From assembly GCA_963989385.1 (NCBI GenBank), contig OZ022508.1, positions 27,178,166-27,242,165 of the forward strand: DNA of 64,000 bases, in the 5' to 3' direction. The stretch comes from Ctena decussata. Lineage: Eukaryota > Mollusca > Bivalvia > Lucinida > Lucinidae. The position numbers and the translations under genes were made by a program. This document shows positions 1 through 64,000 of this stretch, in pieces. How positions within the stretch are numbered: position 1 is the stretch's first letter; the number at the start of each line of letters is the position of its first letter. The notes under the pieces are model-generated. The model had not been told where the DNA came from. It saw nothing but the letters and a program-made list of their open reading frames with translations, and did no database searches.

Positions 1-300
1 TTAATTTATGGGTTAGGAAACCCTCATGCGGACCAAACAGCTAATTAATCGATTCGTACCACAACAGAGGGCGAGGTTTGAATCCAGTAAAACTAGTTAA
101 AGCGAGCCCCCCCCCCCCCCCCACCCACCCTCCTCTGTCTCCTCCCCCAACTCCTTTCCCTGTAATCTTTTGCTGACCGTTTCAAGGCGGTACTTCTGTT
201 TTGGTTCCTCAGTGTTACATGTTGTTATGTCCGTTTATCTGTGGGCACCTGAATAGCTGCCCATTCTGCTTTCTGTTTTGGTTTGTATTGCAATTTTAAA
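1..300 (+). repeat. SINE-like dispersed repeat, family A
   Basis: The segment has a B-box-like stretch near 75-85 (GAGGTTTGAATCC), a poly-C run and then a block containing GGCGGTACTTCTGTTTTGG. The same blocks in the same order recur at 9715-10120. The second block recurs at 19980-20235 and, on the minus strand, at 25290-25590 and 28916-29235. Dispersion plus the internal promoter-like box suggests a tRNA-derived SINE or a repeat carrying one. The left end lies outside the window, so completeness is unknown. Confidence 0.5.
107..122. repeat. poly-C homopolymer run
   Basis: An uninterrupted run of about 16 C, followed by a C-rich stretch to about 150. It sits inside the family A repeat between its two blocks, where the copy at 9832 has only six C. 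It is probably a length-variable microsatellite. Confidence 0.9.
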
Positions 301-921
301 TAAGAAAATAGGTACAAAAAGATGTTGCTGCTGTTTTTATGCTCCCCGTAGGGTGAACACATAGTCGCCGCTTTGTCCATCAGTCCGTCCCGTCCGTCCG
401 TCACACTTTGTCCGGAGCATATCCCTGAAAGTGTTGAAGGGAACTCAATGAAGCTTCACACACTGAAAGAGGGCAACGGGGAGAGTACAGAGCACAAGAA
501 TCATAACTCTAACACAACCAATTACAAAGTTATCTCCCTTCCTAGTTTTGAAAGTATTTTGCTTGTCCGGAGCATATCTCTGCAAGTATTAAAGGGAACT
601 AAATGAATCTTGATACATTGATAGATAGCAAAGAGAAGAAGTGCAGAGCGCAAGAACCATAACCCTATCTTAAGTAGTTATAAAGCTATCTCCCTTCTAA
701 GATTTTTCAGTATTTGGCTTGTCCGGATCATATCTCTGAAATTATTAAAGGGAACTGAGTGAAACTTCATGCATTGATAGAGGGTCACAAGGAAAAGTGC
801 AGAGCACAAGAATCATAACCATATCACAAGTAATTACAAAGTTATCTCCCTTCCCAGATATTTCAGTATTTGGCTTGTCCAGAGCTTATCTATAAAAGTG
901 TTAAACTTTAAAAATATTTGA

Positions 922-967
922 GGGTCACTGATGAGGCCTAATCGGCCGAAACTAGCTAGTCTGGCCC
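922..967 (+). ncRNA. Type I hammerhead ribozyme, intact core
   Basis: All core elements are in order. Stem I is GGGTCA (922-927) with TGGCCC (962-967), including one G-U pair. The CTGATGA core is 928-934. Stem II is GGCC/GGCC (935-938, 944-947) with a five-base loop. GAAA is 948-951. Stem III is a very short ACTA/TAGT with a two-base turn (951-960). The predicted cleavage is after C961. Open stem I with a tiny stem III is the form known from Penelope-like elements and animal retrozymes. Activity is inferred, not shown; such short stem III forms often act best as dimers. Confidence 0.8.
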
Positions 968-1182
968 GGAAAACTTGTACACTTGACAGTTTTTAGTTCT
1001 TTGGTGTGATCCTTGCTTCCAAAGGATAACCCTTTTATAGAACATATTGAACTTCACTACAGCTGGTGATTGGGACTGTGTGGTCACCGTAAAAAGTCTC
1101 CCTGCCCTTCATCATAGTGTAGATTTTATTTTCTAGTCATATGGGATCATTGATTCCATTGTAGAACTTTAAAAATATTTGA

Positions 1183-1228
1183 GGGTCACTGATAAGGCCT
1201 AATTGGCCGAAACTAGCTAGTTTGGCCC
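1183..1228 (+). pseudogene. Hammerhead ribozyme, decayed copy
   Basis: Same fold as the motif 261 bp upstream, but the core reads CTGATAA (1189-1195). The catalytic G8 position is A at 1194, which also breaks the C3-G8 pair. The base before the cleavage point (1222) is T rather than C. Stems I, II and III are kept. This copy is expected to be inactive. Confidence 0.75.
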
Positions 1229-1999
1229 AGAAAACTTGTACACTCGACAGTTTTTAGTTCTTTGGTGTGATCCTTGCTTCCAAAGGATAACCCTTTTATA
1301 GAACATATTAAAAGGAACGAAATGAAACTTCACACATTGATAGATAGCAATTAAAGAAAGTGCAGAGCACAAGAACCATAACCCTATCACAAGTAATCAT
1401 GGAGTTAGCTCCCTTCCTAGTTTTTCCGGTATTTTGCTTGTCCGGAGGCTATCTCTATAAGTATTGAAGAAGTGAACTAACTGAGACCTCACACTCTGAT
1501 AGAGCGCACTGAGAGAAAGTGCAGAGCACATGAACCATAACCCTATCACAAGTAATTATGGAGTTAGCTCCATTCCTAGTTTTTCCAATATTTTGGTAGT
1601 CAGAAATATATCTTATAAGTGTTGAAGGAAATGTAATGAAACTTAAAATGTTGATAAGGGACAATGAGAGGGCGTGCAAAGCACGAGAACCTACCTATTT
1701 TAAATCATTTTTTTAGTTGCTTCTCTTATCTTCCTCACTTGTTTGCTTGTCCGGAGTATATCTCTAAAAGTATTTAAACGGATTAAATGAAACTTTACAC
1801 ATTAATAGAGGACAAGAAGAGAAAGCGCTGAGCATAAAAAAAAACAACAACAAAAAAAACAACGTAATCCTATTACAAGTAATTTATGAGTTATTTCCCT
1901 TTTTATTTTTATTTATTTGCTTGTCCGGGGCATATCTCTGAAAGTATTTTAGGGACCTAAATGAAATTTCACATATTAATAGAGGCCAGTTTCATAAGC

Positions 2000-2469
2000 A
2001 TACCCACCTTACTATTGCACACCTTCGGGGATCATTCATCGGTTCCACCGATTCTCTTATTAATTAAGGTGGCTGAATGAAAAGCTGTTGGGGAAAGACC
2101 TGCTTTTTCGGTTTACCCTGCTTGTTTTTTTTTCGTGAACTTTCGTCGGTTTTTGTGTATGTGTTTCTTTCCCTTTAAGTCTTTAGGGCGGAATATGATT
2201 TCCGATCATTGCCAGTCATTTTACTTTTATGCATGTTTGTATTCTGGGAAAATCTAGCGCAAACTGCATACTAATATACAGTTTTGTACAATTCTCAGGT
2301 AAAGCTCCACGGCATGGCTGTAACTCGAGTGTGTTTTGTTTTCATCAGATTGGACGTTGTTGGCTTAGTAAGTAAAATAAAATAATGTATATTTTTATCA
2401 CTTTCCTTAAATCACTTTGAATCACCTGATAATCGGAAATATTTCCTTGTTTGTTAATTTATACAACTA
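2000..2469. other. No recognisable feature
   Basis: AT-rich sequence between the tandem array and the TIR element. I see no open frame with codon-like properties, no tandem structure and no match to the other repeats in the window. Confidence 0.5.
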
Positions 2470-3297
2470 TACTGAAAGGATTTAAAAACTTCCACTTTTT
2501 ATTGCTGGCTGCTGATCTGTTCACTCATGACAGTGTTGAATATTTAACGACAAAATGCATGAAACCTATCAAATTTAAAGATTCCGCAGATTATTTGTAT
2601 CAGTTACTTAAATGACGTCAGTAAAAGAGCGTTACGTCACTGAAATTCATAAGGTGATGCCGGCGTTATCTTATGAAACACTCTTTTCGATCATTTTATA
2701 CTGTCTTAATATTGTGACGTCATCCATGTTGATTTGCAAGTATCACTGCGGATGATGCTGTCGCGCAAAGTCTATTACGGAGACGGCGTCGACGTTAGTT
2801 AACGTCATGACCTCTGGTTTTTAATCTCGGTTAGGTGATTTTCTGACGGTCTTTTGAGCTTCCTGTAAACAGTGCACGTCGTCTGAGATTGTAAATTGCC
2901 GTAATTAATGCATAAAATTGTTCCGCGACGTCAGTTTTTGAAATTTCAGCATTTATCTGGCCCAAAACTCCGCTCTTGTTTGCGATATTTAGGCGCGGTA
3001 GGTTAAATAAAGCCACTGACCGAGTTTAAACTTTTAAAATTCAATTTGATATTGTAAGAGAAATGTTTCATCAGAAAACTGTATACATGAAGCTATTCAT
3101 CCTTATGTAAACGGTACTAAGAACACCAGGAGCACGTGCTTGTTCCTGGCCGATTCGATTGAACGATTTCAGATTCGGTATATTGATATAATCAGGTATA
3201 AGAGAATATATATGCTGTAAAATTTTGGTGGACGCAGCTGCATTCATTTTTGAGGTATTCAAAATTAATGAGTGGAAGTTTTTAAATCCTTTCAGTA
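2470..3297. mobile_element. Non-autonomous DNA transposon with TA target duplication
   Basis: Terminal inverted repeats of about 27 bp run TACTGAAAGGATTTAAAAAC inward from 2470, with the complementary arm ending at 3297. TA flanks both ends (2468-2469 and 3298-3299), which fits Tc1/mariner-like integration. The 828-bp interior encodes no transposase; the short minus-strand frames at 2831-3016 and 3071-3262 look incidental. The class assignment rests only on the TIRs and the TA duplication. Confidence 0.6.
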
Positions 3298-3609
3298 TAT
3301 AATTAGAGTCTGCTAATCAATTCGTTAGCATAAAATAACCGTTTCAGGAAAAAGTCTCTTCAACGACATTAACGATGTGCGTGCAACAACAATAGCAGAC
3401 TCCCATGTAAGGGAGAAACGCAAATACCAAACAATGTTTTCTTCAGTCTGTTCATTTCGTGTTATCGTGTTTGTGTCAATTCCTGCCTGATTGACAAGTG
3501 TTCAATTAACTGAACGTAATGTTTGATTAGTACTTGTGAGCTGAAGTATTCGAGAACGTATGGAATTCAAACAACAATGTTCTGAAATGTGGTTCAAGGT
3601 GTAAGGGTA

Positions 3610-3837
3610 CATGGGAAAACCAACAATGTGGTTGTGCGCCCAGCGCAGACTAAGATCAGCCTCGGCATTCGCCCAGTTTTGATCAGACTCTTCGTTAAGA
3701 GCTCAAAGGGTAGCTAAGGGTCTAAGCTACCTCCATGCGGACAGCGAAGACTCTGATCAGACTGGGCGGATGCCCAGGCTGATCTGAGTCTGCGCTGGGC
3801 GCACAACCACATTGTTGGTTTTCTCATGTCGCGGCTC
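3610..3837 (+). mobile_element. ~235-bp hairpin MITE, family H (left end truncated)
   Basis: A near-complete inverted repeat: the left arm contains CCAACAATGTGGTTGTGCGC and the right arm its complement, ending in TCATGTCGCGGCTC. The centre reads GTAGCTAAGGGTCTAAGCTAC. Full copies start with GAGCCGCGACACGA, which is degraded here. At least nine full or nearly full copies lie in this window. No coding capacity. Confidence 0.75.
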
Positions 3838-4417
3838 AAATATTGTTTTTATATATTTTTATTAATTTATTCATAATACTGATACATTCACTACATACAA
3901 CATAATCGAAAATATTCATATATCTAAGCTGAATATACAATGAATACTATTTCTATACAGTCAAGCAGAAACATACTCTCATAACAAAACTTGTAAATCA
4001 GCATATCATACCTTATCAATAATTTTGATAGGTGTTACGTCAAGAATTGATATAGTAGATAAATGGAGTGAAAGACTCCCGAAAAATCACTTTAAGCGTA
4101 CCAAAGAGAGAGAGAGAGAAAGAAAATAAATCAGTTTTATTCCCCAATACAGCAGTACGTTTAATAGATATAAATAAGATGGCAGTCGGTGTGGACCGTG
4201 ACCACACAATTCCTCTAAGAACAGTCAAATCCTGGTCCCTTCCATCTGCTTTCACAAATATCTCGTAATGAGGCACGCAAAATCCTTATTATAACTCTTA
4301 CAAACGAGATAAAATACTGTCAACTCCCGATATCTCGAACATTGATTACTCAAAATATTTTCTTATATCAGAGAATATATTTCCGATTTTTGTTTACATT
4401 TCAACTACTGTTATCTT

Positions 4418-4483
4418 AAACTACTGATATCACAAAGTAAATTTTCTGGTACCAGAAAATTTACTTTGAGATATCGGTAGTTT
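4418..4483. repeat. Perfect-type palindrome, 66 bp
   Basis: AAACTACTGATATCACAAAG on the left pairs with the complementary arm ending GGTAGTTT. The centre TTCTGGTACCAGAA has no spacer. There are three mismatched pairs. Flanks at about 4320-4360 and 4490-4525 (tatctcgaac / cgacatatcgagag) extend the inverted symmetry weakly, so it may be the core of a larger foldback element. Confidence 0.6.
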
Positions 4484-4707
4484 GGGCTGAAGTTCGACTT
4501 CGACATATCGAGAGTTGACTGTACATCGTTCGCTACTGCCCATTTGCTTTCTTGGAGGACGAGCTCTTCGAGAGGCGGGTCTACACTTTAAAAGGTGCTC
4601 CTACCGGAGAAAATTCTTTTCTTAAAAAAGAGTTCACTCTCACTTAGAAAGAAGGTAGAAATGAAAATGCCACAGTCGTTTCTCATGAAAGCCTATTCAC
4701 AAGCCTT

Positions 4708-4815
4708 CCTAGCAGGCACACTTAGTCAAAATGACGTCATACTGACGTTGATGCGACGTCATTACGTTGCATCGACGTCAGAACAACGTAATTTCAACCT
4801 CATGTGCCTGCTGGG
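4708..4815. mobile_element. Palindromic MITE with ACGTC motifs, family C
   Basis: Ends are AGCAGGCAC and GTGCCTGCTGGG. The interior is an imperfect palindrome built of ACGTC/GACGT motifs including full TGACGTCA sites. A better-preserved copy lies at 29684-29793. The left terminus here is mutated (CCTAGCAGG instead of CCCAGCAGG). Confidence 0.65.
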
Positions 4816-4889
4816 TATATGTTAGCTCAGGCAAAAAGGCGTACCTACGGTTAAACCTTTGTCCTCACCGATTGGCACTTAATCATGTC

Positions 4890-5045
4890 AGCTAAACTGA
4901 AAGGTCTTGGCAAGTATGGGACTTCTTTATCTGAGCCACACTTACTGACTTTATAAGCGAGACAGGGCAGCTGCAGACATCAGGCATGACACGCCTGCCA
5001 GGTCCTTGATACAGCTGGCGCTCAAACCGAGCCACCTAGCCAGAT
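4890..5045 (+). repeat. Dispersed repeat, family F
   Basis: A block containing GAGCCACACTTACTG followed by GCTGCAGACAT and GACACGCCTGCCAGG. Related blocks occur at 11430-11580 and 11930-12215 (plus strand) and, inverted, at 21490-21720. No coding capacity seen; the nature of the element is unknown. Confidence 0.4.
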
Positions 5046-7028
5046 AAAAACGACATGCAAGTACATCAGAGATTAGGAATTGAATGTATGTTAGAATATA
5101 CCGATCCTCGCTATTATTAAGCAAAGTTACTCATAAGTTTGACCGGCATCAAGCTACTGCATCAATTTAATGGTATTTATCGAGGAATGCTTGTGGCATA
5201 AGGCAGCTTACATTTAGAACCTTGAACTGTGTAACGTATAAACAAGAACTTTCTTTATAAGGGTACTGTCGAAGGTAAAAGAACCATATTACCTTAAGTA
5301 TGTAAGAATTATCATCATTTATCCAGCGGCAACTTAACCTTAAGACAATGTTGCATCAGTGTTTCAATGTTGATGCAACGTCATCATAGGCACAGCATTT
5401 ACAATGTTCCCCATACAAATGGTATTCTAGTAAAACTAGTTGAATTTCGAATAAAAAAAAAAACTCTTAAAAGGAGGTCCACAGCGCAACTGCAACTTAG
5501 CGAAATGAATGTCTACCGCGCTTTGAGGATTTTCTTTAGGCGACTGGCAGTATTTTACAATATCTAAATTTATATGTAAATGCATTTGACCTTGTGTAGT
5601 AGCCAAAGGTGGTCCATCCAGCAGATATTCGACAGTGAGCCGATCGAGGCTTTATTTTCACATTAGGAAGTATATTGCGCGTCTTGTCCTTGGTTGCTGC
5701 TTTGCAGTATTTTGAATTTAATTGATATGGAAAATTACATTTTCATATATACATATTTCAGTATGCTTTTTTCATATAACAGAAGTTTCAAGATTTATGT
5801 AAACAATCAAACGATACAAAGATAACACTAAGAACATGCCATTTAATTTATTTATACTAAAAAGTATATATTATGTCTTGTTTGATTTTCGTTAAATAAA
5901 TAGACTAAGTGCAGTTGTTCAGTCACACAGAAAAGTAAGCTTATTATTTCTTCGATAATTAAAGGCATAGCCACGCGAATAACACAATGCAGCTTTGCTG
6001 GATACCTTTGTTCACATTTCAGTTTAAAAAAACGGAAAAAAATATTATCTAACTTGATTATATACCATTTCAGGAACAAGAACATTTATGATGTTTTTAA
6101 GTATGGATATTTCTATCGAGCATGTGACTTTTGACGCATAAAATGTACTTTATCATGTCCTCGTTACTGGAAAAAACAATTACTGATTCAATGCGTCATC
6201 AATAAAAAACATCTTGACTCTAATTAGTGGAGAGTGCACAATTGATAGTAAATTAGTCTGGTAACTATCATTCGAGATATTAGATAACCGGGCGTGATTT
6301 TAAAAATAGAATCACAGAAACGCCTTAAAAGGAATTCCTTCTAGGTGCAATAATGTGAGGTTCGAAATTTATTTGTACTTTCTTACACACCGTAAATAAT
6401 GTAGCTACGCCTGAGTACATAATGTTTATGAATAGACCTTTTCACAAAAGGTGCTAGTGCTCATGCACAGGAGGACTCTCGTTGAGTGCGAGAGAATGCA
6501 TGACTTTACCATATGGGGCAAACTTAATTCGCTAGTGTGTTGGTCACTCAAAGTGTATTTCGTTTTTACATTTAATAAATAAAATGCATAAGTACATTGT
6601 ATATAAAACATGTAGGTTATACTTTTGCATTTTATTTAACAAATAAAATGCAAAATATAATGTGAATGCGCTATTAGTATATTAGTATTTTGCCTACGAC
6701 TATATCTTAGTTCTTTTCACGTTTAAACTTTTATGGATATGACTTTGATTTATCATGAATATGCATGATAACATGATGTGATATCATGTCACTTTAGTAC
6801 TGCGCTGGCGTGAATGTTATCAGACGATGCCTACAGAAGCGATATCTGAAGACAATTGGTTACATACTAACGTTGGCCGTGATAACAACGTTCGATTGGT
6901 TAAATGACGTCATCGACATACATCATAACGCATTCGCGACGTCAACAAGTTCAAACAAAACTGCGCTTACTTTTCTTTAGTTTGACGCTCGTTACACCTG
7001 AAAAAAGTCTAATAATGCATGGTAAATA
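5045..7028. other. AT-rich stretch without recognisable genes
   Basis: About 2 kb with only a short fragment resembling the ACGTC palindromes (5345-5390) and AT-rich simple sequence (6560-6660). Frames of 60-80 codons here have no recognisable motif. Confidence 0.5.
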
Positions 7029-7160
7029 GAAAACCATGTAAGTGTCTTTTTATATCAAGTTTACCAGGCTCGACCAGAAACACGGCGGACTGGCTCGGCA
7101 AGCCTGTTTCTGGTGTCGCCTGATAAACTTAATATCAAAAGACACTAACATGGTATTCTC
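7029..7160. repeat. 132-bp foldback repeat
   Basis: GAAAACCATGTAAGTGTCTT at the left pairs with the complementary arm ending in AACATGGTATTCTC, with arms of about 55 bp and a short GC-rich centre. This is a MITE-like hairpin; only one copy is seen in this window. Confidence 0.6.
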
Positions 7161-8250
7161 TATATGCTGGCTGTTGAATATGGAACTTAACTGTAGTAAT
7201 ATGAAGTAAGCTCTGCTTATAGGCGAGCGCATCGCTCTTTTCAATGCTCTCCAGAGTTACGAGTACAGTAATAAAAATTGTGTTATTTCTTCATTGCAGA
7301 ATTTACACATAAATTCTTGTACAGCATTGTTATCCCTACAGATGGTGTTTTTGTCGTAAGAAATTTGCAATAAAATTATTGCAACTCAGCAGTAGCGAAT
7401 TCCGTCTGACAAACTGATGAGAAACCGTCAGACAAAAGCTTTTCCCATAGTAGCGTTTCCCCACGGAAAACGGGCTGTAATTCTTTTCATTTCTTCTCTA
7501 CGTCGCTTTCTAATACACAGTTCCGAGAACCGCCGCTAAGCTCCGCCTACTTAGTTACTGTTACTACGTCTCACAAACTTTACACAAAGATGGCGGAAAA
7601 ACGAATGACAAATGCAAGTGTCTGCTAAATGTTGGCGATCTATGGTGAAGAATCAGCCTCCTCATGCCCTAGACATGGAAGTTGGGGCATCATGTATTTC
7701 CTACGCGTTCTGCTCTTGCAAAGCAGGGTAAGTTTATTAAAAGTGGTGTTAGTTTGTTTTCTTTAAACAGGTATACATCTCTCCATTAACTGTAAGGTAA
7801 AATCACGGACTTATGTAGAATATTGACCACGTGCGATTTGTTTGTGAGACTATGTCACGTGCTTAGTTGTTGTTGCATTGGCCAGGTATACGCTATCACG
7901 TGATTTTGAGTGACATTCTGGGTGTGGCTCGGAACTGTGTATTCGTTTTAATTTCACCCGATGCTCCTGCTCCTTGCATTTTGTGTACTGACCATGTAGT
8001 CATCTACCTCCACAGAAGCGGTTAAAGTTGACGCCATCTTGTTTTTCTCAAACGGAACGTTTGACGTCATTAAGTAACGTATCGACAGGAAGACTGTTGG
8101 ACCTCTATTTCTTAATTATTTTGTGGATTTCTGTTCAAACCAGTCCAATTTGGATAATACGGAAGCGGAAGTTGGTGTCGTAACGAAAGAAATTTCCTTG
8201 AAAGTAATGTATTTTGTAGGCAAAAATAAGCCTTACCAATCTTCTACCAT

Positions 8251-8325
8251 AGAGCTCCCGCTCTTTCAAAGCTCCTTCGGAGCTTTGAATTGCAGGCGCG
8301 TAGCGCCTGCAAGCGAGTGCTCGCT
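8251..8325. repeat. Run of four perfect short hairpins
   Basis: Consecutive self-complementary units: AGAGC-tccc-GCTCT (8251-8264), CAAAGCTCC-ttc-GGAGCTTTG (8267-8287), GCAGGCGC-gta-GCGCCTGC (8292-8310) and AGCGAG-tg-CTCGCT (8312-8325). Spacers are one to four bases. The block is GC-rich in an AT-rich setting. It could be a transposon end structure or a transcribed structured element; function unknown. Confidence 0.8.
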
Positions 8326-9386
8326 ATTATCAGTGTCTAGCAGTTTGCCTAGCCGTAAAACAGTTATTTACTATAAACCTGATTGACAGCGTATGCTTAA
8401 GAAACTTACTTTACGATATTCGTTTGTTTACCAATATATTGGCCTAAAGGGACCGCAATAATAGGAGATACATGTATTACACTGCTATATTTATGTTGGT
8501 GGTGAATATAAACCATGTTGTAAGTATAACAAATCAGCCCAATGTGCAGCGGGAACATTTCTTTCGTTTAGCTGTTTTATCATACTTTAGAATTGCAGAC
8601 ATGCGCGACGTGCTGATGTCAGAAAGTGTTCATAAAAGAAAATACTAAAGGGTAATTTGCGGCACAAAATATAAAACAGAAGCATAATTATTAAAATGCA
8701 ATTAGGCCTGAAGGTATTCCAATGCATTGCTTTTAATATCCTATCACCTATATTTTCATCTCTTGAGTTAAGGGTATTAAAAGTATAGGAAAATTCTATT
8801 GTACATGTATAATATTAATTTATCCATACCAAATTTAGTGCAACAGACGCGCGTTTCTGTATTTAACTTCTTCATAAAAGCGTTTCGCTTACCGTCAGAT
8901 CCTGTACCATATTGTATATTGTACTGTTTTGTAATCATGTCGTTTGTACCAAATAAAGTATTGTTTAAACCAACTTCTTCAGTGTCGCTAAACCCCAAAC
9001 GTTTGAAGACAAGAATTCCGCAGAATGCTATGTCGCACCTGCCTTGCTCTTCCACAGTAGCAGAGATCATGGTTAGATTAGGTTTGATGAATTCATGTAT
9101 AAAAATTTGAGCAAACTGGACTTGCAAGCTAAGAAGGATGCACTCCTGGACATGAAATTCAACAGTCAACAGAGTATGAAATAATCATTAAAAATATAAA
9201 GTAGGTAAACAATCCAAGAGACCAGCTTAAGAAAACATTTATTGCCATGTCTGATGATTGTAAGTGGGTTAGTTTGTGTGAAATGTACTTCAATGCCAGA
9301 GTACATACAAATGTGGATGCCAGGTTAACCTATCAATTTCCAAAGCCAACAGAGCATGAAATATAAACATCAAGCATAGGGTTGTC

Positions 9387-9507
9387 AGATTTTGTCAGGG
9401 TCACTGACGAGGCTTTATTAGCCGAAACTACGTAGTCTGGCCCATGTTTCTACTTCTATATGTATTCTCTGCTCTTGAAGGAACTTTTTTAGATTTTAAT
9501 TGTACCT
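9387..9507 (+). repeat. Hammerhead-bearing direct repeat, left copy
   Basis: About 121 bp starting near CAGATTTTGTCAGGG and ending near TTAGATTTTAATTGTACC, repeated at 10187-10307 at an offset of exactly 800 bp. Paired direct repeats that each contain a hammerhead resemble the pseudo-LTR arrangement of Penelope-like elements. The interval between them is filled by family A repeat and holds no RT gene. Confidence 0.6.
9398..9443 (+). ncRNA. Type I hammerhead ribozyme, intact core
   Basis: Stem I is GGGTCA/TGGCCC (9398-9403, 9438-9443). The core CTGACGA is 9404-9410, with C at the variable position 7. Stem II is GGCT/AGCC (9411-9414, 9420-9423), differing from the 922 copy by compensating changes. 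GAAA is 9424-9427. Stem III is ACTA/TAGT around CG. Predicted cleavage is after C9437. The paired change in stem II supports selection on structure in this family. Confidence 0.8.
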
Positions 9508-9714
9508 CACTGCAGCTGGTGTTGTGCCGTGTGGAAGCCGTAAAAAGTCTCCCCGTACATCATCCATAGTGCAGATTATATTTCATTTACATCCTTTGAC
9601 ATCAGAGGATAGATTCTGAGAAATCTAAAATTTAAGATCGATTTAGACTATTATTCTAGATCATCGTCTTTTATACTATTTGGATCCTTTTGAAATTAAT
9701 CAGTCTTTGAATCG

Positions 9715-10150
9715 ACTGCCCAATTAAAGTTAAGTTAGAGGGTTATCATGCGAACCGAACAACCAACTAAATGTTTTGTACCACTTCAGAAACTGAGGGT
9801 GAGGTTGGGCCTGTAAAATCGATTTAAGCCCCCCAGTAATTCATTACTGACCGTTCCAAGGCGGTAGTTCTGTGGTGGTTCTTTGTTGCCTGTTTTTGGT
9901 GTCAGAGTTTCTGTGATGTTTTACCTTATGTATGTTATTATTATTTTTGGTTCGGTTTGGGTTGCTGAGTGGCCACCTTTTGGGAACAAGCTGCTCACTC
10001 GGTTGGCCATATGTTCTCTGTATCTTGATTATTTGTAATCTTACTTGTTTCCAACTATGGTTTGAGGGCTGGATTTGGATTTTGATTGTTTCAGTTCCTG
10101 GTCTTTGCATACTTTTTACTTTTTTTGAATCGACTGCCCAATTAAAATTA
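9715..10150 (+). repeat. SINE-like dispersed repeat, family A
   Basis: Matches the start of the window block by block: hairpin-like tRNA-related part (9730-9830), short C run, then GACCGTTCCAAGGCGGTAGT onward to TTTCAGTTCCTGGTCTTTGC. It is flanked by a duplicated GAATCGACTGCCCAATTAAA (9709-9728 and 10127-10146), a 20-bp direct repeat that looks like a target-site duplication. Confidence 0.6.
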
Positions 10151-10186
10151 AGAAATTACAGTATGCTTTTTTCTAGTTTCGTCACC

Positions 10187-10307
10187 AGATATTGTCAGGG
10201 TCACTGACGAGGCTTTATTAGCCGAAACTTCGTAGTCTGGCCCATGCTCCTACTTCTGTATGTATTCTCTGCTCTTGAAGGAACTTTTTTAGATTTTTAT
10301 TATACCA
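10187..10307 (+). repeat. Hammerhead-bearing direct repeat, right copy
   Basis: Second copy of the repeat at 9387, beginning near CAGATATTGTCAGGG. It differs at only a few positions and ends just before the tandem array that starts at about 10316. Confidence 0.6.
10198..10243 (+). ncRNA. Type I hammerhead ribozyme, intact core
   Basis: Identical to the motif 800 bp upstream except in stem III, which is ACT/AGT with a four-base loop TCGT (10227-10236). Core CTGACGA is 10204-10210, GAAA 10224-10227, predicted cleavage after C10237, and stem I 10198-10203 with 10238-10243. Confidence 0.78.
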
Positions 10308-10315
10308 TTGTGTTT

Positions 10316-11425
10316 AAAGAGAAATGGACTTAAATGCTAGGGCCAATGCAATGTTGGACGTAAAAGCAGCCCTTAAAATAAAGGTCAAGGGCAGTAAGAA
10401 GTGAAACATCCCTGGAGATCTTTTTATGAAGAAAATTTTTGCCAGGTTTGATGATTCAAGGTATCATACTTTGAGAGAAATGGACTTAAATGCTAGGGTC
10501 GATGTAATTTTAGACGTGAAATTTCCAAAGTCAGCAGAGAGTTAAATATAGGTCAAAGGCAGAAAAAAGCCAACAGAGCATGAAATATAAACATCAAGCA
10601 TAAGGTTTGATGCTTATACCATTGTGTTTAAAGAGAAATGGACTTAAATGCTAGGGCCAATGCGATGTTGGACGTAAAAGCAGCCCTTAAAATAAAGGTC
10701 AAGGGCAGTAAGAATTGCAACATCCCTGGAGACCTTTATATGAAGAAAATTTTTGCCAGGTTTGATGATTCAAGGTATCATACTTTGAGCGAAATGGACT
10801 TAAATGCTAGGGTCGATGTACTTTTAGACGTGAAATTTTCTAAAGTCAGCAGAGGGTTAAATATAGGTCAAGGGCAGAAAAAGTGCAACATGCCTCAAGA
10901 ACATTCTAAGAAGAAACTAAGTACAAGGTTCAATGATTGTAGTTATCAAAGTTTGAGAGAAATGGACTTAAACACTAGGGTTGAGGTAGCTTTGCACATT
11001 AAATTAGACAAAGTCAGCAGAGCATGAAACATAGGTCAAGGGTAGAAAAAAGTGCAACATAACTCGAAAACATTCTAAGAAGAAACTTTAAACTAGATTT
11101 GATGATTGTAGGTATCATAGTTAGAGAGAAATGGACTTAAACGCTAGGGTCGAGGTAATTTTGCACATTAAATTTTACGAAGTCAGCAGAGCGTGAAATA
11201 CACGTCAAGGGTAGAAAAAGGTGCAACATACATTGAGAACATTCCCAGAAGAAACTTTATACCAAGTTTAATGATTGTAGGTATCATAGTTTGAGAGAAA
11301 TGGACATAAACACTAGGGTCGAGGTAACTGTTGAAGGACGGACGGACTGACGGACATACGGACGGAATAACTGACGGACGGACGGACGCAAAAGTGAACT
11401 CCTATATCGCACCTTGCTAAAGCAG
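10316..11425 (+). repeat. Tandem array of ~160-168-bp units ending in ACGG microsatellite (pearl/Helentron-like)
   Basis: Units share GAGAAATGGACTTAAATGCT near 10320, 10480, 10634, 10793, 10960, 11129 and, diverged, 11296. Some units also contain GAAACTT and TTGATGATTGTAGG blocks. The array ends in GGACGGACGGAC repeats (about 11335-11392) and then a short GC-rich end with GCACCTTGCTAAAGCAGGTGC, a perfect 21-bp hairpin (11410-11430). This core-repeat, microsatellite, end order matches pearl-type elements. The 129-codon frame at 10638-11027 merely reads through the units. Confidence 0.65.
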
Positions 11426-11429
11426 GTGC

Positions 11430-12215
11430 GACAAAAAGAGATGATGGGCAGGTCTTTGCAGGCAATAAACATCCCTGACCGAGCCACACTTACTGTCGCA
11501 TTCCGCGGGACACATTTGCTGCAGACATAAGGTAAGAAACGCCTAGGTATTAACTCGCGAGGGCAGGCCTCCCACAACGGACCACCTCAAGCCTTATGAC
11601 TCGAGAAAGGCGACGGACAATGGCATCGGGAAAGAGATGTCCGATGCAACGAGAACCCACAAAAAGCCAAAACAACTCAAAGGAATGGAAGCCAAACTCC
11701 GCTAAGATTCATGTCGCTATGACAAGTTAGTCTTAGCTTTAGAATAATTTAGAATTTTTTCCACATAGCCTATATAAATCTCAAATGGAATATGGTTACT
11801 TTAAATCAGTTTCTAAGTAGTGACCCCAATGCTAGAGTACCAGAATCCATACTGAAACACTAACTGGGTTTATGATACATGTACCCTCCGTGACAAATTG
11901 TCGACCTGCAGCAAATTACAGCCCAGTGCTTCAAATACAAATGTATCCATATCAAATTTGTGCGACAGACGCGCGGTTCTGTATTTTAACTGTATTTCTG
12001 TATCTTCAGGGTCGCTAAGCCTTAAAAGTTTGAAAGAAAAAAGATGAAAGGCAGATCTCGGCAGGCAACGAGCATTCCTGTCCGAGCCACATTTACTGAG
12101 TCGCATTCCGCGTGACACATTTGCTGCAGACGCCTACATATTAACTCGCGAGCGCAGGCGTCGTAAATGCTATGTTTTGTCGGAATATTCACCAAATATG
12201 CACAATTGAACACTG
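11430..12215 (+). repeat. Two family F repeat fragments with unique sequence between
   Basis: Blocks at 11430-11580 and 11930-12215 share GCAGGYMWYSARCAT-like sequence, GAGCCACAYTTACTG, CGCATTCCGCGKGACACATT and TTAACTCGCGAGSGCAGG. The first lacks the upstream 'CAGACGCGCGGTTCTG' part. No recognisable coding content. Confidence 0.45.
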
Positions 12216-12364
12216 ATTAAAATTCCAAATCAACGCAGTGTGCTAGCTGGGAGAGTTACTATCAAAGCAAGTTTAGGCGGCATGAGGAAGACTGCACTAA
12301 ACAAACAAATTTAAACAGTTTTGTATTGTAATTTAAAACAGAAAATTGGTAAAATTAGATACTA

Positions 12365-12560
12365 CTGTTGTTTTCAGCTGAGGTAGCTGAATGCCCGCTG
12401 AATCCGGGAAAGGGGTGTTGATTCGGTGTATGATTCAAATCCTGGAGACGTGACCCTGTCCGAACCTAAACGAGACTTGCACAGAGCCCATCATAAAGAC
12501 CCGCCCATTGTCTTGATATAACTTAATACTGGTAAAGTTAAAACCATCAATCCATCCTTT
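12365..12560 (+). repeat. Dispersed SINE-like repeat, family G
   Basis: Begins GCTGAGGTAGCTGAATGCCC and contains a B-box-like GATTCAAATCC near 12431. A related inverted copy appears to lie at 60080-60310 (GGGGCTCGAACCCAGG). This looks tRNA-derived; both copies are diverged. Confidence 0.35.
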
Positions 12561-14041
12561 CATCTATCCAGCCAGCCAGAGAAACAACCAGGAAGTCACA
12601 AAAATTGCTTATTATGGGGAAAAATAAAAAAGAAATATTGGCGCGAACCACTCTTTTTATGCCCCGCGTACTTCGGAGAAGTTGAGGGGGCATATTGGTT
12701 TGGGCCTGTCCGTCCGTCTGGCCGTATGTCTGTCCGTCCGTAACGCTTTTTGGCAGCTGGGAAACTAAAAAACTGCTTATGCTAGGATCTTAAAATTATT
12801 TGTTATGTACATGCAAAATAAGCGGACCTGTATCTTTTTATTACTCCACCAGTCTTGTCATTCAGGAGTTATGCCCCTTTTCCGACTTTGTCATTTTATA
12901 TAGGAAAAACCTTGAGACAAAACTATCTGAAGAACCTCTGAAGCTAGGGTCCTGATTTGGCCTAAGGTGTGGATGAACTGAATAACTTTTGAGCATATTT
13001 CGTAAATGTTCGGTTGAGTTATTCCCCTTTTCCGGACATAGGCATTTTATATAGGAATAAGCTTGTGACCAAAATATCTGAAGAACCGCTGAAGCTAGGA
13101 TCCTGATATTTGGCATGCATACGGTTACAGACTAAAATGTAGATGACCTGATCAACTTTTGAGCCTTATGCCATAATTTTTAATTGTTTTTTTTTCTCCC
13201 TTTTTCAGACAAAGGCATTATATATAGGAAATAGAAAATGTGTTTATGAAACACTATGCCTCCAACCATATGCATGCCTCTAAAGAAGGCTCATCCCCTA
13301 ATGTGTAAGTCAGAAAGGGGTTTTAATCGGTTCATCTACATCATAGCCTGTAACTGTATGCCAACTATAAGGAACATAGCTTCTTCAGATATTTTGTTCA
13401 CAAAGCTATTCATATAGCGTCTTTGTAAACAAAATACCGAAAATGGGAAAAATTATATCAACAATTTATGAAGCGGGTTCTAAAAGTAATAAGTTCATAT
13501 GCCAAATATAATGATCATAGCTTATGCGGTTATTCAGATATTTTGTTCACAAGCTTGTTCCTATACAAAATGCCTATGTCCGAAAAAGGGGAATAACTCA
13601 ACCAAAATTTGAGATATAGGCTCAAAATATAATCAGTTTTTTTCACCCATTAGACAAGAATATCCCTTTCCAGGGGTGTCTGAGATTTTTCTATCTCGGC
13701 CAGCTATCTCAGCCTAGGCTCTGAAAGCTGTCTCAAAATGCCAATCATTGCTATATAGTACAGCCCAGTTGATTGATTACACACTTAGATTCAACAAATC
13801 TACTTGCAGGTAAATTGCATGCAAAAGGAAATTGACAGCTAGTGATGTGCATGAGGTGTCACTGTACATTTCTGATTAGCTGCCAGTCATGAAATATGCA
13901 TGCACAAGGTAAACTTAACACACATGTCAGAACTATTAATAAAAAAATAGTTTGAAGTTAATAGGAATGGCTTCAACAAGAAGTTAAGGTATTTAATGGA
14001 TATTCTGTTTTATAAAATAAAATGGGTGAGAAAAATAATCA

Positions 14042-14182
14042 ATGATGGGGTTGAGGCCTCGACAAGGAAATCTCATGCTCGTTTTCATATTATTTAAGTC
14101 TTATGCTCGGAAAGCCTCGCATAAGACTAAATAATCTGAAAACTAGCCTGAGATTTCCTTGTCTTGGCCTCAACTCCATCAT
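14042..14182. repeat. 141-bp foldback repeat
   Basis: ATGATGGGGTTGAGGCC at the left pairs with the complementary arm ending GGCCTCAACTCCATCAT, with arms of about 62 bp and a ~12-base loop at about 14103-14115. A MITE-like hairpin inside the composite repeat. Confidence 0.65.
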
Positions 14183-14326
14183 AGATTCTATTAATCTACA
14201 CCGTAGTCCAAACGTATATGCTATATATAAGGATCCTAGCTTATGTGGTTCTTGAGATATTTTGTTCAGATGCTTGTTCCTATAGTATATGCCTATGTCC
14301 CATAAAGGGGAATAACTAAACAAACA

Positions 14327-16705
14327 AGAGGGCCATGAGGCCCTGATCCGCTCACCTGAGCAATTGGCAAAGTGGCTTTTTCTTATGTCTGAAATTGTCA
14401 AAAGATGAGTCTAGGGTCAAAAGTCAAAGACTGACCATGCCCTCTTGTACTCATAAATCTTCAAGTACTAATAGGCATTAAGACAACCACATATACCATT
14501 TTTAGGCCAAAATCTTCAAAACTTTCCATGAAATCTTATGTTCTAGCATTTTCCCATATTTGACCATGCTGCAAAAAATGTCAAGGTGAACCCAAGGTCA
14601 TCATTTGAACAGTCTTGGAAGTACTCTAGTACTCCATGCTACTTACCAAGTTTCAAGGCCATAGGCATATTGGTTCTGGAGAAGAAAAATATTAAATGTT
14701 TATACCATAAATGGGTATGGCGGCCATGTTGGTCATGTGAATGGACCATTTGAACACATCTATGTTCCCTCAACCCCTGGAGGCTCTATATGAAATGTGA
14801 CTACAATTGGATCTTTGGCTTTTGAGGAAATGTTTGAAAATGTCAAAATATGAGATCTGGGTCAAAAGTTAAAGAATGACCTTGACCTCTCGTACTCATA
14901 ATTCTTCATGACCGCATTAAGATCACTGTATATACCAATATTTAGGCCAAAATCTTCAAAAATTCCCATGAAATCTTATGTTGTAGCATTTTGCCATATT
15001 TGACCTTGCCATAAAAAGGTCAAGACCAAGCAAAGGTCATAATTTGAGCAATCTTGATAATACTGGAGTACCCAATGCTACATACCAAGTTTCAAGGCCA
15101 TTGGTCAACTTGTTCTGAAGAAGAAGATTTTTAAAGGTTTTTACCATATATGGTCATGGTGGCCATGTTGGTCCTGTGACCCAGACCATTTGAAAAATTT
15201 TTCTTTCCTCAACCCCTGAAGGCTCTATATGATATTTAGTTACAATACGCTCATTGGCTTTTAAAAAGAAGTTTGAAATTGTCAAACTATGAGACTTGAG
15301 GGTCAAAGGTCAAAGAACGACCTTGACCTCTTGTACTTATGAATCTTGATGTACTCATTAAGATGACTGTATTTACCAATATTTAGGCCTCAATCTTCTA
15401 AACTTTCCGTGAAATCTTATGTTCTAACATTTTCCATTATTTGACCTTCCCGTAAAATGGTCAAGGTCAACCCAAGGTTATCATTTTGAAGACTCTCGAC
15501 AGAACTGGAATATCCAATGCTTCATACCAAGTTTCGAGGCCATCGGTCAACTGGTTCTGGTGAAGAAGACTTTTAAAGGTTTTTACCATATATGGGCATG
15601 GTGGCCATGTTGGTCATGTGACTTGAACGGTTTGAACAAAATTTCATCGAGGCTCTATATGAAATTTGGTTACAATTGGCCCAGTGGCTTTGAAGAAGAT
15701 TGTTTAAAAATGTCAAAATATAAGAGTTCTGGGTCAAAGGTCAAAGAATGACCTTGACCTCTTATACTCATAAATCTTCATATACTCGACTGCAGTTACC
15801 AATTTTAGGCCTTACTCTTCAAAACTTTCTATGAAATCATATGTTCTAGCATTTTCCCATATTTGACCTTGCGGTAAAAAGGTCAAGGTCAACCCAAGGT
15901 CATAATTTGAACAACCTTGATAGTACTCGAGTACCCAATGCTACATACCACGTTTCAAGTCCATCGGTCCATTGGTTCTGAAGAAGAAGATTTTTAAAGG
16001 TTTTTACCATATATGGGCGTGGCCGCCATGTTGGTCATGTGACCTGGAACGTATGAATAAATTTTTGTTCCCTCAGCCCCGGGAGGCTCTATAGGAAATT
16101 TGGTTTCAATTGGCCCAGTGGCTGTTGAAGAGAGTGTTCGAAATTGTCAAAATATAAGAATTCTGGGTCAAAGGTCAAAGAATGACTTTGACCTCTTATA
16201 CTCATAAATCTTCACATACTCATTGAAATGACTGTAGATACTGATTTTTAGCCCAAAATTGGCAACAGTTTCCAAGATATCTTAGGTTCTAGCATTTTGC
16301 CAATAAAAGCACTAGGAAGCAAATTTGGCCCTGCCGTAAAAAAGGTCAAGGTCAACCAAAGGTCATAATTTGAACAATCTTGGTAGTACTCGTGTACCCG
16401 ATGCTACATACCAAGTTTCAAGGCCATCGGCTTATTGGTTTTGGAGAAGAAGATTTTTCTAGGTTTTTACCATATATGGGTGTGGCGGCCATGTTGGTCA
16501 TGTGACCAGGACCGTTTGAACAACTTTTCGTTCCCCCTTCCTCTGGAGGCCACATATGAAATTTGGTTACAATTGGCCCAGCGGTTTCAGAGGAGAAGTC
16601 GTTTGAAATTATTGACGGACGGACGACGGACGGACGACGACGGACCACGGAGCCTGCCTATACTATAAGCTCCCCCGGAGCCTCTGGCTCAGGTGAGCTA
16701 AAAAT
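14327..16705 (+). mobile_element. Nested element with ~430-bp tandem units and ACGG/ACGAC microsatellite
   Basis: Begins AGAGGGCCATGAGGCCCTGA and GCTCACCTGAG; ends CTCAGGTGAGC, so it has subterminal inverted repeats. Five units share GAAGAAGATTTTTAAAGG and TATGGGCATGGTGGCCATGT near 14675, 15112, 15553, 15975 and 16440 (spacing 422-465). GGACGGACGACGGACGG runs precede the right end. This is the same build as the other microsatellite-ended arrays with longer units. Plus-strand frames at 15560, 16435 and 16563 are repeat read-through. Confidence 0.6.
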
Positions 16706-17859
16706 TTACGAAATATGCTCAAAAGTTAAACAGGTCATCTACATCCTAATTTGTAACTGTACGCCAAGTATCAGGACTCTCGCTTATGCGGTATTTCAGA
16801 TATTAAGTTCACAAAGTTGTTCCTATATAAAATGACAGTCAAAAAAGGGACATAACTCCTAAATGACGAGACAGGCAGAGGAAAAAATATACGGGTTCGC
16901 TTAATTTTCATGTTCAGGCAGCGTACAAGATTTCAAGTTCCTATCTGTTACGGTTCTTGACCGTATGTAATGATACCCTTGTACTATAGGCTTTAATGTA
17001 CTAAGTCGAAAAAGGGAATAACTCGTTTACAAGGTTCCATATGCTTACAATGCACTAAGTCGAAAAGGGAACATAACTCGATCAAAAATGCACGAATTTA
17101 TTTCAAAAGTTAATTAGGTCACCTACACCATAGGCAATATCTTCCTGCAAAATATCATGATACTAGCATCAGGGGTCTTTGAGATATTTTGTTCACAAAG
17201 GTTCTAAAGGCTTACAATGCACTAAGTCGAAAAAGATGCATAGCTCTATAAAAATTCACGAATTTTATCCAAAAGTTACTCATGTCATCTACACCTTGAG
17301 CAATTTCAGCCTAAAAAAATCCAGATCCTAGCATTCGGAGTTCTTGAGATATTTTGTTTGCAAGGTTCCGTAGACTAAGTTGAAAAAGGGGCATAAAGCT
17401 GGAAATTCGTGACCGGCGTAATAAAAGAAAAAAAAATACAAGTCCGCTTATTTTTCAAGTACATGCCACATATAAAATTTCAAGATTTCTTGAGTTTCGC
17501 AGCTGCCAAAAAGCGTTACGAACAGACGGACGGACGGACAGGCCCAAACTTATATGACCCCCCTCAACTTCTCCGAAGTTGGAGGTATAAAAACCTTTGG
17601 CCAAAATATCTGAAGAACCGCTTAAGCTAGGCTACTCATGTTTGGCTTGCAGGCTGAGACTAAGGTTTAGATGAATAGAATAACTTTTGAATATATTTCG
17701 TAAATGTTTGGTTGAGTGATTTTTCTTTTTTGGACAAAGGCATTCTAAGGAACAAGCCTGTGAACAAAATATCTAAAGAACCCCTTCAGCTATGAGTTTT
17801 ATATTTGGCATACAGTTACAAACCAATGTGTAGATGACTTGATTAGCTTTATAGCCAAT

Positions 17860-18774
17860 TTGAAAACTACTATCACTTTGTATGGTTAGGGCTTTGTACT
17901 GAATGTGTTTGTCTTCGAAAGTGTGCTGTATCGTTTTGTCGCTCGTGCTTCTCTTACATTAAAATGCTTTGAGATGAGTCTAAAACTCCAAAACCTCTCG
18001 AGTATGAAACTTTAGAAAGCCCCCACCCCTTTAAAAGCTGAAACTAGCATAGACTTTTGATTTGTACCAAATGTTCATAAACTGTAAATCTCGCAGAATA
18101 AAACTAGCATGGGGGCACAATACTGAATCTTTCAATTGTTTCACAGTGGTACCTGCTCAGAATATTTTGTATTACGTATACGTCCTTGCGGTGGAACTTA
18201 TTTTGACAAGAATACTATAAGACGACGACTCTGCATAGAGAGGGCATTTAAACGCAAGCATAGAAAGCCATGATCCGACACAGGGATTCCCAATACGCTT
18301 TTTGAAAAACTTTTTAGTAATCGGTTCAGTGGATAAACAAACAACGTTCAAGCTATATCGAGCTCTTTATGAGATTATACATGTCTATGCAGTTTTGTAT
18401 CGACTACATATTACAGTGATGTTCTTATCTCTAGTAAGCTAGATAACTCGTACGCGCAAATCTGTCTCCGTTAGACTGACTCATCTCCACCTCCATTTTA
18501 TCGAGATGTCTATTTCAATAGCAAAATAAAACGAAATATTACAATACTTCATATCTACTGGTGTTAGAAAAATCTAGAACAACTCTTAGTTATTTAAATG
18601 ACGCCACATATTCCAAAAACACGAAATTTGATAAACAACAGTAATATACCTTGACATTTCTACGGCATCCAAACAACACTTAAGACGAATGTGTACACTT
18701 TCTTGGAATGCAACTCGACTATTTTCATTTTGCCTCTTTTCTGACTGGGGATCAACTCTTGAATGAAAAAAATT
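17860..18774. other. No recognisable feature
   Basis: About 0.9 kb of non-repetitive-looking sequence without a gene signature. It could be unique host intergenic or intronic DNA. Confidence 0.4.
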
Positions 18775-19013
18775 TGAGCCACAACGCGAGAAAAAACAAC
18801 AAAGTGGTTTTTCGCACAGGGCAGACTCAGATCAGCCTGGACATCCACCCAGTCTGACCAGTCTCTTTGCTAAGCGCTTAAAAGGTAGCTAAGGGTCTAA
18901 GCTACCTCCATGCGGACAGCGACGACTCTGATCAGACTGGGCGGATGCCCAGGCTGATCTGAGTCTGTGCTGGGCGCACAACCACTTTGTTGGTTTTGTC
19001 CTGTCGCGGCTCA
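18775..19013 (+). mobile_element. ~235-bp hairpin MITE, family H
   Basis: Starts GAGCCACAACGCGAG and ends CTGTCGCGGCTC. It is flanked by ATTT on both sides, a perfect 4-bp target duplication. The central orientation is the same as at 3610 (GTAGCTAAGGGTCTAAGCTAC). The left end is slightly mutated. Confidence 0.85.
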
Positions 19014-19024
19014 TTTGCTTTCGT

Positions 19025-19330
19025 AGGGGTACACTCTTTCTTTTCAGGGTCGACTTCAGTTTAGATGGGATTCCCCGTCCTCGAAAACAAACTAGTCTAG
19101 ATAAATCTAGTCTAATCCCTTTCTACCTAATCCTGTCTTCAGCTGCCCTAGCTGAGCTAGCAAAGTCCATCTCTGTGCACCCTTTAATATTGTCTTCCCA
19201 CTTCTTTTTCTGTCTCCCTCAGTGTTCTTTTTCCTTTCGTTGTGCCCTGCAGAATTGTGTTTGCTAAACCAGAAACACCATGAGAAGTGGCCAAACCACC
19301 TCAGTTTCCGTTTCTTGACCAAGGTCGGGA
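19025..19330 (-). pseudogene. LINE reverse-transcriptase 3'-end fragment
   Basis: On the minus strand, 19107-19322 reads a lysine-rich KKRKLRWFGH motif and then a basic stretch, typical of the tail of LINE ORF2-type proteins. The same tail recurs at 19563-19826 and is upstream-joined to an RT end at 60469-60705. The fragment has lost its in-frame continuity (a frame change within the basic region). No complete domain remains. Confidence 0.6.
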
Positions 19331-19504
19331 CTTGTTGTTAAGACATGATGTCCTAAATAATTGTGTCAGTTTCACAAAACTCTCTCTACCTAGGCAGAGT
19401 TTCCCAATAAATTCCATTGAGCCTGGAATTTTTGCTAGTGGAGAAAACTGACAAGGTGTATTCTTTTTTATCTACTTGACCTATTTTTTATGCCTCACTG
19501 ACTT

Positions 19505-19830
19505 TATGATATGCATCTATTCTATTCTAATATATTCCATTCTATCCCGTAACCTTACTAGGTCATTGGGGCACCACAGATGGCTTCGAAACAATCCCTT
19601 TCCACCTTGTCCTGTTTTTAGCTGCCTTAGTTGAGATGGCAAAATCCATCCCTGTCCACTCTTTAATATTGTCTTCCCACCTCTTCTTATGTCTACCTCT
19701 TCTTCTTTTCCTTTCACTGTGCCCTGCAGAATCGTCTTTATGCATCACTAACTTTATGGTGTTTTCAGTCTTTATACGGGTTATAGTTACGATACATGGC
19801 ACGTATTTAAAGGAGAAGATGAACATATAT
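19505..19830 (-). pseudogene. LINE 3'-end fragment, second copy
   Basis: Minus-strand frame 19563-19826 contains RRGRHKKRWEDNIKEWTGMD, the conserved basic tail of a non-LTR retrotransposon protein, then a WKGIV motif. It parallels 19025-19330 at the nucleotide level (TTTAATATTGTCTTCCCACY). The two tandem partial copies probably come from separate 5'-truncated insertions or a local duplication. Confidence 0.65.
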
Positions 19831-19979
19831 GATTTTCATTCATGACGTTGTCCAATACTTGATGCTTTATTGTCTTCCGTCCTATAATAGTGGTATATTG
19901 AGTTATCAATGAAAATAGAATCGCTCAATTTTAAATAACAGTTAAATTAAAAGACCAATTCCACAATCAGCAGGTCATA

Positions 19980-20235
19980 TAGAGGCGGCACTTCTGTTTT
20001 GGTTCTTAATGGTTGTTTTTGTGTTGTTTGTTGGCATGTCTGTTATTGATATATTGTATGTGATGTTAAGGCTAGCTTGGTGACCACTTGCATGGCAAAT
20101 GGCTGCTCACATGGCTGCCTCTGATGATGTATTTGGTGGTGACTTATGTTGTGTTGTCTTTTTCCCACATGGGAGTCTTGGGTGGGATCTGGGATTGAAT
20201 TGTGTCAGTTCCTGAGACTTTTCCTATTGACTTTT
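19980..20235 (+). repeat. Dispersed repeat, family A (second block only)
   Basis: GGCGGCACTTCTGTTTTGG through TTGTGTCAGTTCCTGAG, matching 9850-10110. The tRNA-like first block is absent. It is the reverse complement of 25290-25590. Confidence 0.55.
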
Positions 20236-20847
20236 ACCTTCAAGTTGTTTATCTATAGAAGAGCAATACCATAAACATGTTTTCCCAGAATTGAGGTTTG
20301 AAGCCTGGCCTTGAGGAGTGCAATACAATACACATGGAATAGAAAAAGAGTCATGCAATATTACAGCAAAATGGCATGCGGTTAAGAAAACAGTTATACA
20401 TAAATATTTGTAGGATAACCATTACTTCCTTGCTTATGTTCCTTTCCCTTTTTAATCTGACCATTTGTTATTCAACAGTCTCGTGAAGAGTTGCTTCAGC
20501 ACGGACTCTGGATAAACCTTTGATTTGAATAATATTTAATTTTATAGCCAGTAGATTCATGTACTGATTAATGTATGACAGCGGTACTCAGGGACTTCTA
20601 TGCAAATCTAAGCTGTTCATTTTTCAAAATAGGCCTCGTCTTAATGTTGTCTCTAGCTGATTGAAGAGATTAGCTCCCGATCAGCTGATGGTTGTCGTTT
20701 ACCATCCAAAAGCTCAGTTTAATATGTAAACCAATAGAAAAAGTGTTTTTGTTAGATGAACCATTATGGCACTCAGACAATGTGCTATATCTCCTCTCCT
20801 TATTGTAGAAAGGTAGCACACATTAATTTTAATAGTTCTCGGTGCGT

Positions 20848-21054
20848 CCCTGGGCGCGTAGTGCGGGCTCAGATCAGCCTGGACATCCGCCCAGTCTTAT
20901 CAGAGTCTTTGCTAAGCGTTTAAAGGGTAGATAAGGGTCTATGCTACCTCCATGCGGACAGCGAATGCTCTGACCAGACTGGGCGGATGCCCAGGCTGAT
21001 CTGAGTCTGCGCTGGGCGCACAACCACTTTGTTGGCTTTCTCGTGTCGCGGCTC
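20848..21054 (+). mobile_element. Hairpin MITE, family H (5' truncated)
   Basis: The left arm starts within the TGGGCGCGTAGTGCGGGCTC region and lacks the GAGCCGCGACACGA terminus. The right arm is complete and followed by ATTT. It resembles the other family H copies internally. Confidence 0.75.
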
Positions 21055-21249
21055 ATTTGCTGAATGCTAACGAAGAGAACTATTTGCAATCCAAACAGAA
21101 CTGAAATATTGATCATTTTTGTAAGCTAATTCATCTTGTCTCGTGTGACAAAATCTATTAGTTTAGGAAGACGTCCTTTGTTTGACTCGCATTACAACAG
21201 CAAGCGTATTATAATGTTTTTTCCTACAAGATATCTCTCCTGACTAGTA

Positions 21250-21417
21250 TTGTAAGTGAATGAACTCGGGTTTTATCGTCTCACCAACAACGAGGTCATA
21301 TAGAGATGGGACCTCGGTTTAAAGTCTCATCCGAAAGACCGGAGAAGCGGGAGATCGATCTTGCGACCCCTGGATTGGTAGTCCGGAGTGTTATCCACTA
21401 CACTACAGCCACTCCCC
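21250..21417 (-). mobile_element. tRNA-derived SINE, family S2
   Basis: On the minus strand it begins GGAGTGGCTGTAGTGTAGTGG, an A-box-like start, followed by a B-box-like GGTCGCAAGATCGATC region. It is flanked by a 10-bp duplication CTGACTAGTA (21240-21249 and 21418-21427). Related copies lie at 41060-41226 and 48205-48345. No tail ORF; SINE mobilisation would need a LINE partner. Confidence 0.7.
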
Positions 21418-21489
21418 CTGACTAGTAAGTGATGATCAACTATTTAGAAAACTGCCGTTTGTAAGAAAAGATATTCTTTGCCTTTCGTC

Positions 21490-21720
21490 TTTCCCGGGTC
21501 ATGGGTTGAGGTGGCTCGGTGTGAGCGCACGCGTGAGTTATTATGTCTATAGGCGTCTTATACTTGTGGTCTGCGGCTGATTGTATCAGTAAGTGTGGCT
21601 TGGAGAGGGATGTCCGTTGCCTATCCAGACTTACCCATCTTCTGTTTCAAACGTTTGGGGTTTAGCCACACTGAAGAAGATAAGTACAGAAATGCGAATT
21701 TGATAGGATGAATATTTATA
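21490..21720 (-). repeat. Dispersed repeat, family F (inverted)
   Basis: Reverse complement of the family F blocks at 8975-9010 (CAAACGTTTGGGGTTTAGC) and 11930-12130. Contains CAGTAAGTGTGGCTTGGAGAG. Confidence 0.4.
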
Positions 21721-22109
21721 AATCAAAACAGGCTTTCATTGGCTTGCCGTCTCGGCGGCAAGCCAGTATTCAAGTGGTTTAGTGATACCGAGTTATTTTC
21801 GGAAGAAACGATACGTCACACTTAGTCGGAAAATACCTGGAGAGTGTCTACTGCAGTGTTTATATATAGCAATAGCACAAAGCATTAGCTTTTCCAAAAA
21901 TCATGCAGCGGCGTCGCGAAAATTGGCCTTAGGGCATCGCATAATCTGACTGGTCAGAACAGCCGGCACACTGTCCAGCGCCAGTGCCTTCATGGGATCT
22001 GATCAGTCTTTTTCGGCATAAATATTCTTCATGATGATCCATGATGCAGACATCTTTCATGCTGAGGATAGACTGATAAGACTGCGCTTATGCCGGAGTG
22101 GGCTGATAC

Positions 22110-23100
22110 GTGTATCTGTAAAAACTGAAAGAGCAGAGTTCAAATTTATTGTTTAGATTTAGAAACAATCGCTTTTGACGATTTTCTTCTCTTATCACAT
22201 TAACTGAAAAAAAAATGTATTCCATCTATCTAGAGTTTATAGTTTATTAAAGTCTCATTTTGGTGTACAACATCACAGTACATACATGTTTATATACAGA
22301 CATATAAAATACACCAAACCATTCTGTACAGAATTATAAGAGACTATGTACATCATGCATTACATATACATTTATCTTATCACCGCGGATAAAGGCTCCA
22401 CAGAGGTAAAAATAATAATAAGAAGAATAATAATAAATAATACAGCGAACATTGAATATTTTTCTACTTACGTGGCACTGCATCCATGGTGCCAGAGTAC
22501 AGTCACTTCCTAAAATCTACACACTGGAATCAATGGGTTTCCCCTCCTCAGCCGCACGGCGCATGAATTTACCAAAAGCGGCACAGTCAGGTACAGAGAA
22601 ACATGTGGCGAAAACCAGTGTCCAAACAGCATGCCCGCTGCACCGACTTTGTGCACCGTAATACATGCTCCGTGAGGATGAAAAGGGGAAACACTTTGGA
22701 AAAAAAGTCTATTATGTGGGAAAAAAATCAGAAGGTCAAACGAATAAATATGCTGGAAGTAAACAGAATTTCCGCCGTGTGCGTCCAAGATACGCATTAC
22801 AATAAATGTGTGGCTTAATTGCTTGTATGTAGAACTGACCGTGTTATGTATGTAAAAGTCGGTAATGTCGGTGAGTACTTAACGCTTACGCATTGCAACA
22901 GACCTTTCCATGGCGCAAAGCGATATATTATGTACACATTTTTAGCATCTGATAAATTTCCTTTTGGCCATCAACATGAATAGCCTGAACAATAATACAG
23001 AAAAAGGGGACAATTCAGAGTTGTTAACATTTGAAACTCAGAATTGTTAAAATTTGAAACTGTTAGGGATTCATTGACAGCTTTATGACAAAGGAGGGGT
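22110..23100. other. AT-rich stretch, no recognised gene
   Basis: Contains an ACAT/TATA-rich block (22220-22400). Overlapping frames of 70-95 codons at 22452-22818 on both strands have no recognisable domain and look incidental. Confidence 0.4.
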
Positions 23101-23104
23101 TGGT

Positions 23105-23260
23105 TGGTTGGTGCGATGATGCTGGGTATAACTTCCAGTGCCGGGGCGTCCTACTTATTTGGATTATAGTAGAACAAGGGCCTACTGTGCTTGCGGTAGG
23201 TGCGGGTTGGGGTGTGTGGACATTTTTCTTACTTTTATAACACTCTCTAATGTTTTCTTC
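23105..23260 (+). repeat. SINE family S3, 3'-truncated copy
   Basis: Matches 62890-63030: GGTGCGATGATGCTGGGTAT, the AGTGCCGGGGCGTCCTACT block and GGGCCTACTGTGCTTGCGG. It lacks the GGGCCGTTAAACCC tail found in full copies. Confidence 0.55.
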
Positions 23261-24900
23261 TTAGTTCAGCTATACAAATGTACAGAGAAACATTTACAGT
23301 CAACGACGATTTCCTTAGATGAACCTATACTGGACTGACGATGTTCATACATCCACGAACAACACACATTCATGCAATCTTACGCGTAAGCAACGTCACG
23401 GATAGTTCAAATAGATGATTGGCCGACGTAACGATTGATATACGTCATGTCATAGTGACGGCTGCTGTACTTCATTACCAACACGTAACTATTATTCGTC
23501 CTTTGCTTGGCGTTTAATTAGTCAGAACTTCACGAATGAGTAAACAAAATTGATGTAAAAACATAGCATAAATATAACAGATAATTTTCATTTGTCGGGA
23601 TTCATGGAAATACGAACGCAATAGGTTCCGTGCTTTGTTGTTCCCAAATGGTGTAAAGCAAGTTATTGACAAAACAATAATAGCATGCATTTTCTTCTCA
23701 GAGTGTCAAAGTTTTGTTCCAGTCACTGCCAGTGCTGCCACTTAAACCAAAAGTAAACTTCAGTAAATATTAATTTATTTCTTCTTTTGATGCCAAGTTC
23801 AGATGTGCACACTGGTCTGGAATTCAACACAGGCAGCGAAGACAACTCACAAGGAATCTGCTTGTTCTGCTCATCAGGATAAGTTTGTTTCAGAAGTATA
23901 GTCCCACGGACCATCCGACCCCCCTACTCTTGAAATAGGACTCAAAAGCTTTACCGAATTAACATGCATATTCAAGAAATGCTTGAAAACAAGTTTTGGG
24001 CTACAACGACCAGGTAACGAATTGGTGAAAAACCTTATTCAAGCACTGCATTTATACTAGACGGAATTTCTTCGAAAATCTGGTCTGACTAAGAGAGGTA
24101 TACCAAACTGCCGGGTCCGTAAGAATGATAGTTTGAAAGTAATGTAAGAAGTATGCGAAAACAATCGTGTTTTATAGTATGTTGCCTCGTTGCCTGTGTT
24201 GAATGCCAGACCAGCGTGATGTGCCAAGATTCCATAGGCATGGGTTTGAAACAGTCTTTCTGACAATGCCACCATTCAAGAAGTTAGAAATTGAATACTT
24301 TGCTAAATAAAAGTAAGCAACAGAAAGTGCACTAACAATCGGGTTCACTTCAATAACAACTCATGAAAATTTCACTGTTATAGCTGTGCAAGCCTTCCTT
24401 TTAAAAGGAAATTTTATTTAGATTTATGTTCGAGTGCATATAAACTGTTTGATATAATTGTCAACCGGTTCTCTTGTATGCATTCTGGTTCGATTAGACA
24501 GTTTTCCAGGGTCGCGAACAGCAGGCAATGGGAAGACAGTCAAGTTTAATTTTTTGCCCCAAATACATTATGGGTTAGTCATTCCAGTATTTTGGCTATT
24601 TCTATGTCAAAATATTACAACTGTAATCAATTTTCACTTTTAGTCAGACAGCATTCTATATATACGTTCTCATGCTGTCGATTAAGATAATGCGTCATCT
24701 GAGCTGTATTGCAGTTCCTTTCCCTGTTTTGTTGCAGGCTTTATTGTAGTTCCTTTCCCTGTGCACACCTCTCCAAGTTTAGAATTTCAGGGGACAGAAC
24801 TCATTCTTGCATCCCTTCGCCATTTTGGTAAAGTCTTCAAGAAAACCCCTTTATTAGTGAATTATTTCAAGTTGTGGAGGGGCTTCGTCGTTCAATATAT

Positions 24901-25135
24901 GAGCCGCGACACAATAAAACCAACAAAGTGGTTGTGCGCCAGCGCAAATTCAGATCAGCCTGGGCATCCGCCCAATCTGATCAGAGTCTTCGCTGTCCGC
25001 ATGGTGGTAGCTAAGACCCTAAGCTACCATTTCAGCGCTTAGCAGAGAGTCTGATCCGACTGGGTGGGTACTCAAGCTGATCTGAGTCTGCGCTCGGCGC
25101 ACAGCCACATTGTTGGTTTTCTCGTGTCGCGGCTC
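24901..25135 (-). mobile_element. ~235-bp hairpin MITE, family H
   Basis: Intact GAGCCGCGACACAA and TCGTGTCGCGGCTC ends, flanked by ATAT on both sides. The centre is in the opposite orientation to the copy at 3610 (GTAGCTAAGACCCTAAGCTAC), so it is placed on the minus strand. Confidence 0.88.
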
Positions 25136-25159
25136 ATATATAGGACGTCTAGAAATCTG

Positions 25160-25690
25160 TTAATTTTATTGGTTGGTTGGTTGGTTGTTTTGAGTTTAAC
25201 GGCTCTCAGTCAATATCGAGGCATCTCCCAGAGAGAGGGAGAAAGAATAAAGGTATGATAGGTGAGAGAAAAATATTCAAACAACAGTAAGAACGAAAAT
25301 TCTCAGGAACTGACACAATTCAATTCCAGATCCAACAAAACACCATGTGAGAAAGAGACAACACAAACCTAGTCATCACCAAAGACAACACCAGCGGCAG
25401 CCATGTGAACAGCCATTTAATGTAGGTGATCAACGGGCTAGCCTGAACATCACAAGCAATATATACATATCAATAACAGACATAGCAACTGACAACACAT
25501 AAAACAACCAAGAAGACCCAAAACAGAACTGCCGCCTTGGGACGGCCAGTAATGAAATCACTGCCCGGGCTTAACCGGTTAGCCCAACCCGCACCTACTG
25601 TAAGCACAGTAAGCCCTTGCCTTTTATCCTAGTTTGTATATTGCGCCGGCACTGAAAGTTACCCAGCACCCTCGCCCAATCCTGTTTATA
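25160..25690 (-). mobile_element. SINE family S3 with a nested family A repeat
   Basis: The S3 3' tail (CAAAACAACCAACC / GCCGTTAAACTC on the minus strand) lies at 25165-25250 and the S3 head (AGTGCCGGCGCAATATACAA... minus strand) at 25590-25690. Between them, 25290-25590 is a minus-strand family A block ending GGCGGCAGTTCTGTTTTGGG. This is an insertion of one repeat in another. Confidence 0.5.
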
Positions 25691-27021
25691 ATACGGCTTA
25701 AAGGTGTACTCATACATCTTATATTATGCGTATGTGTGCATTCAAGTGCACTTCTTTTGTCAAAATATATTTGTTTTTACTATATATGATGTTTAACGCT
25801 GTGTTGACAATTATTATATTCGTATTTGTGTCCTCAACACCATTTATACTAGCTAATTAAACTCAACACCTTATATACTCAATTTGAAAGCGATATTAGA
25901 GAGCAGGAGCAGTTCTCATTCTATTAATGCTTACTGAGAGACAAAATAAACTTGATGGTTGAAAGCTTGTCATTGTTTTTTTAACTCTAATATTTTTAGA
26001 AATCTCAGACTCAAATCAATATTTTGTAAATTCAAACTGATCAAATATTCTTTCCTTTAAATTCCTGATAAGAATTAGGGCGTTTGAATGATTGAAAACG
26101 CTTAGACTCGTTCTAAAAAGGACTGTGGGCAATAATCAGAAAAAGCAAAACTGAAATCATAAACAAATTTAGACTACTAGATAGAAAATGTACGAATTTT
26201 ATCTTAAAAGCAGCACAACAAATGAAAATGTTAGCAGATTCTGACGTAGCGTTAAATCATTGTAATCTGTCTTTGGTTGTTTTCATCCAACGATTCAATT
26301 TCTCTGGGTGTCAGAAAACGATTTATGAGATTAAAATTTATCTAGTGACTGCAACAGAACGTCATACGTATTTGGCAACGTTAACGTCACTCCAACGAAT
26401 CGCAATTTCAGTATATGTCTATTTTTCAGAGAAGAATGGCATTATGATAGTAATGCAGAAATGAAAATGTATGTAGGAATATACTTTTGCTATCAGTGTA
26501 GAGTGCCTACGTAGCAATCTGCTAGCAAAGTTACTAATGCACTATTGCGCCCGTGCAAGACATGCAAAAACATGTGAATGTAGCGTTCATTGGATTTTAC
26601 AAAGTAAAAAGATAGGCAATGATCAGTTGAGTCGAGTGGAAAAATAAGTGCACATGATGCACGTATTCCACAGCAATATACTGACATAAATCATATGTCT
26701 GATTTTTCCAAACCAGAGATGTCAGCAAAATAAAAACCACCCAGTTTCTTTTATTTGTTAAGTTTACATACTTTTAAAAACTTAGTGTAAATTGTGTGCG
26801 CAAAAAAATCCAAAAGATCTTGCGCATTGCTTAGGCCCGGACGTAGCCGATACAGTCTCACGAAAGTAAGAAAAGTCGTTGCTCGCTTTTATAAAGGTTA
26901 TTGCCATAGCATATGAATAAAAAAAAAATTGGCTTTGGAATGAATCCGTTGACGAAATTGAGCTGAAATCCTGTTTTATGCGCTTGGCACGGATCTACAG
27001 ATCTGGTTTATTGCTTTATTT

Positions 27022-27257
27022 GAGAAGCGACACGACAAAACCAACAATATGGTTGTGCGCCCTGTGCAGACTTAGATCAGCCTTGGCAACCGCCGAGTTT
27101 GATCAAAGCCTTCGTTTAGTGCTCAATGGGTAGCTAAGGGTCTAAGCTACCTTCATGCGGACAGCGAAGACTCTGATCAGACTGTGCGGATACCCAGGCT
27201 GATATGATTCTGCGCTGGGCGCACAACCGCATTGTTGGTTTTCTCGTGTCGTGGCTC
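27022..27257 (+). mobile_element. ~235-bp hairpin MITE, family H
   Basis: Ends GAGAAGCGACACGA and TCGTGTCGTGGCTC, flanked by ATTT on both sides. Several arm mismatches make it older than the copies at 39772 and 41374. Confidence 0.85.
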
Positions 27258-27798
27258 ATTTGAATAAAAATTTCACAAAACTAATACGTATGTCTAGACA
27301 AAGAGATTAGATACGATACATTTCGCAGAATAAAACCAAGGTTCATCAATTGTTTTGCATACGAAATACATTACCATCTTTAATTGGAAGTCTGCTTTTA
27401 TAAAGCTGGGCACGAAATAACACGAACATGAAACCAATAATTGTTAATCGTGTTTCGACCCTTAATAAGTTCTTGGTCGTCAAGCCAAACCTTTAGAGGG
27501 CTTTACTACTTTTTGATATTTCATCTGATAAACTCTTATTTAAATGTGATACTTTCTTATAAAACTCTCCGCATAACAGACAGTGATCTCGTAGAAAATG
27601 AAACAAAATTAATCACGGGACTATTCATTAAGGCGGAGTAAAAACCTGACATGTGTTCAATGTTGGTGAAAGGCAGGCTGTGAACAATGAAATGCCGATT
27701 ACGGTGTGAAGAATTCCACCGTCAGCGGAATTCAAATCTAGTACATGTACAACTAGCACAGCAAGTCAACGAACGCCTAACAGACTGCACAACCTACA

Positions 27799-28126
27799 CA
27801 GGGTATAATCGATTCCGCCAATTTTCGCACCTGCAGAGACTGTACATCATATCTGGCTTCCGCCAAGACTTTCCGCGAACTCTTGCTTCCTGCCGAGACT
27901 TCTGTACATGATAAATGGCTTCCTGCAGAGACTGTCCGCATGATTCTGCTTCCTGCCGAGAATCTCGGCAGGAAGCAGATTCACGCGGACAGTCTCGACA
28001 GGAAGCCATTTCTCGAGGACAGTAGTCTCTGCAGGAAGCAAAAGTTCGCGGACAGTCTCGGCGGAAGCCAGATATGATGTACAGTCTCTGCAGGAAGCGA
28101 AAATTGGCGGAATCGATTATACCCTG
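27799..28126. mobile_element. 328-bp full-length palindrome, family P
   Basis: Starts CAGGGTATAATCGATTCCGC and ends with its complement. The whole element is one inverted repeat with a centre at about 27962 (GCCGAGAATCTCGGC). Each arm is built of near-repeats of a CTTCCTGCCGAGACT-like module (six per arm). Flanks AACCTAC and AACCTAG suggest a short target duplication. Second copy at 42652-42980. No coding potential beyond frames that simply read the arms. Confidence 0.8.
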
Positions 28127-28214
28127 TAACCTAGCACCTTAAAAATCTTGCTGAACACTCCAAAGTGTTTCTAAATATTGTGAGAGTACTTTCAGACAGG
28201 CAATAAAGACCCAG

Positions 28215-28435
28215 GGGCCGTATTCATAAAACGACTTAAGTCGTTGCTATGCAGTTGCTAAGGCTAAATATCTATAAAGGAGAGTCTCTACAACTATGAA
28301 ATTTGGTCTGGAGGAACAGTCTTTGTAAGACTGTTCCTCTAGAGCAAATTTCATAGTTGTAGGGAATCTCCTTCAAAGAAATTTAGCCTTAGCAACAGCA
28401 TAGCAACGACTTAAGTGGTTTTATAAATACGGCCC
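28215..28435. mobile_element. 221-bp foldback MITE, 3-bp CAG duplication
   Basis: Ends GGGCCGTATTCATAAAACG and its complement, with the symmetrical interior closing around CAGTCTTTGTAAGACTG. CAG flanks both ends (28212-28214, 28436-28438). A 3-bp duplication with GGGCC-type termini fits PIF/Harbinger-like MITEs; this class call is an inference. Confidence 0.75.
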
Positions 28436-28471
28436 CAGATCAAAATATCGAAGGAGCTCTCTTTGATTTTC

Positions 28472-28476
<5 letters not shown>

Positions 28477-28508
<32 letters not shown>
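28477..28508. repeat. (CT)n microsatellite
   Basis: About 16 uninterrupted CT dinucleotides. Confidence 0.95.
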
Positions 28509-28510
<2 letters not shown>

Positions 28511-28915
28511 ATTAGAGTATGCATTGTTTGCCATGCAGCCAGGTTTGTCCTCTTTTGTTTCTTTTTTTCCGTGGGAAACCCCACGTGAAAAAATCGCCTA
28601 ATTTTGAAAACACTTTCAATAAGTATAAACAAACAAATAAAAAAAAACTTGTCAGAACGAAATAAAATAAAAAGTGGTGTTTAGTCTATCATTTTAAGTC
28701 ACGTCAATAACTTTTTGCTTAAATAATGCCTGAAATACCTACAACCGGGAAAAGACAAAAGTTCGGTCCTGCGCTGGTGTCTTGGGCTGTCCTACTGGCA
28801 CTGGCTTAACCACTATGAAAACAGTAAGTGCGAGACGGGGTCGCCTATTCAATCCTGTAATCCGTTAGTTTTTCTTGCCTTTGAGATTAGGCTGAAATAT
28901 TGTCTCAAATAGCCA

Positions 28916-29235
28916 TTGAAAAAGAATGAAGGAAAATACTCAGGAACTGATACAATTCAATCCGAGATCCTACCCAAGACACCATGTGGAAAACAAAACA
29001 ACACAAAATTAATCACCATCAAAGATATCACCAGCGACAGTCATGTGAACAGCCATTTCTCATTTGTCACCATTGGTCAGCGGGCTAGCCTTAACATCCC
29101 AAACAATATATATCAATAACTGACATAGCAACATACAACACAAAAAAACAACCAAAACAGAAATGCCGCCTGGGAGGGCCAGTAATGAAATAACTGGGGA
29201 GGGGGGGGGGGGGGGAAGGCGGGTAGCTTAACCGA
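28916..29235 (-). repeat. Dispersed repeat, family A (inverted), with G run
   Basis: Reverse-complement match to 19980-20235 (CTCAGGAACTGATACAATTC; CAAAACAGAAATGCCGCC). It is followed by GGCCAGTAATGAAAT and a G-rich run at about 29198-29215 that corresponds to the C run of the copy at 107-122. The segment before it (28780-28915) resembles degraded S3 sequence (ATTGTCTCAAATAGCC). Confidence 0.5.
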
Positions 29236-29683
29236 ACTACCTTAAATCACGTACAATTTGGTTACTAACTAGTTTAAACATATTTAATTGCCTCTTAATA
29301 TGTCAAGCAATTGGGTCGGACCACAAGTTTTTTCAACATTAGTTACGGTCCTCCCCATGGTTACGGTTACTAACTCGTACCCAAGTCGTTGGGAAAGGAA
29401 TTACACTCATGGAAACGATTCAACAAACCCATAGGAATAACAAAATGTGGTCAAGATCATTAAACGGAACCACTGCAGGAAGGGGTGTTCAAGTAAAAAC
29501 AAACTATGTCTGAGTGTGCAGAGTCCTGTAAAACAAAAGTGAAGTAGCCGGGGTCGTTATTCTATTGAAGTAACTTTACTTCGTTACACCGGCCTATAAA
29601 ACCACAAGTGTGCGATTTCAGTTTGTTTATAGTCTTATGATTATTAACATAGAATTATTTCCTGGTAAGAAAAAGTTGTATGT

Positions 29684-29793
29684 ACCCAGCAGGCACATAA
29701 CGTCAAAATGACGTCGTACTAACGTCGATGCGACGTCATTACGTCGCATCGACGTCAATACGACGTCATTTTAACGTCACTTGCCTGCTGGGT
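29684..29793. mobile_element. Palindromic MITE with ACGTC motifs, family C
   Basis: Termini CCCAGCAGGCACATAACGTC and the complementary GACGTCAC...GCTGGG arm, flanked by TA. The interior alternates ACGTC and GATGCGACGTCAT modules in mirror order, giving many ATF/CREB-like TGACG half sites. Best copy of the family also seen at 4708. Confidence 0.75.
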
Positions 29794-30092
29794 AGTACAT
29801 CCAGTACAATTTTGTGCAATCAATGATTTGAGAGTGAACTAATTCATTTGACCTAGATGAGGAGTCGACTGCATATTTTTGCAGTCTAAAGGAAACGCAA
29901 ACGGTGTTCCATGACTTACATTAACCGCAAACGCAGGCATTTGATGAGACAAGAATAGCAAGATAACAAATATTTTGTGTAGTCTTAAACAATGTTCACA
30001 TTGCTTAAACAGCCTATCCAATGACACTGAAAACCATCGAGGCCTAACAATTTGGCAAAACTGTCTTGTGCACGGATTGTTTTAAGCTCAGA

Positions 30093-30147
30093 TGACGCTT
30101 AATTGGTAACCCTTCAGAAATGCTGAAGGGTTCCCAATTAAGCGTCA
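30093..30147. repeat. 55-bp near-perfect hairpin
   Basis: TGACGCTTAATTGGTAACCC pairs with its complementary arm after a five-base loop (AAATG), a stem of 25 positions with one mismatch. It is of pre-microRNA-like size but too perfectly paired and unsupported by other evidence; it may be a small foldback remnant. Confidence 0.6.
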
Positions 30148-31228
30148 ACTAAACTGTAAACATCCGTCTGAAAACAAGACCGAAAGTCAGTCGGATTCGA
30201 AAGAGTTGGATCTGTTTATGTAGATTCCGATTGCAGTCAAGTTTGATAACAAAATTTTCGTTTCTTCTCCTGAAAAGGCTCTACTTAATTATAGAACTGC
30301 AAATTTTCGGATAGCGTAATACGTAATCTCCGATTTCATTAATTCAGCGATTTACTATTAGGATCAACAAACAAACAGCATGCACTAACATGCTCTGTAT
30401 TCAGATATGGTAAAAACGAAATTTTTCATGCAAACAAAGACAATTAAAGAACAGACACATTTCTTGCCAACATACTACATAACCGCCAAGGGCGTAGCTA
30501 TCTATACGGCAAATACGCAAGTGCGTATTGAAATTTTGTCAAAATTGACAAAATTTCAAAACGCATCTGCATATTTGCATGCTAAAAATTGATGAATTAG
30601 ACAAGATTCCAATACCAACTGTCACAGTGGCTGAAATGCTACCTTTCCCTTCAAGGAGAAGAGTTTCAAAATGATTGTGCGTATCATGAAATTGGTCCTA
30701 GTTACGCCCCTGACCGCCATTCAATGCACTTACTATAGTATGTGGCCGCCTCGATTAAGCCGTTCCCTTTTGACAGTTATGCTGTCTTCCATTTGTATGG
30801 ACCTTTTTTGTGAAAAGGTTACTGTATATATTTCTATAGATATAATTTAGTAGAGTGCACATTTATTAGATAAGCATTGCATACTTCAGATTAAATAAAT
30901 ATGTTTAAGTATGTTCCAATGAGCTGTCATCTCGGAAAGTTATCGTTGAGTTGTGTCTTTCCAGACTGAATTGCCACTTGTATAAATCAAATTTTAACAG
31001 GTTCGCCCACTCTGGTATACTTACTTTCTCTATCCAGTACATAGAGGCTAATCAACAGAAGGGACACAAGTACAGAAATATTCCCTCGAGGCGCTGCTAA
31101 TACAATCATGTCATGACTTTTAAATAACATACCCTGATACTTCTAGAATTTAGATCTAACCTTGTTTGACGTTTTGTTTGATATCCGTAAGCATTTTCAC
31201 CATTTGCTCAGCTGGGTATATAAAATGT

Positions 31229-31463
31229 GAGCCGCGACGCGACAAAACCAACAATGTGGTAGTGCGCCCAGCAAAGACTCAGATCAGCCTGGGCATCCGC
31301 CCAGTTGGATCAGAGCCTTTGCTGTCCGCATGTTGGTAGCTCAGACCCTTAACTACCCTTTGAGCACTTGGCAAAGAGTCAGCTCAAACTGGGCGGATGC
31401 CCAGACTAATCTAAGTCTGCGCTGGGCGCACAACCACATTGTTGGTTTGTCGCGTCGCGGCTC
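31229..31463 (-). mobile_element. ~235-bp hairpin MITE, family H
   Basis: Ends GAGCCGCGACGCGA and CGCGTCGCGGCTC, flanked by ATGT on both sides. Central orientation as in the copy at 24901 (GTAGCTCAGACCCTTAACTAC). It lies 0.5 kb upstream of the retrotransposon. Confidence 0.87.
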
Positions 31464-31965
31464 ATGTATATTTAATATACACATTTTCTTCCTCTGATCA
31501 AACGGGAAGGTATATACGTAGATAGTCAATGATCAGGAACTAATACACTAAAATCCCATATCCCGCCCTCAACACCAAAAGGGAAGGAAGTATTTACATA
31601 TAGAAAAGTTTACAAAAGACACGCACGGAAAAAACAGAAACAGACCAAACTGGTGGTCATTCAGCTACCTCGGTTATAAAACAACAATCTGTCATTTCGG
31701 AATTCAAACTACTGTAATTTGCAAAGATTATACGGGTCTTTGTGTCACTTGCGGTGAAGTCGGTTTCGGTGGCGGTTAACATTCTTTTTTTCTTTTGCTT
31801 TTGTAGCGGAGTCGGTTAAGCGCTTGCCAGATAAGCTAGCGGTCTGGGTTTGAATACGTAAACAGAGCTGCATTGCACACAACATTTCATCATTATACTT
31901 CCGTCGGCTCGATATGGTTGAAAACAATTTAAATGCTTGTGAAACCACAGGATATTCGTTTCACC

Positions 31966-32019
31966 ACCCCCGGTGACGTATGCTGATAAAACCGTGAATT
32001 GATATCATTCCGTGGCTGT
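31966..32019 (+). repeat. Split direct repeat A1 (54 bp)
   Basis: Begins ACCCCCGGTGACGTATGCTG and ends CCGTGGCTGT. Repeated without visible difference as A2 at 39371-39424. It forms the left terminus; the flanking TTCACC to its left resembles the TTCA at the end of B2 and at the B1-A2 junction, the probable recombination core. Confidence 0.92.
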
Positions 32020-32094
32020 AATCCAAGCAGACCGAACGTGTATTTTGCTGATTCCTTGGACTGTACAATTTTAGGTAACTATATTTTCTTATAT

Positions 32095-32384
32095 GACCAA
32101 GAGGGTCGATCGTCTTTTGCTATCAAGAGGGTAGCAAAAGCAAGAGTTGTTTTGTTGAATTTAAACCAAGAGGGTTTAAATATAAAAAAAAAAATGAAAA
32201 AAGAGAAACTGAATAAATAAAAGAGAGACCAAGAGGGTCCTATTGATATGATATTGTAGTCAAGAGGGCTACAGTATAAGGCCAAGAGGGCTGAATTTGT
32301 TGATTTTGTAGTCAAGAGGGCTACAAATATATAGGGCCAAGAGGGTCGATTTTGTTGATATACTATATTTTAGCCAAGAGGGCT
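32095..32384 (+). ncRNA. Array of nine AAGAG-loop hairpins in the retrotransposon leader
   Basis: Nine stem-loops all have the five-base loop AAGAG closed by C-G and then a C-G or T-G pair. Spans: 32095-32107, 32114-32140, 32159-32181, 32227-32239, 32251-32277, 32280-32292, 32305-32327, 32335-32347, 32372-32384. Stem lengths are 4, 11, 9, 4, 11, 4, 9, 4 and 4 pairs. Loop and closing bases are constant while outer stem bases differ and remain paired (third pair A-T, G-C or G-T; fourth G-C, T-A, A-T or G-T). This covariation within one array is direct evidence for selected RNA structure. They lie between A1 and the first ATG of Gag, i.e. in the genomic RNA leader. A Gag-binding, packaging or translation-control role is an inference. 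Confidence 0.85.
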
Positions 32385-32871
32385 TTGCATAATTGTTTTA
32401 ATATTATGAGGCATACATGTTTTGCAGTTTCGATTGATAAGGATTGTTATGCGATATTTCTAACTTTTTGATAAAGAATATTTCAATATAATGCATCGTT
32501 ATTTGTTAGGAGTTGTATGAATTGTTATTGTCAAACGATCCGCTTAATATTAAATTCGTCTATGATTCGTTATGAAAGATTAGTGTCGAAAATTGTCTAT
32601 GTAACCTGGAAGATTTACGGTATTGTAATGCCGTGCCGCTTCCAATCAAGTTTGAGCATTTTATCACGTGACTTTATTGCATCTTATTATGACGTCTTGT
32701 TTTTTGAGATTTCATGAATGAAAATATTTGTTTGCTTAGTAACCGGTCATGTGACTCGTCTTGACCGTGAGATGTTCCCTTTTTTGGCTAAGTGGAAACA
32801 GGCGTGATGTATCCAGTTTTCGCATACCAGTGTATTGCTCGCTTATCTTATTTATTAATGTTTTTTCAGTG

Positions 32872-33174
32872 ATGCCGCCAATTACTCTCAAGAGACATTA
32901 CAATCTGGTCGGTAGAAATCTAATGCCAATCTTGGTTAAACTCAAACAAGAGCCTACTCCAGACGTTTTTGCTCGCCCAAAAGCAAATAAGTCAATTAAC
33001 GGCATGCAGCTAAATGAGTTGGCGCAACTTTACAAAGAGATAACGGGCGAATCTGGGGACGTCATGTTTGAAATGTCTGGGCTTAGACCAACTTTGGAGA
33101 GTTGGAAGAAACTCCTGCATTTCACTATTCTACATGCGAATGAACAGGGTGTGCCTTCTGGTCAAGAATTGGAG
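32872..33174 (+). CDS. Gag-like protein, exon 1
   Basis: The ATG at 32872 is the first plausible start in the long frame; upstream codons in this frame lack an ATG. The 101-residue segment is rich in K, E and L with no recognised domain. The frame continues to a stop at 33223-33225, but a GAG|GTTTGT donor sits at 33174/33175 in phase 0. The frame of 34584-35237 begins after a matching phase-0 acceptor. Position ahead of RT and the zinc knuckle in the second part make this the N-terminal half of Gag, the RNA-binding structural protein that would assemble with genomic RNA. Alternative: a separate small ORF that ends at 33225. A TTTTTTCAG at 32861-32869 just before the ATG could be another acceptor, implying a leader intron. 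Confidence 0.6.
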
Positions 33175-34583
33175 GTTTGTTCTTTTCGTATATGTACCTG
33201 GCTTGTCGGTATCCGTGTAGCTTAGGACGTCAGCACAGACTCCTCTGTTGAGGCCATGATTTTCTTATTTACGGAATTTACGGCTTTTGAAACTGTACTC
33301 ATTGTGAATTTTACCGTTATCGCTGATTAGGCTATTAAGCTCAGTGTCTGCGTATCCTTGTTATGTTATACATATAGAATGATTTCACGAGTATTTAGGA
33401 TACCCTTCGAGGGGGCGTAGCCCCCGAGAAGGGTATCCTAAATATGAGTGACATCATTCTATATGTATTTTGTATCATGGCAGCCAATCACATTTGTCTA
33501 TTTTGAATTAAAAACAGCTCTTATCATGCTTATCCAGTTTTTAATGAAGAGTGGCATATCTACTGTAATTATATCTCCTACAGCTGTATTGTTCTTGACC
33601 TGAAGGTCAAATAAATCACCTGGCAATTATAAATTCCAGCACAGCTTCAACTGAAAATAACATAAAATTATGTCTGCATATTCTGTTGAATTTATATTAC
33701 TTGACAGAAATGATGATTTTTCAACACACTGATTTTACAACCAATATCTTAAGAATGGCAAATAGAGCAGTCTTAGAGGGCATTTACTTCTGCTTATTCA
33801 GCTGCCTAATCTGGGTCTTTACTGTTTGCCACAATACTTAGGGTCCATACCGTAGAGTTTGGTGCTACAAGATAAATTGTCTCTGTAATCTTAGATATGG
33901 CCTTGTTCCTTCTTTGAATGAAAATGAAATGGAGCTGTGCTCAATAAAATAGGTCTTCAGCCATGTGTAAACTGTAAACGCTTGGATCAGTTTGCAGTCT
34001 GATCACTCTTTGATATTGGAAATGCAGATCCCTCAGGTTCACTACCTTGTTGATAGAACACTGATCAGACTGAGCGGATGCAAATGATGATCAAAATATA
34101 TGTTTTCTTTGCAAATGCTCAAAGACCGTTTTCGTCCTAGTGCTGCAGCTCAGTTGTTCAATATAAATCAGACTTGACAGAACCGTGCAATAACTAAGCC
34201 GTGCAGTATATCTGTGATATCCGCACAGTTATCCTGATATCCGCACAGTTATCCAGGTACACTTCAGTGTAAAATGAATGCAAAGTTTAGCTCCGCCTAC
34301 CCCAGAATTGTCTTACAGTGCAAGTTAACAAAGTTAATGAACAGGCGACTTCAAAGGAAAACACAGAAAGCCATGATACAACAATTGTTAATGGCTTAGA
34401 TTGTTTCTTTTTCCTAATTACGCATAATGTTATCTCTAGTTGTCTTGACTTATCAGGGAATTATTTCATTCATACAAATTGTATTCTCTGTACTTTAAGA
34501 GTTCATTTGTTTTAGCTGATTATTTCATTCATAAAGTTGCACTCTCTGCTATTTACAAGGTCATTCACAATTTTATTTTTAAG
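33175..34583 (+). other. Probable spliceosomal intron in gag (1,409 bp)
   Basis: Donor GTTTGT at 33175 and acceptor TTTTATTTTTAAG ending at 34583 both fall between codons. The interval has stops in every frame and no coding character. It holds a 95-bp palindrome (33371-33465) and a degraded family H-like stretch (about 33970-34090: GATCAGACTGAGCGG). A retrotransposon that passes through a spliced or unspliced RNA should lose an intron unless genomic RNA escapes splicing; introns are nevertheless known from DIRS-type elements. The segment might instead be an insertion that separates the gag halves. Confidence 0.5.
33371..33465. repeat. 95-bp palindrome with GC-rich centre
   Basis: CATATAGAATGATTTCACGA pairs with the complementary arm ending in CATTCTATATG. 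The centre is CGAGGGGGC-gta-GCCCCCGAG, with the same G(C)GTAGC turn as the hairpin at 8292-8310. Probably a small foldback element inside the presumed gag intron. Confidence 0.75.
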
Positions 34584-35237
34584 GACGACGACAAGATTGA
34601 TTCTGAAGTGCCACCTAAGAAAAAAACAAAGTCTACAAGCTCTACTTGTACATCGGCTACAAAAGAAGACACAGAAGCTTCAGTTACCAAGATAAAGGAC
34701 AAGGTGAGGAGCCTTTGCCTCCAGAACAACCCAAGTGAACAGCTTATTTTACTCTCCCTTGATGAGTTGGTACAGACATGCCGTGCACAATCACATGAGG
34801 ACACTGACATGTTTATGGAACTTTCAAGACAGGCCCATATTAATCAGGGCAAGTTCAATATGGCATCATTTGTGTTAAGTGTCCTTGGTGGTAAAGCTTC
34901 GGATATTATTACTAAAGCTCTGTCTAAGTCTCTTAAGTCCAAGAGCAAAACAGATGATAAAAAAGATGACCCAAAGGAAAAGTCCGGCTCTCAGTCCTCA
35001 TCGCCTCTTTCGAATTTGTACCCCCCTGGGTATATGCATTACTCGCCTGTGTACCCTGGTGGCTATGCACCTCCATTTTCAAATTATGGGTCAGGATTTA
35101 TGCCGAATTTTTCACGCTCTGGCAGAGGTGCCTTCCCTAGATTTTCCTTTCGTCAGAGAGGAAATTGTCTGTTTTGCGACAGCTCGACTCACTTGGTTAG
35201 GGACTGTGAGAAAATGAAGCAGGCAAAACCTAAGTAA
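34584..35237 (+). CDS. Gag-like protein, exon 2 with CCHC zinc knuckle
   Basis: Frame open from 34479, taken from the acceptor at 34583. The order is: an acidic then K-rich segment (DDDKIDSEV, PPKKKTKS), a helical middle region, a K/D-rich linker, a P/Y/G-rich stretch (about 35020-35125) and a C-terminal zinc knuckle with Cys-x2-Cys-x4-His-x4-Cys (C, C, H, C codons at about 35166, 35175, 35190, 35205). The stop is at 35235-35237. CCHC knuckles bind nucleic acid in retroelement Gag proteins. With exon 1 the product would be about 318 residues. The hairpin array in the leader is the obvious candidate RNA partner (inference). Confidence 0.75.
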   Translation, partial: DDDKIDSEVPPKKKTKSTSSTCTSATKEDTEASVTKIKDKVRSLCLQNNPSEQLILLSLDELVQTCRAQSHEDTDMFMELSRQAHINQGKFNMASFVLSVLGGKASDIITKALSKSLKSKSKTDDKKDDPKEKSGSQSSSPLSNLYPPGYMHYSPVYPGGYAPPFSNYGSGFMPNFSRSGRGAFPRFSFRQRGNCLFCDSSTHLVRDCEKMKQAKPK

Positions 35238-35585
35238 GCGGCCACCAAAAGGTTGAGCCATACTAGCTCTTGCACTATATATGAAAGTAATTGCATTACT
35301 TATGAATGTAATTGGTGTATATTTTGCGTTCTTTGGTGCGACGATATGACAGTACTATATTATTATACCATAGAAGAGTTTTCTGAATATCATTTAACAA
35401 AATTGGTTGTCCGTTGTATCGTATTGAATATGTTTATAAATGCACGGAGGCCTGCTTATCTGGTCCGGGGACACTGATGCCTCAGTGAACTTTTGTTCAC
35501 GTGGGCCGGGGCAGCGGGCTTCCTCCGTCTTGAGTCGCCTCTTGTTGGATGGCAATGCGTTCTGCTTTTATCTTTTTAGACTCCG
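35238..35585 (+). other. Gag-RT spacer
   Basis: 348 bp between the Gag stop and the RT ATG with stops in the shared frame. It holds a short hairpin (GTGAACTTTTGTTCAC, about 35484-35499) and an acceptor-like TCTTTTTAG ending 6 bp before the RT ATG. How RT is expressed from the downstream ORF is not evident; a spliced subgenomic RNA is possible. Confidence 0.5.
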
Positions 35586-36698
35586 ATGCGATATTCAAAC
35601 CAGGAGATTCGAATCTTAGACTGGGAGTATGAGGTGAATTTTTCGCCAGAATCGGTACTACCAGAACGCAGGGATCGTACATCTTGGGTTACTCTGGACG
35701 GAGGACAGGTCGCTGCTTCGGCTCACCCTAGTGCTGAGCAAGTTTTATCTAATAACTTACGAGTTGATGTTAATGTGTTGCCACTGAGGGATTCGAACTC
35801 GTTTGTAGCCGGTCAGCTACATGCATGTTGTAGTGAATGGGAAAAGATTTTATTGCATGATTCTAATAATGAGTCAGCAATGGTTCGCAGGTGGATTAAC
35901 GAGGGCATTAGTATACATGACTTTTTCAGCTCATTTAAGGGTAATTTTAAGGGTCGTGCTTATGATTCCCATACACCGCCTCCAATGTTCTTTCAGAACT
36001 CGCACACGTGCAGGGAATTTTCGGAGTTTATTATCAATGAGCTGTATGAAGGGATCCGTTGTGGTTCTTTGCATCTTTTAGGAAGAGTAGGTGAATGCGA
36101 CCCGCCGCATATTATTATGCCTTTGACAGTAGAACCTTCCAAACCAAGACTTTGTCATGATGAACGCTACCTTAATTTATGGATCAAAGATTGCCCTTTT
36201 CAACTTGAAACACTCAGAGATATACATCGTTTAGTGGGACCTGGGGCCACCATGGTTACTTGCGATGACAAATCTGGATATTCACATGTCCGGCTGAACA
36301 AAGAATCTCAGAAATATTTTGGTATTCAATTTGCTGGCTGGCTTTTATGTTATGCATGTCTTCCCTTTGGTTGGAAAGCTTCGGCTTTTATTTATCAGAC
36401 TATTGGAATGCAGGTTACTTCGTACTTGCGTTCATATGGGATGTTGATGACTCAGTATATCGATGATCGATTCGCTTCAACAAAACAGGTGGCTCCCACT
36501 GAAGACATGACTACCAGCTCCTGTCTGTCCTGTCTGTCTAATGGTGACTCTATCGTTTATATTCTCTTAGAAATTTTGACAAGACTAGGTTATACCTTGG
36601 CGATAAAAAAGTGTCAGTTGCACCCCTGTACACGGATAAAATTCTTAGGGTTTTATGTCGACTCGATTCTGCAGGCATATATTCTGCCAGATGACAAA
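35586..36698 (+). CDS. Reverse transcriptase of DIRS/PAT-like element (frame broken at 3' end)
   Basis: ATG at 35586; the frame runs to a stop at 36750-36752, but homology-like sequence leaves it at the A7 run 36696-36702. RT motifs in order: SKPRLCHDERYLN at residues 185-197, DDKSGYSHV 227-235 (first catalytic Asp), LPFGWKASAF 259-268 and the YIDD box 291-294, followed by a LGF.VDS thumb-like segment near 355. This enzyme copies the element RNA into DNA. The RH domain continues in the +1 frame from about 36703, so RT and RH were one polyprotein in the ancestor. The break is either a one-base insertion in the A run or a slippage site; a similar A run in functional copies would decide. The N-terminal 130 residues have no recognised motif. 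Confidence 0.88.
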
Positions 36699-37812
36699 AA
36701 AACGAAAATTCATAGATTTAAGAGAGCTAATACTTTCTGCAAACAGGGTTGACATAAAAACTCTTCAGCGTTTTGCTGGGAAATGCATCTCCATGTATCT
36801 TGCTATCCCAGCTGCAAAACTATACTGTCGTGAGGTTCACGCTGCTATTTCCTACTGTATGAAGAATTCGGAAACGATTCCCTTGTCTGCAGCTTTAAGG
36901 GAGGAAATCGAGTTCTGGAAATTCTTAGATAATTGGGAGGGTTATTCTTCTTGGCGCAAAGAACAGCATCAGCAGTTCTTTCTTGTAACAGATTCGTCTA
37001 CGTTTCGATATGGTGCAAAGATACTTTCTGGCAGTTTAAAAGGCCTAACTTTTGGTGATTTTTGGATGCCAAATGACCAACGGCCAATTCATCTGAAGGA
37101 GGCGGAGGCTGTCTTAAAGGCTTTACAATCATTAGAAAGTCAGCTTCAAAACTTCAGAGTAGATTTATGGTCGGACAACTCTGCAGTTGTGTATTGCTGG
37201 AATAACCAAGGCTCTCGCGATTCCGCCCTGAACAGTATTATGAAACAGATTTTTCAGTTTGTATATCGAAATAATATCAGTTTAACTGTCAAATATATCC
37301 CTTCAGCTTTAAATCCTGCTGACGCCCCGAGTCGTAATATACGACTGTCCGATTCCATGTTACAGTCCTCAGTCTGGAGTAACTTGGAGGAAATGTTTGG
37401 CCCTCATTCGGTTGACCTCATGGCTTTAGATTCAAACGCCATGCAGTCGGCGGATGGACATTGTCTACGCCATTTTACCCCAGGTCCGTCTCCAAAAAGT
37501 TCAGGTGTCAATGTCTTTGCACAAGATATCTCCTTAGAGCTGAATCCATATGTTTATCCACCTTACAATTTGATCATGCCACTGCTTTGTTTGCTGAAAG
37601 AACAGAAAGTGGGAAAATGTACTTTGGTTGCTCCGGAGATGAACCCAAAACCTTTGTGGTGGTCTCTTCTGATGTCCAGTGTCCAATCATCTGTACGGTT
37701 AGGCGATATAGGGGAGAAAGGGGTCATTTGTGTTCCCACGAAACGCGGATATATACAAGACAAAGTCGGCCTAAGGTATCCGTTGTGGGCTTATCGTATC
37801 CAATTTGTCTAG
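36699..37812 (+). CDS. RNase H plus methyltransferase-like region (RT-RH polyprotein, second part)
   Basis: The frame is open from 36655; sequence resembling the RT-RH linker begins at KRKFIDLREL after the A7 run. Numbering from 36655, a connection segment with LQRFAGKCISM (38-47) and IPAAKLYCREV (51-61) leads into RNase H with a D-E-D-D set: D113 in TDSS, E149 in KEAEA, D174 in SDN and D223 in DAPSR. Residues 250-385 form the region which in DIRS/PAT elements carries a DAM-like methyltransferase; here VDLMALDS (253-260), VYPPY (300-304, the DPPY-like position) and LVAP (324-327) fit. The catalytic Asp of DPPY is replaced by Tyr, so methyltransferase activity is doubtful. The protein stops at TAG 37810-37812, one base before the recombinase ATG. 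Confidence 0.85.
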
Positions 37813-37813
37813 G

Positions 37814-39049
37814 ATGGGTTTCATGTCATTTCAGATTGGTGCGGTTTCACAAGTTCGCATGCAGGCTATTCAAGCGAGGCTAGAGACTATTGATTCACAG
37901 CTACAGTCTTCTAAATCACTAAGAAGGCAGTGCGGTGTAGAAACTAAACTGTGTAATTTCTTGTTTTCACTTCCAAATCAGCCGGATATTCAATCTGCAT
38001 CTCCTGAGGACATTCGCAAGTTCCTTGTTTGGTACGATAAATATGGCAAAACACAAGTTCATTCTTTCACTTGTATTCATATTGGACAGCGGGGAGTATT
38101 TGACTGTTCATGTCCTGTTCGTTTGTCTTCTAGTTCGTTGAAGAATATAGTACAACAACTTCGCACTCTTTTCCAGGCTCATGGGAAACATACACCATGG
38201 CATTCCCTACGTCAGGACGGTAACCCGGTCGATTCCCCAGTAATTGACATGTATATTAAAGTAATTCAGGAGGGGCAGGCTAGGGCGCGTATCACCCCGC
38301 GACAGGCTAAACCAATGTTTGTGAGCAAACTTAAGCAAATTTCTTTGTACATTACTCAGCAATTAAAAAGACGTGATCTCACATTGCGTGAACAGTTTGT
38401 CTTTGTTAGAGATCAAGCACTATTCAAAATGCAATTTTTTGCCGGAGACAGGGCTAGTGATGTGGCCAATATTTTAACGCAAGAGGTGAAAGAATTGCCA
38501 GATAAGTCCGGCTTTGTATTTGAACATACGTTTGGGAAGACACTTCGCGGCGGCGATCATTCTAATTTATTTGTCATAAAGCGCTGTAATGATGCTGTTA
38601 TTTGTCCGATTGCGGGTCTTGAATATTATTTTGCGCGTTCAAAAGCTTGGAAGGTTGATCTGAGTCAGGGATATTTGTTCCGCCCTGTGTCAGAGAAAGG
38701 ATTCGTACAAAATGCTAAGCTGTCATACTCCGCTATTCATGACAGGCTAAGTAAATACCTGTCAGCTCTCGGGATTCATGAGGGTGAAACACCGCATAGC
38801 CTTCGCGCAGGTTGCGCCTTGTCTTTAGCCCTCTCTGATGAAGCTGACACAACGGCTATCATGAATCATGTTGGTTGGCGTAGTACTCGTAGTGCTCGAT
38901 ATTACTGCCGATCACAACTGTTACGTAGTGCGAACCACACGGCTTCCACCCTTGCTGACTCAGTCTTAGATCATCATTATACTGCAGAGAGCTTTTACAA
39001 GACTAATGCAGATTTTTCTGACTTGAGTTCTCCATTTTATGCATCCTAA
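37814..39049 (+). CDS. Tyrosine recombinase of DIRS/PAT-like element
   Basis: First ATG at 37814; the frame is open from about 37775, so a start further upstream by recoding is possible. Counting from the in-frame TTG at 37805, box I Arg is R216 in FFAGDRASDVANIL, the HxxR is H331-R334 (PHSLRAG), the second His is H355 in NHVGWR and the nucleophile is Y366 or Y367 in ARYY. All catalytic residues of the phage-integrase family are therefore present. An upstream Cys/His-bearing segment with C-S-C-P (about 101-104) is typical of the N-terminal part of these recombinases. The enzyme would integrate a circular DNA copy at a short core shared by the split repeats. About 411 residues; intact frame, consistent with a young copy. 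The stop-start junction TAGGATG suggests coupled termination-reinitiation. Confidence 0.9.
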   Translation: MGFMSFQIGAVSQVRMQAIQARLETIDSQLQSSKSLRRQCGVETKLCNFLFSLPNQPDIQSASPEDIRKFLVWYDKYGKTQVHSFTCIHIGQRGVFDCSCPVRLSSSSLKNIVQQLRTLFQAHGKHTPWHSLRQDGNPVDSPVIDMYIKVIQEGQARARITPRQAKPMFVSKLKQISLYITQQLKRRDLTLREQFVFVRDQALFKMQFFAGDRASDVANILTQEVKELPDKSGFVFEHTFGKTLRGGDHSNLFVIKRCNDAVICPIAGLEYYFARSKAWKVDLSQGYLFRPVSEKGFVQNAKLSYSAIHDRLSKYLSALGIHEGETPHSLRAGCALSLALSDEADTTAIMNHVGWRSTRSARYYCRSQLLRSANHTASTLADSVLDHHYTAESFYKTNADFSDLSSPFYAS

Positions 39050-39293
39050 TATGTAAATGGCTTCTAGTTATAGTTTTAAGTGTTTTGTTCTCTCATTTTG
39101 CGATTTTGTTGTGTTGTATTATGGCGCATAATTTGATTTCTGTAGACTGTACAACCTAGTTTTGCTATATATAATAAATAGTATGTATACTGATTCTTTT
39201 TTGTCTTTCTATGTCAGAGGTGAGTATTGGGAATAGAGTCTTGGGGAAAAAGTCGTGGTTATAATGTAGAGGTGTTGATGCCATTGTTAAGCT

Positions 39294-39369
39294 TTTTCAT
39301 GGCTTCTTTTTTCCCAATACTTTACAAGTGAACGAGTGCATCAGATGAAGGTCACCGCGGATGTGTTCA
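39294..39369 (+). repeat. Split direct repeat B1 (76 bp)
   Basis: Begins TTTTCATGGCTTC and ends CCGCGGATGTGTTCA. Identical by eye to B2 at 39553-39628. Separated from A2 by one base, giving the B1-A2 junction from which the RNA ends are rebuilt during replication. Confidence 0.92.
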
Positions 39370-39370
39370 C

Positions 39371-39424
39371 ACCCCCGGTGACGTATGCTGATAAAACCGT
39401 GAATTGATATCATTCCGTGGCTGT
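39371..39424 (+). repeat. Split direct repeat A2 (54 bp)
   Basis: Same 54 bases as A1 at 31966. The 128 bp between A2 and B2 (39425-39552) is unique and includes GAGGTTTCCTTTAG / CTCAGGAAAAAAC inverted segments. Confidence 0.92.
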
Positions 39425-39552
39425 GAAATAAGTTAGGAGGGCGCTGAGTTTGAGGTTTCCTTTAGCTATGGCTATGTGATTCTATGATAACCTCAGGAAA
39501 AAACCCACCCTCCCACCACGATGGTTTGTGTCTGTATGCGCTTGTTCACGCC

Positions 39553-39628
39553 TTTTCATGGCTTCTTTTTTCCCAATACTTTACAAGTGAACGAGTGCAT
39601 CAGATGAAGGTCACCGCGGATGTGTTCA
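39553..39628 (+). repeat. Split direct repeat B2 (76 bp), right end of element
   Basis: Second copy of B1. Sequence identity ends at GTGTTCA, after which host sequence TTACATATTT begins. Confidence 0.9.
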
Positions 39629-39771
39629 TTACATATTTACATTTCCCTAATGCTTGCGAGTGTTTTCGATGCAAAGCGGAATGGTGAAAGCTTGACAATT
39701 AACCCGAGAGATTGCATAGATAGTTGTGTTAAATGGTATGCAAAGTAAAAGCTATAGTTTTGAAGGTATAT

Positions 39772-40007
39772 GAGCCGCGACACGACAAAACCAACAATGT
39801 GGTTGTGCGCCCGGCGCAGACTCAGATCAGCCGGGACATCAGCCCAGTCCGATCAGACTCTTCGCTAAGCGCTTAAAGCGTAGCTAAGGGTCTAAGCTAC
39901 CTCCATGCGGACAGCGAAGACTCTGATCAGACTGGGCGGATGCCCAGGCTGATCTGAGTCTGCGCTGGGCGCACAACCACTTTGTTGGTTTTGTCGTGTC
40001 GCGGCTC
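39772..40007 (+). mobile_element. ~235-bp hairpin MITE, family H
   Basis: Ends GAGCCGCGACACGA and TCGTGTCGCGGCTC, flanked by ATAT on both sides. Few arm mismatches. Confidence 0.9.
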
Positions 40008-40593
40008 ATATATCAAAAAGAGAGGACTAATAGCATCAGGACCCACAGCTTTGCATAGTTAAAGTGAGTCTTAACTTCTATGATATCAGCTATTTGAATT
40101 ACTATTTTTGTCAAGGAAGTACCGTTTTTTTCCAACAAATGTAGATAAAATGAACTTGAATCATCACGTGAGATTGGAAATTAATCTGTTTTTGTTTTCT
40201 TCTTGGTATCCCTTTACCAGTATGGAAATGTCGTCCTGCCGATGTTGGCCGGCAACGGACGAAGAAAATCGTCATGGCATGTGGTCCGTTGATTCAAACC
40301 GTGCGTAGTTAAGGGATTCCGACTGTATTGTCGTTCAGTTCCGAAGTAAGCTTACAAAAACAAAATTGTACAGGAAATAGTATTACCCGGACCTAACATC
40401 TCTCAATCCGAAACAAAATTACATTTAATCAGATCTGTCTGGTATAATGTCAAAAAAGAATTCTTTTAAGTACACTTAATTGCTGTTAACACCATCTCAT
40501 GCCATGAAAAATCTGGAACAAATTTGAGCAAACAGATCAGTACACATATCCATATCAGCGACTTCCCTGTCGCGGCATCCCTCTATACATTCT

Positions 40594-40849
40594 TGGGGTC
40601 GGGGGATGTGGTTGTCGGGCGGTGCATTTATGCGGTGTATAACTTCCGGAGCCGGGGAGTCCTACTGATTTGGAACTTTTTAGGGCAAGTGCAAACCGTG
40701 ATGCAGGAGGTGCAGGTGTGGGTTGTTTGGACAGTTTTACTTTCGTTTGTCTTCTTTCTCCCCTCTCTCTCTGGCAGACGGCCCGGTATAGACTGAAATA
40801 CTGTCTCAAAGGGCCGTTAAACCCAAAACAAACAATCAATCAATCAAGG
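40594..40849 (+). mobile_element. SINE family S3, full copy
   Basis: Flanked by a perfect 12-bp duplication TCTATACATTCT (40582-40593 and 40850-40861). The head contains GGTGCATTTATGCGGTGTAT and AGCCGGGGAGTCCTACTG; the tail is ACTGTCTCAAAGGGCCGTTA followed by AACCCAAAACAAACAATCAA repeats. Long duplication and A/CAA-rich tail indicate LINE-mediated insertion. No clear pol III B box; the source RNA is unknown. Confidence 0.8.
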
Positions 40850-41059
40850 TCTATACATTCTAAGAAGTCTACGAGCGTCAGTGTAACCTTGCTTCTCAAA
40901 AGTGTAAAATTAATACGATACGTGGTGTGCTTATCGCACATTGGAAGAGAAAAAGATTCAGATCAGCCTTTGCATCCGCACAGTCTGGTCATAGCCTTTA
41001 CTGTTCACAAACCCAATGAATGGAACCTGACCTGCTAAACTCCATGCATTCATAGACTA

Positions 41060-41226
41060 ATAGGAGCGGTGGTAGTGTAGTTAATAACACACGCTGGACG
41101 ACCAATCCAGGGGTTGCAAGATCGATTCTCCGCTTCTCCGGTCTTTCTAATGAGACTTTACACCGAGGTCCCGTCTCCGTATGACCTAGTTGTTGGTGGG
41201 ACGTCTGACTCAAATCACCCACTCAC
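41060..41226 (+). mobile_element. tRNA-derived SINE, family S2
   Basis: Flanked by TCATAGACTA (41050-41059 and 41227-41236). A-box-like TGGTAGTGTAGTTAATAAC near the start, B-box-like GGTTGCAAGATCGATTC, then a unique body ending in ACCCACTCAC. Matches the minus-strand copies at 21250 and 48205. Confidence 0.8.
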
Positions 41227-41373
41227 TCATAGACTAGTTTGATTTATTCTATTCGCAGATATGTAAAGCAACTTTTTCGGATGACGCAGCTAACATAAAG
41301 AAGAACCAAGACTATCGCTAACATGTGCAAAATAATCAGTTGATATGAACCCACTAGTAGGTTGTTCACATAT

Positions 41374-41609
41374 GAGCCGCGACACGAGAAAACCAACAAT
41401 GTGGTTGTGCGCCCAGCGCACACTCAAATCAGCCTGGACATCCGCACAGTCTTACCAGACTCTTTGCTAAGCGCTTAAAGGTTAACCAAGGGTCTAAGGT
41501 ACCTCTATGCGGACAGCGAAGACTCTGATCAGACTGGGCGGATGCCCAGGCTGATCTGAGTCTGCGCTGGGCGCATAACCACATTGTTGGTTTTCTCGCG
41601 TCGCGGCTC
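41374..41609 (+). mobile_element. ~235-bp hairpin MITE, family H
   Basis: Ends GAGCCGCGACACGA and TCGCGTCGCGGCTC with ATAT on both sides; same orientation as the copy at 39772, 1.6 kb away. Confidence 0.9.
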
Positions 41610-41649
41610 ATATATCACTTGGCACATTTTCTCGTCAATAGGTCATTTT

Positions 41650-42510
41650 ATGCCCCAGTGACGATAGTCATGAGGCATTATGTTTTAGCTTTGTTCGTCT
41701 ATCTGCCCATCCGTCCGTCTGTCCGTCGCACATGTTAGTAGCATGTTTCTACATTAATTCTCCCACAGCTAGTGAAGGATCTGTTTGAAACTTTGTACAC
41801 ACGTTGCAGACATGTTGAAGATGTGCATCAAACATTTTTGGTCAAAAAGTATTTTGATAATAATATGGGCTTTCATAATTTAGACATTTTAGTGTCGGCT
41901 ACTGATAACGTGTAGCTAGTTTGTATAATCAACTCCTCCACTATTTCTCGGTGAACTTTGTACACATGATGCAGACATATTGAAGATGTGCATGAAGATT
42001 TAAAAGGGTCTAAACACATTTTTTGACAAAATTACAGGATTTCTAACTTAGACATTTTCAGTATTGGTTTCTGATATCGGGTTGCAAGTTTGTATAATCA
42101 ACGTCCCTGCCGGTTTTTGATGGACCAGCTTGAAAGTTTGCACACATTTATACACATACTGAAAATGTGAATGAAAATGTTTGAAGGTTAAAAGTTAACT
42201 TTTGACAAAATTATGGGCTATCAAACTTAGAATTTTAGTGCTTTTATCAATATAGTGGTACATGTAGCAAGTTTGTGCAATCAACTTCTCTTACATTTCA
42301 TAATGGATCGCTTTGAAGCTTTGCACATATGTTGCAGACCTAATAAAGATGAGTGTGGATATTTTGGAAGATCAAAAATGTGTTTTTCGTAAAAATGCGG
42401 GCTTTCAAACTTAGAAATTTTCGATGTGTGTTCATCAAAGAAGGTTACAAGCTAGTTTTATCCAGTGATCGGGGTAGGAAGGGAGGTGGTTTTAGTTTGT
42501 AGCACTGCTG
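41650..42510 (-). repeat. Tandem array of ~150-bp units with GTCC microsatellite
   Basis: A head with CCATCCGTCCGTCTGTCCGTC (about 41707-41727) is followed by diverged units containing GCACACATGTTGCAGACATG-like blocks near 41800, 41960, 42140 and 42325. Same build as the array at 335-2000. Confidence 0.55.
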
Positions 42511-42651
42511 TCAGATATATCTCATTATATATGATACTATCAGTATAGTGTATAATTCCACAAAATACATTAAAAACACACACATAAAACCCACAAAAAA
42601 CAATAGCTCCCCTGAGCCAAACGGAGCTTATAAGAAAGGTAGGCTATATCA

Positions 42652-42980
42652 CAGGGTATAATCGATTCCGCCAATTTTCGCTTCCTGCAGAGACTGTACA
42701 TCATATCTGTATTCCGCCGAGACTGTCCGCGAGCTCTTGCTTCCTGCCGAGACTTCTGTACATGATAAATGGCTTCCTGCAGAGACTGTCCGCGTGATTC
42801 TGCTTCCTGCCGAGGCTCTCGGCAGGAAGCAGAGTCACGCGGACATTCTCGGCAGGAAGCCATTCCTCGAGGACAGTAGTCTCTGCAGAAAGCAAGAGTT
42901 CGCGGACAGTCTCGGCGGAAGCCAAATATGATGTACAGTCTCTGCAGGAAGCGAAAATTGGCGGAATCGATTATACCCTG
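42652..42980. mobile_element. 329-bp full-length palindrome, family P
   Basis: Second copy of the element at 27799, again one continuous inverted repeat with CAGGGTATAATCGATTCCGC ends and a centre CTGCCGAGGCTCTCGGCAG at about 42815. Differences from the other copy are scattered single bases. Flanking TATAT on each side may be a partial target duplication. Confidence 0.82.
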
Positions 42981-43303
42981 TGTATATACAGCTTGTTTAC
43001 CCACTCCTATCACCAGACAGTATGGAATGAAATTCAGTGCTATCAGTCAGTCCCTCTTCTGTCATTGTTTTCTTGATTTCTAGAATTGAGACTTGTGGAC
43101 ACATGGGTAATGAAGTACAATTTAAACTCATATTATGTCACTTATAGCAATCATCAGAAGTGCTTCACAAAATCAATAGGATCAACGAAAGGTGCAAATA
43201 AGATCGTCCGGTCAATTTGTCTGCTTTTAAAGTACAAATGATTGCATTAACCAGAGATACAGCATATAAGGACTACTGACTTTAGGTACATAGGAACACC
43301 TTA

Positions 43304-44210
43304 AGCCCCAGTCACACATTCACGGTTCAGGCCACGGTTCACCACGGTTTCACAAACCGTAGCACACCGTCATGATTCGTAGTAGCACCGTAGACGCATC
43401 CGTCGTGTTCCGTAATGATCCCTGAAGAACCGTGGTCATCCGGGAGTCGCTACGGAAGTTTTAAACTGTTTAAAACTTCCGTGGTGAACCGTGGTGGCTT
43501 GTGGGCGTGGCCTAAACCGTAGCGCAACCGTAACAGAATCGTGCTCGTTCGTAGCGCAACCGTAGGTGTATCCGTGATTATCCCTGGTTTTCCCTCGGTA
43601 TTCGTGGACAACCGTGGTAATTTTTTCACTACGAAAACTCACTTTTTCTTCAAGTGAAATAAGTTCCCAGACTCGAAAGTTTATGACCTTGGATTACTTT
43701 CCTTGTCAATGCAAAATACCTACTCACAATTAATTTTCAGAATAAAATTTTTATTTGTCAACCGAATTTCAAAATTTTTGCTGCACATTTTACGAACAAT
43801 TTAGTATTATATAATGTGATAAAATACTTTCCTTGTCTACAAATAAATTAAACATCATCAACAAAAATCATTATCATGACCACCGTTATACCGTAGACAA
43901 TCGTAGGAGCCCGTGGCGCTACCGGCTTGAGTCGTACTAGCACCGTATGGAACCGTAGTAGCATCCTAAGCTTCCGTAATGCGACCGTGGAATACCCTTG
44001 TTGTCCGTAGTGCTGCCGCCTTGCGCCGTAGTGGATTCGTAGATGATCCGTACAGACACCGTACAAACACCGTGAGAAACCTTAATGGAACCCTAGCAAA
44101 CCGTAGTGATGCTGGATTTTTTCTACGGTTCATCCCGGTTTGCCGTCTCGGTCAAACCGTGGTAAATCGTGGTAAACCGTAGCCTGAACTGTGAATGTGT
44201 GACTGGGGCT
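43304..44210. mobile_element. 907-bp TIR element with TTA duplication and ~11-bp internal repeats
   Basis: Inverted ends AGCCCCAGTCACACATTCAC (about 28 bp well matched, longer imperfect) with TTA on both sides (43301-43303, 44211-44213). Inside, two blocks (about 43325-43625 and 43880-44185) consist of degenerate CCGTAG-type motifs spaced 10-12 bp in the same strand orientation, separated by AT-rich DNA. A TTA duplication fits PIF/Harbinger-like elements. No transposase frame; frames of 67-78 codons here are incidental. Confidence 0.7.
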
Positions 44211-44866
44211 TTAGTGTTTGTTTCGCTTTAATACAAAGGGGAGCATATATTGTGACTTCCCGTCTACGTCTAAGGAGGACTGAAAAGCAAAAAAAAAAAA
44301 AAAAAAAAAAAGAAGAAGAAGAAGAAAAACTAGAATAGATTGCTCCCCCTGAAAGTGTACTCATGGGTATGAAACCAAACGCATCCATATGTGAGCTGCG
44401 TTAACGACATGATGATTGCTGATAAACAAAACTCCATCTGCGCAGACAGATAAGTGGCTTTATAACGCTATGGTAGGAGTTATTACAGATGCTGGTGTTT
44501 GCAGATAGCGCTGTGCCGAGTGTACACTTCCAGGTTTTCTGATTTTGTTTTCAAAGAAAAACAAGTTTTTGCTTCAACTGGACGGTGGATCCTTTCCTAA
44601 AAGGGATGTAAATGCTCCTTGGGATGGAGGTGGCCGAAGGACGGGGGAGGGGGGTTTGAGTGGGGGCTCAGTTCTTCCTTTGAGAAGTGACTCTAGTCCA
44701 AAATGGAAAATTTAATGTACCGCATAACAGGCTGGAAACCAGAAGATTGTTTTTACCATTGAAAATACACCTCTAAACAATTAACGATAATAAAAGATAC
44801 GAGAGGTCATGCAAACTGCTGTAAGCCAGTTTTTCGTCAGGAGAAACGGTCCCGAGTATGTAAAAC

Positions 44867-44962
44867 ACACTACTCCATTGTTGAGCCAGTTCAGCAATTA
44901 GTTTTTAAGAATAAGTTCCCCTTCGAACAAGTTGCGGAACTGGGTCAACAATGGAGTAGTGT
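44867..44962. repeat. 96-bp foldback repeat
   Basis: ACACTACTCCATTGTTGA and CCAGTTC pair with the complementary arm GAACTGGGTCAACAATGGAG. The loop of about 44 bases contains GAAGGGG/CCCCTTC-like partial symmetry. Confidence 0.65.
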
Positions 44963-45354
44963 AATACATGAATACATAGCGTTAAAATCAAACTTCCTAG
45001 CATCGGTGTTTGATAAATCAGTTTACGCTAATTACAGTGTAGGCAGAATAGGAAGGTAGGCAATATTTCATTCAGGAAATCAAGCTGAAATACTGATTTC
45101 GATGTGGCTCGAAAACAGGAAAAGCTGAAGGCAGAAAATTTATAAACAACGTACCAGTGATGTTAATGCATCTTCATGATGTTTTATTGACGTTGGTTCT
45201 GTAGTGTGTGCACACCAGGCTTATAGGCATTTATACTGCATTAACCCATGTCTTGTGTGCTATAAAAGGTATATGGGCAAATAGTGCAGCCAAAGATCAC
45301 ACGCCGCAGAACGTAAGACTACGACAAATAGGAGCTACTCTTTAAATGAAGATT

Positions 45355-46690
45355 AAAACTACAAAACAAACGAAGCTAATATGAAAAATTTCTAGACAAA
45401 AAATACAAAGGGGCATAATTCCATCAGAACTGAAAGTAGGGTCATGGTCTGATATATGTAAAAAACTTTCATGAAGAAATCTTAAACGGTTTTCAAGATA
45501 TGGAGCAGACAAAAAGCTTATACGAAATTACTATATGAAAAATACAAAGGTGCATAACTCCGTCAAAACTGAAAGTAGGGTTATGGCTCTTTTTGTCTTC
45601 ACATTGTCTGATGATGCTTCATATTTGTGTAATCTTTTATAAAGACATCTTATACGGTTTTCGGGATATGGAGCGGACAAGAAATGTTACCTTTTGAATT
45701 TTGCCATCGAAGTGCGACCTTGACCGTTGATGGTCATTGTTGAAATACGAGTTCTGCACGTTGCCTTTATAAGGTGAGCATTTGACCCAAGTTTCAAAAA
45801 AAATCTTTCAAAGGGTTAAGGAGATGTGGAACGGAAACGAATAAATATAAAATTACAAAACGAAAAAAAGAAAAGAAAATAAAAAAAAAAAAAAATGGGG
45901 CATACGTTTGCTAAAAGTGAAAGTAGGGTTATTGTTCTATTTTTCTGCACATTATCTGACGGTGCTTTATATGTATACAGACTTTCATGAAGAACTCTTA
46001 AACGGTTTACGAGATATTGAGCAGACACGAAGCTTATATAAAATAACTGTATGAAAATACAAAGGGACATAATTCCGTCAAAACCGAGAATAGGGTTATG
46101 GTCCTTTTTACTCTGCACATCATCTGATAGTGTGTTATATTTCTACAAACTTTCATGAAGAAATCTTAAACGGTTTTCGAGAGATAGAGCGGACACGAAG
46201 CTTATATGAAATTACTATACGAAAAATACAAAGGGGCGTAGTTTTGTAAAAGAAAGAAAAGTAGGGTTATGGATTATATGATGCTTTATAATTATACAAA
46301 CTTTCATGAAGAAATCTTAAACGGTTTTGAAGATATGGGGCGGACACGAAGCTAATATGAAATTACTGTATGAAAAATACAAAGGGATGTAATTCTGTCA
46401 AAAATGAAAGTAAATTAGGGTTAAGGTTCTTTTTCTCTGCACATTGTTTGATGGTGCTTTAAATGAGTACAAAATTTCATGAACAAATCTTAAACGGTTT
46501 TCGAGATATGGAGCGGACACGAAATGTTACCGTTTGACCTATGACCTCTAAGTGTGATCTTGACCTTTTGTCGGACATCGTTGAAATATAAGTTCTGCAC
46601 ATTGTCTTGATAAGGCGAACATTTGACTCAAGTTTCAAAAAATCTTTCAAGGGGCTAAGGAGACATGGAGCGGACAAGAAAAGATAATGC
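45355..46690 (+). repeat. Tandem array of ~150-170-bp and longer units
   Basis: Repeated blocks: CTTAAACGGTTTTCGAGATA, ATGGAGCGGACACGAAGCTT, AATACAAAGGGGCATAATTC and AAAGTAGGGTTATGG, recurring near 45480, 45650, 46000, 46160, 46320 and 46490. No GTCC/ACGG microsatellite is seen, so it may be an internal portion of a larger array. No coding. Confidence 0.6.
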
Positions 46691-46794
46691 ATAACCATCC
46701 ATACGGTGTTTCGTCATAACAAACTTCATTCTGATTTTCTGTTTTTGAAAAAAAATAAAAATAAATAAAAAAACATATAGACAAGTAAAGTCAT

Positions 46795-48150
46795 TGAATT
46801 TATATTCCGCCGAAATGGCTGATTTGTTTATGGCTTATTTTCAGTTTGATAAATTTTTGTTCACTGGCTTCTTAATTATGACTGAAGCTGTGGACTTTAA
46901 ATCAAGAGGCAATAACCCATGTATAAGTGAGGCCATTCAAAACAACTTGCTTCAGCATCATCTCGCTGTGATGATATATATATATATATATCAAGTTTCA
47001 AGAAATTTTGTTCATTTGCAACTTAGTTATGGCTTATTCGTGTATTATAAAATCCAATCAATGACAGTAACTCATGCATTACTGATGTCATGATGACAAA
47101 ACTTGACGTTAACAGTCATGTTATGATGATACGTAATTGTTTTAAGTTTCGTGAAATTCCGTTCACTGGTTATTTAGTTATGCCTCATATTGTCTATTTT
47201 AAAGCAATTCAAGGGCATTAACTCAAGCATTACTGAAGCAAGTCCAACAAAACTTAACATGCATCCCCCCTGTTATAATAATACATATTTAGTATAAGTT
47301 TAATAGAATTCCATTGAATGCTTAGTTATGGCTAAATTGGTTGATTTCAAATTAATTCAAGGGCAATAACTCATGCATTACTGATGTCACTCTGACATAA
47401 CTTTATGTGCACAACTGTTAAATAGTGATACACGTTTATTTTAAGTTTCGTGACATTCTGATAATTTGTTACTTAGTTATGGTTCATTTAATCATTTTGA
47501 AAGCAATTCAAGGGCAATAACTCAGGCACTACTAAAGCCAGTGTGACGAAACTTCATATGCATCAGTGCCTTATAGTGGTATATATTTACATGTATTTTA
47601 AGTTTCATGAAATTCTGATAATTAGTTATTTAGTTATGGCTCATTTTATCATTTTGAATGCAATTCAAGGGTAATAACTCCTGCACTATTAAAGCCAGTG
47701 TGACGAAACTTCACGTGCGTCAGCGCCTTATGGTGTTATACATTTACCATAAGTTTCATGAAATTCCGGGGCCGGGTAGCGCAATCGGTAGGGCACCTGA
47801 CTCGTAAGTCAGAGGTCCTGGGTTCGAATCCCGGTCTGGCCACATACTTTCGTTTCTCCTTCCGCTGATTCAAGAAGGGCAGTTGTCAGTTACTGGCGAA
47901 AGTATGTGCACTTAGTACTGGTTAACCGCTTAGGAGGTCTAAGCCTGCCCAGGAATAGTGTGGTTAGGTTAGCTGACCGTCCCGACATGACCTTAGTTGT
48001 TTACCGTGGACGTTAAGCATCAAATCAACCAACCAACCAAATCATGAAATTCCGTTCAATGGTTACTTAGTAATGGCTCTGGACGGACGGAAGGACGGAC
48101 GGACGGACGGACATGGAGAAAACTATATCCCTCCGCCTTCGGCGGGGGGG
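46795..48150 (+). repeat. Tandem array of ~155-bp units ending in GGAC microsatellite
   Basis: Units share TTAGTTATGGCTCATTTTAT, TTCAAGGGCAATAACTCA and TGACGAAACTTCA near 46870, 47030, 47190, 47345, 47500 and 47650. After an inserted SINE, the array ends in GGACGGACGGAAGGACGGAC and CCTCCGCCTTCGGCGGGG. It shares its end with the inverted copies at 50155 and 55160. Pearl-like build. Confidence 0.65.
47769..48041 (+). mobile_element. tRNA-derived SINE, family S1, inserted in the array
   Basis: Flanked by a perfect 13-bp duplication TCATGAAATTCCG (47756-47768, 48042-48054), showing insertion into the tandem array. The head is a tRNA-like sequence (GGCCGGGTAGCGCAATCGGT... GGGTTCGAATCCCGGTCTGGCC) with A and B boxes and a pairing acceptor stem, anticodon region CTCGTAA. 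The body contains CTTCCGCTGATTCAAGAAGG and a tail GTTTACCGTGGACGTTAAGC, then CAAC repeats. Second copy at 52649. Confidence 0.88.
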
Positions 48151-48204
48151 GGGGGGGGGTAACAAAAAAAATAAAAATGAAAAAAAAAGAATTTTCCTTA
48201 TGCA

Positions 48205-48345
48205 AAGTGAGTGAGTAAGTGAGTGAACGAACACGGGACTAACATCCCACCCACAACTAGGTCATAAGGAGACGGGATCTCGGTTTCATCCGACCCCTGG
48301 ATTGGTGGTCCAGCCTGTTATCCACTACACTACCACCGCTCCTCT
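48205..48345 (-). repeat. tRNA-derived SINE, family S2 (inverted)
   Basis: Reverse complement of the copy at 41060, from GAGCGGTGGTAGTGTAGTGG (about 48322-48341, minus strand) to the GTGAGTGAG-rich end; about 20 bp of the middle is missing. No clear duplication. Confidence 0.65.
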
Positions 48346-48349
48346 TCTG

Positions 48350-50150
48350 AGTTGACCGAGGGGTAAGCATCCTGAATTCAAAGGGTTGATTGTTCAGATC
48401 TAGTTAAAGTTAACTACAAAGTTAGCCATACATGAAACATAGTTAATATTCGAGGTTATTGTAAACTAGGTGTGACCAATCGGCCCAAAATGACAAAACT
48501 CTGTGTACGAGTTCTTCTAAAGCGGGTCTCTAAAGCCCGAGGTGCTGCTTTTTACTCCGTCTAAAGCCATGTTCATCTGAAGCTTTTAGATTATTTCATA
48601 CTCATCGTCGACATCCATACCTCCGTTAGCTCGAAATGACTGAAATACTGTTGAAAGAGTCGAAAAAGCCTGATCTTCAATCCGTATAAACTTCTTTCAA
48701 GTGTACAGACAAAAATAGAATGTACTCGTACGATTCACAAAGTTGTCCAGGCATTTGATTGATTTTGGGCCAGATATTATGCGTAAAGATTAGCCTGTAT
48801 AAATGCCTAATTCAACAATTCCGTGACCTATTTCTTTCTATATACAACCATTGCCAGAAAACACAAAATGTAGCAAGAAATATTCAAAACATTCGAAATA
48901 ATGAGCGGGGTCTAAACTGATGATGGTGGTATAAGATAGTTATACTGTAGTTTGACCGCCTGTACGGGAGATAATCCACTCGCTAAAGCTCGTGGATTTT
49001 TTTCACGTACAGACGGACAAACTATGGTATAAATATTACATATGTAATTGGTTCTGTCTTATCCAGATGTTGATTATTTGGATAAAAATACATTAGAAAA
49101 GATTAATGTAACCAAGTTTCTCCCAAATTACCGCCTTTATTCAGTTAATGGGCATAATAGAATGAAAAACGTCTCAAGAGGCAGAAGCCAAAAATCAATG
49201 GCAATCATACAACACAAGCTTGGCAGTAAGAAGTAATGTGAATGAAACCCTATCGTACAGATCACCTGATTCTAACATAACGCTGTGACCTCCTACATTC
49301 TCCGAATAAAATTTTGTCGACAACACTGAAATTACTCATGAAAAGCAAGTTACATTTACGAAGCACATCCCGTCCTAGACTCCGAGAAGAGTCATTAGCG
49401 TAAGAAATATAATTTTAAGTCGGCAATTTTCTTACAATTCAATTCATATGTGTAAGCACATTTGTATCAAAGTAAGCAAATGTCATGTCCCCATCTTCAC
49501 TGATATACCTACGCTCCTGCTAGCTCCGCAATAGTGACATATAAAGCTTCTTCTTTTAAAGTCTTCAGATACAGAATAACTCTGTATTGAAATCGATCAA
49601 CTGTGGAATATATACACACTTACAATGTCTACCATAAAAATCCGAAGTATTCGGGCAGATAGGTCTGTGTTCAAACAGTGGAAACTGCGATCAGTCTATT
49701 AATTTAATTAGGAACCAGAATGATCAAGGTCTTTACAATTTCAATTCCATTTGCGCATTTTGGAGCCATTACTCTATGGAAGGAACCGGAACAACAGGAC
49801 AATAAATAACAGGGCAAGGACCGGCTGTGCTTGCAGCAGATGCAGAATTTGGGCAGTCTTTTGGGGGGATATTTTGAACTTAAACATGTGTAAAAATGTA
49901 TGTACAAATACATGATTTTGTGTTTTTTTTTGTAGGAAAACAAAACAGTGAATTTTTTTCTTATCCAAATAAGTTATAGCCCTGTGGGTTATTCAGCTGG
50001 TATAATGAAATGAATGCCCCTCCTATATTTTCATTCAGTATCCATATACCTTAAAAGAAGCAAAATAAGGGCGACAGCTGGAGTCTTGTTTGAGCTGTTC
50101 TCCAATAAACCAGGGTTGTAGCGAAAAGTTCGGCTATTCGGTGTTTTGGT
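48350..50150. other. No recognisable feature
   Basis: About 1.8 kb of AT-rich, mostly single-copy-looking DNA. Short frames (for example 49048-49236 and 49704-49943) carry no recognised motif. Confidence 0.4.
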
Positions 50151-50154
50151 GTAC

Positions 50155-50310
50155 CGACCTGGTTTATTACCCCGCCGAAGGTGGAGAGATATAGTTTTCT
50201 CCCTGTCCGTCCGTCTGTCTGTCCGTCCTTACATCCGTTCGTCCTTCCGTCTGTCTGGAGCCATAACAAACTAACTACTAAACGGAATTTCATAAAACTT
50301 TAATTAAGAA
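50155..50310 (-). repeat. End fragment of GGAC-microsatellite element
   Basis: CCCCGCCGAAGGTGGAGAGA followed by GTCCGTCCGTCTGTCTGTCC and GGAGCCATAACAAACTAACT: the inverted end of the element at 46795-48150, truncated by the palindrome at 50314. Confidence 0.6.
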
Positions 50311-50313
50311 TTG

Positions 50314-50453
50314 AAATTTGATTTTTCAGCGTTCATCGTGTGATGAAGCCAGTGGGCGGAGCTAAAATTCCATGAAGCGTGAAGCGCTTCTTGTAGAATA
50401 TTAGCGACGCCCACTGGCTTTTTCACACGATGAACGCTGAAAAATAAAATTTT
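50314..50453. repeat. 140-bp foldback repeat
   Basis: AAATTTGATTTTTCAGCGTT at the left pairs with the arm ending in AACGCTGAAAAATAAAATTT. The arms carry CATCGTGTGA and GCCAGTGGGCG/CGCCCACTGGC. The centre includes the smaller hairpin GAAGCGTGAAGCGCTTC. Confidence 0.7.
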
Positions 50454-50899
50454 TATTCTTATATTTACACTTTATTTTCGAACCACTCTGTGTCGTTTTC
50501 ATGGTAATTTGGTAAAGAATAGGTAAAATATGGATCGAAGAAAAGTTAGTAACGACGTGTTTGGTCATAACGTCAAATAGCCGTCGTCCTGACGTGGCGT
50601 CAATCGAACGTTACAAGAACCAATCCAGACGTTTGTTTACATAAGACGTCGCTTGACGACAACGTCACATGATCAATTGTCCTTCATCGGTATATGAAGC
50701 TAGTTGCTCTAAGGGGTTCACCTATGGGAAGACAGTGGCAAGTGTAAATATATAATAGTCCAGGAGCCCAGGAGAAAAAAAAGATGTTCGCTCTCCTTTA
50801 ATAGTAGAGTTTTGATAACCCTGTGCATTAAAATATACATTTATTTTACCATAGATTTTGGCCCGGAGACATTTCGATAAACGCCCAGGAGACTCAAAA

Positions 50900-52600
50900 A
50901 TGACCATCTGCTCACCTGAGTAATTTCTACAGAGGATAGGCCTATCTGTTCTGTTGTGCTTCTTCCGACACTGAAACCAGCTTTTTGTTCAGTGATAACC
51001 TCTTCAACTTGGGGTTTGAGCCTGTTAAAGATGACTTTCAGCATGACTTTATTTTGAGGCTGATGGTTCTGTAGTTCTGACAGAGTTGGCCCTCTTGAGG
51101 CAGCGTAGTAACCAGCGACGGAGTCATTGGGATCGGCCATTCTTCTGTTCTTCAGAACTTTTTATAGACCTTTCATGGTCTTCCTGCCTGCTTGAACAAG
51201 TTATACTGGAATATAATCAACCCCGGCAGACTTTTCCTTTTTCAGTGCAGCTACTACAATCTAAGCTGCCTTGCGAAGGATCGGTTGTAGATTTTTTTTT
51301 GAGTGCCAAGTGCAGTCCAGAACTGTATTGTTACCATGACACATGGTTGTATAGCTCTGAGCAATATTCTGTCCATCTGCTGAGAATTTGGTGCTCTTTC
51401 AGACATGTTCCAGACGAGTCCTGGATATTTGTTGATCTACCCTGTTTCCCTGAAGTTAGATCCTTCACCATCTGTTACGCTGATATTTTTGTTCAGGCAA
51501 TTTTCAATCTCCTCGAACTGTCCTCCTTTGTTTTCTTCAGGGTCTTTTGAACACTCTTGTCGGCTGTCCTGTATTCTTTCACTCGTTCTGTTTCATGCCG
51601 GCTCTTCTTTGAATCTCTCCTTCATCACAGCGAGATCAAGAACGTATCTTGTGACACAGGCCGTTGTCCTCTGACGTTCCTTCCTAGGTATCTCACTGGC
51701 TGTGTCAGTCAATGTTGTATTGTAATTTGTTATCATGCTATCTATGTCTGTCATCATCCCTCAGACTGATAAATGGTGCGAATTTCCCGCCTATTGTTAC
51801 TTGGAACGTGCTTGTCCACATCTGGGTTTTTGAACTTCTCACGGTGAAACCTCAGTCTTGGCTGGGTTGTCTTTCTGGTCTCCTTCAGACGAACTTGAGA
51901 GGTAATCATCAACAGGTAATGTACACTTCATATGTCTGCGCTGAAAAAGCTCATTGTCCTCCTCGTTGGAACCGTTTCCTCACCAAGATGTAGTTAACCT
52001 GGTCTTAATGCTTCCTGTCTCGGCTGTGCTATGTCCACCTTGTGGATGGTTTGTGGGGCCCAGGTTTTTGTCAGTACAGGTTGTCAAAGATGCTAATTTA
52101 GGAGTTTGAGACCCCGCTCATGTGTCTCGGCATAGCAGTAGGGTCCTAATACGTCTCTCCAGACTGTTTGTGATGCCCTTCCACTTGCCATTCCAATCAC
52201 ATTGTACAACCAGAATGTCCTTCGTAATTTACTGGAGTTACTGGTAGAAATGGTCTACCTTCTTGTCATCTGGCTCAGATCTTTATGATTGTGTTGTGAC
52301 ACTGAAAGGAGCTGCTTGCAAACGGAGAGTCTGCTGCAGACTGGTTGGCAAACCTTGTATCTGCCATCCGTTGACATTTCAACAAAGCTCTCAATGCATA
52401 TCTCAGAGCTCTAGTATGTTCCAGAAGTACCTGTCCATTTTGTGGATCAACTCTTCAAGTTTCCCGTAGGCCCTGAGAGCCCTCACATACCAGTTTTCTA
52501 CTGAGATGTTCTCCCAACCTCTCATTTTCTCGACCTTAGTCACATCAGTCGCACAGTTATCAACTACATGTACTTACTAACGTCAAACGGTAGGCGTGAT
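50900..52600 (-). pseudogene. Decayed LINE (non-LTR retrotransposon) RT region
   Basis: On the minus strand near 50930-51050 the frame contains KVMLKVIFNRLKPQVEEV, AGFSVGRSTTEQI, a conserved RT segment of LINE ORF2-type proteins. The same segment is found at about 61180-61380. The region up to about 52600 resembles LINE-derived sequence by composition, but stops and frame shifts break every frame. No domain is complete. Confidence 0.6.
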
Positions 52601-52648
52601 CATTCTTAAGCTGGGCCCCGACAGACCCAGTATTTAAGTATCATTGGG

Positions 52649-52856
52649 GGCCGGTAGCGCGTCTTACTTATAAGCCAGAGGTCCCGGGTTTGATACACGA
52701 TCCGGCCACTTACTTTCATTTCTCCTTCCGCTGATTCACGAAGGGCAGTTGTCAGTTACTGGTGAAAGTAAGTGCACTTAGTACTGGTCTAAGCATGCCC
52801 AGGAACATGGCCATAGCTGTTTACCGTGGACGTTAAACAATAACACAACAACAAAA
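52649..52856 (+). mobile_element. tRNA-derived SINE, family S1
   Basis: Flanked by AGTATCATTGGG and AGTATCCTTGGG (52637-52648, 52857-52868; 11 of 12 match). The head is shortened within the tRNA-like part (GGCCGGTAGCGCGTC... GGGTTTGATACACGATCC, B box damaged). The body and the GTGGACGTTAAACAA tail match the copy at 47769. Confidence 0.8.
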
Positions 52857-52869
52857 AGTATCCTTGGGT

Positions 52870-54640
52870 CTGTCTTTCAAAATGTTACTTGGGCAAAAGT
52901 CAACCTGATGGAGACCAATCTTCTTCAGGCTGATTATGTTGACTACAACCGAATTCCAAGAAAAATATATGGTTCGCCTATGTCATGAGCACGTGTCGGT
53001 TAGCTAAAAGTATTATTCCACCCCGGGAGTTGACCTCTTCTAGGAGGACGTTCACTGTTTGATGTTGAGTCTACACCAACCACGCAAATTGACACCTAGG
53101 CTTGGGAGACCTATGGAGGTCGAAGTGGCTTCTTGGTTTCTCCAAGCAAGCCACTTAATATAATACAACATACGGAAAGGGCCAAGCTTATTAGGCCTAT
53201 CCTAATCAACAGTGATCTCTGAAATCTAGATGTTGAACCAAGCTGAGCAAGGCTCGCTCGGGTCTTGCAGCTAACACACGACTGTTGAACTCATGTTGGT
53301 GCTCTATACTGGCCGTTGACTTCTTCTAGGAAGTCTTCAACCCAGTGAACAGATGCTGTTTTCACAGGTGTTCTTTAGCACGTTTTGTCCACAGACCTAG
53401 CAATGAATTCCTAGGTGGACTGCCAACCAAGGCTAACGATTGCACCTACCCTTCTACATGTAGTTCTTATTACCCTCCCAGACTGATGAGATCCATCTGC
53501 CCACATGCAACCGTTAGTTTTGGACAACATGTTACCATGACGATAAGGTTATACTATGCACTTATACACTTTTAAGTGCGAAATAGCCCTGGTTCCACAA
53601 GTTTTTGAAATGAAATTTTATCTTTATACTGTATAATCGAAAATATTGTACATGTTGTATAAATTGTATTTTACATATAAATATGTCCATATAAAACGTA
53701 CATAAATATGTAACATATATAAATCAGTAGCACATATACATATGTATATATTCTTCTTTAAAAAGCTTCCACTTTATAAGGGAACTTTATAAAATATCTA
53801 TCTACTACATTATTTTGATGCAGGTTAAACAGGGTTGCGGCTTAATGAAGGGTAGCGTTTTTCTTCAGGGTTTGTATAAAATTAATATTTATGACTGACA
53901 TGTGTAGCAAATTTGCATCAAATTGAACGTTTATATATTTATTTAAACATTTCAGTGTTTACCAACAAAATTCCAACCAAAATGCCTTATTCCATGTCAA
54001 TGAGAGACAGTTGTAGTTTAAATTTAAATAGTTTGGATTAAGAGAATTTTGCATTCATATATCTCATTTACCGTGGCACGCCCGTTATCTTGAACAAAAA
54101 TGCTATGCACTTAAAAACTGTCACAGGCTATATGCAAAACCTCCATACTTAAATAAAATCAAAATCTTTTAGAAGTGATTCAGAACATAACATTTTTTAA
54201 GGGTGGGGTTAAAATTATGAAAATTATACTACTGGTAATTATCCCTTCGTGGGGCCCCTTTGGTGACTTTTACGTCACCTTGGATGGAAGGTCTTATTTA
54301 TAAGAACACATTTGTGGCAACACATATATGGGTGTACTTTAATACAAAATTAAGACAACCGGATTTTTTTCAAAATTTAAAAAAATCAAAGAAAATAGTC
54401 ATTTTTTGTCATTTTTACAAATCACCCCTCTAGCGCCCCAGAGGGATTTCTCAGGATGTCTCCGGGCTTTATTATGTCCAGAGGGGTACAGGCTATACAT
54501 GTAACATCCACATGGTTGCCAAACTCTACTCTTTAGGGAGAGCGAAAGTGTTATCTAGCGTAGCTACAGATTTCGGGCCTAGCACTATAAAGCTATTCCA
54601 GCAAAACATAAATGGCACCAATGTGTTACAGTGTTACATA
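52870..54640. other. No recognisable gene
   Basis: Single-copy-looking sequence. 53600-54400 is strongly AT-rich with ATATGTATATA-type simple sequence. No frame with recognisable motifs. Confidence 0.4.
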
Positions 54641-54649
54641 TGTAGTATA

Positions 54650-56030
54650 TGTTTCATAGATTTCTATTCTTTGATTACTTAGTTATTGCTGAATTTGTCA
54701 ATCTTAAGTTCATTCAAGGGCTATAGCTCATGCACTACTGATGTCTTTCTGACGAAACTTTCTGTGCATAACCGCATTATTGTGATACATATTTAGTTTA
54801 GGTTTCATGAAGTTTTGGATATTGGTTATTTAGTTATGGCTCATTTTAAGTCAATTAAAGGGCGATAACTCAGGCATCACTAAAGCCATTCTGACTAAAC
54901 TTTGCATGCGTCAGCGCGTTATACTGATGTATATTTATTTTAAGATTCATGAATTTCCGTCCAGTGGTTACTTAGTTATGGTTTCGGACGGACGGAAGGA
55001 ATTTTATGTCAATTAAAGGGAAATAACTCATGCACTACTGAAGCCAGTCTGACGAAACTTCATGATTGTGCGTCAGCGCGTTAAAGTAATATATACTTAT
55101 AATGTTAGTAGTGCATGCGTTATTGCTCTTTAATTGATTAAAAATTCCGTGCGTCTTTCCATCCGTCCGTCTGGAGCCATAACTAAGTAACCACTTAACT
55201 GAATTTCATGAAACTTAAAATAAATATCCATCATTTTAACGCACTCCGCACACGAAGTTTCGTCAGACTTGCTTTAGTATTGCGTGAGGAGTTATTGCCC
55301 TTTAATTGACTTTAAATTAATAAAATGAGCCATAACTAAGTGTACAATTACCAGAACTTCATGAAACTTAAACTAAAAATGTAACACCATAACGCAGTTA
55401 TGCACAAAGTTTCGTCAGAATGGCATCAGTAGTACATGGGTTATTGCCCTTGAATGAATTTAAGATTGACAAAGTCAGCCATAACTAAGTAATCAATGAA
55501 TAGAATTCTATGAAACTTATACTACATATTAACACTGTAACACATTGATGCTTTTTATGTTTTGTCGGAATTGCTTCAGTAAGGAATGAGTTATTGCCCT
55601 TGAATTTGTTTGAAATCAACAAATTGAGTCATAACTAAGAAACAATAAATGGAATTTTATGAAACTTAAAATGATTATGTCTTGTCCTGACAAAGCAGAG
55701 CACATTAAGTTTTGTCAAAATCACTTTAGTAGTGCATGATTTAATGCCCTTGAATTGATTTAAAATCACCTATTTAGCCATAACTTAAATACCGGTGAAC
55801 AAAGTTTCTTGAAACTGAATTATACATGTATCATCATAGTGCATTGAAGCTGAGGCAAGTGTTAAAGAGCAATAGCTTCAGCTTATACTTCACTTATTCC
55901 GGAGTTATTGCCCTCGATTTTATTTACAATCCGCAAGTTCAACCGTAACTAAGTAACCTGTGAACAACATTTTATATTGAAACTAAAAATAAACTAAACA
56001 AATCAGGGCCACTTCGGCGGGGGACGGGGG
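54650..56030. repeat. Inverted pair of GGAC-microsatellite tandem arrays
   Basis: 54650-55080 carries plus-orientation units (TTATTTAGTTATGGCTCATT; GACGAAACTT) with GGACGGACGGAAGG at about 54986. From 55085 the same units run in reverse (GTAGTGCATGCGTTATTGC, CATCCGTCCGTCTGGAGCCA, AACTAAGTAACCACT) to about 56030. It is thus a tail-to-tail pair of the family at 46795-48150. Confidence 0.6.
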
Positions 56031-57470
56031 TATAAATTCACCGAATTTGCTTGTTATTATTGTTTCTCACCATGACACAGCGAATATGAAATGCTAAACG
56101 GTCTATTATTACTACAAATGAGTAAAGACTGTTGTTGAGAGTTGAGAATGGGTAAACTATCAAGGAAGTAATTCTAATAAGTTCAATTTTGCTTCCCTTC
56201 TTGATTGGTGTCATCTCTTTTTTAGAAAATATTTGCTCATTTCGAAGGAAATTCTTTCCTATAATAGTAGAGTTTTTTTTTTTTTTTTGAAGGGCTGTGT
56301 TGTCCAGGAAAGCTCACATTTAGTCACAAATGCTGTCCCCCTTTGTCAGAATGGTGAAAATAAACGTAGAGGTGTATCCATACACCTTAAAGTCACATCA
56401 TGGGCTGAACAGTTTGATATAGTTTAATGAAATGTCTAGACAGGGAGATTAGAACTGTTTAATCTTCTCTTGGAAATTAAATGACCTTTTAGACATATTT
56501 CTTGCAGAAAACTTTGCAACTATTCGTCAAGCAATGACCGAAATTATACAAAATTATGCAGTCCGGATTATTTTTCGTATGTATCAAAGGTGCCCTAGAA
56601 TGACTGCCAAAAGATATTTTTCGTGTACTTTGTAAATTTACTTATTCCCTGCACAGTCATCCTTGTGTACAGTCATCATTGTGTAGGTTATATATGTTCT
56701 GGTCTTTTGGGATCTTTCAGCTTATTCTGAGTCAGTCTGAAACAAAGCTCCACAAGGGGCTTGGGCAATGTTGCAAAATTACATTACAGTACTGCATATG
56801 AATAGCAAGAACATACTCTGCTTTTTTGGTTCTTTGATGTGTTACTCCCTTCTAAAAATCTTCTTTGAAAATAATTTACAAGTATAGCAGTGACACTGGC
56901 ATGAAACCAACATAATTGTTTGCATGTACATGCACCCTCCTCAGCAAACCTATGAGTCCTCGGCGGCGATTAACCCAATACCGAGCAGGCACACAATCTT
57001 AATTAGTCAGTCTGTTATTTCCATATTGATTCAACGTCATGACGTTTTAAAAGATCATTGGGAAAGCAACTTCGTCATTTGCTTTTTGTCTCCCTTTCCA
57101 GTTGGGGTCAATAATTAAAGGAAAGAATTTGCATTTCTAGGAGCGAAGGCCTGTCCCTAAGAACAACCCCATTTTGGAAGGGGGTTATTTTCAAGGGATG
57201 CAAAAAGGAAGTAACAAATGTTGATTCCTTTTCCAAAAATATGGGAGAAATGATAGTGGTCAAAGTACCCAAACCATAAGTCCGAACTCGTAGGTCAGTT
57301 AAACATAGACAATTCCGGAATATTTTAGATACACAGACATGGACCCCAAAACAGAGGTGTGATCAGGTGCCCGCGGGGTAGTAAGCATCACCTGCCTATT
57401 ATAATACACCCGCCATATCTATGTATCTGTGGAAAAGGTCAGTGAAATTGAAAGTCCGGTATTTGAAAGC
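56030..57470. other. No recognisable feature
   Basis: A T11-T12 run at about 56275 and a fragment of the GAGCAGGCACAC / CAACGTCATGACGTT palindrome family (about 56982-57045). Otherwise unremarkable. Confidence 0.4.
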
Positions 57471-57960
57471 TTAACTAAGCTTCGGCTGAGGCCATCAAAT
57501 CGGAGATTAGTTTAGAAACGGCCACATTGTAGGGATCAACAAGGTCATGGTGTCTTCCATGAAACTTTTTAACTGTCGACACAAGCTTTGTTTTATGATA
57601 ACCCTGCTTCAACAGTTTCTGAGTGAGTAGCTTCCCTCTTTCATTTGAAACAGGCCCTAGCATAGCGGACTAGTTGAGAAACATAAACTCCGTATGCAGG
57701 TGCCGAAGGGATATTACTACTCAGAAATGGAAAGTTGACTATGGGAAAGTTGAAGTCGTCCCTCTTGTCATAAAGCCTAGTAACAAGCTTTCTATTGTCA
57801 ATATAGAGATAGCAATCTAAGTATGAAGCAGATGAACTGGACTCTGTGGTATCTTAAATTTCAAGTTCACATGGATAGATGAAGTCAATATACTCTGAAA
57901 TCTTTGAGGTTTACCCATTCGTCTTAACGTTGTGTTTCCTCTGGGATAGTCTTGAATTTT
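57470..57960 (-). pseudogene. RT-related C-terminal remnant, possibly Penelope-like
   Basis: Read on the minus strand, 57960 to 57662 contains in order SYLDCYLYIDN, LVTRLYDKRDDFNFPIVNFP and PSAPAYGVYVSQLVRYA, interrupted by at least one stop. Then 57663-57475 reads LLTQKLLKQGYHKTKLVSTV and KKFHGRHHDLVD. The layout (a LDxxLYIDN element followed by a basic helical tail) resembles the region after the catalytic box in retroelement RTs; Penelope-like is my best guess. The upstream RT core is missing. Confidence 0.45.
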
Positions 57961-58054
57961 GTGTACAGATTTCTCAGCGTTCAGATTTCATTTTTTCAAA
58001 ATAAATATAAACATACATGCATACATACATAGCTATGAAACGTGTAAGTATGTA

Positions 58055-58592
58055 CACTGAACAAAATTTCTAATTGGTCACGTATTCCATAGAATGAAGC
58101 CTTATGCAAATTTAGATAAATCTGACTACAAACTGGGAATAACAAATGCATATATTTTGTTGTATTTTAAAAGCAGCACAATCGCGTATGCATTTGCAAA
58201 TGGATTCACTTCAATTCGACGCACCTTTTAAGATTTACACAAACATTCAAAGGGAGGTAATTTGAATACATCAAAATTAAAATTAATACAGATAAAAATT
58301 TCATGATGACTGAGTACTGATGTTGTGTTTTTATTATAGAAAACTTTATTTACCTCTGAAATGTCTTGATCCCGCGGCAGCTTGATGCAGTTTTAATGTG
58401 TTTTTAATATATTCTATGGTTTTTAAAGAAGGGGTCATAACTCTGATATCAAAATAAAGTTTTGATTACAACATTCACTTTGAGTAAGTAGATAACAGCC
58501 CAAAATTTTGATTACAATAATATTCAATATATTGTCTAAAAATCATATTTTTGCAAAGTAGAAAACTGACCAATTAGAAATTTTGTTAAGTG
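58055..58592. mobile_element. 538-bp TIR element with TA duplication (Tc1/mariner-like MITE)
   Basis: Ends CACTGAACAAAATTTCTAAT (continuing TGGTCA) and the complementary TGACCAATTAGAAATTTTGT...AAGTG, about 26 bp with one mismatch, flanked by TA (58053-58054, 58593-58594). The interior is AT-rich with no transposase. Confidence 0.75.
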
Positions 58593-59175
58593 TATGTGTG
58601 TATGTATGTATAATGCATATATGCGTCATGTGTACATGCGAACTGCAATATTGTACTTGGGATGCTAATGGATGCTAAGAGCCCATTGTTCATGTCACAG
58701 ATAATACAAGGACAAGTATATAGATATGTTTTTTGTGTGTGTTTTTTCACAAAACTTAAGCGGATCTTCTGTATGAAAATTTGAAGGTTTACAAATAGTC
58801 GTGATAATGCTTATCATTTTAAATCACAACCATGCCAACTGATCACTCATACCTTTAGAAAACCCGATCTGATTTGCACTTGCGAATAATTATTGTGAGA
58901 CTCATGAACTGATATAAAACGGAAGTAAAACAACAGCCCTGAGATGCAAAAACTCCAGCGGAGGTGTTCGGTTCACACGATCTGGGGAGATACTTGCGAG
59001 CAGTGTGGCACAACGAATCTTTTACGAGGTGACGTTTTACAGCTTTCAAATGTCATACATCGTTTGAAACATCAGTACGATCGATCGATCTGACTGAGCC
59101 TATTCATGAGATATTCATTGGATTGCTTTTGATTTAGGAATAACAACCTACAAATACCTTGGGGCTAGCTTATTT

Positions 59176-59411
59176 GAGCCGCGACACGACAAAAACAACG
59201 ATGTGGTTGTGCGCCCAGCGCAGACTCAGATCAGCCTGGGCATCCGCCCAGTCTGATCAGAGTCTTCGCTGTCCGCACGGAGGTAGCATAGTCCCTTAGC
59301 TACACTTTAAGCGCTTAGCAAATAGTCTGACCAGACCGGGTAGATGCCCAGGCTGATCCGAGGCTGCGCAGGGCGCACAACCACATTGTTGGTTTTCTCG
59401 TGTCGCGGCTC
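59176..59411 (-). mobile_element. ~235-bp hairpin MITE, family H
   Basis: Ends GAGCCGCGACACGA and TCGTGTCGCGGCTC, flanked by ATTT on both sides. Central orientation as at 24901. Confidence 0.9.
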
Positions 59412-60079
59412 ATTTTATGTTTTGTATCTTTCCTGACGAACTGAACGTCTGATAAATCCAACTAATTCTGCTTGCAGTTGATTGCCAAACAAAAAAGGTT
59501 CATTACGTGATACGACTTCCGAGAAGGTGAATCTTATAAAGAGTTAGGACTAAATTGTTTCGAAAAAAAAACCCACAAAAAAAAACCAAAAAAAAAAAAA
59601 CCCAAGAAACTTTGATTAAATGAAAGGAAACATATTTATAATTTAACGTTTCTTTTTATACGTATTCAATGTCGCTTGACTACCTGCAAAATGGCAAAAC
59701 ACGGCATATGAAGAAATAAATATTTAATTACAAAATGTCAAAATATTTGCGACATACATATTTCTTTAAAATGCTGTGGGAGGCTTTAAAAGGTCTCATT
59801 CGAAAGTAAGGAAACATTATTGACTGTTTTAATGTTAAAATTGAAACAAATGACGTACAAGTTGGATTATATCCCATAGAAAGGTCTGCTGAAGTATCTT
59901 ATACAGTTTAGTAGCCGGTTTTCAATCAAGACCTCATCAGTGGCGTCTGCTGCATGTAATGTAAATGCATGTCAGATTTAACTTATTGGTCGTAAATGAA
60001 TGCCTAAAACCGTAATGGCAGTCATTAACATTACATTCATTACTGTATATACACATGTACAACAGCCAATCACTTGCTA

Positions 60080-60310
60080 AAGCAGAAACGGTATGGATGG
60101 GTGGATGACTTGTGATTTTACGTCCTTTTTAAAGTATTTCAGTCATATCAGGACAATGGGAGGGTGATAATGAAATGCTGTGGGCAATGGAACCCCCTTT
60201 ACGGTTAGAAAGATTCTCGCCTCTGGCGTCCCAGTAGCGGGGCTCGAACCCAGGACGGCTAGATCAGTACCCCTTAACAGGTGCGAAATTGTTAGCACTC
60301 AACGGAGTTA
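60080..60310 (-). repeat. Dispersed SINE-like repeat, family G (inverted)
   Basis: Contains the minus-strand B-box-like CCTGGGTTCGAGCCCCGC (60239-60256) and a tRNA-like continuation (TTAAGGGGTACTGATCTAGC). Body at 60090-60190 includes CAGTCATATCAGGACAATGG. Relation to 12365-12560 is weak. Confidence 0.4.
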
Positions 60311-60459
60311 ATAGTCACAATGGTCATGAATCTTAATTTGCAATTTAGTGATGCTTGTACTATTTTACCCACTTCTTTTAACCAGCAGCGTTTAGGTTTC
60401 AAAAACTTGCATATACGTACCGCTAATACAAACGTGGACTACATTTTATCCATTAAGAT

Positions 60460-61620
60460 GTGGCCAACTCACCTTAGTTTCCGTTTCTTGGCCATGGTCA
60501 GGAGTTCATCTTTTTCTCCAATGGCTTCTTGAATCTTTCTGTGAACCACCTCATTTGTTATGTGGTCCTTGTACAAAAAGTTCAGTAACCTTCGGTAGCA
60601 TCTCATCTCAAAGGTCTGCATTCTTTTCTCTAACTCTGCTGTCAAGGTCCACGATTCACAGGCATACAGAAATACTAAAATGTCAAGGGAACGCATCATT
60701 TCCACCTTTGATCCAACAAGTATGTTGCTATCACTCCAACTTCGCTTCAGCTTTGTTAAAGCTGCGGTGGCTTGTGCAGTCCTTGGGGGAACCTCCGGTT
60801 TGAGCCATCATCTGAAACAACTGCTTCAAGGTATTTGAGGCTTGTTACAGTTCACAGCCTCTGTCTTTTTATTTTACCTTGATCTGCCACTGGCGCCGTT
60901 TGTCATAAGTTTTGTCTCCTGGGCACAGTCTCCATTTCATACCTTATGCTGAAGAGGGTGGGTGACAAGAGACATCCTTGCCTAATTCAATCTGTTCTTA
61001 TGACCCATCCTCCCGTGCTGCCTTTCATTTGGACTGCACTTGTAGCCTTGTCGTAGAGCTGCTCAATGGTGCGAACTAGATTTGCACTGATATTGTAGTT
61101 CCGCATGATGGCCCATACCGAATGTCGAAGTTTTTTTTTTTAAATTTATAAAGACATGGTATAGGTTTTGCTGATGCTGAAGTTACTTTTCACACAGGAT
61201 TCTGAGTTTGAAGATCTGTTCTGTCGTGCTCCTTCCGGCACTGAACACACCCTGTTCTTCAGCGATTATTTGTTCGTCCGTTTAGTATTAAATTTTAAGC
61301 CTGTTCAAGATGACTCTCAGCATGACTTTGCTCGAATGACTAATGAGGCTGATGGTTCTGTAGTTCTGGCAGAGCTTTAAGTTGCCCTATTTAGGGGTTT
61401 AATAATCAGTGACTGAGTTCATGGGGTAGGCCATTCTCTTGTTCTCCAGATCTTGTTGTTACAAATCTCTGTTAAAACATCAGTCATGGTCTCCCCGCCA
61501 GCTGGACCAAGTTCAGCTGGCATATTATTAACTCCGGCAGACTTCCCCTTTTTTCAGTGCTGCTACTGAAATCTCAGCTTCCTCACGAGGGATCGTTTTT
61601 AAATTAAACAAAACCAGCGA
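60460..61620 (-). pseudogene. Decayed LINE RT, 3' half
   Basis: Minus-strand frame 60705-60469 reads YACESWTLTAELEKRMQTFE, MRCYRRLLN and the KKRKLR tail start, the conserved end of a LINE ORF2-type protein. Further upstream on the minus strand, about 61380-61180 matches the RT segment of 51110-50930 (CAGAACTACAGAACCATCAG). Stops and shifts break the reading frame. Insert order agrees with a single 5'-truncated LINE copy of the same family as 19025-19830 and 50900-52600. Confidence 0.65.
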
Positions 61621-61639
61621 ACACAGCATCATTGGGCGG

Positions 61640-62550
61640 AAGTCTTTGTAGAATAAGGTAACGGCCAGGATAAAACTTGAACCTGAGTCAAGTGCTACCG
61701 GTAAAACTTGAGCGAGCCCTGCTTAGTTTGGTAAAACAGCTAGATTAAGAGGGTCATTGTAGGTTAGGGATAGGCCCAATTATTTTGGCTCTTTGAGTCT
61801 TGTCGTATATATGATAGGCAGTGGGCAAGTCATTAACTTGCTGGAAGGAAATAAGATGCTACTAGCTCCATGCCCGGGCCTCCATAAGTCTCCCAGCCTA
61901 ATGTGTCAATAAGGGGTGGTAATAACACAACACGTGTTGTGTTACATGTCCCTAATAAAGAAGAAAGCTATAAAAGCAAACAAACACATGTGTGCGCTTA
62001 GGTACAAAATTTTACCTATTTTTATATGGCTGTTGCATTTCATTGGCTAAAGAGAAATGGTTCCCGTTTAGCTTACTTATAAGATCAGGTGAAACAATTC
62101 TTATTTGCAAACATGAAATCTTGATAAAAAAGAGAAAGTTTAACCCAGCTTCAAATCTTAGTGTTTACTAAGGTACGACGCATCATCTCTATCGTTATTG
62201 ATTGTTTAACACCTATTCGGGAATGAAACGCTGTTGTCTAGTTTTAGTTTGCTAATAAAATGTACATGTAGCAGGACAATTCGTATTTACCACAAAAATA
62301 TATATGCTTTCTTTGCTTGATAAAATGTGCATTGCTCAATAAAAAATAATAAGCCGTATGTACATCATCTAAAGTGGTCCTGCATCTATACTGGTCCTGG
62401 CCTCTATTTTGGTCCAAATCAGCCTCTAAACTGGTCCCGGCTGGCATCTATTATGGTGCGATAAGCGGCCTCTAAAATGATCCCAGTTATATATCTGATA
62501 ACTATGCATAGTGGTCCTTTGTTTTATGAATTATTGCCATCGAGTAATGT
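61640..62550. other. No recognisable gene
   Basis: AT-rich, with CTGGTCC repeats in the 62375-62520 stretch (GGTCCTGCATC, GGTCCTGGCCTC, GGTCCCGGCTGGC), a small degenerate tandem. Confidence 0.4.
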
Positions 62551-62554
62551 GAAG

Positions 62555-62695
62555 CTAGCGAAGCCTCAGATCAGCCTGGGCATGCGCCCTGTGTGATTAA
62601 TCTTCGCGGTCCACAAGGAGAAACATTTTGTCCTTTTGAACGCACAGCGAAGACTCTAGACAACTGGCCTGGCTGATCGGAGTCTTCGGAAGAAG
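62555..62695. repeat. Degenerate family H-like fragment
   Basis: CTCAGATCAGCCTGGGCATG and AGCGAAGACTCT / GGCTGATCGGAGTCTTCG are recognisable; terminal arms and several internal blocks are gone. Confidence 0.45.
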
Positions 62696-62887
62696 TACAT
62701 ATCATTTTGTTTGTTTTGACATGGACGGCTTTATTTATTTATTTATTACTCCAAAACGGAATTTATTCTATATAAAATGGTATTTATATGAGTTTTGTTT
62801 GTATGCATATTTAAAGCGTGAAGACAATGGAAAATGTTGTTACGACAAAATGAGTCTTGTCATAAGGAAACCTGTCTTATGCCATAT

Positions 62888-63132
62888 TCGGGGGTGGTCG
62901 GGTGGTGCGATGGTGCTGTGCGTACCTTCCAGTGCCGGGGCGTCCTACTGCTTTGAAACATTGTAGGGCAAGGGCCTACTGTGCTTGCAGCAGGTGCGGG
63001 TGGGGGTTGTTTGGACATTTTTTCTCTCTTCTATAATTTATCCTCTTTTTCCCTCTCTGGGAGACGGCCCGATATAGACTGAAATACTGTCTCAAAGGGC
63101 CGTTAAACCCAAAACAATCCAATCCAATCTTT
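62888..63132 (+). mobile_element. SINE family S3, full copy
   Basis: Head GGTGCGATGGTGCTGTGCG, AGTGCCGGGGCGTCCTACTG, GGGCCTACTGTGCTTGCAGC; tail ATACTGTCTCAAAGGGCCGT and AACCCAAAACAATCCAATCC. Flanks TGCCATAT on both sides (62880-62887 and 63133-63140) form an 8-bp duplication. Confidence 0.8.
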
Positions 63133-63139
63133 TGCCATA

Positions 63140-64000
63140 TCCAAAAATAAGGAGGATAGATCAGCTTGCGCTTCCGCACTGGCTGATCTTATCAGAATGA
63201 GCGTTTTTGTTCGCTGTTTACATAGCATGGTACCTACGGATGCTATAGACAAAACCCCGCAAGACTCCAGCTAACATGTGTAGTTTAGCTGTCTGATTTG
63301 AATTTCGCCTGGTCTGAATCCCGAAGACAGGGTTTCTGCTGGCGTAGTTTTATAGACAGCTGTTTATTTAATAGCAAGCAAAGCCCACCAATGTCTTTGA
63401 TAAAATATCCGCGGTGCAACCGAAACTGATATCGTAGAGTAAACAAAGTGAAATACAGAATCGCTTATCAGGTATAAGTCACATAGATAACCATGCACCC
63501 TTTCCCTCTTAAGTTCCGTTTTTGTTTCTTTGTTAATTTCAAAGTAACAAGATGGCGAAGAATTTAATTCTTTTTCTGTTGTTATTTTGCGTTGGTTCAG
63601 TTCAAGTTTTCTGTGCTGCAAAAAGTGATGAAGAAGACAAGGGGTGATAGTTTCGTATGTAATTTTGATTTTAATGTCTTGATAAACCGGACATCCGTTT
63701 ATTTCCATTATCACTGGAAACCATATCCTTTTGATCCTTTCTTAAAAGATGGCAAATTCGAAAGATACAGTTTTACTTAAGTTAAGTCTAGTCTTAAGCG
63801 AAAATACCCATTCTCTAACCTCCACCCCAAATTTCCACGCTACTCCCGAACCCCGCGGAAAATTCTATGATTTTCTGAAAGTAGAATCCCCCCGCAACCC
63901 TCCCCTCCCCCCCCCCCCACCTGCTCTGGGGAGAAATTATCGGTAGAAGAAATCCCTCCGGAAAGAACACTATTTCCCTCAGATCAGAATTCCCTCATAG
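63140..64000. other. No recognised gene
   Basis: Contains a family-H-like snippet (63160-63200) and a C-run at about 63905-63920. The frames at 63364-63714 (minus) and 63592-63780 (plus) overlap and have no motif. Confidence 0.4.

Follow-up and report, generated by a model that had tools for sequence, protein, structure and literature searches.

A young PAT-type tyrosine-recombinase retroelement of the bivalve Ctena decussata carries in its leader a real, strand-specific and conserved array of RNA hairpins, the function of which we infer. The window, by which we mean the whole stretch of 64,000 nt that was analysed, holds nine of these hairpins at 32094-32384 (+ strand), each with the loop AAGAG, a closing C-G pair and at least four pairs. 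New here is the position of the array inside a predicted leader intron which ends two bases before the gag ATG; an earlier, sequence-only reading of the same DNA missed the splice-like sites around the array, and these change the likely mechanism. Our preferred reading, held tentatively and a little short of probable, is that the array, on the element's sense transcript, would act as a multivalent tag for genomic RNA, with Gag as its probable binding partner.

To our knowledge it is an open question by what means DIRS/PAT elements select their genomic RNA, and we know of no earlier cis-acting genomic-RNA signal for tyrosine-recombinase retroelements. The array is a compact, strand-specific and conserved candidate for such a signal, and would be one if splice status licenses retrotransposition, as proposed below. 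Its constant loop on free stems would also make it convenient for testing how RNA is recognised multivalently by protein outside retroviruses.

Members, pairing and strand of the array

The nine hairpins are as follows, stem lengths being uninterrupted pairs with G-U counted:

32094-32108, + strand: hairpin 1, loop 32099-32103, 5 pairs
32114-32140, + strand: hairpin 2, loop 32125-32129, 11 pairs
32159-32181, + strand: hairpin 3, loop 32168-32172, 9 pairs
32227-32239, + strand: hairpin 4, loop 32231-32235, 4 pairs
32251-32277, + strand: hairpin 5, loop 32262-32266, 11 pairs
32280-32292, + strand: hairpin 6, loop 32284-32288, 4 pairs
32305-32327, + strand: hairpin 7, loop 32314-32318, 9 pairs, tandem-duplicate relative of hairpin 5
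32335-32347, + strand: hairpin 8, loop 32339-32343, 4 pairs, tandem-duplicate relative of hairpin 6
32372-32384, + strand: hairpin 9, loop 32376-32380, 4 pairs

Longer stems (9-11 pairs) are thus confined to hairpins 2, 3, 5 and 7. The octamer CAAGAGGG is invariant across all nine hairpins of the window copy, and the unit RYC-AAGAG-GGY recurs in eight of them (2 to 9), hairpin 1 sharing the octamer. Pair 1 is C-G throughout and pair 2 is C-G in six hairpins and U-G in three; pairs 3 and 4 vary between hairpins (A-U, G-C, G-U and, once, U-A), and within the inner four pairs every one of the 36 cells is a standard pair. Further AAGAG words within the array, at 32142, 32201 and 32221, do not form the hairpin. 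Hairpins 5-6 and 7-8 constitute a tandem duplication of about 52 nt, so that the count of nine given by the sequence-only reading stands but corresponds to some seven independent units.

Nine same-loop 4-bp hairpins were observed against a maximum of three in 2000 dinucleotide shuffles of a 300-nt region with any pentamer loop allowed, and 300-nt windows stepped every 100 nt likewise gave at most three away from the array. When the 3' arms were dealt anew, 10 of 20000 shuffles reached the observed total of paired bases. The nine hairpins were also made into a covariance model, which recovered eight of them in the window at 24-28 bits, the next match scoring 11.6 bits; hairpin 5 is missing from the matches, probably since one of its bases overlaps a neighbour. 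The only Rfam match over the window is a tRNA at 47770-47842, and none falls in the array.

Both sides of pair 3, and likewise of pair 4, have changed with pairing kept in four of the nine hairpins, and the resulting covariation score between hairpins was reached by one of 500 shuffles. The inner four pairs comprise 31 Watson-Crick and 5 G-U pairs and no A-C; since the G-U pairs are spread over five different hairpins, which require them, the full set of nine can form only in the sense RNA, and the antisense strand or DNA hairpins would lose about half. The earlier description of the hairpins as RNA-like agrees with this asymmetry and with the fold z, which is -4.84 (sd below shuffles) for the sense strand versus -2.64 for the antisense. 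Same-loop hairpins counted in stepped 300-nt windows peak at the array at 8 on the sense and 3 on the antisense strand, and the best-placed stretch holds nine, sense.

These pairs bear directly on the notion of a DNA-level site, be it for the recombinase, for a host DNA-binding protein or as a cruciform. A conserved octamer repeated nine times in direct orientation is what such a site might look like; however, the G-U pairs in five of the nine cores would be mismatches in DNA hairpins and a DNA site has no need of complementary variable arms, which makes this explanation very improbable.

The element, its copies and its derivatives

The element runs from CACCCCCGG at 31965 to GTTCA at 39628, with the following parts:

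31965-32019, + strand: A1, left terminal repeat, 100% repeat with 39370-39424
32872-33174, + strand: gag exon 1 (inferred), open frame, gag ATG at 32872
33175-34583, + strand: gag intron (inferred, phase-0), containing a 1017-bp insertion at 33365-34381
34584-35237, + strand: gag exon 2 (inferred), open frame, zinc knuckle C-X2-C-X4-H-X4-C
35586-36752, + strand: reverse transcriptase (RT) frame, PF00078, E 4.3e-12
36655-37812, + strand: probable RNase H frame, overlapping RT in another frame; RT_RNaseH E 0.067 and DNA_pol_viral_C E 0.0055, under the Pfam cut-off
37805-39049, + strand: tyrosine recombinase (YR), ALOG_dom E 2.7e-16, Phage_integrase E 1.6e-7
39272-39369, + strand: B1, 93% to B2 with gaps, 99% over 79 nt
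39370-39424, + strand: A2, identical to A1
39528-39628, + strand: B2, right end of the element

The split direct repeats (A1-B1-A2-B2) and the presence of RT and YR, both on the + strand, are criteria for PAT elements of the DIRS group, and by those of PMC4157794, as far as its available passages go, the element is classed as PAT-type from its sequence. The same passages describe Pat1-like PAT elements of the DIRS group as having A1-B1-A2-B2 split direct repeats, RT, YR and a Gag zinc knuckle, all of which this element shares. A methyltransferase would set it apart from Ngaro; no such domain was matched by Pfam, at E up to 1 in 36655-37812. The YR bears an ALOG-type N-terminal domain (Pfam). 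The element's Gag has one zinc knuckle and basic stretches; the knuckle was spotted by eye in the frame 34479-35237 and no Pfam match supports it. In two copies, L018 and L022, the 5' GT of the inferred gag intron is changed. The 1017-bp insertion belongs to the window copy only, being absent from the 19 other loci which span the point, one of which (L027) carries other DNA there. At its left end is a near-palindrome with two 49-nt arms (33368-33468). A 248-nt palindromic repeat occurs three times in the window (31225-31472, 39768-40015 and 41370-41617), two of these lying within about 500 nt of the retroelement, one on either side.

Within the host genome (1.66 Gb) the leader has 29 matches in 25 loci (L009-L033, L009 being the window copy); L034-L037 are by position further pieces of L028, L031 and L033. 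Seven near-identical long copies (window, L010-L015) were found, the six others at 97-99% in this stretch. The copies share the element start and differ in their flanks, the left end being constant in 18 of 20 loci inspected, where the start string was found. An element that is young, and a leader that belongs to a tyrosine-recombinase retroelement, had both been proposed earlier, and these copies and their termini, with the Pfam matches for RT and YR and the A1 repeat, support both.

Nine mid-size copies (L017-L023, L025, L026) have lost most of RT, the RNase H and most of YR. For seven this was read in the tail locus (L171, L175, L178, L180, L182, L188, L189); for L017 and L022 the same loss follows from the leader-tail distance and from YR matches limited to residues 363/364-414. 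One deletion (36004/36006|38895) is common to four unlinked tail loci (L175, L176, L182, L188), and in seven loci in all the YR match starts at residue 359-364; a second (36323|38832) is common to L029/L038 and L189. Since each deletion is common to unlinked loci, such forms multiplied in trans, without RT and YR of their own. Locus L024, which its leader-tail distance had suggested to be full-length, matches YR residues 363-414 only, probably has the common deletion plus other DNA, and was kept out of the nine. Over exon 1 and part of exon 2, gag is broken by frame-breaking indels, stops or a deletion in seven of eight mid-size copies (all but L025 were included), L018 being the exception in the parts examined.

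Three short forms retain both termini. Two of them keep the array, wholly in L016 (32721|39221; nine of nine hairpins) and as hairpins 1-7 in L032 (32328|39023); the third, the 450-bp L190 (32015|39228), has A1 joined to the tail and no array. Another locus, L030, has lost its left end, and hairpins 2-4 and 6-9 were detected in it, hairpin 5 overlapping its neighbour. The array has grown by duplication, as is seen in the 5-6/7-8 pair and in an extra tandem duplication of 32226-32359 in L029. Within the family one can compare nonautonomous derivatives that have the array, one derivative that lacks it and one locus in which it has expanded, all of natural origin. A search with the tail gave at least 43 matches (40 of 103 candidates scored). 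Among them are array-less tail-only copies (L172, L173, L177, L179, L183, L186, L187, L193) with the exact right end 39628 and ragged left ends at 39206-39233 (within about 30 nt); A1 was not seen within 1.5 kb upstream of the tail-only copies, nor in the stretches read further upstream of L191 and L192, nor upstream of L193.

Conservation and predicted splicing of the leader

Constraint was assessed on 19 complete leaders (window, L010-L027), with L028-L033 left out. The expectation that other copies of the element would have the hairpins holds: nine of nine are kept in 12 leaders, eight in six and seven in one, or 163 of 171 hairpins intact. Variable columns number 4/72 in the octamer, 3/45 in the loops, 20/122 in the stems, 32/129 in the spacer and 41/162 in the flank; for A/G columns only, the figures are 3/45 (loops), 10/61 (stems), 22/78 (spacer) and 20/75 (flank). 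The octamer is the best-kept sequence of the leader (4/72 variable versus 73/291 for spacer plus flank; Fisher p = 7e-5), as a binding site would predict, and the stems differ from spacer plus flank at p = 0.03. All these p values are rough, columns being treated as independent and shared ancestry being ignored. In the nine mid-size copies the octamer is again distinguished (2/72 versus 50/291, p = 5e-4) and the stems are not significant (14/122, p = 0.09). Taken by themselves, the seven long copies give no significance for the octamer (1/72 versus 14/291, p = 0.17), and their stems have no variable column (0/122, p = 0.007). Because the octamer is kept in derivatives which lack most of RT and YR and in which gag is mostly broken, the sequences point to a cis RNA role for the array. 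The derivatives were located by way of a leader search, and array retention among them is partly a matter of ascertainment.

Covarying stems, as claimed by the sequence-only reading, are found between hairpins; among young copies compensation is weak. Stem changes within the family, counted as alleles per pair, are 9 G-U, 2 Watson-Crick, 4 A-C, 5 other and 10 gap, that is, 11 pairing-keeping versus 9 pairing-breaking alleles, and the 9 G-U versus 4 A-C is little above chance. The case for covariation therefore stands on the comparison between hairpins. A 150-row hairpin alignment, the best 150 of 198 matches, leans to paired rows and no conclusion was drawn from it.

The hairpins might be a tandem-repeat by-product without present function, an inverted-repeat-rich minisatellite spread with the element, and the 5-6/7-8 duplication, the extra duplication in L029 and the youth of the copies are all in keeping with this. 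We nevertheless regard it as distinctly unlikely: the other hairpins share little besides the octamer and are still paired, no part of the leader is better conserved than the octamer, derivatives included, and drift would not prefer G-U over A-C in the cores.

Two splice-like sites enclose the array:

32075-32080, + strand: predicted 5' splice site TAG|GTAACT, read from the sequence
32860-32869, + strand: predicted 3' splice site, a T-run with CAG, the gag ATG (32872) following two bases later

Of 22 aligned rows, 20 hold the first stretch, and GTAACT is kept in all 20 (in L025 the two bases before GT are changed); TTTTTCAG|TGATG at the second is also kept in 20 of the 20 rows (of 22) holding that stretch. 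The predicted leader intron (32075-32869, 795 nt) would enclose all nine hairpins, the array beginning about 20 nt past the predicted 5' splice site. With the array inside it, unspliced RNA alone would carry the array. The genomic copies contain these predicted introns, so the RNA that was copied must be unspliced, and an array surviving only in unspliced RNA is well placed as a mark of that RNA.

The preferred reading, in which the array marks genomic RNA, would work as follows. A sense RNA, presumably transcribed from A1, would present purine loops on stems with no constraint on their outer sequence. Splicing would remove the array from the gag mRNA together with the leader intron, and the unspliced RNA, the sole RNA able to rebuild an intron-bearing element, would retain it. 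The element's Gag would most likely read the loops, and by doing so would select and pack the unspliced genomic RNA for reverse transcription. The computed observations that this scheme seeks to join are the hairpins, their strand asymmetry, the conservation of the octamer, the preserved splice-like dinucleotides and the persistence of the array in RT/YR-poor derivatives. Against it, the array-less L190 has both termini, so that the array may be dispensable, provided that its loss did not follow insertion. The weak compensation among the young copies, the non-significant octamer in the seven long copies and the lack of an array in the five readable 5' regions of distant relatives weigh on the same side. 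A further proposal is that retrotransposition is licensed by splice status: nine Gag docking sites in the leader intron would mark only the RNA that escaped splicing. We see this as possible, if leaning to the unlikely side; if true, it would account for the persistence of introns in a retroelement that bears them.

The reader of the loops could instead be a host RNA-binding protein, which could hinder or favour removal of the leader intron, or help unspliced RNA to be exported. The start of the array so close to the predicted 5' splice site suits such a role, and retention of the array in broken-gag derivatives is consistent with any trans-acting factor, of host or element; as loop reader, a host factor fits the data almost as well as Gag. 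We consider the host-protein account unlikely all the same, as no given host factor is indicated (the region has no Rfam match) and the array occurs in one family only among those read, though a host factor would be open to others.

The unspliced leader contains 20 upstream ATGs versus one in the predicted spliced leader, a difference that also speaks for the preferred reading; 19 of the 20 are inside the predicted intron and the remaining one, in A1, opens 5 codons. Together with the sense fold z of -4.84 this invites an explanation by translation control, in which stacked hairpins and upstream ATGs, or a bound protein, keep unspliced genomic RNA off ribosomes. Upstream ATGs would suffice for that without identical loops, however, and the short hairpins, at about -3 to -5 kcal/mol, would hardly stop ribosomes; we judge it improbable.

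Relatives and comparable systems

A YR search of the host genome, with 101 of 118 candidates scored, gave at least 72 matches, the lowest at 23% identity. The 5' regions of seven YR relatives were read, the matched stretches having 30-54% YR identity. Five of them contain a recognisable Gag or RT (L194, L195, L196, L199, L200); L197 and L198 showed no element part and are uninformative. No AAGAG hairpin of four or more pairs was present on the element strand in the seven 5' regions, and CAAGAGG occurred once, in L198. In L194, the nearest YR relative (54%), an unrelated tandem repeat fills the 5' region and obscures the leader. The five readable 5' regions of these distant relatives (YR identity 54% or less) contain no such array, which on this sequence comparison looks specific to the present PAT-type family among those read.

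Two other candidates were discarded. A CCAAGAGG cluster on C1 (L159) is repetitive, coding-like sequence and not an array. Viral contigs gave at least 120 stretches with the three-octamer pattern, taken from their number to be chance and coding matches, and two stretches matching the YR query, neither a relative.

Retroviral psi lies past the major splice donor, between leader and gag, and consists of cis RNA hairpins that spliced RNA lacks, a situation the array would share if the predicted splicing takes place. It differs from the array in having few and unlike stem-loops where there are nine alike here, and gag of the present element itself seems to need splicing, unlike the psi case.

Similar in working are the packaging signals of HBV, which, in the passages available of PMC8677749, are stem-loops with an -RGAG- loop bound by the core protein. 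Like the array they are several stem-loops with a common purine loop and variable stems on an RNA to be reverse transcribed, and the AAGAG loop contains AGAG, recalling -RGAG- (PMC8677749, same passages). The HBV sites are dispersed, at least some of them in coding sequence, and are looser structures, according to the available parts of PMC8677749 and PMC7612645, whereas the array comprises nine clustered, strict 5-nt loops in a leader, recognised here from sequence alone. The likeness is an analogy of working, not membership. The available passages of PMC4157794 name no hairpin array for PAT elements, and no word beginning with 'stem' appears in that paper. A full-text literature search, whose scope took in few subscription papers, gave no such array in the titles or abstract openings among the matches listed. 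The array would represent multivalent, packaging-signal-like RNA sites in an element group for which the literature search listed none.

A second YR family in the same genome (L199:101-800; L201, L202, L203) has, upstream of gag, an irregular array made up of ten GCACGTG and four GAGAGCTC motifs, kept in four copies at 96-99% identity. It resembles the hairpin array in being an irregular series of repeated short motifs in the 5' region; it differs in that the motifs contain palindromes (CACGTG, GAGCTC) and that there is no constant loop on variable stems. The GCACGTG/GAGAGCTC array may answer a similar need in another way, or be a set of transcription-factor sites.
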